Below the pieces are notes generated by a model, which was not told the origin of the DNA, searched no databases, and saw nothing but the letters and a program-made list of their open reading frames with translations. A stretch of DNA of 42,517 bases, from contig JAUWTO010000006.1 in assembly GCA_030614685.1 (NCBI GenBank), positions 1 through 42,517 on the forward strand, given 5' to 3'. Below are positions 1 to 42,517 of this stretch, piece by piece; position 1 is the stretch's first letter, and each line of letters begins with the position of its first letter. Position numbers and translations under genes: made by a program. Source of the DNA: Candidatus Aminicenantota bacterium. Its GTDB lineage: Bacteria > Acidobacteriota > Aminicenantia > Aminicenantales > Aminicenantaceae.

Positions 1-1382
1 AGCTGGATGGCCTTGGGTGAGACCGGGCAGTGCTCCTCACACACGATGCAGGGATTTCCGAATTTCCAGGGGATGCAGCGGTTGCGGTCGATCCAGGCAG
101 AGCCCATTTTGATCTTGTTCTTGGCCTCGATATCCAGTTCCTGGATGGCGCCGGTGGGGCAGACCTGTGTGCACAGGGAGCAGTAGTACTCGCAGTAACC
201 GATCCTGGGGACGATCATGGGGGTCCAGATCCCTTCGGGTCCGGCCTCGGTAAGGGTCGGCTGGAGGGCGTTGGTGGGACACACCTTCATGCATTCGCCG
301 CATTTGATGCATTTTTGCAGGAACTGCTTCTCAGGGAGGGCCCCCGGAGGGCGTATGAGTTTTTCTGAGGCCCGGGCCCGTGCCGGAGACAGGCGGAAGA
401 AGGGCGCGGCCACTACCCCTGCGAAGGATGTAAGGATCAACCTCCTTCGGTCCAGATCCACGAGCTTGCGGTCCGCAAGCGCAGGTCGGGGCCCGAATCC
501 GATGGCGGCGGTGGGGCAGACGGCAGCGCACGTAAAGCAGTAGTCACACTCCGACCGCTTCCACTCTGCGTTGGGGAAAGGATCGGCCTGGGTCTGGCAC
601 TGGAGCGTGCACAGATTGCATTTGATGCACTTGTCCTCATCAATGCGGAGTTTGAGCAGGTTCCAGCGGGCGAACAGTCCCAGGAGGGCCCCGAGGGGGC
701 AGAGATAGCGGCACCAGAACCGCTCCCGTGTCATGTTGAGCAGGAGGAGGCCCAGGAACAGGATTCCGATGAAGAAGCCTTGCAGGAATACACTGTTCAG
801 ACTCAGGATCTCGAAATACTGGACGAGCCCGTCTCCCAGAGATGAGAGGTCGGCGCTGTAAAGGAGCCCGATGAGGCTCGAGGTCGTGTGGTCCACTGCG
901 GGCAGGATTCCTACGGCGAAAGACCGGTAAAGGAGCGAGAAGGGATCCAGAAATCCTATCAGGTTGAGAGAAAACAGTGTGCCGATCAGGATGGGGAACA
1001 GGAGATAGTACTTCCAGGCCGTGTGGTTGTCTTTGGGGAGCTTGGGCTTCAGGAGTTTTGCCTTTTTGAAGAGCCAGGAGAAGAACTGGTGAAGGGAGCC
1101 CAGCGGGCAGAACCAACCACAGAAGACCCGTCCCAGGAGGAGCGTCAGGAGGAGCGTCACGCCGGCCAGGAGGAAGGCCGGGAAGAACACGCGCGAGGCG
1201 ATGAAGGTCGTGAGCGCGAGCAGGGGATCGAAGTGAAAGAAGATCTCGACATGGCCGATGTAGTCCCCTTCCGGGAAGCGGGTTCTCAGCAGGAGATAGA
1301 AGAAGAGGACGAAGAAGACGTACTGGCTGAAGATGCGCAGGTACTGGAGGTTTCGGTATTTTCTAGAGAGTTCTTTTTTCAA
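1..1382 (-). CDS. Membrane polyferredoxin, NapH-NapG-like fusion (3' end cut by window edge)
   Basis: One uninterrupted frame gives 460 visible residues and continues past position 1. It begins at TTG (1382-1380), preceded by a GGAG-type site, and overlaps the DUF362 stop by 20 nt. Hydrophobic segments lie near residues 15-35, 56-84, 125-145 and 198-216. Two CxxxCP motifs (C88/C92 and C224/C228) are typical of the Fer4_5/NapH/NosR family. Next come ferredoxin cysteines C252-C255-C258-C262 and C279-C282-C285-C289. Residues 311-337 form an RR-preceded hydrophobic segment like a Tat signal. They are followed by three more clusters (C358/361/364/368, C397/401/404/408, C436/445/448/452) spaced as in periplasmic NapG. 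Family knowledge suggests electron transfer from the quinone pool or cytoplasm to a periplasmic acceptor; the actual partner is unknown. It is last visible in the apgM-amidase-DUF362 operon. Confidence 0.85.
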   Translation of the reverse strand, partial: MKKELSRKYRNLQYLRIFSQYVFFVLFFYLLLRTRFPEGDYIGHVEIFFHFDPLLALTTFIASRVFFPAFLLAGVTLLLTLLLGRVFCGWFCPLGSLHQFFSWLFKKAKLLKPKLPKDNHTAWKYYLLFPILIGTLFSLNLIGFLDPFSLLYRSFAVGILPAVDHTTSSLIGLLYSADLSSLGDGLVQYFEILSLNSVFLQGFFIGILFLGLLLLNMTRERFWCRYLCPLGALLGLFARWNLLKLRIDEDKCIKCNLCTLQCQTQADPFPNAEWKRSECDYCFTCAAVCPTAAIGFGPRPALADRKLVDLDRRRLILTSFAGVVAAPFFRLSPARARASEKLIRPPGALPEKQFLQKCIKCGECMKVCPTNALQPTLTEAGPEGIWTPMIVPRIGYCEYYCSLCTQVCPTGAIQELDIEAKNKIKMGSAWIDRNRCIPWKFGNPCIVCEEHCPVSPKAIQ

Positions 1383-2259
1383 TGTTCACTTTCTCCAGGT
1401 CTGGCTCGCCCAGTCCCCGCTCCCGGGCTATCTGCAAAAAGCGCAGCTCGGAGGGATCGACATCCAGAAATGTGGCGCCTAAGGCATCGACGGCCACATA
1501 ATCCACCCCCGCCACCACGGTCTTGTGCTCCTTGACATCGGACAGTCGGCCTCCTTGAGGCCCGTTCCGGAACAGGACACGATATGCATCCAACACCGTG
1601 AGGGCAGGCTTGAAGAATGCCGCCAGGTCGACCATGGATTGATCCAGGCCCTGGTGCATCTGGTTGCGATTGCCGCCGCAGGCCCCCAACCAGTTCTTCA
1701 TGCCCAGGGTCACCCGGGAGAGGCTGTGGTGCTTGGTGGCGGGGACATTGATGATCTTGTCCGTCTCGATGAAATCGCTGTAGATCTTCCATTCTTTGAG
1801 GAGCTCTCCGTTCAGCGGCGTCTTCTTGAGCTTGTAGTCATTGGGGTAGGGGACCTTGGCTCCGGCATCTTTGGCGGCTTTGGAGATCCCGGAACGGAAA
1901 TAGGTGCGGCGGGCGGGATTGCAGGGATTGTCCATGACCGTGACCTCCTTGGCGCCCGCCTCAATACACATCTCCACCAGCGCCTTGACCACTTCCGGGT
2001 TGGTACAGGCCCCGAGCTCTGGGGTACGGTCCCAGCCGATGTTTGGCTTGACCAGGACCTTTTCGCCCTTAGCCACGAACTTGGACATCCCTCCCAGGAT
2101 GTTCACGGCCTCTCTGGTGATGAGGGCCGGGTCCTCGCCCGTGACCTGGGCCAGTAGCGGGCCCGGATTTGCCTGCGCCAAAAGGCTGTGCGGGAGGTTG
2201 AGCATCATCCCGCCAACGGCCATGTCTTTGATGAACGTTCGTCTTTTCATGATCTTCAT
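1363..2259 (-). CDS. DUF362 family protein with Tat signal
   Basis: The 298-aa protein belongs to the DUF362 family, recognisable from the VLVKPNIGWDR region, a VTVMDNP segment and a GVDYVAVDALGA motif near the C terminus. The N terminus KRRTFIKDMAVGGMM carries a twin-arginine motif and a hydrophobic stretch ending near LLAQA, so export as a folded protein is likely. The start at 2259 overlaps the amidase stop by 4 nt (ATGA), implying coupled translation. A second Met three codons later is possible. DUF362 proteins often accompany or are fused to 4Fe-4S domains, and here the next gene supplies many clusters. A redox role is therefore inferred; the reaction is unknown. Confidence 0.85.
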   Translation of the reverse strand: MKIMKRRTFIKDMAVGGMMLNLPHSLLAQANPGPLLAQVTGEDPALITREAVNILGGMSKFVAKGEKVLVKPNIGWDRTPELGACTNPEVVKALVEMCIEAGAKEVTVMDNPCNPARRTYFRSGISKAAKDAGAKVPYPNDYKLKKTPLNGELLKEWKIYSDFIETDKIINVPATKHHSLSRVTLGMKNWLGACGGNRNQMHQGLDQSMVDLAAFFKPALTVLDAYRVLFRNGPQGGRLSDVKEHKTVVAGVDYVAVDALGATFLDVDPSELRFLQIARERGLGEPDLEKVNIEKRTL

Positions 2260-3437
2260 ATTCCTTTTCCCAGCGAATCGATATAATCGATGATCCCCTG
2301 GTAGATTCCCTCGGCAACCTCCCTGCGGTAGCTGTCGGTCTGTAGGCGGCTTTCCTCCTGGCTGTTGCTGAGGTGCGAGATCTCGATCAGGACGGACGGC
2401 ATATCCCCTCCGATCAGAACCCAGAACGGGCCGCTCTTGACCCCCTGGTTCTTGACATCCTTGTAGCGTGTGTTCAGATGTTTGACCAGCTGAGACTGCA
2501 TGCGCTGCGCCAGGTCCGTGGATTCCTTGATCTTATCCTCCCGCAGGATCTGGCCGAGGATCTCACCCATCTGGCTCATGTTCTTGGTCGAGGTCGCGTT
2601 CTCCCTCGCCACCGTCTCCATGACCGAGGAATCGCTGGGGATATTCAGGTAAAAGGTCGTCACACCCGAATACCCTTTCCTGGGATTGGAGTTGGCATGG
2701 ATGGAGATAAAGAGATCGGCCTGCTGCTGATTGGCGATGACCGTGCGGGTCTCGACCGGTATGAAGATGTCCGATTCCCGGGTCAGGATCACCTCCAGGT
2801 CGGTCTTCTTTTCCAGGATGGCCTTCAGCTTGAGCGCCACGTCCAGGACCACGCTCTTTTCCTGGGTGCCCTTCTTGCCGATGCAGCCTGGGTCCTTGCC
2901 TCCGTGGCCGGGGTCCAGGACGACGCGTTTGACCCCCAGCCCGAGCTGGCGTGCCAGGCTGTACCCCTGCTGAGTGGGGTCGGCGGGCTTGGGAGACGCC
3001 GCGGGCTTGACATCGGGCACGGCAAAGTCCGGATGGATGTCGATGACGATGCGGAAGGGATCGAAGAGATGGAAGACGTTGTAGCGCTTGATCTCCTCGA
3101 AGTCCAGGTCTACCACCACCCGGACGGTCGTGGAGTTTTTCTGCCCGATCCGGATCTGTTTCACATACCCGTTCTGCACTTCGATGACCTTGTTGTGCAG
3201 GATGGGATTGAGCTTAGCCTGGTAGATATCGACATAGATGCGGTCCGGCCCGAACAGCGCGTCGGCATTGTATTCGCGCAGCTTTCCCACATCCACGGCG
3301 ATCCGAGTGAATGTGGAATGGGTGTAGGGACGCAGGTCATAGATCTCGATCCGGGGGTCTCCTTGGCCGGAGGCGGGGATCAGGGCGCTGCATCCGGCCA
3401 GAAAAAGCAGGAAAAATGGGAGTTTTTTCCGCATCAT
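2256..3437 (-). CDS. N-acetylmuramoyl-L-alanine amidase with AMIN domain, lipoprotein
   Basis: This 393-aa protein has an N-terminal hydrophobic segment ending in a lipobox (LAGC, Cys16), so it is probably lipid-anchored. An AMIN domain (about 30-135) is followed by a Lys/Pro linker and an Amidase_3 catalytic domain (about 170-390). The catalytic domain carries the zinc motif VVLDPGHGGKDPG, the SIHANSNP segment and PSVLIEISHLSN, which contains the catalytic Glu. Such enzymes cleave the amide bond between MurNAc and L-Ala of the stem peptide during cell separation; AMIN directs localisation. Its start overlaps the apgM stop by 4 nt and its stop overlaps the DUF362 start by 4 nt. Confidence 0.92.
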   Translation of the reverse strand: MMRKKLPFFLLFLAGCSALIPASGQGDPRIEIYDLRPYTHSTFTRIAVDVGKLREYNADALFGPDRIYVDIYQAKLNPILHNKVIEVQNGYVKQIRIGQKNSTTVRVVVDLDFEEIKRYNVFHLFDPFRIVIDIHPDFAVPDVKPAASPKPADPTQQGYSLARQLGLGVKRVVLDPGHGGKDPGCIGKKGTQEKSVVLDVALKLKAILEKKTDLEVILTRESDIFIPVETRTVIANQQQADLFISIHANSNPRKGYSGVTTFYLNIPSDSSVMETVARENATSTKNMSQMGEILGQILREDKIKESTDLAQRMQSQLVKHLNTRYKDVKNQGVKSGPFWVLIGGDMPSVLIEISHLSNSQEESRLQTDSYRREVAEGIYQGIIDYIDSLGKGI

Positions 3438-4639
3438 GCTCCGTATTTTTTAAGCTTTCCGCCATGTGCCAGCATCAGGGCCATGGCATGTACAGCAGGG
3501 AAGCGGCCGAGGTATCCCTGGCTGCAGGCCCTCTCTGAGAAGGTCGAGACCAGGTCAGGCTGAGCGGTCTCGGCATGGACCAGGAAGGGATTGGGATGCC
3601 AGGAATGGGCCTTTAGCTGGCAAGGCGTGGAGTGATCAGAGGTGACGACCAGGACATCGGGCCCGAGGGCCGTGATGCGAGGGATGAAGGTATCCGCCCG
3701 TGTGATCGCTTCTGTCTTGGAAGCAAAGTCACCGTCCTCTCCGGAGGAGTCGGTCTTCTTGATGTGTACATAGAAAAAATCGAACTCGGAATAATGCCGT
3801 TCCAGGGTGGAGAACAGGTCGGAGATCTTCGGACCCACCTCGAGCACCTCCATGCCCACCAGCGTGGCCAGTCCCCTGTACATGGGGTAATTTGCGATGG
3901 CCGCGGGCCGGAGCTTGAAGCGCTCTCGCATAGTCGGTATGTCGGGATAGCGGGCGAATCCCCGCAGCAGCACGGTGTTGGCCCTGGCCTGGCCCTGCAG
4001 GATCTCGGTCGCCCTGTCCAGGAAGGCATTGACGAGCGCGGCCGAGTCTCGGGCTTCCGGTTCGAGCGCCTCTGTGTAAGCCCGGGGCTTGTGCTCTTTC
4101 TGGGGGTCCGCGTCGGTGAGGGCGTCCCTCAGGCCAGGGCGTGTGAATTGGACCACGAAGCGGTGCTCCTTTCCGGGATACACACGGATACCGGCGCCCT
4201 CGATGGGAGAGAGGGCCTCGTTCAGCGTGCGGCACAGTTCTTGGTTTTTTTCTGTTGGGATTCGGCCCGCCCGGCGGTCTGTTATGAGACCTTCTTTCAG
4301 GGTGGCGAAGTTTCCTCTTGCCACCAGGTCATCGGGGCCCACGTTGACGTCCACTCCCAGGGCCTCCAGGATTCCCCGACCCAGCCGATAGTGCGTGGGG
4401 TCGTAGCCGAAAAGAGACAGGTGGGACGGGCCACTCCCGGGTGTTATCCCCATGGAGACCGGATCGGTCAGGCCGCAGGCGCCTTCTGAAGCCAGTCGGT
4501 CGAGATGGGGTGTTTGTGCCGTTTCCAGCGGTGTCCGGCCGTCCTGCGGCAGGTCGCCGAGCCCGTCCATGACCAGTAGTACGATCTTGGATTCTGTCTG
4601 GACACACAGGTCAGAGATGATTCTGTCGATTCCGTTCAT
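3434..4639 (-). CDS. apgM: 2,3-bisphosphoglycerate-independent phosphoglycerate mutase, archaeal type
   Basis: The 401-aa enzyme interconverts 3- and 2-phosphoglycerate in glycolysis and gluconeogenesis. It is of the short, archaeal-type (ApgM) alkaline-phosphatase-superfamily form. Visible motifs are VLLVMDGLGD (metal Asp), the nucleophile region TPGSGPSHLSLFGYDP, KKTDSSGEDGDF and TSDHSTPC (metal ligands). The frame is open up to 4810, but family similarity begins at MNGIDRIISD, so ATG 4639-4637 is chosen. A TTGACG-17-TATAGT promoter ends only a few bases before this ATG. It is the first gene of the minus-strand operon and divergent from guaA. Confidence 0.93.
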   Translation of the reverse strand: MNGIDRIISDLCVQTESKIVLLVMDGLGDLPQDGRTPLETAQTPHLDRLASEGACGLTDPVSMGITPGSGPSHLSLFGYDPTHYRLGRGILEALGVDVNVGPDDLVARGNFATLKEGLITDRRAGRIPTEKNQELCRTLNEALSPIEGAGIRVYPGKEHRFVVQFTRPGLRDALTDADPQKEHKPRAYTEALEPEARDSAALVNAFLDRATEILQGQARANTVLLRGFARYPDIPTMRERFKLRPAAIANYPMYRGLATLVGMEVLEVGPKISDLFSTLERHYSEFDFFYVHIKKTDSSGEDGDFASKTEAITRADTFIPRITALGPDVLVVTSDHSTPCQLKAHSWHPNPFLVHAETAQPDLVSTFSERACSQGYLGRFPAVHAMALMLAHGGKLKKYGA

Positions 4640-4648
4640 TTCATGCCC

Positions 4649-4677
4649 ACTATAAGAAATTCCCCGAGTCTCGTCAA
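4649..4677 (-). promoter_or_regulatory. Sigma70-type promoter of apgM operon, predicted near-leaderless
   Basis: On the minus strand, TTGACG (4677-4672) and TATAGT (4654-4649) are separated by 17 bp. The expected transcription start is about 4643-4641, only 2-4 nt from the ATG at 4639. No convincing Shine-Dalgarno could fit in such a leader. The -35 hexamer is the end of a G-rich repeat (see 4672-4723). Confidence 0.6.
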
Positions 4678-4723
4678 GCCAGCCGCCTTCTCTCCACCCC
4701 CACTGTGTATCCCACCCAACCTT
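4672..4723 (-). repeat. G-rich promoter-proximal repeat, copy 1
   Basis: The minus strand carries GGGGTGGAGAGAAGGCGG followed by CTGGCTTGACG, with GGTTGGGTGGG upstream. The core GTGGAGAGAAGGC matches the core GTGGAGAGATGGC found in the C-rich (plus) tract at 22221-22329. In both places TGGCTTG supplies the TTG of a -35 hexamer. Its G-runs could form a two-tetrad quadruplex. Confidence 0.55.
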
Positions 4724-4858
4724 TCGCCACACAGTGAGATAATTCTCTCGACCACTCCTTTTCACCCTCTTCGAGGGGCTAGAAATCCATTTTCTAAGGG
4801 TCACGGTCATGTTTTTGAGAAGGAAAATAGGGGAAAAAACACCAAAAACAACACTTCG

Positions 4859-4887
4859 TTTACATTGCTTGAGGCCTCTGATAAAAT
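4859..4887 (+). promoter_or_regulatory. Sigma70-type promoter of guaA, predicted leaderless
   Basis: TTTACA (4859-4864) and TAAAAT (4882-4887) lie 17 bp apart. The A of the guaA ATG is at 4894, seven bases after the -10 box and so exactly where transcription should begin. No Shine-Dalgarno is present near the start. Confidence 0.65.
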
Positions 4888-4893
4888 CTCTTC

Positions 4894-6426
4894 ATGGATA
4901 AGGTTTACATACTGGATTTCGGCTCTCAGCTCACTCAGTTGATCGCGCGCAAGGTCCGGGAGTTGGGGGCGTATTCAGAGATTTTTTCCTATCAGCTGCC
5001 CGTTTCCAGGCTTAAAAAGGAGCGGCCATCGGCCCTGATCCTCTCAGGTGGACCCCAGAGCGTTTATGATGAGGGGTCTCCGCTCCCGTCTCCAGAGATC
5101 TTCAGCCTGGGGATTCCGATACTGGGGATCTGCTATGGGCTTCAGCTCATGGCCTACCTCCTGGGCGGCAAGGTCAGCCCAAGCGAGAAGCGGGAATATG
5201 GGTTTGCAGCACTCAAGATCGAAGACGGGTCCGGCCTCCTGGCCGGGATTCGGGACCAGAGTCAGGTATGGATGAGCCACGGAGACAAAGTCGAGGCGCT
5301 CCCGCCGGGCTTTGCTGCCACCGGTGTGACCTCCAACTGCGACACGGCCGTGATCGAGAACCGAGAGCAGGGCTTTTTCGGTGTTCAGTTCCATCCCGAG
5401 GTCATCCACACCGATCAGGGGCTCAAGGTCCTCTCCAACTTCCTGTTTGAACAGGCCGGGCTCAAGGCCGACTGGAGCATGGGTTCGTTCGTTGACCGGA
5501 AGGTGGTAGAGATCCGGGACCAGGTCGGGGACGGTCACGTGGTCTGCGGACTGAGCGGCGGGGTCGATTCTCTGGTCGCCTCCATGATCATCAGCCGAGC
5601 CATAGGAGACAAGCTCCACTGCATTTTTGTGGACAACGGCCTGCTGCGTAAGAATCAATACCTGTCCCTGATGGAAAAGTTCAAGGCCAGTTTCTCCTTG
5701 AACGTGACCGGGGTGGATGCATCCGAGCGGTTCCTGGGGAAGCTCCAGGGGGTGACTTCCCCGGAGCGGAAGCGCAAGATCATCGGCCGGGAGTTCATCC
5801 GTATCTTCGAGCAGGAAGCCCAGAGGATCGGTGGCGCGGATTTCCTCGCACAGGGCACCATCTATCCGGATGTGATCGAGAGCAGCCCGGTCAAGGGTCC
5901 CTCTTCCAGCATTAAATCCCACCACAATGTGGGGGGGCTGCCTAAGGGTCTGAAGTTCAAGCTGGTGGAGCCTTTGCGAGAGCTTTTCAAGGATGAGGTC
6001 CGGGTCCTCGGCCTGGAGCTTGGGGTGGACAAGAAATTCATCGCCCAGCATCCCTTTCCGGGCCCGGGTTTGGCGGTGCGGATTGTGGGAGAGGTGACCC
6101 AGGAAAGGCTGCGGATCATCCGTGAGGCCGATGATATCATTCTTCAGGAGGTGGGGGCCGCAGGGCTGTATGATCAGCTCTGGCAGGCCTTCGCGGTCCT
6201 GCTGCCGGTGAGGTCGGTGGGTGTGATGGGTGACCGACGGACCTACCAGCGTGTGGTCGTGGTGCGCCTCATCCAGAGTGTCGACGGGATGACCGCGGAC
6301 TGGTTTCCCGCGGACACCGAACTCCTGTCCCGGATTTCCAACCGCATCGTGAACGAGGTCCTCGGGGTCAACCGCGTGGTGTATGACATCACCTCCAAGC
6401 CGCCCGGCACCATCGAATGGGAATGA
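4894..6426 (+). CDS. guaA: GMP synthase (glutamine-hydrolysing)
   Basis: The 510-aa, two-domain enzyme converts XMP, ATP and glutamine to GMP. The class I glutaminase domain begins MDKVYILDFGSQ and holds the nucleophile Cys80 in GICYGLQLMAYLLGG, with a HPE triad segment near FHPEVIH. The ATP-pyrophosphatase domain has the PP-loop LSGGVDSLVASM. The C-terminal dimerisation domain ends KPPGTIEWE, the usual terminus. Length is normal. The ATG is fixed by the conserved N terminus, and a strong promoter places the transcript start on it. It is the likely first gene of a run through dnaE, coaX and rnr. Confidence 0.97.
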   Translation: MDKVYILDFGSQLTQLIARKVRELGAYSEIFSYQLPVSRLKKERPSALILSGGPQSVYDEGSPLPSPEIFSLGIPILGICYGLQLMAYLLGGKVSPSEKREYGFAALKIEDGSGLLAGIRDQSQVWMSHGDKVEALPPGFAATGVTSNCDTAVIENREQGFFGVQFHPEVIHTDQGLKVLSNFLFEQAGLKADWSMGSFVDRKVVEIRDQVGDGHVVCGLSGGVDSLVASMIISRAIGDKLHCIFVDNGLLRKNQYLSLMEKFKASFSLNVTGVDASERFLGKLQGVTSPERKRKIIGREFIRIFEQEAQRIGGADFLAQGTIYPDVIESSPVKGPSSSIKSHHNVGGLPKGLKFKLVEPLRELFKDEVRVLGLELGVDKKFIAQHPFPGPGLAVRIVGEVTQERLRIIREADDIILQEVGAAGLYDQLWQAFAVLLPVRSVGVMGDRRTYQRVVVVRLIQSVDGMTADWFPADTELLSRISNRIVNEVLGVNRVVYDITSKPPGTIEWE

Positions 6427-6460
6427 TCGGCATGCGTTCCGCTCGAAAGCGTTGAAGATC

Positions 6461-9400
6461 ATGGCATCGGATTTTGTCCATCTGCACACGCACTCGGATT
6501 TCAGCCTCCTGGACGGGGCTGTCAAACCGGCCGAACTGGTCGAGGCGGCAGCCCGGGCGGACATGCCCGCTGTCGCCCTCACCGACCACGGCAACATCTT
6601 TGGCGCCATCCCGTTCTTCCAGGCGGCTCATGACACGGCGATCAATCCCGTCTTGGGGTGTGAAGTGTATGTGGCACCCCTGGGCCGGAAGCACAAGAAA
6701 CTCTTCACGGACGGGCCCGGGCACTACCACTTGGTGCTCCTGGTTAAAAATGCCGCTGGCTACCGGAACCTCTGTCAACTCATCACTCTGAGCTATCTGG
6801 AGGGCTTTTACTATCGGCCGCGTGTGGACAAGGAACTGCTCTCGGAATTCGGGGAAGGGTTGATCGCCCTGTCCGCGTGCCTCAAGGGGGAAGTCAGCGA
6901 TTATATGAGCCGGGACCTGGAGGATAAGGCCGAGGAGGCGGCACTGACCTACATGTCGCTGTTCCCGGATGGGGATTTCTACATTGAGCTTCAAGATCAT
7001 GGGCTGGAACCGCAGAAGAAGATCAACCCGCATCTTATCCAGCTGGCCCGGAAGCTGGGTGTTCCCCTGGTTGCAACCAACGACGTGCATTATCTGAACA
7101 AACAGGATGCGGACAGCCACGACATCCTCCTCTGCATTCAGACCAACAAGCGTGTATCGGATCAGGATCGTATCTGCTTCGGGAGCAAGGAGTTCTACTT
7201 CAAGTCCAGGGAAGAGATGCTGGCGCTGTTCCAGGACGTGCCGGAGGCCGTGAGCAACACAGCCCTGGTGGCGGAGAAATGTACTTTTGAACTCACTTCT
7301 TCGGGATATCACCTCCCCCGGTTCGATGCTCCGGAAGGCAAATCGCTGGGTGAGTATTTTGAAGAAGTGGTGCGATCGGGCTATCAGGAACGAATGCAGC
7401 AACTCTCCCCTCGCATCGCAGCAGGCGAACTGCCGCCGGCCGGAGAGTATGAAGCACGCCTTGAAAAAGAGATCCGGCTGGTCCGGGAAATGGGGTTCGA
7501 GGGGTACTTCTTGATCGTTTGGGACATGATCCGTTTCGCCCATTCCCAGAACATCCCCGTAGGGCCGGGACGAGGTTCGGCAGCGGGGAGCCTCCTGGCT
7601 TACAGCCTCGGCATCACCGAGATCGATCCCCTGGAGTACGATCTCCTTTTTGAGAGGTTCCTCAACCCGGAGCGCATCAGCCTGCCGGATATCGACATAG
7701 ATTTCTGCGGGCGGCGCCGTGACGAGGTCATCGAGTATGTGACCCAGAGGTACGGCCGCGACAACGTCAGTCAGATCATCACCTTCGGTACCATGGCGGC
7801 ACGCCAGGCCATCCGGGACGTGGGGAGGGCCCTGGAGGTGCCCCTGCCCGAGGTGGACAAGATTGCCAAGATGATCCCTCCCATGGGTGAGGATTCCTCT
7901 ATATCCGCCGCTTCCGAGAAGATCTCCCAGTTGAAATCTTTGAAGGAGAAGGACCCGCGAGTGGCCAACCTACTGAACGTGGCCAAGAGGCTGGAAGGAC
8001 AGGTGCGGCATGCCTCTATCCATGCGGCCGGCATCGTGATCACACCCCGTCCCCTGGTGGAATTCATGCCTCTGTACCAGTCGGCCAGGGAGGAGATCAC
8101 GACCCAGTTCCCCATGCAGGACGTGGAGTCCATCGGGCTCCTCAAGATGGACCTGCTGGGCCTCCGGAACCTGACCGTGATCCAGGACACCAAGGACCAG
8201 GTGCTGGAGGCTACTGGAGAACGGATCGACCTGAACGACATGCCCCTGGATGACGAGTTGACGTTCCGGGTCTTCCGGGAAGGCAACACCGACGGCGTTT
8301 TCCAATTCGAAAGTTCGGGGATGAAGGATCTCCTGCGGCGCTTCAAACCAGAGACCTTCCGCGACCTCATCGCTATGAACGCCCTGTACCGGCCGGGCCC
8401 TCTTCAGAGCGGCATGACCGAGGATTTCATCCGCTGTAAGCACGATCCCGAACGGATCAAATACGATCCTCCGGAGCTGGAGCCCATTCTCAAGGAAACC
8501 AAGGGACTCATCGTCTATCAGGAACAGGTCATGCGCATCGCCACAGATATCGCGGGATTCAGCATGGCAGAGGCCGACCTGCTGCGCAAGGCCATGGGCA
8601 AGAAGAAAGCGGCCGTCATGAAGGCCCAGAAAAAACGCTTCGTGGACGGGGCCAAAAAAAACGGGATCAATTCGGCCAAGGCCAACAAGCTCTTCGAACA
8701 GATCAAATATTTCGCTGGCTACGGGTTCAATAAGTCGCACAGTGCCGCGTATGCCTACCTGGCGTTTCAGACGGCCTTCCTCAAGGCCCATTACCCGGTG
8801 TTCTTTCTGGCGGCGCTCCTGACATCTGAAGCGGAGCGGGGCGCCACCCCCCAGGTCGTCAGATACATCAACGAATGCCGGGAGATGGGGATCACGGTGC
8901 TCCCCCCGGATATCAACCGGAGCGAGCTGCATTTCAGCGCAGAGGGAGAGGGCATCCGCTTTGGCTTGGTCGCGGTGAAGAACGTGGGGGAAGGGGCTGT
9001 ACGGGCCTTGATCGAGGCCCGCCGCAGCCTGGATGGGAGCGGAGGGGCATTCGTCTCTCCCTTTGATGTGTGCCGGGAGGTGGATCCCAAGGCCCTCAAC
9101 CGGAAGGTAATCGAGAGCCTTATCAAATCCGGGGCCCTGGACGGCCTGGGGTTCAAGCGCAGCCAGCTCTTCGGCTTCCTCGACATGATGATCATCTATG
9201 CCGGAGATTATCAGAGGGCTGAAGCCTCCAATCAGACCCTCCTCTTCGGTTCCGGGCAGCTCGAGCCACCCCCTATCCCCAGGGAAATCCTTGAGATGAG
9301 CGAATGGGATGAACAGACCTTCCTGACGCATGAGAAGGAGGCCCCGGGATTCTATATCAGCGGGCATCCGCTTGCCCAGTACGGCCGCAGGCTCAAGGGC

Positions 9401-9949
9401 CTCATCACGCACACCATCGATCATCTGGATGACACTCAGGCAGCAGATATGGAGGTCAGCCTCGCGGGAATCATTTCCTCGATCAGGCTGCTGAAGACCC
9501 GGAAGGACGAACGGATGGCCACTTTTATGCTGGAGGACATGAGTGGGCGCGTGGAGGCGGTGGCCTTCCCTGATTGCTACAAGAGCAGCTACGATTCTAT
9601 CCGGGAGGACCTGTTGGTTTGGGTCAAGGGGCGGCTGCAGGGCAACGGAGATCGGAACAAACTTCAGGCCCTTCAGGTGATGCCCCTGGAGAAGGCGTTC
9701 CAGATACGGGCAAAGCGGATGGTCCTCCGGATCGACCTGCCCGGGCTGGAGCAGAGTGTGTTTGGTGAGCTCAAGGCCATCCTGAGCGAAAATCCCGGGG
9801 AATGCCCGGTTTATTTCGAACTTAAGACCGAAGATTCCGACCGACTGGTCGTCCAGTCTGTGGATATTCAGGGAATATCGCCATCCGACCGATTGATAAA
9901 ACCCCTGGAGGATCTTCTGGGTAAAAACATGGTCTTCATCCAGTATTAA
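6461..9949 (+). CDS. dnaE: DNA polymerase III alpha subunit
   Basis: This 1162-aa replicative polymerase starts MASDFVHLHTHSDFSLLDG, the normal start of the PHP domain, so ATG 6461 is preferred over upstream in-frame codons. The PHP domain occupies about 1-275 (HTHSDF, TDHGN). The catalytic PDIDIDFCGRRRDEV supplies two active-site Asp, and a later palm Asp lies in KMDLLGLRNLTVI. A fingers region (GFNKSHSAAYAYLAFQTA), a tandem HhH region and a C-terminal OB fold (SLAGIISSIR..., FMLEDMSGRVEA) follow. Length and motifs are typical of DnaE1 rather than PolC. It lies 34 nt after guaA. Confidence 0.97.
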   Translation: MASDFVHLHTHSDFSLLDGAVKPAELVEAAARADMPAVALTDHGNIFGAIPFFQAAHDTAINPVLGCEVYVAPLGRKHKKLFTDGPGHYHLVLLVKNAAGYRNLCQLITLSYLEGFYYRPRVDKELLSEFGEGLIALSACLKGEVSDYMSRDLEDKAEEAALTYMSLFPDGDFYIELQDHGLEPQKKINPHLIQLARKLGVPLVATNDVHYLNKQDADSHDILLCIQTNKRVSDQDRICFGSKEFYFKSREEMLALFQDVPEAVSNTALVAEKCTFELTSSGYHLPRFDAPEGKSLGEYFEEVVRSGYQERMQQLSPRIAAGELPPAGEYEARLEKEIRLVREMGFEGYFLIVWDMIRFAHSQNIPVGPGRGSAAGSLLAYSLGITEIDPLEYDLLFERFLNPERISLPDIDIDFCGRRRDEVIEYVTQRYGRDNVSQIITFGTMAARQAIRDVGRALEVPLPEVDKIAKMIPPMGEDSSISAASEKISQLKSLKEKDPRVANLLNVAKRLEGQVRHASIHAAGIVITPRPLVEFMPLYQSAREEITTQFPMQDVESIGLLKMDLLGLRNLTVIQDTKDQVLEATGERIDLNDMPLDDELTFRVFREGNTDGVFQFESSGMKDLLRRFKPETFRDLIAMNALYRPGPLQSGMTEDFIRCKHDPERIKYDPPELEPILKETKGLIVYQEQVMRIATDIAGFSMAEADLLRKAMGKKKAAVMKAQKKRFVDGAKKNGINSAKANKLFEQIKYFAGYGFNKSHSAAYAYLAFQTAFLKAHYPVFFLAALLTSEAERGATPQVVRYINECREMGITVLPPDINRSELHFSAEGEGIRFGLVAVKNVGEGAVRALIEARRSLDGSGGAFVSPFDVCREVDPKALNRKVIESLIKSGALDGLGFKRSQLFGFLDMMIIYAGDYQRAEASNQTLLFGSGQLEPPPIPREILEMSEWDEQTFLTHEKEAPGFYISGHPLAQYGRRLKGLITHTIDHLDDTQAADMEVSLAGIISSIRLLKTRKDERMATFMLEDMSGRVEAVAFPDCYKSSYDSIREDLLVWVKGRLQGNGDRNKLQALQVMPLEKAFQIRAKRMVLRIDLPGLEQSVFGELKAILSENPGECPVYFELKTEDSDRLVVQSVDIQGISPSDRLIKPLEDLLGKNMVFIQY

Positions 9950-9970
9950 ACGAGGAGAGGAACCGAGCAA

Positions 9971-10342
9971 TTGAGCAAATACACCTTCTGGAGCGTTCTT
10001 CATCAGCATGTGAACGTGGCCCTGACCGAAGACCTGTCCCATTATGCGCAGGGGGAGACCTTCTGGCAGGCGATGCAGAACCTGTGCGAGACACTTCCGG
10101 AATGTCACCCCTCGGCAGCGCCCGAGGAGATGAACATCAACCTCAGGCTGCGCATGTATCAGAAGACGGGGATCAGCCGCGTGGAGATCTTCGTGGATCA
10201 GGAAGCTGGCCGTTTTGCCGTGAAATGTGCGAATACCCGCAGCCACATCGCCGCCGGTTCAGAGCAGGAAGCGCTGAAGAAATATGTGACTTCCAAGGCG
10301 GCCACTTCAGTGGTCAACACGGGAGACGTCTTGAAGACGTGA
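9971..10342 (+). CDS. Hypothetical protein, 123 aa
   Basis: This TTG-started frame lies 21 nt after dnaE, with a GAGGAGAGG purine tract about 10 nt upstream of the start. The product is soluble, mixed alpha/beta by appearance, with no signal or membrane segment. It starts MSKYTFWSVLHQHVNVAL and has Cys at residues 38, 45 and 81. I do not recognise a family. The conserved-looking codon use and its tight position between dnaE and the receiver-like gene support it as real. Confidence 0.7.
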   Translation: MSKYTFWSVLHQHVNVALTEDLSHYAQGETFWQAMQNLCETLPECHPSAAPEEMNINLRLRMYQKTGISRVEIFVDQEAGRFAVKCANTRSHIAAGSEQEALKKYVTSKAATSVVNTGDVLKT

Positions 10343-10421
10343 TGCGGAAGACCCGTGTTTGACAGGGAGCGGAAAAAAGTGATAACTACTGGTGGAAGCT
10401 GATCCGGATGATGTGGTGACC

Positions 10422-11030
10422 ATGGCGTATCGAGTGCTCGTTGCAGACAGCAGTCCTTCGGCCCTGAAGGCCCTGCACATGGCGTTCCAGAATTCCCATT
10501 ATGACCTCTACACCTCTACCGATGGCAGCGAAGTGATGGGGCTCCTCCCCCAAGTCAACCCGGATGCGATCGTGCTGGGTTTGAGCCTCCCCCATGCGGA
10601 CGGCTACGAACTGGCGTTGCAGATCAGACGGATGGAGGAATTCTCCCGGACCCCGCTGGTCCTTCTGCAGGCGGTGTTCGAGGAGTTGGATGAGGCCCGG
10701 GTGAAAGGGCTTGTTTATGATGAGATTGTGACCAAGCCATTTGACTCTGAGGAACTGGCCCACAGGATTCGCACCCTGATCAGCGGAACACGTGAGCCGG
10801 AATCGCTTCCAGAGGAGCCCGGACCGGCCCGGGTCGAAGACCGCGTCACAGAGGCAGCGCTGCCTGGGAGGCACCATGAGCACGTGCCAGACGACATGAT
10901 GCGCAGTCAGATCAAGCAGGAGATCCTTGCGATGGAACGCGAGCTGGAGAAGCGGATCACAGCCCGGGTCAAGGCCGAGATCAAGGCCTGGTTGCAGTTT
11001 GACCAGCCGGGAGAGCAGGAGAAACCGTGA
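10422..11030 (+). CDS. Degenerate response-regulator receiver protein
   Basis: The 202-aa protein has an N-terminal CheY-like receiver (about 1-120) and a charged helical C terminus (about 160-195, RELEKRITARVKAEIKAWL) without a recognisable DNA-binding domain. ATG 10422 (MAYRVLVADSSPS) gives the usual receiver N terminus; a GTG 30 nt upstream is an alternative. The acidic-pocket Asp9 and the conserved Lys105 (TKPF) remain. The phospho-acceptor position in NPDAIVLGLSLPHADGYEL is Gly53 instead of Asp, and the switch Thr position is Gln83. It is therefore likely a pseudo-receiver that does not take phosphate and acts in protein interaction. No kinase gene is nearby. Confidence 0.8.
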   Translation: MAYRVLVADSSPSALKALHMAFQNSHYDLYTSTDGSEVMGLLPQVNPDAIVLGLSLPHADGYELALQIRRMEEFSRTPLVLLQAVFEELDEARVKGLVYDEIVTKPFDSEELAHRIRTLISGTREPESLPEEPGPARVEDRVTEAALPGRHHEHVPDDMMRSQIKQEILAMERELEKRITARVKAEIKAWLQFDQPGEQEKP

Positions 11031-11081
11031 CTCGATCTGCCCATCAACCGACCCTGAGTGGGGCGAGGGAGGAGGCCTGCC

Positions 11082-11852
11082 ATGCTCTTTGCCATTGATA
11101 TCGGGAACACCAACATCGCCATGGGGATCTTCCATGGGGAAACGCTGGTGGAAAACTGGAAGATCCGGTCTGATGCGGAAAAGACGTGCGACGAATACAA
11201 GGTCATCCTACGTGGGCTACTGCGGTCCTCTTCCCTGGATGAGAAGCAGATCACGGGTGCCATCCTTTCCTGTGTCGTCCCCCCGCTAGCTCCCGTGTTC
11301 CAGGGTCTCTGCCGGGGCATGTTTCAGATCAAACCCCTGACGGTCGGCCCCGGTCTGAAGACCGGGATGCCCATTCTATATGAAAATCCTCTGGAGGTGG
11401 GCGCCGACCGCATCGTGTCAGCCGTGGCTGCGTTTGAGAAACACGGCGGGCCCTGCATCATAGTCGACTTCGGGACCGCTACGACTCTTGACGCGGTATC
11501 TACCCGCGGAGAATACCTGGGGGGGGCCATAGCACCGGGAGTCAGAATCTCGGCCGAAGCCCTGTACGCAAAGACGGCCAAGCTACCGAGCATCGAGATC
11601 CTGAAGCCGGAGAAGGCCATCGGCCGGACTACCGTCTCCAGCATGCAGTCAGGCCTGTACTTTGGTTACATCGGACTGGTCTCCGCCCTGATACAGAGGT
11701 TCAAGGACGAGTTGGGCGGGGGAGCTGCCGTGGTTGCCACCGGGGGATTCGCGTCACTCATCCGCAGCGAGATCGCCGCTATCGGCTTTCACGAACCGGA
11801 TCTTGTACTGGACGGACTCCGCCTCCTTTACGAGCGAAACAGGAAGAGCTGA
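11082..11852 (+). CDS. coaX: Type III pantothenate kinase
   Basis: The 256-aa enzyme phosphorylates pantothenate, the first step of coenzyme A synthesis. The start follows a strong GGGAGGAGG site six nt before the ATG. Motifs are the ATP-binding DIGNTNIAMGIF, the GADRIVSAVAA pantothenate segment, VDFGTATTLDAV and LGGAIAPGV. Length is standard for the family. It sits 51 nt after the pseudo-receiver gene and 9 nt before the next reading frame. Confidence 0.95.
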   Translation: MLFAIDIGNTNIAMGIFHGETLVENWKIRSDAEKTCDEYKVILRGLLRSSSLDEKQITGAILSCVVPPLAPVFQGLCRGMFQIKPLTVGPGLKTGMPILYENPLEVGADRIVSAVAAFEKHGGPCIIVDFGTATTLDAVSTRGEYLGGAIAPGVRISAEALYAKTAKLPSIEILKPEKAIGRTTVSSMQSGLYFGYIGLVSALIQRFKDELGGGAAVVATGGFASLIRSEIAAIGFHEPDLVLDGLRLLYERNRKS

Positions 11853-11861
11853 CGCACGCGC

Positions 11862-12494
11862 ATGTCCAAAGACCGGGAACGGTATTATCAGTCCATAGCA
11901 AGCCGGTTGTTTTCCTTTCGGGGTTCGCCCTTTGTCCTGTCCTCCAGGGAAATGGAGATCGTTGAGATCTGGGAAGCGGATGGCATCCCCTTGGCCATGG
12001 TGCTTGAGGGAATGCGGCAGGGATATGAAGCCTTCCGGAGGGGAGGGGCCCGAAGGGGCCGGAAGCTGACTCTTGTCTTTTGCCACCCCCACGTGCTGAA
12101 GGCCTATGCCCTCCTCCGTGACAGAGGAGTGGGGCGCGGCGAGCAGAAGGTGACACAGGAGGACAAATGCAGGGAGATAGGGAATGCGGTGGAGGCGTTT
12201 CTGGCGGAGCTTCCTACACAGGTCCAGGATCTCCGGGACGTCTTTGCCGGGCTGCGGAAAGAATTGACCCGCGGGCCGTGTGATCCGGAACGGCTCGAAA
12301 GGCTGGATGAGTCGATCGAAGCGCAGCTCTTCCATATGGCCTCTCAAACTGACCTCGCTCGCCTGGACCGCGAGATCAGAAATGAACACGGCATCGAGGA
12401 CCGTGAGGAACGGTCTCGGCTGGTTCGTATCAAATGGGTCAAGTCCCTCCGTGAGAGGCATGGGATCCCCCATGTGTCGCCCTTCTACTACTGA
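11862..12494 (+). CDS. Hypothetical protein, 210 aa
   Basis: A charged, mostly helical soluble protein lies 9 nt after coaX and 9 nt before rnr, so it is clearly part of the operon. It begins MSKDRERYYQSIASRLFSFRG and ends IPHVSPFYY. It has no membrane segment, signal peptide, cofactor motif or cysteine cluster; only three Cys residues are present. I do not recognise a family. The N-terminal 60 residues and the basic GGARRGRK patch could contact nucleic acid, but that is speculation. Confidence 0.75.
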   Translation: MSKDRERYYQSIASRLFSFRGSPFVLSSREMEIVEIWEADGIPLAMVLEGMRQGYEAFRRGGARRGRKLTLVFCHPHVLKAYALLRDRGVGRGEQKVTQEDKCREIGNAVEAFLAELPTQVQDLRDVFAGLRKELTRGPCDPERLERLDESIEAQLFHMASQTDLARLDREIRNEHGIEDREERSRLVRIKWVKSLRERHGIPHVSPFYY

Positions 12495-12503
12495 GCCCGC
12501 ACT

Positions 12504-14570
12504 ATGGTGCACAAGATCCTCCAGCTTTTAAAAGACCACGACGGAGGGCTCAGCTTTCAGTCCCTGGCGCGCGGATTGCGGATTCTCCAGCGTGAGAAGC
12601 CTCTTCTCAAGAAGAGGCTGATGGAGCTGGAGGACAGGGGTCTGTTGTTGCGGGTCAAGCGCCTCTATTTTCTGCTCCCTCAGACCCGGGTCATCAGGGG
12701 CCGCGTGATCCATGTGGGGCGGGCCTTCCTGTTTGTTCAGCCTGAAAAAAACAGCAGCCCGGACGTCTATGTGCCCGCCCGGCACGCGGCAGGGGCTGTT
12801 ATGGGCGATACTGTGGAGCTGGTCCACAGCGAGGCCGGGCCGGCGAAGGGACCTGCGGGAAAGATCCTGCGGATACTGGAGAGGAGCAAGAACTCGGTGG
12901 TGGGGATCTATCGGGCGGATTGGGGGCGCCCCTACGTGGTCCCCTACGATTCCCCTTCCAGGGAGGAGATCCCGCTGACCGTTCCCGGGCCAGCGCCTGC
13001 CGAAGACGGAGAGGTCGTCGAGGTCGACCGGGCGACTGGGCGGGTCGTGCAGGTGCTGGGATTTCTCGAAGATCCCGGGGTGGACCTTGATATCATGGTC
13101 CGCAAATACGATCTTCCCGAGGAATTCTCTGCAGAGATCCTGGCAGAAGCCGAAGCGGTGGCGCGATCCGGATTCGATGACCCCGGCGAGAGGGATGATC
13201 TGCGGGATTGGGATGTTGTGACCATCGATGGCGCAGACGCCCGGGACTTCGACGACGCGGTCAGCATCCGGGAGGAGGGACCGGACCGCTTCCTCCTGGG
13301 GATACACATCGCGGACGTGTCCCATTTTGTACGCACCGGATCGGCCTTGGACCGAGAGGCCTACCGCAGGGGGACCAGCGTCTACTTCCCGGAAAAGGCC
13401 CTGCCCATGCTCCCGGAGGTCCTGTCCAATGGCGCGTGCAGCCTGAAACCCGGGGAGGATCGCCTGGCTGTTTCGGTCCTGCTGGACGTGGACCTGAAGG
13501 GGGAGGTCCATGCAGTACGGATCCGACCCTCCTGGATCCGTTCGGCGGCACGCCTCACCTATGAGGAGGTGGAGAAATTCTTTACAGGAGAGGGAGGGGA
13601 TCCCGGGCGCCGGGCCGCTCTTTCCCATGGCCTGTCCCGCATGCGGGCCCTGGCCGAACAGATGCGGCGGAACCGGGTGGAAAGCGGCAGCCTGGACTTT
13701 TCGCATCCCGAACCCCGGCTGCGCTACCGGGAGGGCATCCTGGTGGGAGTCGAGCCCTTCCTCCCTCAAGAAGCGCACGGGCTCATCGAGGAGTTCATGT
13801 TGGGCGCCAACCAGGCGGTGGCCACCTTTCTCAAAGATAGAGAGGTCGCATTTCCTTATCGCGTCCATCCCCCACCGGCCCTTGCAGACCTGGCTTCCCT
13901 GCGGTCGCAGTTGGCACATTTCGGGATTTCCCTGCCCCCCCCGGAGAAGGTTGCGGCCTGCCATCTTCAGGCCGCACAGGAGCAGGCTCAGCTGCGTCCG
14001 GAGGGCAAGTACCTCTCGGTCCAGATCCTTAAGAGCCTGAGGTTGGCTTCCTATGCTTCCAGGAATGCGGGACATTTCGGCCTGGGGATGAGCCTCTACA
14101 CCCACTTCACCTCACCCATTCGCCGGTATCCCGATCTTTTGACTCATCGGATCATCAAACACGTCCTGGCAGGCGAAGCGCAGGAGGACATCCCTCTGTC
14201 CACGGTAGCGCGGGTGTGTTCGGAACGTGAACGCCGCGCAGAAGAGGCGGAGCGCGAGCTCCTGGAATGGCGCATCTATCGTTTCCTGCGCTCCCGCCTG
14301 GGTGATGAATTCCAGGGTTTTGTGGTGGATATCAGAAGGGCGGGCCTGGTGGTGGAGCTGGAGGACCTTTTTGTGACCGGTTTGGTCCGATTCCAGGACC
14401 TGGGAGATGATTATTTCGAGCGTGATTCCGAGATCAGCCTGAAGGGCCGAAGAACAGGGAAGACCCTGGCGCTGGGAGAGCGGCTGGACGTGATTCTTGC
14501 TTCCATTGAACCGGACGAGCGCCGCATGCTGCTGGTCCCGGCCGACCGCTCTTTCGTAAGCCATGTTTAG
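12504..14570 (+). CDS. rnr: Exoribonuclease of the RNase II/RNase R family
   Basis: The 688-aa protein degrades RNA processively from the 3' end. An N-terminal winged-helix-like region (KILQLLKDHDGGLSFQSLAR) and cold-shock OB folds precede the RNB catalytic domain. The signature TIDGADARDFDDAVSI carries the metal-binding Asp cluster, and YTHFTSPIRRYPDLLTHR is the second RNB signature. A C-terminal S1 domain (GDEFQGFVVDIRRAGLVVEL) follows. It lacks the long basic tail of E. coli RNase R and is somewhat shorter than that enzyme, so RNase R versus RNase II specificity is not settled. A terminator-like hairpin follows. Confidence 0.92.
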   Translation: MVHKILQLLKDHDGGLSFQSLARGLRILQREKPLLKKRLMELEDRGLLLRVKRLYFLLPQTRVIRGRVIHVGRAFLFVQPEKNSSPDVYVPARHAAGAVMGDTVELVHSEAGPAKGPAGKILRILERSKNSVVGIYRADWGRPYVVPYDSPSREEIPLTVPGPAPAEDGEVVEVDRATGRVVQVLGFLEDPGVDLDIMVRKYDLPEEFSAEILAEAEAVARSGFDDPGERDDLRDWDVVTIDGADARDFDDAVSIREEGPDRFLLGIHIADVSHFVRTGSALDREAYRRGTSVYFPEKALPMLPEVLSNGACSLKPGEDRLAVSVLLDVDLKGEVHAVRIRPSWIRSAARLTYEEVEKFFTGEGGDPGRRAALSHGLSRMRALAEQMRRNRVESGSLDFSHPEPRLRYREGILVGVEPFLPQEAHGLIEEFMLGANQAVATFLKDREVAFPYRVHPPPALADLASLRSQLAHFGISLPPPEKVAACHLQAAQEQAQLRPEGKYLSVQILKSLRLASYASRNAGHFGLGMSLYTHFTSPIRRYPDLLTHRIIKHVLAGEAQEDIPLSTVARVCSERERRAEEAERELLEWRIYRFLRSRLGDEFQGFVVDIRRAGLVVELEDLFVTGLVRFQDLGDDYFERDSEISLKGRRTGKTLALGERLDVILASIEPDERRMLLVPADRSFVSHV

Positions 14571-14578
14571 TGTTTCGG

Positions 14579-14601
14579 TCGGGCGGCCGAGCCTGGCCCG
14601 A
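14579..14601 (+). terminator. Hairpin after rnr, possible terminator
   Basis: TCGGGC (14579-14584) and GGC pair with GCC and GCCCGA (14596-14601), giving a nine-pair stem with a CGA loop and a TG bulge, followed by TCTTC. The U-tract is weak, but the place is right: eight nt after rnr and just before a new promoter. Confidence 0.4.
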
Positions 14602-14608
14602 TCTTCAG

Positions 14609-14636
14609 TTGTGCTTTGGTCACGATCGGTTATAAT
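14609..14636 (+). promoter_or_regulatory. Promoter of the SelB-C gene
   Basis: TTGTGC (14609-14614) and a perfect TATAAT (14631-14636) are 16 bp apart. The start would fall near 14643, leaving a short leader with AGGAG at 14661-14665. Confidence 0.6.
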
Positions 14637-14669
14637 GGGAAGTCAAGATTATGAATTATCAGGAGCAGG

Positions 14670-15734
14670 ATGAGATCCCAGCGTTTTGATGCCAGGCTTA
14701 ACCGCGAAGAAGGAATGGAGCATGGAGCTAGGGCTCAGCTCACACATGGAGGGCATCGGTTCGGAGTCGAAGTTCGGCCCTATGAGCCATCCGGCTGTTT
14801 TGTTCAGATAACGGTTGACCGGCCCATAGAGGTCTTCTGGGGGTCCGGCTTCGAGCTGCTCGATCCGGAGGGGCGGCGGAAGTGGGCCAGCGGCACGGTG
14901 CTTGATCCGGCTGCACATCAGCCGGGTCGGAGCAGGAAAGCCCACCGGCTCGAATTCCTGGAGGCTCTGGGCGGCGGAGAAAAAGAGATGCTGTTGGCCT
15001 TGACCGAGAGCAAGGGAGTCAAGGGGCTGACCGAGAGCGAGCTCGAGGGCTTTGCTTCCCTTTCCGAGAAAGACAGGCACAGATGGGCCCAGGATCTGGA
15101 AGCCGATGGTCAGATCAAGATCCTGACTTTTGAGCCGCTTTTTCTTCTGGCCGAGTCCAGCTTCAATTATCTGTGCGACAAACTGCGGGGCTACATCGAG
15201 AAACAGCATCGCGATAAGCCGGACCTGATCGGGATCACTCCCAAGAGCCTGCGCGCACGTTTCCGGATCCCGGAGCGGGTAAACCTCCTCGCACTCAAGG
15301 CGTTGCAAAGGGAAGGGCGCCTCCTCTGGACAGAAGACAAGGTGTTGCCGGCGGATTTTCGGATCCAGGCCTCCCCGGAAGAGGAAGAAATCTTGGCGGA
15401 ACTGGAGGAGCTTTCCTTAAAAGGGGAATTCAAAAGGGTCTCACTGGAGGAGATCCGAAAACGGCTCCGCATTTCTACAGACCGCTTGAACCGCCTGTTG
15501 GCTCTGCTGATCGAGAGGAGGAAGGTCATACAGGGGAAAGACGGATTTCTCCTCCATTCACAGTGGCTGGATGAGGTTGTGGCTCAACTGCACAGCTGGG
15601 GTCGGGATGAGATCAGCATTGCAGAGTTCAAGGAGATGACGGGCCTTAGCCGGAAATACGCAATCCCCTTGCTGGAGCTGTTGGATCAGCTGGGGATCAC
15701 ACGCCGCCGGGGGTCACACCGCGAAATACTTTGA
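14670..15734 (+). CDS. SelB C-terminal-like protein lacking the GTPase domain
   Basis: The 354-aa product resembles only the C-terminal half of selenocysteine-specific elongation factor SelB. Residues 50-80 recall the end of the beta-barrel region (RPIEVFWGSGF ... SGTVLDP). The rest resembles the winged-helix array, and the last unit (about 293-354) contains FKEMTGLSRKYAIPLLELLD and GITRRRG, the hallmark of the terminal SelB domain. No GTPase motifs (G1 P-loop, NKxD) occur here or immediately upstream. AGGAG lies four nt before the ATG, and a good promoter precedes it, so it looks expressed rather than a random relic. It might bind SECIS-like RNA hairpins, or be a SelB-derived paralogue with another role. 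Confidence 0.75.
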   Translation: MRSQRFDARLNREEGMEHGARAQLTHGGHRFGVEVRPYEPSGCFVQITVDRPIEVFWGSGFELLDPEGRRKWASGTVLDPAAHQPGRSRKAHRLEFLEALGGGEKEMLLALTESKGVKGLTESELEGFASLSEKDRHRWAQDLEADGQIKILTFEPLFLLAESSFNYLCDKLRGYIEKQHRDKPDLIGITPKSLRARFRIPERVNLLALKALQREGRLLWTEDKVLPADFRIQASPEEEEILAELEELSLKGEFKRVSLEEIRKRLRISTDRLNRLLALLIERRKVIQGKDGFLLHSQWLDEVVAQLHSWGRDEISIAEFKEMTGLSRKYAIPLLELLDQLGITRRRGSHREIL

Positions 15735-15772
15735 CGCGGCCTGCCCCGACGTAAACCGCTCGCTCGAGGAAC

Positions 15773-15946
15773 CTACTGAGACCCACCGAGCAGTGCCAGG
15801 CCAAAGAGGCCACTGGCCACCAGAAAACCTACAAAGGGAAGCGTGGGGCCTCCGGTCCACACCATGCTGATGGTGAACCAGGAGCTTACGATCCCTCCCA
15901 AGCCCAGAAGTTTTACGTTCTTGGTCAAGACTTTTTTGATCTGCAT
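15773..15946 (-). CDS. Small membrane protein, 57 aa
   Basis: The product starts MQIKKVLTKNVKLLGLGG and has two hydrophobic segments (about 13-31 and 36-55) joined by a TGGPT turn. A basic N terminus suggests N-in topology. The frame extends upstream to a TTG at 16000, but ATG 15946 gives the cleaner protein. No strong Shine-Dalgarno is seen. The family is unknown. It is convergent with the SelB-C gene. Confidence 0.45.
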   Translation of the reverse strand: MQIKKVLTKNVKLLGLGGIVSSWFTISMVWTGGPTLPFVGFLVASGLFGLALLGGSQ

Positions 15947-15970
15947 TGACCGAACCCCGCTTTCATAAAT

Positions 15971-16000
15971 TTTGTAACCTTGCAGAAGTAAAAATAGCAA
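15971..16000 (-). promoter_or_regulatory. Weak promoter candidate for the 57-aa protein
   Basis: TTGCTA (16000-15995) and TACAAA (15976-15971) are 18 bp apart on the minus strand, each matching four of six consensus bases. The 211-bp stretch 15947-16157 otherwise holds only this and the hairpin at 16112. Confidence 0.3.
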
Positions 16001-16111
16001 AAAGCATGCCAGACCCTATCTTGTTTATTATGTGCAGGCTATAGGATTGATCGGTGTTCCTAAGGCGGAAAATACAGACAAATATTGTTCATTTCTGTCA
16101 ATTATTGTCAC

Positions 16112-16141
16112 GAATTCCCTCTCTTGGAGAGGCCGGAATTC
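16112..16141 (-). terminator. Inverted repeat downstream of the FAD oxidoreductase
   Basis: GAATTCC (16112-16118) pairs with GGAATTC (16135-16141), and the inner CTCTC (16119-16123) pairs with GAGAG (16127-16131) around a TTG loop; a GCC bulge interrupts one arm. It lies 17 nt beyond the stop of the minus-strand oxidoreductase and could end that transcript, though no clear U-run follows. Confidence 0.4.
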
Positions 16142-16157
16142 CCATAATATCCGTCAA

Positions 16158-17312
16158 TCACACCGTGCATTTTTCACCTGCGCCGGCTGGTCGAGCGAAG
16201 CGGCTATGTGTGAACGGTCCCAGGTCAAAATTTGCATCTCCCGAGAGGATGAGTTCGCTGAGCAGGCGCCCAACAGCCGGCCCATGCTGGAAGCCGTGGC
16301 CGGAAAATCCCACGGCGCCGTAAAATCCGTCTAGCTCGCCCAGTCGGCCGATGATCGGGTTTTCGTCCGGGGTAACCGCGTAAAGGCCTCCCCAACCCCG
16401 CAGGATCTCTGCTTGGGCCAGCACGGGGGCCCTCCGGGCAACGGCCTCGATGAGGTGTTCCAGGAAGCCCCGGTCCACATGCGTATGGAAGCTGGGAGGT
16501 TCATCCGGATCGGTCTGCCCCATCAGGATCCCCTCTCCCTCTCCTCGAAAATAGGAGAGCGAGTCCTGGTCGATGATCAGGGGGAGAGGTTTGGGTAGGT
16601 CGTCGAATCTGCGTGTCACATATACCTGGCGCCGGTAGGGCTTTACCGGGAGCCGGATCTCCGCCGTGGCCGCCAGCTCCGCGGCCCAGGCTCCAGCTGT
16701 GTTGATCACGATCGGTGCCGCCACGTCCCCCTTGCTGGTCCGGATCCCTTGGACTCGGCCGCTTCCGGTCCGGACTTCCAGGACCCGGGTGTTTTCCTGG
16801 ATAGACACTCCGAGTGAGCGTGCGGCCTCGGCAAATGCCATGGCCACGCTGTAGGGATCGGCATATCCGTCCTCTGCACAGAAGGTCCCGCCCTGGAGTC
16901 CTTCAGTGTTCAGGAAGGGCCAGCGCTCCCGGATCTCGTGCGGAGACAGGACCTCCACCGGCACTCCCAGCTCCAACTGGGTGCGGACGTTTTCCAGGAA
17001 GAACTTCCAGGTCTGTTCTTGTTCAACCAGAAACAGATATCCCACCTTGTGAAACTCCAGGGTCCGGCCGAACGCTTCTTCAAAGTGGGAAAACAGTTCC
17101 AGGGTCATCTGTGACAAGCGGATATTTGAGGGGTGCGAAAACTGCTGGCGGATACCGCCCACGCTGAGCCCTGTTGAGGCCTGGGCCAGCAGGCCTTTTT
17201 CCAGCAGGGATATCTTCAGGGAACCCTGCTGGGTGAGATAGTAGGCTAAGCAAAGCCCCATGATGCCTCCGCCTATGATGACTATGTCGGCGGTCCTCTC
17301 TGATTCAGCCAT
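16158..17312 (-). CDS. FAD-dependent oxidoreductase, DAO / sarcosine oxidase beta-like
   Basis: The 384-aa protein has an N-terminal FAD-binding Rossmann motif (IVIIGGGIMGLCLAYYL), the GLSVGGIRQQF segment usual in DAO enzymes, and a second FAD contact in VVINTAGAWAAELA-like sequence. The C-terminal WGGLYAVTPDENPIIG and GFSGHGFQHGPAVG motifs are typical of sarcosine oxidase beta, glycine oxidase and related amine oxidases. Substrate is not determinable; an N-methyl or secondary amino acid is the family norm. No alpha, gamma or delta subunits are nearby, so it may be a single-subunit enzyme. It lies 48 nt after the 740-aa gene on the same strand. Confidence 0.85.
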   Translation of the reverse strand: MAESERTADIVIIGGGIMGLCLAYYLTQQGSLKISLLEKGLLAQASTGLSVGGIRQQFSHPSNIRLSQMTLELFSHFEEAFGRTLEFHKVGYLFLVEQEQTWKFFLENVRTQLELGVPVEVLSPHEIRERWPFLNTEGLQGGTFCAEDGYADPYSVAMAFAEAARSLGVSIQENTRVLEVRTGSGRVQGIRTSKGDVAAPIVINTAGAWAAELAATAEIRLPVKPYRRQVYVTRRFDDLPKPLPLIIDQDSLSYFRGEGEGILMGQTDPDEPPSFHTHVDRGFLEHLIEAVARRAPVLAQAEILRGWGGLYAVTPDENPIIGRLGELDGFYGAVGFSGHGFQHGPAVGRLLSELILSGDANFDLGPFTHSRFARPAGAGEKCTV

Positions 17313-17360
17313 GTCGGTCCTGGGGCCGAGGATCTGAAGCGGGAGTACTCAAGTTTGGAT

Positions 17361-19583
17361 TTATGCTTCCTCTTTGGCCTCTTTTTTGGGTTTCTTGGCT
17401 TTGCTTTTGGCTTTCTTGCCCTCGGACCCCTTGATCACGGTCTGGTCCTGCTGTTTCTGACTCAGGGCGGATTTCAGCATGTCTCCGAAGAGCCCCTTCA
17501 TAGGCATCTCAGCATGTTTGGTCTTGTATTCTTCCAGCACTTCCTCGGGTGCCGCTCCAAAGTCAACCCCGATATCGTCCTCGGCGCCATCGGACTTGAC
17601 GGCAATGAGGGCTTCCTGTTCGGATTCTTCCAGTTCGATCCGCTCTTCGATGATCTTGCGTTCTCCCTTACGCCTGCGCGGCGCCTTGTCGGATTCGAAC
17701 GCAGGTTTGGTTTTCCGCTTCTTCTTCTTCGGTTTCTCGTCTTTTGGGGGTTTGGCCGGCCCTGCCTGGGGTTTGGCCATTGGCCTGGGCGCGGGCTTGG
17801 GAGCCGCGGCCGGTGCCGGGGGTCTCATGGCGCGGGGCGCCGGCTTAACCGGCGCGGGCTTGGGAGGCTTCGGAGCAACGCGGACTTTTTCCTCCAGTTT
17901 GACGGCCGGGGTCTCGACCTCACCCACCGTGCCGATAGCGGGCATGTCATCGTCCTCCCGGGGCATCACCTGGGCTGTGGCGGTAGCAGCCAGCTCTTCC
18001 TCGAGGATATCGGCCACCTCCTCCTCTTCCGGTTCCACAAACTCCTTGTAATGGTAGAGGCCCTTCTTCTTTTCAGAACGGGTGAATTCCGGCGTGCTGT
18101 TCAAGACCTTTTCCACGTCCGCCAAATTGGTATGCCGGAGCATATCCACCAGATGAAAGGCCCGCTGAAGGTGCAGAGACAGGGTCTCGCCCTCCAGGCC
18201 GAATTTTGTATAGATGAGGACCAGAAGATCCCGCAGATCAAGGCTGGCCCGCACCGGATAGAGGTTTTCCAGTGTTTTCAGCGCTGCCCTGTCTAGGAAG
18301 ATGATCTTGTTGGGCAGCGAGGTGGCGGGAGCCTCTTTGTCTGCCAGGGAAAATCTGTCCTTTTTGGCGTCATAGGAGACATAGGGGACATTCATCCCTT
18401 TCTTGGACCGCTTCAGTGTGAACTGGATGGTGTGGTCTTCGCCTTTTTCAAGTGTGAGGCTGGCTCCTTGTGTGATCGTGTGCTTTTTATATAGATCGCC
18501 CAGGCCTAGGAAAATCCCACGGGTGGGATAAAAATAGGCTGTGTGACGGTCGCCTCTTTCTGTGTCGACAAAATCGTGTTCCCGGGATTTCGAAAGCTCT
18601 CTGACCAGCGGCTTGGGGACGGTCAGGCCTCCGGACAGCACATCCCTCCATGTCAGGTAAACTTTCAGGGGATAATTCTGTGTGGACAGAGGAGGGGCTG
18701 CGGTGGTTTCGGTTGATGCCGGGAGCTTTGCCAGGGGCTTTGCCAGCGGCAGGTCCTTGAGCATCTCCTCCAGGATCTCCTTCAGGAACCATTTTCCCTT
18801 CTCATCCGGAGAGATATAGGTGAAACGCTTCTTGTATCTCTTGTCGAGGGCGGTGTTCAGGCTGATGCAGTGGAGGTCGAAGTCCCCGGCCTTGGGGTTG
18901 GCGCCCATCAGATTCTTGACCAGGTCGGCAGTCGCGGCTGACTTCCGCGTTTTCCGGAGCAGAGCCTCGATCTTCTGGATGACATCGTCTTCGATCGCGA
19001 TCTGTTTTTCTTTCAGCTGGTAGGAATCCTGCCAATGGAAGAAATCCTTGGACTTGGAAAGGGCGGAGCTCAGGTTCTTTCCCAGGGTCCGGAAGTCCCG
19101 TTCAGTCATAGGCAGTTCCGTTAACCGGGGGTCCAATACCTTCTCGAGGATAGCAACAGCCTGGCAGTTGTCCTCTGTGGCGCTGGGCAGGAGGACCTGC
19201 GTCTTGGATTTTTTCATGTATTCGATGTGTTTCCGGAAGGTCCCTCCGCCTGTAAAATCCACCTCCAACATCTCGCAGTTGAAGCTGTCATAGGAGATCT
19301 TGTTGATGACCTTAAGAACTACGGCTCCCTTGAAATGCTCCATGCCCTTGCTGCTGACCAGGAGCTGCTCGTCGTATTCCCTGTAGATGAGGTCGCCCAC
19401 CGCATACTCACAGTTGGAGTCATAGATCTTGACTTCCTGGCTGAGCTGACCTGCATTTTTTCGGTACGCCAGTTTTGTGGCCAGGTTATGCAGTGTAACG
19501 ACGGCATCATCTTTCTGCAGTTCGTCCTGCAGCCAAGCCAGATCTTTGGCGTTAATGATAGTGTTTTCGTTTTCCTTACTCAT
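17361..19583 (-). CDS. Large multidomain protein of unknown function, 740 aa
   Basis: I do not recognise this protein as a whole. Residues 10-135 form a compact N-terminal domain (CEYAVGDLIYREYDEQLL, CEMLEVDFTGGGTF). Residues 197-270 resemble a HARE-type winged helix ending RFTYISPDEKGKWFL. Residues 305-393 look like a beta-barrel, possibly DNA-binding, domain (VYLTWRDVLSGGLTVP, YFYPTRGIFLGLGDLY). Residues 447-515 could be another winged-helix-like unit. The tail (about 516-740) is low complexity: acidic, then Pro/Ala/Lys-rich (570-625), basic (KKKKRKTK, RRRKGERK) and finally Lys/Ala-rich. The layout suggests a nucleic-acid-binding architectural or regulatory protein; this is inference. It has its own promoter (19609-19638). 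Confidence 0.85.
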   Translation of the reverse strand: MSKENENTIINAKDLAWLQDELQKDDAVVTLHNLATKLAYRKNAGQLSQEVKIYDSNCEYAVGDLIYREYDEQLLVSSKGMEHFKGAVVLKVINKISYDSFNCEMLEVDFTGGGTFRKHIEYMKKSKTQVLLPSATEDNCQAVAILEKVLDPRLTELPMTERDFRTLGKNLSSALSKSKDFFHWQDSYQLKEKQIAIEDDVIQKIEALLRKTRKSAATADLVKNLMGANPKAGDFDLHCISLNTALDKRYKKRFTYISPDEKGKWFLKEILEEMLKDLPLAKPLAKLPASTETTAAPPLSTQNYPLKVYLTWRDVLSGGLTVPKPLVRELSKSREHDFVDTERGDRHTAYFYPTRGIFLGLGDLYKKHTITQGASLTLEKGEDHTIQFTLKRSKKGMNVPYVSYDAKKDRFSLADKEAPATSLPNKIIFLDRAALKTLENLYPVRASLDLRDLLVLIYTKFGLEGETLSLHLQRAFHLVDMLRHTNLADVEKVLNSTPEFTRSEKKKGLYHYKEFVEPEEEEVADILEEELAATATAQVMPREDDDMPAIGTVGEVETPAVKLEEKVRVAPKPPKPAPVKPAPRAMRPPAPAAAPKPAPRPMAKPQAGPAKPPKDEKPKKKKRKTKPAFESDKAPRRRKGERKIIEERIELEESEQEALIAVKSDGAEDDIGVDFGAAPEEVLEEYKTKHAEMPMKGLFGDMLKSALSQKQQDQTVIKGSEGKKAKSKAKKPKKEAKEEA

Positions 19584-19608
19584 TGTCTCTCTGATTATTT
19601 TCTAGAAT

Positions 19609-19638
19609 ATAATACCACAATCGCTTTTTGAATATGAA
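19609..19638 (-). promoter_or_regulatory. Promoter of the 740-aa gene
   Basis: TTCATA (19638-19633) and TATTAT (19614-19609) are 18 bp apart on the minus strand. The start near 19602 leaves a leader of about 19 nt with GAGAG close to the ATG. Confidence 0.45.
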
Positions 19639-19685
19639 GCGTGTTTTCGGATTGCTCGTAGGCCGTATACTAGGCAGACGCGGTT

Positions 19686-19895
19686 TTATCCTCTGCTACC
19701 TCCCATCTGCCGCATCCCCAGCTCGAATATCACCCGGGAAAAAGGTGATGGGAGTGGGAATACAAGGGCCAGCGCCTTGCCTGCCTGCCGGCGCCGGAAA
19801 TGTCTCGGCTGGTTCTTGACCTGACAGGTCAGATCCAGCAGGGCATGAGACTCGCAGAGAGTCAGGTCGCAGAGGGAGACAGGCGGTTTTGTCAT
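19686..19895 (-). pseudogene. Truncated N-terminal fragment of an ornithine/aspartate carbamoyltransferase-like gene
   Basis: The 69-aa frame starts at ATG 19895, seven nt after an AGGAG site that overlaps the arcC stop. The text reads as the N terminus of a carbamoyltransferase: DLTLCESHALLDLTCQVK, then AGKALALVF and RVIFELGMRQMGG, matching the usual helix, GKxxALIF strand and FELGMRQLGG helix. The carbamoyl-phosphate motif STRTR is degraded to SPFSR. Translation stops after GGSRG, where about 230 further residues would be expected, and no continuation is seen in any frame before the next promoter. It is probably a decayed gene once cotranscribed with arcC, although a still-translated small peptide is possible. 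Confidence 0.65.
19817..19831. repeat. 15-bp perfect palindrome
   Basis: TGACCTGACAGGTCA is symmetrical around its central A. It lies inside the carbamoyltransferase remnant and could be chance, an operator half-site pair or a relic hairpin. Confidence 0.4.
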
Positions 19896-19905
19896 GGATT
19901 GTCTC

Positions 19906-20850
19906 CTAAGCCACGATCTTGGTCCCTGAGCGATCGATCAGGGCTGCCTTGAAATAGTTGGCCGACGTGATGATGACTTCTTTGCCTCCGGCCCGGATGT
20001 ATTCGATCGCGGCCAGAATCTTGGGGCCCATGGAGCCTGGGGGAAAATGCCCCGCGTCGTAGTATGCCTGGGCCTCATCCACTGTGATTCGATCGAGAGG
20101 GGTCTCATCCGGTGTTCCGAAGTTCAGACTAACCTGGTGTACATTGGTCAGGATGATGAATAGTTCCGCCTCTGCCTCGCGGGCGATCAGGCCGGCAGCA
20201 TAGTCTTTGTCGATGACCGCCTCCACGCCCTCGAAGAGGCCCCGTCCGTTGATGACAACGGGGATACCGCCTCCGCCGGCCGCGATGACGATCCGGCCCT
20301 GGTGTACCAGGTCGCGCAGGATCCGCTTGGGGACCACATCGATGGGCCTGGGCGAGGGGACAACCTGTCGGAATCCGCGTCCGGCATCCTCGATCATGGT
20401 CCAGTTTTTTTCACGTATGAGCATCTGGGCGCGGTACTGGGAATAGAATGGACCGATGGGTTTGGACGGATTTTCAAAGGCCGGATCTTCCTTGTCCACC
20501 ACGACCTGGGTGACCAGGGTGGCGACCTCCTTGTCCAGCGAGCTCTTGCGCAGTTCGTTGATGAGGGCCTTTTCCAGCATAAATCCAATGCTGCCTTCTG
20601 TCATGGCATCACAGACCTCGAGGCTGAAAGGCGGGATCTTATTGATGGCCTCCTCCATCTGGATGAGCAGGTTCCCGACCTGGGGCCCGTTTCCGTGGAC
20701 AATGATGAGGTCGAATCCCTTCTTCACGATATGGATCATGAGCCGGGCCGCCTTCCGGGCATTATTCATCTGCTCGGTCTGCAGTCCTTTTTGCTTAGCG
20801 GGCAGAATGGCATTCCCCCCGAAAGCGATCAGCGCGATTTTCCGTTTCAT
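19906..20850 (-). CDS. arcC: Carbamate kinase
   Basis: The 314-aa enzyme of the amino acid kinase fold interconverts carbamoyl phosphate plus ADP with ATP plus carbamate. The N terminus MKRKIALIAFGGNAIL, the IVHGNGPQVGNLL motif, AAGGGGIPVV and VIDKDYAAGLIA are characteristic. The frame is open further upstream, but ATG 20850-20848 shares one base with the stop of the preceding gene (TGATG), and similarity starts there. Just downstream is a carbamoyltransferase stump, so a fermentative carbamoyl-phosphate pathway (arginine, citrulline, agmatine or purine-derived) probably operated here. In its present form the enzyme must get carbamoyl phosphate from elsewhere. Confidence 0.94.
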   Translation of the reverse strand: MKRKIALIAFGGNAILPAKQKGLQTEQMNNARKAARLMIHIVKKGFDLIIVHGNGPQVGNLLIQMEEAINKIPPFSLEVCDAMTEGSIGFMLEKALINELRKSSLDKEVATLVTQVVVDKEDPAFENPSKPIGPFYSQYRAQMLIREKNWTMIEDAGRGFRQVVPSPRPIDVVPKRILRDLVHQGRIVIAAGGGGIPVVINGRGLFEGVEAVIDKDYAAGLIAREAEAELFIILTNVHQVSLNFGTPDETPLDRITVDEAQAYYDAGHFPPGSMGPKILAAIEYIRAGGKEVIITSANYFKAALIDRSGTKIVA

Positions 20851-22154
20851 CAGAAGTCCTTGAGGATCTCCTTGAGGTCCGGACTCCCGATCTCTTCCAG
20901 ATCGTAGTTGACACGGAGGATGCGTTTGTTGGTCTTTATGAGGCGGCCCAGGTCGATGGGCGTGCCGCTGACTACCAGGTCGCACTCAACCCGGTCTATG
21001 GTCTCCGCCAGTTCGGCCATCTGCTCGTTCCCGTACCCCATGGCAGGCAGGACCCGGTCCAGGTGATTGTATTTTTCGAACGTGGCCTTGATGCTGCCCA
21101 CGGCATAGGGCCGGGGATCCACGATGTGTGCCGCGCCGTATTTCTCTGCGGCGACGATCCCGGCGCCGTATTTCATCTCCCCATGGGTCAGGGTCGGCCC
21201 GTCTTCCACAACGAGCACGGTCTTGCCTGCGATCTCATCCCCTTCGGGAACGTGTATGGCGGAGTTTGCCTCCACCACCCTCGCATCCGGATTGAACTGC
21301 TGGATGTTGGCCTTGACCTGCTCTACGCCCTCCGCAGGGGCCGTGTCCATCTTGTTGATGATCAGCACGTCGGCGCGCCTGAAGTTCGTCTCCCCGGGGT
21401 AGTACAGGAGTTCGTGACCGGGTCGGTGGGGATCGACGACAACGATCTCGAGATCGGACCGGTAGAAGGGGATATCGTTGTTGCCGCCGTCCCAGAGGAT
21501 GACATCGGCTTCCTGCTCCGCTTGCTCGAGGATGGCGCCGTAATCCACGCCGGCGTAAACGATGATGCCGTTCTGGATATGCGGCTCATACTCTTCCATC
21601 TCCTCGATGGTGCACTCGTGCTTGATCATGTCCTCATAGGTTGCAAAACGCTGCACCGCCTGTCGGGCCAGATCTCCGTAGGGCATGGGATGCCGGATGG
21701 CTGCCACCCGCCGCCCCATATCCTTGAGGAGCATGGCGATCTTGCGTGTGGTCTGGCTCTTGCCGCAGCCGGTGCGTACGGCGCACACTGAAACCAGCGG
21801 ACGGCTGCTCTTGATCATGGTCTCATCCGGACCCAACAGGACGAAGCCGGCACCGGCCGCCTGCACCTGCGAGGCCTTGTGCATGACATATTCGTGAGGA
21901 GTATCGCTGTAGGAGAAAAAAACCTGTTCGACCTCCTTGTCTCGGATCAGACGGGAGAGGTCTTCTTCGGCGAATATGGGGATCCCATCAGGATAGAGCT
22001 CGCCGGCCAGGACGGCTGGGTATCGGCGACCTTCGATATCCGGGATCTGCGTGGCGGTAAAGGCGACGACGCGGTATTGTGGATTGTTGCGAAAATATAC
22101 GTTGAAGTTATGGAAGTCTCTGCCGGCAGCGCCCATGATGAGGGCATTTTTCAT
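20850..22154 (-). CDS. COG2403-type P-loop GTPase (cyclic 2,3-diphosphoglycerate synthetase-like)
   Basis: The 434-aa protein has a Rossmann-like N-terminal half (ALIMGAAGRDFHNFNVYFR) and a P-loop domain (VCAVRTGCGKSQTTRK) with ILWDGGNND and a LIINKMDT motif. This layout is that of the archaeal cyclic 2,3-diphosphoglycerate synthetase family and its bacterial homologues. Bacteria generally lack the archaeal thermoprotectant, so the bacterial role is unknown. Tight coupling to arcC suggests a link to carbamoyl-phosphate or nucleotide catabolism. Of two nearby ATGs, 22154 is preferred because AGGAG is seven nt upstream of it and only one nt from 22160. Confidence 0.85.
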   Translation of the reverse strand: MKNALIMGAAGRDFHNFNVYFRNNPQYRVVAFTATQIPDIEGRRYPAVLAGELYPDGIPIFAEEDLSRLIRDKEVEQVFFSYSDTPHEYVMHKASQVQAAGAGFVLLGPDETMIKSSRPLVSVCAVRTGCGKSQTTRKIAMLLKDMGRRVAAIRHPMPYGDLARQAVQRFATYEDMIKHECTIEEMEEYEPHIQNGIIVYAGVDYGAILEQAEQEADVILWDGGNNDIPFYRSDLEIVVVDPHRPGHELLYYPGETNFRRADVLIINKMDTAPAEGVEQVKANIQQFNPDARVVEANSAIHVPEGDEIAGKTVLVVEDGPTLTHGEMKYGAGIVAAEKYGAAHIVDPRPYAVGSIKATFEKYNHLDRVLPAMGYGNEQMAELAETIDRVECDLVVSGTPIDLGRLIKTNKRILRVNYDLEEIGSPDLKEILKDF

Positions 22155-22196
22155 TGTCATGCTCCTTTTTGTCTAAACTCCTCAAAAAAAAGAATT

Positions 22197-22226
22197 AGTA
22201 TAATATACACTCACCCCTTTATGCAA
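22197..22226 (-). promoter_or_regulatory. Promoter of the COG2403-arcC operon
   Basis: TTGCAT (22226-22221) and TATACT (22202-22197) are 18 bp apart on the minus strand. A T-run and an AAGGAG site follow in a leader of about 35 nt. Confidence 0.55.
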
Positions 22227-22329
22227 GCCATCCAACCACCGCCATCTCTCCACCCCAACCACCCCCTCCATGTTCCCACGCCATCTTTCCACTCCAGCCA
22301 CCGCCATCTCTCCACCCCAACCGCCCGCC
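22221..22329 (-). repeat. G-rich repeat cluster, copy 2 of the promoter-proximal element
   Basis: Two 29-bp direct copies (22232-22260 and 22294-22322) differ at one base, and a diverged copy lies between them. The shared plus-strand core is GCCATCTYTCCAC (22241, 22280, 22303). The minus strand is a run of GG/GGGG blocks. The array abuts the -35 box of the COG2403 promoter and matches the element upstream of apgM. The spacing is irregular, so it is not a CRISPR. The rest of the 380-bp gap to yfcE holds a small frame (22345) and the yfcE promoter. Confidence 0.65.
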
Positions 22330-22344
22330 TTAAAAGGAGGAATT

Positions 22345-22443
22345 GTGGATTGCCTCTTGATCCCTATGCATCCTTTAGTTGCGACGGCCATGGGGAATGG
22401 GCCGACTGCGGGCACCCTGTTTCCTCCGGTGCAGCCCGGGTAA
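22345..22443 (+). CDS. Possible 32-aa peptide, weakly supported
   Basis: A GTG-started frame lies four nt after a perfect AGGAGG (22335-22340) and reads MDCLLIPMHPLVATAM, ending PPVQPG. It precedes the yfcE promoter. No family is recognised and no promoter is obvious, so this may be chance. Confidence 0.2.
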   Translation: MDCLLIPMHPLVATAMGNGPTAGTLFPPVQPG

Positions 22444-22476
22444 CGGCCCGCGTTCCCTGCTCCGGCTTTCCCGTAC

Positions 22477-22505
22477 TTTCAGCCGTCGGCGGTTTGGTTT
22501 ACAAT
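22477..22505 (+). promoter_or_regulatory. Promoter candidate for yfcE
   Basis: TTTCAG (22477-22482) and TACAAT (22500-22505) are 17 bp apart, with the start expected about 22 nt before the yfcE ATG. Confidence 0.45.
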
Positions 22506-22534
22506 GGTATCGTTTTTGAGAGCGAGGTGAGCCT

Positions 22535-23023
22535 ATGATCGGGATCTTGTCCGATTCCCATGACAACCGGGATGCCATCCGTACTGCTGTCCGGTTGTTC
22601 AATAAGAAAGGATGCCGCCTGGTGCTGCATGCCGGCGATTTTGTGGCGCCATTTGCGGCCAATGAGCTTGAGGCCCTGGCCTGCCCGGTGAAGGCTGTGT
22701 TCGGGAACTGCGACGGCGAGAAGGAGGGGCTGCGCATTACTGTGGGGGCGTTCGGCAAGATAAAGGAAGCCCCCTATGTGTTCCGGTACGAGGGGCGGGA
22801 GTTCCTGCTGACCCACACGCACTTTTCCCTGGACAGCTACATCCGGTCTGAAAGGTATGACGTGATCGTCTACGGACATACGCACCGTCCTGAGGTCCGG
22901 CAGTCGGGTGGAGGCTTGATCATCAACCCCGGAGAGACGGGGGGATGGGTGACGGGCCAGAGCTCCGTCGCGCTCCTGGACCCGTCCGAGCTCGAAGTGG
23001 AGATTATCTCGCTCAAGCCGTAA
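22535..23023 (+). CDS. Metallophosphoesterase, YfcE/MJ0936 family
   Basis: This 162-aa single-domain phosphodiesterase has all the dinuclear metal motifs: GILSDSHDN (D-x-H), LHAGDF (GD), GNCDG (GN-D), TH at LTHTH and GHTH at VYGHTHRPE, followed by INPGE. Family members hydrolyse phosphodiester model substrates in the cytosol; the natural substrate is unknown. It stands alone on the plus strand with its own promoter candidate. Confidence 0.93.
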   Translation: MIGILSDSHDNRDAIRTAVRLFNKKGCRLVLHAGDFVAPFAANELEALACPVKAVFGNCDGEKEGLRITVGAFGKIKEAPYVFRYEGREFLLTHTHFSLDSYIRSERYDVIVYGHTHRPEVRQSGGGLIINPGETGGWVTGQSSVALLDPSELEVEIISLKP

Positions 23024-23064
23024 CAGACCATCACGGCGGATTGCAGAAGGCGGTGGATTTCTTA

Positions 23065-23093
23065 TTGACAGAAAGGACGTAAATCATTAATAT
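23065..23093 (+). promoter_or_regulatory. Strong promoter of tRNA-Val
   Basis: A perfect TTGACA (23065-23070) and TAATAT (23088-23093) are 17 bp apart, with the tRNA 5' end 18 nt beyond. No terminator is seen after the tRNA, so it may also drive thrS and the genes after it. Confidence 0.8.
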
Positions 23094-23111
23094 ATATAGG
23101 CTTGAAAAGCA

Positions 23112-23186
23112 AGGCGCGTAGCTCAGTGGAAGAGTGCTTCCTTGACGCGGAAGAAGTCGAGGGTTCGATCCCCTCCGCGCCTACCA
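23112..23186 (+). tRNA. tRNA-Val (anticodon GAC)
   Basis: A complete 75-nt cloverleaf can be drawn. The acceptor stem AGGCGCG pairs with CGCGCCT, and the D stem is GCTC/GAGT. The anticodon stem CTTCC/GGAAG encloses loop TTGACGC, and the T stem GAGGG/CCCTC encloses TTCGATC. The discriminator is A, and CCA is encoded. The GAC anticodon reads GUC and GUU. A consensus promoter precedes it. Confidence 0.96.
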
Positions 23187-23368
23187 TTTGGCTGCAAGCA
23201 TGCACCAGGTCGTGCAGGGAGCAAACAGGCTTAGCCTCTCCTTTTGATACACATAGATAGATCGAGTTGTTTCTCAGCTAAGAGGGGTGTCGTCGCCTTT
23301 TGACCATGCACGTACCGGGTTGAGCTGTGCCTTTGATAAGAAGGCCGGCCGGACAAGAGCGACAGACA

Positions 23369-25120
23369 ATGAACACACACGCACAACAGGATGAAGCACT
23401 GCACAAGCTTCGGCACAGCGCCGCCCATCTCTTGGCGCACGCCGTGATCGAGCTCTATCCCGATGTCCAGGTGGGGATCGGTCCTGCAGTCGAGAACGGT
23501 TTTTACTACGACTTCCTGCGGGAGCACCCTTTTACGCCCGAAGACCTGGAAGAGATCGAGAAAAAGATGCGCGAACTCTCCCGGGCGGATATCCCCATCG
23601 AACGGGTGGTCCTGCCAAAGTCCGAGGCCGTGAAACTCTTCCAGGATATGGGGCAGACCCTCAAAGTGGAGCTGGTCGAAGAAAAGGGAGGCGACGAGGT
23701 CTCGAACTACCGCCAGGGGAGCTTCATTGATTTCTGCCTGGGCCCACACATGAGCTCGACCGGGCAGATCCAGCATTTCAAGGTCTTGTCTTCGTCCGGA
23801 GCCTACTGGAAAGGGGATGAATCCAGCCACAGGCTGCAGCGCATCTACGGGACAGCGTTCCTCTCTCAGGAGGATCTGGATGGCCACCTCCAGTTGTTGG
23901 AAGAAGCCCGGAAGCGGGACCACCGCAAGCTGGGCATGGAGCTCGACCTGTTCAGCTTCAATGAAAGCTTGGGAGGCGGTCTGATCCTCTGGCACCCGAA
24001 AGGTGCTGCCGTCCGCAGCGTCATCGAGGACTTCTGGCGCGATGAACATTTCAAGGCTGACTATGAACTGCTGTACTCTCCCCACGTGGCCAAGCTGGAT
24101 GTGTGGCGCACCAGCGGACATACAGAGTTCTATGACGCGCTCTACCCGACATTCAAGAAGGGCGACCTCGAGTACCAGCTCAAGCCCATGAATTGTCCCT
24201 TCCACATCATGGTCTACAAGTCCCGGCAGCGCAGCTATCGCGATCTGCCCCTGCGTTGGGCGGAACTGGGCACGGTCTACCGCTATGAACGCAGCGGCGT
24301 GCTGCACGGCCTGATGCGGGTCCGGGGTTTCACTCAGGACGATGCTCATATATTCTGTAGCGGCGATCATCTGGAAGAGGAGATCCGCCGCACCATCGCC
24401 ATGGCGGTACACATCCTGAGCACCTTCGGCTTTACTCAGTACGATGTGTTCCTCTCGACCTGTCCCGAGAAGTTCTGCGGAGCGCTCGAGGACTGGGACA
24501 CGGCCACCAAAGCCCTGGAAGGGGCCCTCCGGGCGGAAGGCTTGGAGTACCGAATCGATCCCGGGGAAGGCGTGTTCTACGGGCCCAAGATCGACATCAA
24601 GATCAAAGACGCCCTGCAGCGCTCCTGGCAGTGCACTACCATACAGCTGGACTTCAACCTGGCCGAACGCTTCGAGCTGTCGTACATCGGCGAGGATGGG
24701 AAGCAGCACCGGCCCTACATGATCCACAGGGCGCTGCTGGGTTCCCTGGAGAGGTTCTTCGGGGTCTTGATCGAGCACTACAACGGGAATTTTCCCCTGT
24801 GGCTGGCCCCGGTTCAGGCGGTGATCATCCCAATCGCCGACCGCCACAATGACTATGCCGCTGACCTGGCCGCACGCTGCAAGGACCGCGGGCTGCGGAC
24901 CCGTGTGGACTCGCGCCGGGAAAAAGTGGGCTACAAGATCCGGGATGCCGAGACCCACAAGGCCCCCCTCATCCTGATCGTGGGCGACAAGGAAGTGGAG
25001 CGCAGGACCGCCTCCCTCCGCGTCCACACACAGGGGGATAAGGGAGAGGTCCAGGTGAACGAATTCCTTGATAAAGTCACTCAATTGATTCACAATAAAT
25101 CACTAAGCGTGAAAATTTAA
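23369..25120 (+). CDS. thrS: Threonyl-tRNA synthetase lacking the TGS domain
   Basis: The class II synthetase charges tRNA-Thr. The product starts directly in the editing domain: HSAAHLLAHAV supplies the HxxxH motif, and CLGPHMSSTG is its C-terminal partner. The catalytic core (MNCPFHIMVYK, RYERSGVLHGLMRVRGFTQDDAHIF) contains the zinc ligands, and a C-terminal anticodon-binding domain follows. At 583 aa it is about 60 residues shorter than usual, because the N-terminal TGS domain is absent; the tRNA-Val gene leaves no room for it upstream. ATG 23369 is chosen; GTG 23327 is an in-frame alternative. No T-box is visible in the 182-nt leader. Confidence 0.94.
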   Translation: MNTHAQQDEALHKLRHSAAHLLAHAVIELYPDVQVGIGPAVENGFYYDFLREHPFTPEDLEEIEKKMRELSRADIPIERVVLPKSEAVKLFQDMGQTLKVELVEEKGGDEVSNYRQGSFIDFCLGPHMSSTGQIQHFKVLSSSGAYWKGDESSHRLQRIYGTAFLSQEDLDGHLQLLEEARKRDHRKLGMELDLFSFNESLGGGLILWHPKGAAVRSVIEDFWRDEHFKADYELLYSPHVAKLDVWRTSGHTEFYDALYPTFKKGDLEYQLKPMNCPFHIMVYKSRQRSYRDLPLRWAELGTVYRYERSGVLHGLMRVRGFTQDDAHIFCSGDHLEEEIRRTIAMAVHILSTFGFTQYDVFLSTCPEKFCGALEDWDTATKALEGALRAEGLEYRIDPGEGVFYGPKIDIKIKDALQRSWQCTTIQLDFNLAERFELSYIGEDGKQHRPYMIHRALLGSLERFFGVLIEHYNGNFPLWLAPVQAVIIPIADRHNDYAADLAARCKDRGLRTRVDSRREKVGYKIRDAETHKAPLILIVGDKEVERRTASLRVHTQGDKGEVQVNEFLDKVTQLIHNKSLSVKI

Positions 25121-25132
25121 AGGAGGCCTGTC

Positions 25133-25759
25133 ATCAGAAGAAGAACATTCTATCCTGGGAAACGGAAGGAAAAGCCGCACAAGATCAATGAAATGATCCG
25201 AGCCAGGGAAGTCCGAATAATCGATGAGGACAAGAGCCAGGTCGGGATTCTCACCATTGAGGAAGCCCGTGACCTGGCTCAGGAAAGAGGCCTGGATCTA
25301 GTGGAGGTGGCCCCCCAGGCCAATCCGCCCGTGTGCCGTGTGATGGACTACGGAAAATTTCTGTATGAGGAACACAAGAAGGCACAGGAGGCTAAAAAGC
25401 ACCAAAAGAACATACAGGTCAAGGAGATTAAATTTCGCCCCAAGATCAGTATCCATGACTACACGTTCAAGATCAAACATGTGCAGCGGTTCCTGAGGGA
25501 TGGACACAAGGTCAAGATCACGATCATGCTCCGCGGTCGGGAAAAAGCCAAACCCGAACTGGCGCGAGCCATAATGGACCGTGTTTTTGGCGATGTCCAG
25601 GACTTGGGACAACAGGATGGAACCATGCGCTCGCAGCCCTGGGCTGTTTCAGCGTTTCTGAGCCCTCTGAAATCAGGAGTTAAAGATGCCAAAACTAAAG
25701 ACACACAAAGGAGCCCGAAAAAGGTTCAAGATAACGGGAAAGAAGAAGGTAATCCATAG
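25133..25759 (+). CDS. infC: Translation initiation factor IF-3, AUC start and C-terminal tail
   Basis: IF-3 binds the 30S subunit and polices start-codon choice. The start is taken as ATC 25133, six nt after AGGAGG (25121-25126), giving the N terminus RRRTFYPGKRKEK and then INEMIRAREVRIID, as expected for the family. The thrS stop lies in the same frame at 25118-25120, so no earlier start exists; the first ATG (25193) would delete 20 conserved-looking residues. A rare initiation codon is the classic IF-3 autoregulation device. The C-terminal domain ends FLSP, where other IF-3s end VLAP, then continues about 30 residues, overlapping rpmI by 74 nt. The usual MEGR segment is replaced by an unrelated sequence. 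Confidence 0.92.
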   Translation: MRRRTFYPGKRKEKPHKINEMIRAREVRIIDEDKSQVGILTIEEARDLAQERGLDLVEVAPQANPPVCRVMDYGKFLYEEHKKAQEAKKHQKNIQVKEIKFRPKISIHDYTFKIKHVQRFLRDGHKVKITIMLRGREKAKPELARAIMDRVFGDVQDLGQQDGTMRSQPWAVSAFLSPLKSGVKDAKTKDTQRSPKKVQDNGKEEGNP

Positions 25760-25886
25760 CAAAGCCTTTAACAATCATATCCTCACCAAGAAATCGGCCA
25801 AACGGAAAAGGAACCTGGGGAAGCCCGACGAGGTCAGCCCTGCCGACCGGAGCCGGATAAAAGCCATGCTCCCGTACGATTTTTAG
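25686..25886 (+). CDS. rpmI: 50S ribosomal protein L35
   Basis: The 66-aa basic protein has the L35 pattern: [20 protein letters not shown], then [20 protein letters not shown] and a C-terminal IKAMLPY. It overlaps the 3' end of infC in another frame, and its AGGAG lies within infC, so translation is probably coupled. The order infC-rpmI-rplT is conserved across bacteria. Confidence 0.97.
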
Positions 25887-25971
25887 GGTAGGGGCCTTTC
25901 AGTCTGACTTCATCGTCTGGAATCGAGGGGCGAATTTTGCGAAGTGTGACACATCACAACAGGAGACAACC

Positions 25972-26328
25972 ATGCCGAGAGTTAAAAGAGGAACTAAAAG
26001 GAGAAAGCGCAGAGCCAAGATCCTGAAGCTTGCCCAGGGATATTGGGGCACGCGGAGCACCAACTACCGCACGGCCAAGGAGGCGGTGGAAAAGTCGCTC
26101 CTCTATTCATATCGCGACCGGAAGACACGCAAGCGGGATTTTCGCCGTCTGTGGATCATCCGGATCAAGGCTGCAGCCGAGATCAACGGGCTCTCCTACA
26201 GCCGGTTCATGCACGGACTTAGAAGATTGAATGTCGAACTGGATCGCAAGATCCTGGCGGACCTGGCGGTCAATTCTCCGGGGACGTTCGGTCAGCTGGC
26301 GCAGAAGGTCAAGGAGGCCGGAGTCTGA
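25972..26328 (+). CDS. rplT: 50S ribosomal protein L20
   Basis: The 118-aa protein binds 23S rRNA early in 50S assembly. The N terminus [16 protein letters not shown], the [19 protein letters not shown] block and [11 protein letters not shown] are diagnostic. AGGAG is eight nt before the ATG. The 85-nt gap after rpmI holds no feature I can name. Confidence 0.97.
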
Positions 26329-26347
26329 GCAGGGGAGCAAGCGGAAT

Positions 26348-27382
26348 ATGGAGACGCTGAAAAACAGGATCCAGGGCCTCCGGGATCAGTTCGCACAGGC
26401 CGCACCCCAGGTCCTGGACCAGGCGGCCCTGCAGGAGCTGCGGAACCTCTATCTCAGCCGGAAAAAAGGGCACCTCACCCAGCTCTTCGAGCTGATGAAG
26501 GGGCTTGCCCCGGAGCAGAAGCCCGCCGCCGGCCAGGAGGTCAACTCTTTCAAGCAGTATGTGCAGTCCGAGCTGGACCGGCTTGAAAAAGAGCTCCAGG
26601 CACCCTCCCGCAGCGGGCCGAGCGTTGACTTGACCCTGCCGGGCCGGGCGTCGTACTGGGGGGCTCCCCACCCGGTCCTGCTCATCAAAGAGAGGATCGA
26701 GCAGATCTTCTTGAGGATGGGCTTCAGCATCGAGGACGGGCCGGAGATGGAGACGGATTTCTACAATTTTGAGGCGCTCAATTTCCCCCCGCATCATCCG
26801 GCCCGGGACGATTGGGACACGCTCTATATCGACGACGACCTGCTGCTGCGCACGCACACTTCCCCGGTCCAGATCCGTGTGATGGAGAAGAAGAAGCCGC
26901 CCATCCGGATGATCAATCCTGGTAAGGTTTTTCGCAAGGAGACGCCGGACCCCACTCATCTCCCTATGTTTTTTCAGGTAGAGGGGCTGGTGGTGGACCA
27001 CGGTATCACCTTCGCCCACCTTAAGGGCACGCTCGAGTATTTTCTCAAGGCCCTCTATCATGACAGTATCAAGATCCGATTCCGTCCCAGTTTTTTCCCC
27101 TTCACCGAGCCGTCTGCCGAGGTGGATATCGGGTGTACGGTCTGCAACGGCGAGGAAGACGACTGCCGCGTGTGCAAGGGGACCGGTTGGCTGGAGATTC
27201 TGGGAGCCGGGATGGTGGATCCGCAGGTCTTCAAGAACGTCAACATCGATCCCGAAAAGTATTCCGGATTTGCCTTCGGCATGGGTGTTGAACGGACCGC
27301 CATGTTCTCCTTTCAGATACCGGATCTCAGGTATTTCTATGAGAACGACCTGAGGTTCATCAGACAATTTTCGAAAAAATGA
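26348..27382 (+). CDS. pheS: Phenylalanyl-tRNA synthetase alpha subunit
   Basis: The 344-aa catalytic subunit of the (alpha-beta)2 enzyme has an N-terminal coiled coil (about 1-85) and the class II core. Motifs are GFSIEDGPEMETDFYNFEAL, LLRTHTSPVQIR, the motif-2 GKVFRKETPDPTH and GMGVERTAM. Paired CxxC motifs (CTVC and CRVC) precede KGTGWLEILGAGMV, as in many bacterial PheS. ATG 26348 is chosen by similarity; the frame is open upstream. Its stop overlaps the pheT start by four nt. Confidence 0.96.
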   Translation: METLKNRIQGLRDQFAQAAPQVLDQAALQELRNLYLSRKKGHLTQLFELMKGLAPEQKPAAGQEVNSFKQYVQSELDRLEKELQAPSRSGPSVDLTLPGRASYWGAPHPVLLIKERIEQIFLRMGFSIEDGPEMETDFYNFEALNFPPHHPARDDWDTLYIDDDLLLRTHTSPVQIRVMEKKKPPIRMINPGKVFRKETPDPTHLPMFFQVEGLVVDHGITFAHLKGTLEYFLKALYHDSIKIRFRPSFFPFTEPSAEVDIGCTVCNGEEDDCRVCKGTGWLEILGAGMVDPQVFKNVNIDPEKYSGFAFGMGVERTAMFSFQIPDLRYFYENDLRFIRQFSKK

Positions 27383-29433
27383 AGATAAGCATAGATTGGC
27401 TCAAGGATTACGTCTCCCTGGACCTGTCTGATACGCAGGTGATCAGCACGCTGAACCGTATTGGGATGCTGGTCGACGAATGGGAGGAGACCGAGGACGA
27501 TACCATCCTAGAGCTTGAGACGTATGCCAACCGACCCGATACACTAGGGCACCTGGGAGTGGCGCGGGAACTGGCTGCAGCCTTGGGGATTCCCTTAAAT
27601 ATGCCGGACATCTCGATCGTAGAGAACGATAAGCAGATTGCCGAGCACTTCGACATCCAGATAATGGACGAAGACCTCTGCCCGAGGTACTGTGGGATGA
27701 TCGTGAGCGGGATCGAGGTGGGCCCCTCTCCAGATTGGCTGCAGAAGCGGCTCCGAGCGCTGGGGCTGGTTCCCGTAAACAACGTCGTGGACGTGACCAA
27801 TTATGTCCTGTTTGCCACGGCGCAGCCCATCCACGCCTTTGACCTGGCCAAGCTCAAGGGCAGCAAGATCATGGTCCGCCGCGCCAAACGGGGCGAGGGC
27901 ATGAGGACCCTGGAGGGACGGGATGTGGCCCTGTCCCAAGACATGCTTGTGATCGCCGACGAAAAGGATCCGGTGGCCCTGGCAGGGGTCATCGGGGGCG
28001 AAAAATCCGCCGTTTCTGAGGCGACGCGCGATGTCCTGATCGAGAGCGCGTATTTTGATCCGGTATCCGTGCGCCAGACCTGGAAAAAGGCCGGTGTACA
28101 GACCGACGCGTCCTACCGCTTTGAGCGGGGCGCGGACATCAAGTTCCCACCCCATGCCGCTGCACTGGCCGCCACGCTCCTGACACAGATGGGAGGGGTG
28201 GCCTATCAGGGGATGCTGGATGTGTATCCCAAGCCAGCCCGTCCCAAGGCTGTGGTCATCCGGCACCATCGGACCCTCGAGCTGCTGGGAGCGGAGATCG
28301 AAGAAGCGTTCGTGACTAAGACCCTGAAGGACCTCGAGTTCCAACTGAAGGAGCAACAGCCGGGAATCTGGCAGGTCACGGTCCCGACTTTCCGTGTGGA
28401 TATCGAGCGGGAAGCGGACCTGATCGAAGAGATCGCCCGCTTCTTCGGGTATGAGAACATCCCGTCCCAGCTGCCCATGTGGGAGACCGTCGACCTGAGC
28501 CAGGACCGCAAACGGTCCCTCGAGACCGGGCTGCGGCAGCTCATGTTCCACCAGGGTTTTGATGAGGTCGTGAACTACAGCTTCACGGATCCCGCCAGAG
28601 AGGAGCTCTTCCGGCGCGACCGTGGGGCCATCGCCATCCGGAATCCCATATCCACGCGTGCCGCACTCCTGCGGACGACCCTTCTGAACGGCCTGCTGCA
28701 GACCGTAGTCTGGAACAAGAACCGGGGAGCCGAGGGCGTTCATGTGTTCGAGCTGGGTCACATCTTCAGCCAGGATGAGGAAGACAAACGGGAACTGCAG
28801 GCGATGGGTATGATCACCTGGGGAGCCCTGGAAGCCCCCCACTGGCAGGGCCCTGGCCTCACCACCGATTTTTTTCACCTCAAGGGCACCTGCGAAAGCC
28901 TGGTGGCCAGCCTGGGCTACCAGGCTGTATCCTTCCAGAGTCAGGACCATCCCTTTTTTGAGGCAGGCCATGCGCTGGCCCTTCATCTGAAAGGAACCGA
29001 GGCGGGCATACTGGGGCGGTTGAAGCCGGAGATCCTGGAGGCCTATGACCTGAACGAGCCGGTCTGGGCCGCTGAGATCGACCTGGATGTTGCTTTCGAG
29101 ATCCAGCCGCATGTATTCCACTGTGTACCGGTCGTCAAATATCCCAGTGTGATCCGGGATATCTCCTTTCTGATTGACAGGGGAGTCCCCTACCAGGGCA
29201 TCAAAGAGATCCTCGACGGGCTCAATCTCCCTTATCTGGAGCGTCATACGCTGTATGACCGCTACACAGGAACAGGGGTGCCAGAGGGAAAGGTCAGCCT
29301 GTCCCTGCGTTTCGTGTTCCGTCACCCCCAAAAAACCCTGCAGGCCGGCGAGGTGGATGCCCTGCAGGAGAAGATCGGGAAGGCCCTGCGATCGAACTTT
29401 GAAATTCAACTTAGAGAAGGAGGGGAAAATTGA
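27379..29433 (+). CDS. pheT: Phenylalanyl-tRNA synthetase beta subunit lacking the EMAP tRNA-binding domain
   Basis: The 684-aa subunit carries the B1 start (MKISIDWLKDYVSLDL), the B3/B4 editing domain, the B5 domain (VPTFRVDIEREADLIEEIAR), the catalytic-like module and the C-terminal FDX-ACB domain. Canonical bacterial PheT (about 790 aa) inserts an OB-fold tRNA-binding domain after residue 40. Here the text passes directly from RIGMLVDEWEE to LELETYANRPDTLGHLGVAREL, so that domain is missing. The reading frame is intact, so this is a natural compact form rather than a frameshift. It is coupled to pheS upstream and overlaps the next gene by four nt. Confidence 0.95.
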   Translation: MKISIDWLKDYVSLDLSDTQVISTLNRIGMLVDEWEETEDDTILELETYANRPDTLGHLGVARELAAALGIPLNMPDISIVENDKQIAEHFDIQIMDEDLCPRYCGMIVSGIEVGPSPDWLQKRLRALGLVPVNNVVDVTNYVLFATAQPIHAFDLAKLKGSKIMVRRAKRGEGMRTLEGRDVALSQDMLVIADEKDPVALAGVIGGEKSAVSEATRDVLIESAYFDPVSVRQTWKKAGVQTDASYRFERGADIKFPPHAAALAATLLTQMGGVAYQGMLDVYPKPARPKAVVIRHHRTLELLGAEIEEAFVTKTLKDLEFQLKEQQPGIWQVTVPTFRVDIEREADLIEEIARFFGYENIPSQLPMWETVDLSQDRKRSLETGLRQLMFHQGFDEVVNYSFTDPAREELFRRDRGAIAIRNPISTRAALLRTTLLNGLLQTVVWNKNRGAEGVHVFELGHIFSQDEEDKRELQAMGMITWGALEAPHWQGPGLTTDFFHLKGTCESLVASLGYQAVSFQSQDHPFFEAGHALALHLKGTEAGILGRLKPEILEAYDLNEPVWAAEIDLDVAFEIQPHVFHCVPVVKYPSVIRDISFLIDRGVPYQGIKEILDGLNLPYLERHTLYDRYTGTGVPEGKVSLSLRFVFRHPQKTLQAGEVDALQEKIGKALRSNFEIQLREGGEN

Positions 29434-29690
29434 CAAGTGAATTGGAACGAATTAAAATTCTCGAAGGGAAAATCTCACAAGTCGTCGAGTATATAAACAA
29501 AATCAACAGCGAAAACGAAGATCTGAAAAAACAGGTCCGAGACCTGAAAGCTGAGAAAAAGACCCTGGGAGATGAGGCTCGTCGAGCTGGAAAGCTGGAT
29601 GAGAACCTGAAGTCCTGTGAGAAAGAAAGGGAGGCCATCAAGACCAAAATCGAGAGTATCATCGGACAGATTGATCAACTTGAATTATGA
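29430..29690 (+). CDS. Short coiled-coil protein, ZapB-like
   Basis: The 86-aa protein is almost entirely heptad-patterned helix (LERIKILEGKISQVVEYI, then NSENEDLKKQVRDLKAEK). The start is TTG inside TTGA, overlapping the pheT stop by four nt, with GGAGG upstream. It overlaps zapA by four nt. Size, coiled coil and its position before zapA suggest a division-associated ZapB-type partner, but sequence alone does not prove homology. Confidence 0.75.
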   Translation: MTSELERIKILEGKISQVVEYINKINSENEDLKKQVRDLKAEKKTLGDEARRAGKLDENLKSCEKEREAIKTKIESIIGQIDQLEL

Positions 29691-30010
29691 TTGACAAGAT
29701 TTTAGAGATCGAAATTTTCGATCAGAAATATAGGATAAGAGTCAAAGGAGAGGAAGACGAAAAATACATAAACCATCTGACTTCGTACGTGGATCAGAAA
29801 ATGAGAGAAGTGGCGGTCAAATCCAAATCTGCAGACACCGTGAAGATCGCGGTGCTGGCCGCCTTGAACATAGCGGATGAATTCTTGCTCAGCCAGAAAA
29901 AACTGGACAAGCTCAACGAAGTCATCGGTCATATGGAGACGGAAATAGAGAGTTTGGAGGAATGCTTTTCCGATAATGATGACGATACATTCAAGGCAGC
30001 CGGCAGATAG
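29687..30010 (+). CDS. zapA: Cell division protein ZapA
   Basis: The 107-aa protein has the ZapA layout: an N-terminal beta-rich region (EIEIFDQKYRIRVKGEED), the YINHLTSYVDQKMREV helix, the VAVLAALNIADEFL-type segment and a C-terminal coiled coil. ZapA crosslinks FtsZ filaments at the division ring. ATGA overlap links it to the coiled-coil gene. The 150-nt gap to rny holds the rny leader hairpin. Confidence 0.9.
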   Translation: MIDKILEIEIFDQKYRIRVKGEEDEKYINHLTSYVDQKMREVAVKSKSADTVKIAVLAALNIADEFLLSQKKLDKLNEVIGHMETEIESLEECFSDNDDDTFKAAGR

Positions 30011-30132
30011 GCCGGCTGAGACTTGCGGTATTCACCACAGAGAGAAGATGAGAAAATACAACTTGGATCCCTTGAGGACAGAGCCCCGCTCTTTAAGATC
30101 ATCATGACCTGCTCCTTCTAACTTTCATCTCC

Positions 30133-30160
30133 TTTGACACTCCGTTTGGAGGTGTTCAAA
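30133..30160 (+). promoter_or_regulatory. Hairpin sequestering the rny ribosome-binding site
   Basis: TTTGACACTCC (30133-30143) pairs with GGA, GTG and TCAAA of 30148-30160 around a GTTT loop, leaving single-base bulges at 30151 and 30155. The downstream arm contains the Shine-Dalgarno GGAGG (30148-30152), and the GTG start is the next base after the stem (30161). Closed, it should block initiation. Confidence 0.6.
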
Positions 30161-31723
30161 GTGAATTTAACGGTAATAATTTTAGCAAGTGTTTCTGCTG
30201 TTTTAGCGGTCATCCTGATCGTTGTCCTGCTGCAGCGCCGATCCGGCTCCCGTATGCTTTTCAAAGCCAAACAGGAGGCGGAGTCTCTTCTAGACAAGGC
30301 GAGAGAGGAGGCGGATAAGATCAAGCGAGAAGCCAATCTGGAGGCCAAAGAAAAATTCCTGAATCTCAAATCCGACTTCGAGCGCCAGACCAGGGACCGC
30401 CGCCGCAAGTTCAACGAGCAGGAGCGGCGTCTGGTCAACAAGGAAGAAAATTTGGAGCGGAAGTTACAGAACCTGGACCGTAAGGAACGGGATTTTTCGC
30501 ACAAGGAACAGCGGCTCACGAACAAGGAAAAGGAACTGTCCGAGCAGGAACGAAAGTTTGCCATGCTGAACCAGAAGGCCATTGAGGAGCTGGAGCGGAT
30601 TTCGAACCTGACGCAGGAGGAGGCCAAGAGGGAGCTCCAGAAGAGGATCGAGGACGACGCCAAGCTGGAGTCGGTCCAGGCTCTGCGCCGGATCGAAGAG
30701 GAAACTCGGGAAAAAGGGCAGATCCTAGCTCAGGACATCATCAGCCAGGCGATCCAGCGGTCTGCGGCCGAACATGTCGTCGAGACCACGGTGTCGGTGG
30801 TCGACCTCCCATCGGACGACATGAAAGGCCGTATCATCGGCAGGGAGGGGCGGAACATCCGTGCCTTGGAGCTTGCCACCGGCGTGGATATCATCGTTGA
30901 CGATACACCCGAGGCTGTGATCTTGTCCAGTTTTGATCCCATCCGTCGGGAGATGGCTCGGCTGGCCATCCAGAAGCTTGTGACAGACGGGCGTATCCAT
31001 CCTGCTCGTATAGAAGAAGTCGTGGAAACCGTAAAAGAAGAGATGGACCGCAGGATCAAGCAGGAAGGCGAATCCGCGGCCCTGGAGCTCAGGATCCAGG
31101 ACCTGCACCCTGAGCTCATCAAGCTGTTGGGAAAGCTGAAGTACCGGACGAGCTACGGACAGAATGTGCTCCAACATTCTAAGGAGGTCGCCTGGTTGTC
31201 GTCTCTCATGGCGCAGGAGCTGGGCCTGGATGTCAGGGTGGCTCGGAGAGCCGGGCTGCTGCACGACGTCGGAAAAGCCGTCGATCGCGAGGTCGAGGGA
31301 ACCCACACGGAGCTGAGCGTCTCCCTGACCAAGAAGTATGGGGAGTCCGAGGCTGTAAGCCAGGCTATCGCCTCCCATCACAGGGACATCGATTTCCCTT
31401 CGATCGAAGCGGTGCTGGTGCAGGCGGCCGACACGCTTTCCGCGGCCAGGCCGGGTGCTCGGCGGGAGCTGCTGGAGACCTATATCAAGAGGCTGGAGAA
31501 GCTGGAGGAGGTGGCCCACTCCTATGATGGCGTGGCCAAGGCCTATGCCCTGCAGGCGGGGCGTGAGATCCGTATCATCGTGGAGAGCCAGAAGATCTCC
31601 GACGACCGAGCGGTCCTGGCTGCCAAGGAGATTGCCCAGAAGATCAAGGATGAGCTCGATTACCCCGGGCAGATCAAGGTCACGGTCATTCGCGAGATGA
31701 GGGCGGTTGAGTATGCCCGATAG
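30161..31723 (+). CDS. rny: Ribonuclease Y
   Basis: The 520-aa membrane-anchored endoribonuclease initiates mRNA decay. An N-terminal membrane helix (about 3-26) is followed by a long coiled coil (to about 200), a KH domain ([21 protein letters not shown]) and an HD domain ([18 protein letters not shown]). Start GTG 30161 is chosen because GGAGG lies eight nt upstream and the resulting N terminus is the usual short lead into the membrane helix; a TTG at 30134 lies inside the leader hairpin. The stop overlaps ymdB by 11 nt. Confidence 0.96.
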
Positions 31724-32516
31724 ACTGAGCGTATTATTCCTCGGTGATATCATCGGGCGCCCGGGAAGGCGTGCGCTCGATTTCTTCCTGCCTTCCCTGA
31801 TCGAGGAGCTTGAACCCACACTCGTCATCGCCAATGCGGAGAACTCCGCGGGAGGCATCGGGATCACCGAGAAGATCGGCAGAGACCTGTTTACACAGGC
31901 AGATGTGCTTACTTCTGGCAACCACATCTGGGACAAGCGGGATGCCCTGGAGTACCTGGAACAGGAGCCGCGCCTACTGAGGCCGGCCAATTATCCGAGC
32001 CCCAATCCCGGTAAGGGGTCCTATATCTGGGAGGGCAAAAAGGGAGAAAAGGTGGGAGTCCTGAACCTGCAGGGACGGGTCTTTATGGAGCCTATCGAGT
32101 GTCCTTTCCGGGTCGCGGAAAAAGAGGTGGAAAAGATCCGGGCCATCACGCCGGTGATCGTAGTCGACTTCCATGCCGAAGCCACTTCCGAGAAACAGGC
32201 CTTGGGCTGGCACCTGGACGGCAGGGTCTCTGCAGTCATCGGCACGCATACCCATGTGCCCACCGCGGACGAGCGGGTGCTGCCCAAAGGGACGGCGTAT
32301 ATCAGTGATGCCGGGATGGTCGGCGGATACGACTCTGTCATCGGGATCAAGAAAGAACAAGCGTTATTGAGGTTCTTGACCTCGAGGTCTCAACGCTTCG
32401 AACCTTCCAAGGAGCGGAGCGTCCTGGCCGCGGTCTTCATCGAGATCGAAGCCAAGACCGGTCGGGCGCTGTCGATCCAGCGCAGGCTCGTTATTGGGGA
32501 TGGATGTGGAGAGTAA
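31713..32516 (+). CDS. ymdB: YmdB family metallophosphoesterase
   Basis: The 267-aa protein matches Ymd[46 protein letters not shown] and [10 protein letters not shown] supply the dinuclear metal ligands. B. subtilis YmdB hydrolyses 2',3'-cyclic nucleotides and influences RNA turnover and biofilm formation. Pairing with rny is widely conserved. ATG 31713 is preferred to TTG 31707. Confidence 0.94.
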
Positions 32517-33876
32517 CGCGGCAGCCCCTCCCCGGGACCGGATCTTTTCCATCTCGGAGTTCACGCGCCTGATCAAGACCGAGCTGGAAACGGCATTTCC
32601 CGGTCCCCTCTGGGTTGAGGGCGAGATTTCTAATTTTACCAGGGCCCATTCCGGGCACCTGTATTTTGACCTTAAGGATGAGCACAGCCAGCTCCGTGCC
32701 GTGATGTGGCGCTCCCAGGCGGCGCGGATTCCCTTTGAACTCAAAGGCGGGCAGCAGGTGGTGTGCCGGGGGCAGATCACCGTGTACGAACGCCGCGGCC
32801 AGTACCAGTTCCAGGCCGAGCTGATTGAGCCCAAAGGCAAGGGTGCGCTCCAGTTGGCGTTCGAACAACTCAAGGAGAAACTTCGCAAGGAAGGCCTGTT
32901 CTCACCGGAGGCCAAGAAGCCCCTTCCGGCATTTCCTCATAAGATCGGTGTCGTGACCTCACCCCGGGGTGCCGCCATCATGGACATCCTGCGCACCCTG
33001 GAGAGGCGTTTCGCGCGGCTGCACATCCAGATCTATCCAGCCAAGGTCCAGGGAGAGGGTGCCGCGGAGGATATTGTCGAGGGCATCGATTATTTTTCAA
33101 CCCGGGAGGATGTGGATGTGATCATTGTGGGACGGGGGGGCGGATCCCTGGAAGACCTGTGGGCCTTCAACGAAGAGATCGTTGCCCGGGCCATCTCCCG
33201 CTGCGACGTCCCGGTGATCTCGGCCGTCGGCCATGAGGTGGATTTTACCATCGCGGATTTTGTGGCCGACATCCGGGCCTCCACCCCCACGGCTGCTGCC
33301 GAGATGGTCATCGCGGAGGAGGAGGGCTTCCAGGAGAGGATCGGAAATCTGCAGCGGCGCCTGGGCCAAAGCCTGCGTTTCACGGCACAGGAACAGAGAC
33401 ACCGGGTCCTGCATCTCATCCGGCACCCGGTGTTCCAGAGTTTCAAGCTGCGCATCCTCAACCTTGCTCAAGCCGTGGATGAGCTCGAGCTGCGTGCCCT
33501 CAACAGCCTGCGCCGGCATTCCTTGAAGATCACGGAGGCCAGGTCGAGGACGCAGCTGATGGAAGAACGAGCCCGCAGCTTGATGGCGGCGAAACTCCAG
33601 GCCGTCAAGGCCCGTTGGGAGCGCTTGTCTGCGGAACTGCATACGTTGAGCCCTCTCAATGTGCTGAGAAAGGGCTATACGGTGTGTTGGGCTCCGGACG
33701 GGCGCACCCTGCTTCGGAGCGCAGGAGAGGTCCGGTCCGGGGAAGACTTGACGGTTTCTTTTTTCAAGGGGGAGTTTTCCTGCCGTGTGACACAGGTGGA
33801 CACAGCGCGTCGGATCGAGGACCGGTACCGGGGAACGGAACCGCAGGAAGGCGAGCGTGAGGAGACGAAGGAATGA
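32500..33876 (+). CDS. xseA: Exodeoxyribonuclease VII large subunit
   Basis: The 458-aa subunit degrades single-stranded DNA with XseB. An N-terminal OB fold (LWVEGEISNFTRAHSGHLYFD, AVMWRSQA) leads to the catalytic domain (GVVTSPRGAAIMDIL, IVGRGGGSLEDLWAFN, SAVGHEVDFTIADFVADIRAST). A long C-terminal coiled coil and a terminal segment (LNVLRKGYTV) follow. It overlaps ymdB by 17 nt; TTG 32494 is an alternative start. ATGA overlap couples it to xseB. Confidence 0.95.
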   Translation: MDVESNAAAPPRDRIFSISEFTRLIKTELETAFPGPLWVEGEISNFTRAHSGHLYFDLKDEHSQLRAVMWRSQAARIPFELKGGQQVVCRGQITVYERRGQYQFQAELIEPKGKGALQLAFEQLKEKLRKEGLFSPEAKKPLPAFPHKIGVVTSPRGAAIMDILRTLERRFARLHIQIYPAKVQGEGAAEDIVEGIDYFSTREDVDVIIVGRGGGSLEDLWAFNEEIVARAISRCDVPVISAVGHEVDFTIADFVADIRASTPTAAAEMVIAEEEGFQERIGNLQRRLGQSLRFTAQEQRHRVLHLIRHPVFQSFKLRILNLAQAVDELELRALNSLRRHSLKITEARSRTQLMEERARSLMAAKLQAVKARWERLSAELHTLSPLNVLRKGYTVCWAPDGRTLLRSAGEVRSGEDLTVSFFKGEFSCRVTQVDTARRIEDRYRGTEPQEGEREETKE

Positions 33877-34163
33877 CACAAAAAAGTTTTGAAAAAGCCT
33901 TGGTGGAATTGGAGACGATCGTGGAAAAAATGGAGGCCGGTGAATCGTCTCTGGATGAATCCCTGGCCCTCTTTGAGAAAGGTGTGCAGCTGGCAAGGTT
34001 CCTGCGAGAGGAACTGAGCAAGGCGGAGAAAAAGGTCGAAATCCTGCTGAAGAACGCCGAAGGACAGGTCCAGGGAGAGCCGTTCGTCCTGCCTGACGGG
34101 GACGATTCTGATCAAACGCCGCAGGAAGGCGGGTCCGGGGAGAACAGCAACCTGCCTTTTTAA
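33873..34163 (+). CDS. xseB: Exodeoxyribonuclease VII small subunit
   Basis: The 96-aa protein begins with the XseB helical pair (SFEKALVELETIVEKMEAGE, LDESLALFEKGVQL) and ends in an acidic, Gly/Ser-rich tail. Its start overlaps the xseA stop, ensuring stoichiometric production of the complex. Confidence 0.95.
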   Translation: MTQKSFEKALVELETIVEKMEAGESSLDESLALFEKGVQLARFLREELSKAEKKVEILLKNAEGQVQGEPFVLPDGDDSDQTPQEGGSGENSNLPF

Positions 34164-34210
34164 TATGAGCGGCCCTCGCAACGGTTCAACGATCATGAGA
34201 GGAAACAGAA

Positions 34211-36094
34211 ATGCCCGAGTTGCTTGACAAAATTACATCCCCCCAGGACCTCAGGGGCCTGTCGACCAAGGAGATGGGCCGGATGGCCAAGGAGATCAGA
34301 CAGCTGATCATCGATACGGTCTCCAGTACGGGAGGCCATCTTTCTCCCAATCTTGGAGTGGTGGAGATGACCCTGGCGCTGCATTATGTGTTCGATTCCC
34401 CCCGCGACAAGATCATCTGGGATGTCGGCCATCAGTGCTACACTCACAAGATCCTGACCGGCCGCCGCGAGGAGTTTTCCAGCCTGCGCCAGATGGACGG
34501 CGTGTGCGGATTCCCGGTTAAGGAAGAGAGCGAGCACGACGTTTACAACACCGGGCACGCGTCCACAGCCCTGTCCGCCGCCTTGGGGATGGCCACTGCC
34601 CGGGACCGGAAGGGAGAGGATCACCACATCATCGCGGTGGTGGGTGACGGAGGTCTGACCGGAGGCATAGCCTGGGAAGCCCTCAATCAGATCGGCCACC
34701 TGAGAGAGAGGCTGATCGTCGTCCTGAACTACAACGAGATGTCCATCTCTCCCAATGTGGGAGCGATCTCCCGTTACCTGACGTATCTGGTGTCTGGGCA
34801 GTATTACCTGCGCATGAAAGACCATGCCAAGACCTTCCTGAAGGCCATCCCGCTGATAGGCTGGCCCATGATCAAGGTGGGGCGGGCCTTTGAAGAGACC
34901 ATCAAGAAGACGTTTTTCCCGGGCCTGCTCTTCGAGGAAATGGGCCTCCGTTACATCGGGCCGGTGCAGGGCCACAGCCTGCCCTCCTTAGTAGAGGTGT
35001 TCGAGGAAGCCAAGGGTCACGATGGGCCTGTACTCATTCTGTGTGTTACAAAAAAGGGCAAAGGATTCGGTCCGGCACAGGACAACCCCTCGAAGTTCCA
35101 TAGCGCCGTTCCTTTCGAGAAAACGACCGGTCTTTCCCGCACAACGGACAAGCGCCCCACCTATTCCTCCGTGTTCGGCAGGACGGCTATCGAACTGGCC
35201 GAGGAAGATGACCGCGTGGTGGCCATCACCGCGGCCATGCCGGATGGGACGGGTCTGGGTCCCTTTGGTGAACGGTTCCCGGACCGGCTTTTCGACGTGG
35301 GGATCGCGGAACAGCATGCCGTGGTGTTTTCCACCGGGCTGGCTCTGGAGGGGTTTAGGCCGGTGGTGGCCATCTATTCCACGTTCCTGCAGAGGGCCTA
35401 CGACCAGCTTTACCATGATGTCTGTCTCATGGACATTCCCATCCTATTCATCCTGGATCGCTCCGGGATCGTTCCTGACGATGGCCCCACGCACCAGGGC
35501 ATCAACGACATTGTCTACCTGCGGCACCTGCCGAATATGATCGTCATGGCGCCCAAGGATGAGAACGAGTTGCGGCACATGCTGCGGTCGGCTCTCAATT
35601 ACGGTCATCCTGTTGCGATCCGGTTCCCCAAGGGAAAGGTCTGCGGCGTTCCCATGGACCAGGGCTGGAAAGAGATCCCCCTGGGGAAGGCCGAGCTGCT
35701 CAAAGAAGGGAAGGACCTCCTGCTGGCGTTCGGGAACATGGTGCGCCCGGGACTCGAAGCGGCGGAACTTCTGGCGAAGAAGGGCATCGACCTGGCGGTT
35801 GTGAATGCGCGGTTTGCCAAGCCTCTGGACGAGGCCCTGATCCGGGAGCATATCCGACCTGGAAGCACGATCATTACAGCCGAGGAAGGTGTGATCGACG
35901 GAGGATTCGGGAGCGCAGTCAGGGAATTCCTGGATAGGGAACAGTATTTTGATCTGCGCTTCAAACGCCTCGGACTGCCTGTGGAGATCTACCCCGTCGG
36001 CAAAGTGGAGCAGATCAAGGCCCGGTACCGGCTGGATGTGCCTGGCCTGGTCGCTCAGATCGAGGACTTCTACCAAGGTGGCAAGCAATCCTGA
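34211..36094 (+). CDS. dxs: 1-deoxy-D-xylulose-5-phosphate synthase
   Basis: The 627-aa thiamine diphosphate enzyme condenses pyruvate and glyceraldehyde 3-phosphate, the first step of the MEP isoprenoid pathway. GGHLSPNLGVVEMTLALHYV, WDVGHQCYTHKILTGR and VVGDGGLTGG are typical, as are DVGIAEQHAVVFSTGLAL and DRSGIVPDDGPTHQG. In the cofactor motif, Mg2+ ligands Asp146, Asn175 and Met177 are kept at the right spacing, but the residue before Asn175, normally Asp, is Tyr174 (VLNYNEMSIS). Its place after xseB is common in bacteria. Confidence 0.96.
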   Translation: MPELLDKITSPQDLRGLSTKEMGRMAKEIRQLIIDTVSSTGGHLSPNLGVVEMTLALHYVFDSPRDKIIWDVGHQCYTHKILTGRREEFSSLRQMDGVCGFPVKEESEHDVYNTGHASTALSAALGMATARDRKGEDHHIIAVVGDGGLTGGIAWEALNQIGHLRERLIVVLNYNEMSISPNVGAISRYLTYLVSGQYYLRMKDHAKTFLKAIPLIGWPMIKVGRAFEETIKKTFFPGLLFEEMGLRYIGPVQGHSLPSLVEVFEEAKGHDGPVLILCVTKKGKGFGPAQDNPSKFHSAVPFEKTTGLSRTTDKRPTYSSVFGRTAIELAEEDDRVVAITAAMPDGTGLGPFGERFPDRLFDVGIAEQHAVVFSTGLALEGFRPVVAIYSTFLQRAYDQLYHDVCLMDIPILFILDRSGIVPDDGPTHQGINDIVYLRHLPNMIVMAPKDENELRHMLRSALNYGHPVAIRFPKGKVCGVPMDQGWKEIPLGKAELLKEGKDLLLAFGNMVRPGLEAAELLAKKGIDLAVVNARFAKPLDEALIREHIRPGSTIITAEEGVIDGGFGSAVREFLDREQYFDLRFKRLGLPVEIYPVGKVEQIKARYRLDVPGLVAQIEDFYQGGKQS

Positions 36095-36107
36095 TCGTGT
36101 CGAACTT

Positions 36108-36896
36108 ATGAGAGAACGGGCGGATAAGATGGTGGTCGAGCAGGGACTGGCCAGGAGCCGTCATCTTGCCCATGCGCTGATTCTGGCGGGCGATGTCTAC
36201 ACGGGTGAGCAGCGCATCGAGAAGCCCGGCCAACTGCTCGATACCGGGAAGACGCTCCGCTTGAAGCAGCGGCCTCCCTACGTGTCCCGCGGCGGACTGA
36301 AGCTGGAGGCAGGCCTTCGTCATTTCGGAATCGCAGTTCAAGGCAGGATCGGGCTCGATCTGGGAGCTTCCACCGGAGGATTTACCGACTGCCTGCTCCA
36401 GAAGGGAGCCCGCCGTGTCTACGCTTTGGATGTGGACCCTCGCCAACTGGACTGGAAACTGCAGAACGATCCTCGCGTAACGGCCATCAAAAAAAACGCC
36501 CGCTACCTGAAACCGGACGACCTCCCGGGCCCCGTGGACCTGGTGGTCATGGACCTGTCGTTTATCTCGGTCTTGAAAGTGCTGCCGGCCCTGTCCCCCA
36601 TGATCGGAGACGGCCGGTGGATCGCCCTTATCAAGCCCCAGTTCGAGGCGGGGAAGGGCCGGGTGGGGAAGGGGGGCGTGATCAGGGATCCGGCGCTTCA
36701 TCTCGAGGTGCTGAACAGAGTGATCGCCGGGGCGGATGCGCTGGGGTTCGGCCTGGCCGGGATCCTGCGCTCTCCGGTCCTGGGCCAGAAAGGGAACCGG
36801 GAGTTCCTGGTACTCTGGGATCCGGGGTCCGCTGCGTTGACCCCGGGGCAGAAGGAAATTCAGATCAAGGAGGCGGTGTGGGATGAGATCAATTGA
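36108..36896 (+). CDS. tlyA: TlyA family rRNA methyltransferase (FtsJ-like)
   Basis: The 262-aa protein has an N-terminal S4 RNA-binding domain (ADKMVVEQGLARSRHLAHAL) and a Rossmann methyltransferase domain with the SAM motif GLDLGASTGGFTDCLLQKG and LVVMDLSFIS. TlyA enzymes 2'-O-methylate rRNA. ATG 36108 is 13 nt after dxs, and the upstream open frame is only dxs in another phase. It overlaps nadK by 14 nt. Confidence 0.94.
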   Translation: MRERADKMVVEQGLARSRHLAHALILAGDVYTGEQRIEKPGQLLDTGKTLRLKQRPPYVSRGGLKLEAGLRHFGIAVQGRIGLDLGASTGGFTDCLLQKGARRVYALDVDPRQLDWKLQNDPRVTAIKKNARYLKPDDLPGPVDLVVMDLSFISVLKVLPALSPMIGDGRWIALIKPQFEAGKGRVGKGGVIRDPALHLEVLNRVIAGADALGFGLAGILRSPVLGQKGNREFLVLWDPGSAALTPGQKEIQIKEAVWDEIN

Positions 36897-37734
36897 GAGA
36901 GTTGGATTCGTCATCAAGCCCCATGCCCCGGAGGTGGACACGGTTCTGAGGCAGCTGCTGGGCTATTTTTCCGAGCGGGGAATCGAGTGCCGCCTCGAGA
37001 CCGAAGCCGCGGATATGCTTGGGAAGTCCGAGCGTGTTTCGCGGGAAGAGCTGCCGTCCACTGTAGATCTGGTGATCGTCCTGGGCGGGGACGGCACCCT
37101 GCTCAGCATCGCGCACCTGGCCGCTGAAAACCGTGTGCCGGTACTGGGCGTGAACATGGGAAGCTTAGGGTTCCTGACCGAGACTCCTCTGGATGAGGTG
37201 TTCGTGACCCTGGATGCCTACCTGGGCGGCGACGAACACATCGTCAGCCCCCGGCAGGTCCTGGAAGCTGGCACACGCGGGACGACCTACTACTGCCTCA
37301 ACGACATCGTGATCAACAAGGGGGCACTGGCGCGGATGATTCAGTGTGCCATGTGGATCAACGACAAGGAGATCTCAATCCCCCGTTCCGACGGCCTCAT
37401 CATCTCCACTCCTACGGGCTCAACCGCCTATTCCCTCTCCGCCGGGGGACCCATCATCCAGCCCTACATACCGGCCATCATCATTGCCCCCATCTGCCCC
37501 CACACGCTGTCCTTCCGTCCCATGGTGGTCGCATCAGATTCCCGGATCAGGATCCAGATGCAGGCCAAGGGAGAGAAGGCCTATCTGACCCTGGACGGGC
37601 AGCGGGGCTATCTGATGGAAATGAACGAAACCGTAGAGGTGCGGACCAGCGCTCTTAAGCTGCAACTGATTTCCTCTCCCCGGAGGAACTATTTCGACCT
37701 CCTGCAGGAGAAACTGGGCTGGGGAAAAAAATAG
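36883..37734 (+). CDS. nadK: NAD kinase
   Basis: The 283-aa enzyme makes NADP+ from NAD+ and ATP. The GGDG motif (IVLGGDGTLLSIAH), GVNMGSLGFLTE, NDIVINKG and ISTPTGSTAYSLSAGGPI are diagnostic. Its N-terminal codons overlap the 3' end of tlyA. A GC-rich hairpin follows the stop. Confidence 0.96.
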   Translation: MRSIERVGFVIKPHAPEVDTVLRQLLGYFSERGIECRLETEAADMLGKSERVSREELPSTVDLVIVLGGDGTLLSIAHLAAENRVPVLGVNMGSLGFLTETPLDEVFVTLDAYLGGDEHIVSPRQVLEAGTRGTTYYCLNDIVINKGALARMIQCAMWINDKEISIPRSDGLIISTPTGSTAYSLSAGGPIIQPYIPAIIIAPICPHTLSFRPMVVASDSRIRIQMQAKGEKAYLTLDGQRGYLMEMNETVEVRTSALKLQLISSPRRNYFDLLQEKLGWGKK

Positions 37735-37735
37735 C

Positions 37736-37758
37736 GGGGGCCAGGCAAGCCTGACCCC
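37736..37758 (+). repeat. REP-like GC-rich hairpin between nadK and trxA
   Basis: GGGG and CAGGC (37742-37746) pair with GCCTG (37749-37753) and CCCC (37755-37758), with a small internal loop. No U-tract follows, so it may be an extragenic palindrome or an mRNA-stabilising stem rather than a terminator. Confidence 0.45.
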
Positions 37759-37777
37759 AATATCTCAAAAGGAGGAC

Positions 37778-38110
37778 ATGGTGTCTGAAGCGATCATTGT
37801 GAATGTGATGGATGCGAACTTTGAAGAGGAGGTAATCGGTTCCGAGCTCCCGGTGCTGGTGGATTTCTGGGCGGTGTGGTGCGGCCCCTGCCGGATGGTT
37901 ACGCCCTTTGTGGAACAGATCGCACAGGAGTACAGTGACCGGCTCAAAGTCGCCAAGCTGAACGTGGATGAAAATCAGGGCATACCCGCCAAATACGGCA
38001 TCATGAGCATCCCCACGCTTCTGCTGTTCAAGGGAGGAGAACTCAAGGAAACCATCGTGGGTGCGCTGCCCAAGGATAAAATCGTCGACGCCGTATCCAA
38101 ACACCTATGA
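37778..38110 (+). CDS. trxA: Thioredoxin
   Basis: The 110-aa protein has the redox site WCGPC in VLVDFWAVWCGPCRM, the cis-Pro segment MSIPTLLLFKGG and normal length. It reduces protein disulfides. AGGAGG lies just upstream; GTG 37781, three nt further, has better spacing and may be the true start. Its stop overlaps trxB (ATGA). Confidence 0.96.
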   Translation: MVSEAIIVNVMDANFEEEVIGSELPVLVDFWAVWCGPCRMVTPFVEQIAQEYSDRLKVAKLNVDENQGIPAKYGIMSIPTLLLFKGGELKETIVGALPKDKIVDAVSKHL

Positions 38111-39033
38111 GCAAGACTTACGATGTGATCATAGTGGGTGCCGGTCCGGCGGGATTGGCGGCCGCCATCTATGCCGGTCGGGCCCGGCTGGATACCCTGA
38201 TCCTGGAGAAGGCGCTTCCTGGGGGGCAGATCCTCCTCACTGACTGGATCGAGAACTATCCCGGATTTGCCGAGGGAGTGGGGACCTTCTCGCTCATGGA
38301 TGCCTTCCGAGCTCAGGCGGAGCGTTTCGGGGCGAAGATCGAGATGGACGAGATCGGTGACCTGCGCCATGGGGAAGGGCCGCTCTGGATGATTGTAGGG
38401 CGGGAAAAGACCTATCAGGCCCGCACGGTGATCATCGCCACCGGGTCGGCCCACCGGCACCTGGAGGTGCCGGGGGAGGCCGAGCTGACAGGGCGGGGCG
38501 TTTCCTTCTGCGCCACCTGCGACGGAGCCTTTTTCCGGGACAAGATTGTGAGCGTTGTGGGCGGGGGAAACTGGGCCCTGACCGAGGCGTTGTTCCTTAC
38601 TAAATTCGCCCGTCAGGTCAAGCTCATCCACCGGCGCCAGGGATTACGGGCGGAAAAGATCCTGCAGGAACGCGTGTGGGAGCACGAGAAGATCGAGCTC
38701 GTCCTGGACACGGTAGTGGATACGATCAACGGCCAGGACAAGCTGGAGTCGCTGTCCCTGCGCAATGTCAAGACCGAAGAAACCTGGGACGAGCCTATGG
38801 ACGGCCTCTTTGTTTCCATCGGAATGATTCCCAACACCGGTTTCCTGGGTTCCGTCCTGGAGCTGAATGAGTGGGGAGAGATTATGGTCAAGAAGAAGAT
38901 GGCCACATCTCAGCTCGGGATCTATGCTGCCGGAGATGTGACGGACGCCTGTTCCAATCAGGTCGCCATTGCCGCCGGGGCCGGAGTGGAGGCGGCCCTG
39001 GCCGTCGACGACTACATCAACAATCTCGATTAA
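38107..39033 (+). CDS. trxB: Thioredoxin reductase
   Basis: The 308-aa flavoprotein passes NADPH electrons to thioredoxin, encoded by the overlapping upstream gene. Motifs are FAD-binding VIIVGAGPAGLAAAIYAGRA, the redox CATC (SFCATCDGAFF), the dinucleotide site VVGGGNWALTEALFLTKFA and the NADPH-phosphate HRR. FAD-binding YAAGDVTD lies near the end. The usual GGGDSA is GGGNWA here; with HRR retained, NADPH use remains likely. Confidence 0.95.
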   Translation: MSKTYDVIIVGAGPAGLAAAIYAGRARLDTLILEKALPGGQILLTDWIENYPGFAEGVGTFSLMDAFRAQAERFGAKIEMDEIGDLRHGEGPLWMIVGREKTYQARTVIIATGSAHRHLEVPGEAELTGRGVSFCATCDGAFFRDKIVSVVGGGNWALTEALFLTKFARQVKLIHRRQGLRAEKILQERVWEHEKIELVLDTVVDTINGQDKLESLSLRNVKTEETWDEPMDGLFVSIGMIPNTGFLGSVLELNEWGEIMVKKKMATSQLGIYAAGDVTDACSNQVAIAAGAGVEAALAVDDYINNLD

Positions 39034-39040
39034 TGCCATC

Positions 39041-39095
39041 CCACTATCCCCGCCCTACCTCTCCCTGAAAGGAATGGGAAATCCGGCGGGAGTGG
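39041..39095. terminator. Long imperfect hairpin between convergent trxB and lpxD
   Basis: CCACT and CCCGCC (39041-39054, ATC bulge) pair with GGCGGG and AGTGG (39085-39095). TATTT follows on the plus strand. Its position between convergent genes fits a weak bidirectional terminator. Confidence 0.3.
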
Positions 39096-39143
39096 TATTT
39101 ACCAGTGTTTGGAAATCTCTATTATTCTAACGGCACCCCAGAA

Positions 39144-40193
39144 TCATTCCAGAGATTCGAGCTTCTTCTTGATCTGCTTGACCTCTTTGAGCAGGTCGTA
39201 CAGGTGAGGGATGGCGGCCCAGGCCTTTCGCCAGACCTGGATGTCCAGGTGAGGGGACCCGGAAACCATGGTGTTAGCCGGGATGTTCTTGGTCACGCCG
39301 GTCTTGGCAGCGATAATGGCGTTGTCCCCGATGTCGATGTGATCCGGGATGCCGACCTGCCCCGCCAGGATGACGTTCTTTCCCGTGCGTGAACTGCCTG
39401 CGATCCCCACCTGGGCCATGACCACGCTGTTCTCTCCGATCTCCACGTTGTGTGCGATCTGGACCAGGTTGTCGATCTTGACCCCTCTGCGGATCACGGT
39501 GGCCCCCAGGGTGCCCCGGTCCACGGTCGAGTTGGCCCCGATCTCCACATCGTCTTCGATGACGACCGTTCCCTGCTGAGGGATCTTGGCGCGTGATCCG
39601 TCTTCGGGGGGGAGGTATCCGAAGCCGTCTGCGCCGATCACGACCCCGTTGTGCAGGATGATTCCTCGGCCGAGGGTGACATTCTCGCGGAGTGAGACCT
39701 GAGAGTGGATGATACAGTCCCGGCCGACCTTCACACCGGGGTAGATGGAGACAAAGGGATGGATCACGGTCCCTGCGCCGATCTCGACGTCGTCACTCAC
39801 AACCGCATAAGCCCCCACGGAAACCTCCGGCCCGATCCGGGCGGTCTCGGCGACCAGGGCCGATGGATGGATTCCCGGCTCCGGCCGATAGGGAGTGAAA
39901 AAGTAACCCTGGGCCTCGACAAATGACCGCTGGGGATCGGAGGAGCGGATGATGGGGATGCGGTCGCACGGTTCTTCCGGAGACAGGATGACGGCGGCGG
40001 CCAGGGTATTTTCCAGCAAAGGGCGGAATTTCCTGTGGGCCATGAACACCAGTTCGCCCTCTCCGGCTCCCGCCAGGTCTGCCACTCCAGTCAGCTGCGT
40101 GGCCCCCTCACCTTCGTAGGGGCAGCCCAGGTGTCGGGCCAGCTCTGCGACGGTCGTTTCCGACCCTTTGTCTGTATCAAGCAGTTTTTTCAT
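39144..40193 (-). CDS. lpxD: UDP-3-O-(3-hydroxyacyl)glucosamine N-acyltransferase
   Basis: The 349-aa enzyme adds the N-linked acyl chain in lipid A synthesis, implying a Gram-negative outer membrane. An N-terminal uridine-binding domain ([14 protein letters not shown]) precedes a left-handed beta-helix of hexapeptide repeats. [14 protein letters not shown] and [22 protein letters not shown], containing the catalytic His, are diagnostic. A short C-terminal helix ends the protein. Its first codons overlap the yihY stop by 17 nt. Confidence 0.95.
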
Positions 40194-41046
40194 GATATCG
40201 CTCGTTCAGGACCGCGGCCAGCTCTGCACCCCAGAACAGGATTGCCAGTGAAAAAGTGATCCAGAGCAGGAAAAATATGATGGACGTAAGGGTGCCCTGC
40301 ACCAGGCGGGAAAGGACCACGCCGATGGCGGAGAAATGGGCCACATAGAAGGCGAATATCCGCTTGAAGATCTCCCAGAGCAGGGTGCTGACCACCGCAG
40401 CGATGACCGCGGGGCGGGTGTAGACTTTGATCTCCGGGATGAACTTGTACAGGATGAAGAAGACCAGGAAGGTCAGCGTGAAGGGGATGAGGTACTGGAG
40501 GAAGAAGTTGTTCACCAATGCCATCACCTTGGGATTGATGTACTCGGCAAAGAGAGAGCTAGTCTGGATGGCGCGCTGAAGCCCGGTCCAGATCACGGTG
40601 ATGGAGAGGGAGATCAGCATGAGGATACCGATCACGAACATAATGAGGTATTCCATCAGGCGGTTGTAGAAGAAGGATTTCTGGTAGCGGGCCCGGAAAA
40701 TGTAATTTATGGAGTAGATGAGGTTGGAGAACATGAAACTGGCGGCGACAAAGGACCCGGCCAGGCCGAACCAACTCAGGTTGGACACATCCCGGGAGAC
40801 GACCTGGACCCGTTCGAAGAACAGCGGATCCATCCTGGCGAAGAACTCGTCGGACAGGATGTTGAGACTGCGGATGGCGATCTCCTCGCTCCCCAGGATC
40901 TTGGTGGTGAGGAAGATGAACAGTCCCACCAGCGGGATGGCGCAGAGGAGCGCGAAATAGGAGACCGTGATGGAAAAGTTAAAACATCGGTCTTCCCCAA
41001 ACCTCTTGAACGCGGCCTTGAGGATGTCGAAGACAGAATAGTTCAT
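40177..41046 (-). CDS. YihY/BrkB family inner-membrane protein
   Basis: The 289-aa protein has about six hydrophobic helices and the family's [17 protein letters not shown] segment in helix 1, an [12 protein letters not shown] region and a C-terminal [19 protein letters not shown] stretch. Members were once misnamed RNase BN; a lipid or solute transport role has been suggested for some. It sits 11 nt after atpE and overlaps lpxD. Confidence 0.88.
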
Positions 41047-41057
41047 CTAGCCGTGCG

Positions 41058-41399
41058 TCAGATTTTACCCCAGTTCACCATAAGGATGATGATCGAGATC
41101 AGCAGCGTGTAGATGACCAGGGTCTCGATCAGGACCAGCCCAAAGATGAGCAGGAAGCGGATGTGCGGAGCTGAGGCCGGATTCCGGGATATTCCCTCAC
41201 AGGCGCTGCTGATGGATTTTGCCTGGCAGAAGGCGCCTGCGGCGGCGGCTAACGCGATGATGGCCCCCCCGATGATCAGGGACCATTTCATGACAGCGGT
41301 TCGGTTGTCCGAGAGTTCGTTCTCCTGTGCGAGCAGCGGGGCGCTCATCACGGCAACGAAAAAAAGTAGCATGAGAATCGCTTTGAGGTGTTTTGTCAT
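41058..41399 (-). CDS. atpE: ATP synthase F0 subunit c, with N-terminal signal and Na+-type site
   Basis: The 113-aa rotor-ring subunit has a cleavable-looking signal (about 1-24, ending PLLAQ) before the two transmembrane helices. The polar loop is ISRNP. Glu92 in helix 2 is the ion-binding carboxylate. Gln59, Thr93 and Tyr97 stand exactly where Ilyobacter tartaricus has Gln32, Ser66 and Tyr70 relative to Glu65, suggesting Na+ coupling; Pro28 of that enzyme is Gly55 here. An AAGGAG-type site precedes the ATG. Confidence 0.94.
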   Translation of the reverse strand: MTKHLKAILMLLFFVAVMSAPLLAQENELSDNRTAVMKWSLIIGGAIIALAAAAGAFCQAKSISSACEGISRNPASAPHIRFLLIFGLVLIETLVIYTLLISIIILMVNWGKI

Positions 41400-41417
41400 A
41401 TTCTCTCTCCTTATGTG

Positions 41418-42164
41418 TTATTGGTCTTCTTCATGGGCCACGGCACCTGCGATATAGATACAGGCCAGGAGCACAAACACGAATGACTGGATGAATGCGG
41501 TGAAGAGCGCGACGGCCATGAACGGGAGCGGCAGGAAGAAAGGGATGATGGAAACCATGACCACGATCAGCAGTTCTTCGGCGAAGATGTTGCCGAAGAG
41601 GCGGATGGACAGCGACACGACCCGTGAGAAGTGGCTGATGATCTCGATGGGCAGCAGGAGCGGCGCCAGCGCAGGGATGGGGCCTAAAAAATGTTTGAGA
41701 TAATTGACCGGACCCTGGGCCTTGATCCCCTGCCAGTGGTAATAGAAAAAGACCACCAGGGCGCAACCCGCGGTCACGGTGAGCTTGCTGGTGGGGGACA
41801 TGAACCCGGGAACCAGGCCGATCAGGTTGCAGGCGAAGATGAACAGTCCCATGGTGGCGATCAGCGGAAGGAACTGCCGGCCTTTCTCGCCGATGATTTC
41901 GACCAACTGACCTTCGAAAGCCTGGATGATCAGCTCGAGGAGGCTCTGGCGTTTGGACGGCACCGTCTGAGCCCTGCGCGCGGCCAGGCCCATCAGGACC
42001 ATAAGCAGCAGGGCCACGATGAGGCACATGACGATATAGTCGGGGAAGAGATGGTCGGAATTTTCCACATGGATCCCCAGCAGTCCGAGCAGGCCCGCGA
42101 GCGGCGTCCCGAAGATCCGGTTAAAGGCATCGACGATTGCCAGGCTGTGTTCTAATGCGTCCAT
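41418..42164 (-). CDS. atpB: ATP synthase F0 subunit a
   Basis: The 248-aa stator subunit forms the ion half-channels. The essential Arg lies in VSLSIRLFGNIFAEELL. NLIGLVPGFMSPTSKLTVTA and a C-terminal hydrophobic hairpin (FTAFIQSFVFVLLACIYIAG) are family hallmarks. It overlaps the upstream atpI-like gene by 13 nt and is 18 nt before atpE. The b, delta, alpha, gamma, beta and epsilon genes are not in the window. Confidence 0.95.
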   Translation of the reverse strand: MDALEHSLAIVDAFNRIFGTPLAGLLGLLGIHVENSDHLFPDYIVMCLIVALLLMVLMGLAARRAQTVPSKRQSLLELIIQAFEGQLVEIIGEKGRQFLPLIATMGLFIFACNLIGLVPGFMSPTSKLTVTAGCALVVFFYYHWQGIKAQGPVNYLKHFLGPIPALAPLLLPIEIISHFSRVVSLSIRLFGNIFAEELLIVVMVSIIPFFLPLPFMAVALFTAFIQSFVFVLLACIYIAGAVAHEEDQ

Positions 42165-42517
42165 TGCTTCAGTCTAGAAAGTGCGGCTACGGCCTCGACC
42201 AGAAACACCGGGATGACCGTGGAGAATCCGGCTATGAAGGCGTAAATCCGCCCCGAAAAAAAGAAAATTATAATAAAAAAGAGGGCGATAATCAATAAGA
42301 GCCGCAGTCCGTAAAGAAATAATGCGGACCGGACCGCATGCCTCTTGCCTGCCTGCAGAAAACGGGTCACGGACTGGCGGAGCGAGATGAAACCCAGGGA
42401 AGACAGCGTCCCTCCCAGAAAAACGAAAAGTCCGGTGGTCGCATCGAACACCACCAGGGCTCCCAGAGCCAGGATCGCTCCCAGCGCCAGGATTTCCCAG
42501 GGAATGCGATGCAGGAT
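42152..42517 (-). CDS. AtpI-like ATP synthase accessory protein (5' end cut by window edge)
   Basis: The frame is open to the right edge, giving 121 visible residues. Four hydrophobic helices alternate with basic loops (RQSVTRFLQAGKRHAVR). Size, topology and position immediately before atpB fit AtpI, which assists c-ring assembly or Mg2+ supply. An internal GTG at 42454 is not the start, because a hydrophobic helix continues upstream of it. Confidence 0.7.
   Translation of the reverse strand: MLHRIPWEILALGAILALGALVVFDATTGLFVFLGGTLSSLGFISLRQSVTRFLQAGKRHAVRSALFLYGLRLLLIIALFFIIIFFFSGRIYAFIAGFSTVIPVFLVEAVAALSRLKQWTH

Follow-up and report, generated by a model that had tools for sequence, protein, structure and literature searches.

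The motifs SxRT, HPxQ and HxLP have been described as characteristic of all known transcarbamylases, and the inactive dihydroorotase partner of some aspartate transcarbamylases serves as an example of a pseudoenzyme (review PMC4581275). In the clade described below, in contrast to the dihydroorotase case, the transcarbamylase itself would be the dead protein; like pseudoenzymes in general, it appears to keep its fold and to remain under purifying selection after the loss of catalytic residues. Its direct homologue is the ArgF-type ornithine carbamoyltransferase (OTC; TIGR00658 / PRK00779; PF02729 and PF00185). The ArcB/ArgI-type OTC (PRK04284 family) belongs to the same enzyme class but forms a separate OTC lineage, about 40% identical and encoded elsewhere in the genomes concerned, and is not a copy of the decayed gene. 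In the open-access literature we found no described pseudo-transcarbamylase and no precedent for the Aminicenantes OTC, which does not prove that there is none.

The window is the whole 42,517-nt stretch of DNA that was analysed, from contig JAUWTO010000006.1 of a Candidatus Aminicenantota draft genome (GCA_030614685.1). It was compared with related loci in a sample of 38 genomes from its GTDB family and beyond.

Results

All features discussed here lie on the minus strand of the window. The first gene of the conserved cluster, p436 (20850..22160), encodes a P-loop protein with weak similarity to cyclic 2,3-diphosphoglycerate synthetase. The carbamate kinase gene arcC (19906..20853) is intact, scoring 370.9 bits against TIGR00746 (equivalog cut-off 358.25), and is under purifying selection (dN/dS 0.12 against the sister species). 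Farther along, p740 (17361..19583) encodes a 740-aa protein of an unassigned family that is present throughout the sampled Aminicenantes and has no match in Pfam, NCBIfam or PDB; it has a conserved N-terminal region and a C-terminal part rich in lysine and proline. Searching 84,980 species genomes for this family gave 80 loci, with titles that are nearly all Candidatus Aminicenantes, Candidatus Saccharicenans or Acidobacteriota.

Most of the 38 family genomes have a close arcC, and the order p436-arcC-OTC-p740 is conserved. Relatives carry a full carbamoyltransferase between arcC and the 740-aa gene, and an intact relative copy at the locus exceeds NCBIfam cut-offs (385 and 421 bits). Paralogues of p436 adjoin ArcB-type OTC genes (L041, L047) or a second arcC (L085), and p436 seems to travel with carbamoyl-phosphate metabolism. 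In the genus of G013, G014 and G015 (L080, L081 and L082, respectively), the p436 beside arcC is a more diverged copy (about 60% identical) and lies on the opposite strand. At L040 (G005), a second carbamate kinase (about 45% identical) adjoins an aspartate-carbamoyltransferase-like gene.

Directly after arcC, the window has a 69-aa frame with an ATG start (19686..19895) that corresponds to the first ~66 residues of an ArgF-type OTC or pseudo-OTC. The original prediction, made from the sequence without database searches, read it as the N-terminal stump of an ornithine-type carbamoyltransferase, and this identification holds. PF02729 (carbamoyl-P binding domain) matches residues 6-67 with E = 1.9e-5 and 25.2 bits, a score that stays below the curated cut-off of 29.9 because the frame is a fragment. 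A phmmer search of the PDB returned carbamoyltransferases only, the best being OTCs (E from 7.6e-4), and the first 67 residues are 55% identical to the full-length gene at the same locus in the sister species. The predicted ribosome-binding site was also confirmed, as a Shine-Dalgarno-like TAGGAG that overlaps the arcC stop. The SxRT carbamoyl-phosphate motif is absent from the window, where the SxRTR site reads SPFSR (QHLSR in the sister species), and both HPxQ and HxLP are deleted.

We consider it very improbable that the 69-aa frame is a functional small protein. Conservation in several species would point that way, but a single genome was found to have the frame ending at this stop, and most of the domain is missing from the fragment. 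The good ribosome-binding site would suit such a protein, as would a dN/dS of 0.35 (0.17-0.66) against the N terminus of the sister's gene, although this value mixes the sister's full-length constraint with the time before the deletion. The frame is probably a relic without function.

The other end of the same gene survives as well. At 19595..19657 lie the last ~20 OTC codons, EQSENTLHIQKAIVVLYSRK followed by a stop, out of frame with the stump; over 95 nt that include the p740 start, this region and the sister's DNA are 83% identical. The original prediction missed this remnant and had the deletion join the stump to the promoter of p740. The deletion does end beside a plausible promoter, but by the alignment to the sister it is internal, with ~225 codons gone and the first ~66 and last ~20 left, so that only the two ends of an ArgF-type OTC gene are kept in the window. 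Between them is a 41-nt junction (19658..19698) in which similarity to the sister gene is undetectable, the best local score being equalled by 52-80% of shuffles. We rejected an alignment that extended the N-terminal similarity beyond the stump by way of a 17-nt deletion, since the junction scores no better than shuffles.

The genome is a 397-contig draft with some duplication (argGH occurs twice), from which a chimeric assembly could have produced an apparent deletion. This is extremely improbable, because the junction carries 41 nt of unalignable sequence, the remnant is diverged and frame-shifted as expected of an aged deletion, and the same gene was lost in two other genomes. The stump and the C-terminal remnant are of the same kind as ordinary bacterial pseudogene remnants from internal deletion. 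Unlike those, three independent deletions here keep the same downstream promoter-like element.

The carbamoyltransferase could be aligned in 78 loci, with all motifs present in 71, one copy truncated and six full-length but degenerate. The six are L087 (from the window's genus), L089, L091, L093, L099 and L111, and a seventh degenerate copy, in G015, runs off the end of its contig. A tree built from arcC, p740 and p436, with the OTC left out, places the ten genomes with a degenerate or lost OTC, the window's included, in one clade (SH-aLRT 97); seven of them keep an open frame. All three motifs are broken in this clade, with replacements that differ by lineage. The SxRT site reads QHLSR in the sister and SSIPG/SSITG, YFHPN, YFLTQ or SMPEY in other members, the HPxQ site reads SPCQ, QPCQ or HPCR, and the HxLP site reads HSQP, NYLP, FSIP, TSMF or YTDP. 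Two genera have also lost most of the SMG/240s region. Catalysis needs SLRTR at the site where the sister reads QHLSR. Among positions invariant in intact copies, the clade keeps 15/56 active-site cells and 194/356 others, counts in which the cells are not independent and for which the list of active-site positions is the one generally given for OTC.

The fold appears to have outlasted the active site. Two clade proteins score 242 and 202 bits against NCBIfam, below the OTC equivalog cut-off of 280.85, and these two tested proteins differ from ArgF-type OTC in having none of the three motifs; 5/5 tested proteins match PF02729 and PF00185 above cut-off. AlphaFold2 predicts the OTC fold for two clade proteins (pTM 0.89 and 0.86), and the best PDB neighbours of the predicted structures, which resemble those of ArgF-type enzymes, are OTCs and a related transcarbamylase (TM about 0.75-0.95). 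On the combination of a predicted two-domain OTC fold and a profile match, the clade proteins belong to the transcarbamylase family by fold and descent. The loss of motifs is indirect evidence on function, and points to the clade OTC most likely being a pseudoenzyme that has lost catalysis.

In the same tree, the window's genome (G000) is sister to G019, G016 is sister to this pair, and G001 is sister to G012. The full-length gene is kept in G019 and G012, and because of these positions the losses in G000, G001 and G016 are independent. At L101 only the 3' end of the OTC is kept. At the G016 locus (L088), about 35 nt resembling the OTC 3' end are left, with the promoter-like element. The interval from thrS to p740 (3600-4980) there has lost p436, arcC and the OTC alike, and G016 holds other, more distant copies of arcC and p436 elsewhere (G016:C299). 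The degenerate state itself has a single origin, which leaves an independent-pairs test without power.

The degenerate genes of the sister and the remaining clade members make it most likely that catalysis had already gone when the deletion occurred. This bears on the central claim of the original prediction, a recent, single-step loss of the working catalytic partner of arcC. The N-terminal stump does exist where described, behind arcC and with its ribosome-binding site, and relatives outside the clade do have a working-looking OTC at the locus. However, the sister species and every other clade member that still has the gene carry degenerate versions, and the non-catalytic SPFSR of the stump sits at the QHLSR site of the sister. 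We regard a single-step loss as improbable and do not uphold the claim. SPFSR is indeed present where STRTR was said to have decayed, but it probably descends from the pseudoenzyme stage rather than from new decay, and the deleted gene was probably a pseudoenzyme and not the working partner of arcC.

Between species that both have the degenerate gene, dN/dS is 0.31-0.36 in a three-species genus and 0.15 in a two-species genus, where dS is near saturation. These values are higher than that of arcC; their bootstraps never reach 1, and the upper confidence limits are at most 0.64. Neutral simulation to 47% identity produced 7-8 stops, with P(no stop) <= 0.0005. The low dN/dS, and the absence from the real frames of the stops seen in simulation, therefore indicate that the protein was still constrained after loss of the active site. 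Open frames and purifying selection despite the apparent catalytic loss were found in clade proteins of two genera.

In all measured loci but one, the spacing of the OTC stop and the p740 start ranges from an 8-nt overlap to a 14-nt gap, which offers a simpler reason for the open frame. If ribosomes had to reach the abutting p740 start by translational coupling, an unbroken frame would be needed even for a functionless protein, and the lack of stops would be accounted for. Such coupling does not explain the low dN/dS, however, since it predicts values near 1 rather than 0.15-0.36, and three genomes have lost the frame yet retain p740. We consider it an unlikely explanation overall. Purifying selection and an intact predicted fold would also be compatible with carbamoyltransferases that have taken up a new substrate or mechanism. 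This is improbable, given that the three motifs said to characterise every known transcarbamylase (PMC4581275) are broken in every lineage and replaced differently each time, that no new motif is held in common, and that little of the SMG/240s region is left in two genera. As to what a constrained pseudoenzyme would do, we tentatively suggest, at somewhat less than even odds, that the dead OTC still does non-catalytic work within the carbamate kinase cluster and is kept for it, perhaps by scaffolding or regulating ArcC or the replacement OTC.

The ArcB/ArgI-type OTC is the probable functional replacement in the 8/10 clade genomes that encode it, compared with its presence in 3/26 family genomes with an intact ArgF-type gene (Fisher p 2e-4). 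Across the class (142 genomes), the two OTC types nearly exclude each other: an intact ArgF-type gene occurs in 3/47 ArcB-positive and 86/95 ArcB-negative genomes (p 5e-24, relatedness ignored; counts made by hand from listings, with one of the 86 a fragment at a contig end). This exclusion supports displacement of the ArgF-type by the ArcB-type, although the pattern is not phylogenetically independent, the degenerate state in the clade being one event. A tree of the ArcB-type OTC did not resolve whether there was a single gain in the clade or when the gene arrived. We consider redundancy the likely cause of OTC decay in the clade. Three genomes (G004, G005 and G024) carry both an intact ArgF-type OTC at the arcC locus and an ArcB-type OTC, which means that redundancy does not always end in decay; these may be at an early stage of displacement.

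The original prediction raised the matter of an intact copy elsewhere, and the answer is divided. The sister genome does encode an ArcB-type OTC elsewhere, but in the window's own genome (83% complete) no intact OTC was detected, and besides the stump only PyrB was found. The gene neighbouring the sister's ArcB was looked for in the window's genome and not found either, which could reflect an assembly gap; redundancy in that genome is deduced from the sister species. Among ten family genomes searched, argG was found only in the window's, its sister and G008, with strong argH matches in the same three; no canonical arcA scored above cut-off. In the window's draft genome argG-argH occurs twice (contigs C99 and C37 of G000), one copy being cut at a contig end, possibly reflecting a strain mixture or a real duplication.

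The surviving last ~20 OTC codons overlap an extended -10 promoter-like element, TTCATA-N18-TATTAT with TG before the -10 (19609..19638), a consensus match 25 nt upstream of p740. The element is kept in all three independent deletions of the clade and can be recognised in every clade member whose sequence covers the site, with a weaker -35 in G001; in G016, its region is the only recognisable piece of the OTC. The strict pattern occurs in 14/31 family loci and 7.4% of control windows, and at loci without a deletion the element overlaps coding sequence. Third-position GC of the sister OTC is 0.74 over the gene body but only 0.20 at the 3' end. From these features of the DNA we infer that the element may be a sigma-70-type promoter of p740, and that deletions may have been tolerated only upstream of it.

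Discussion

We think it likely that the stump in the window is the last stage of a stepwise loss of OTC, through redundancy, active-site decay, a constrained pseudoenzyme and finally an internal deletion that spared a putative p740 promoter. In this scenario, the p436-arcC-OTC-p740 cluster of the clade ancestor would have included an active ArgF-type OTC that supplied ArcC with carbamoyl phosphate. The cluster OTC would then have become redundant through an ArcB/ArgI-type OTC encoded at another site, and constraint on the active site of the cluster OTC would have been lost. In the seven sampled clade genomes where it persists, the OTC has an open frame with broken catalytic motifs, and selection on it appears in the two genera where it is measurable. 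Three lineages removed the gene, in the window by the internal deletion of ~225 codons, and the 3' end may have been kept because it carries the putative promoter and the start region of p740.

As a relic the stump is nothing unusual; the interest lies in the clade-wide pseudo-OTC and in the element common to the independent deletions. An ordinary-looking window opens onto a clade-wide case in which an enzyme can be traced through active copies, broken-site frames under selection, and deletions. The element kept by independent deletions suggests that, in bacteria for which metagenomes are almost the only source, comparing gene losses can point to a hidden promoter inside a neighbouring gene. 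Transcarbamylases are much studied and have been described as always having the three motifs, and a conserved group that lacks all three would make non-catalytic roles of this family testable.
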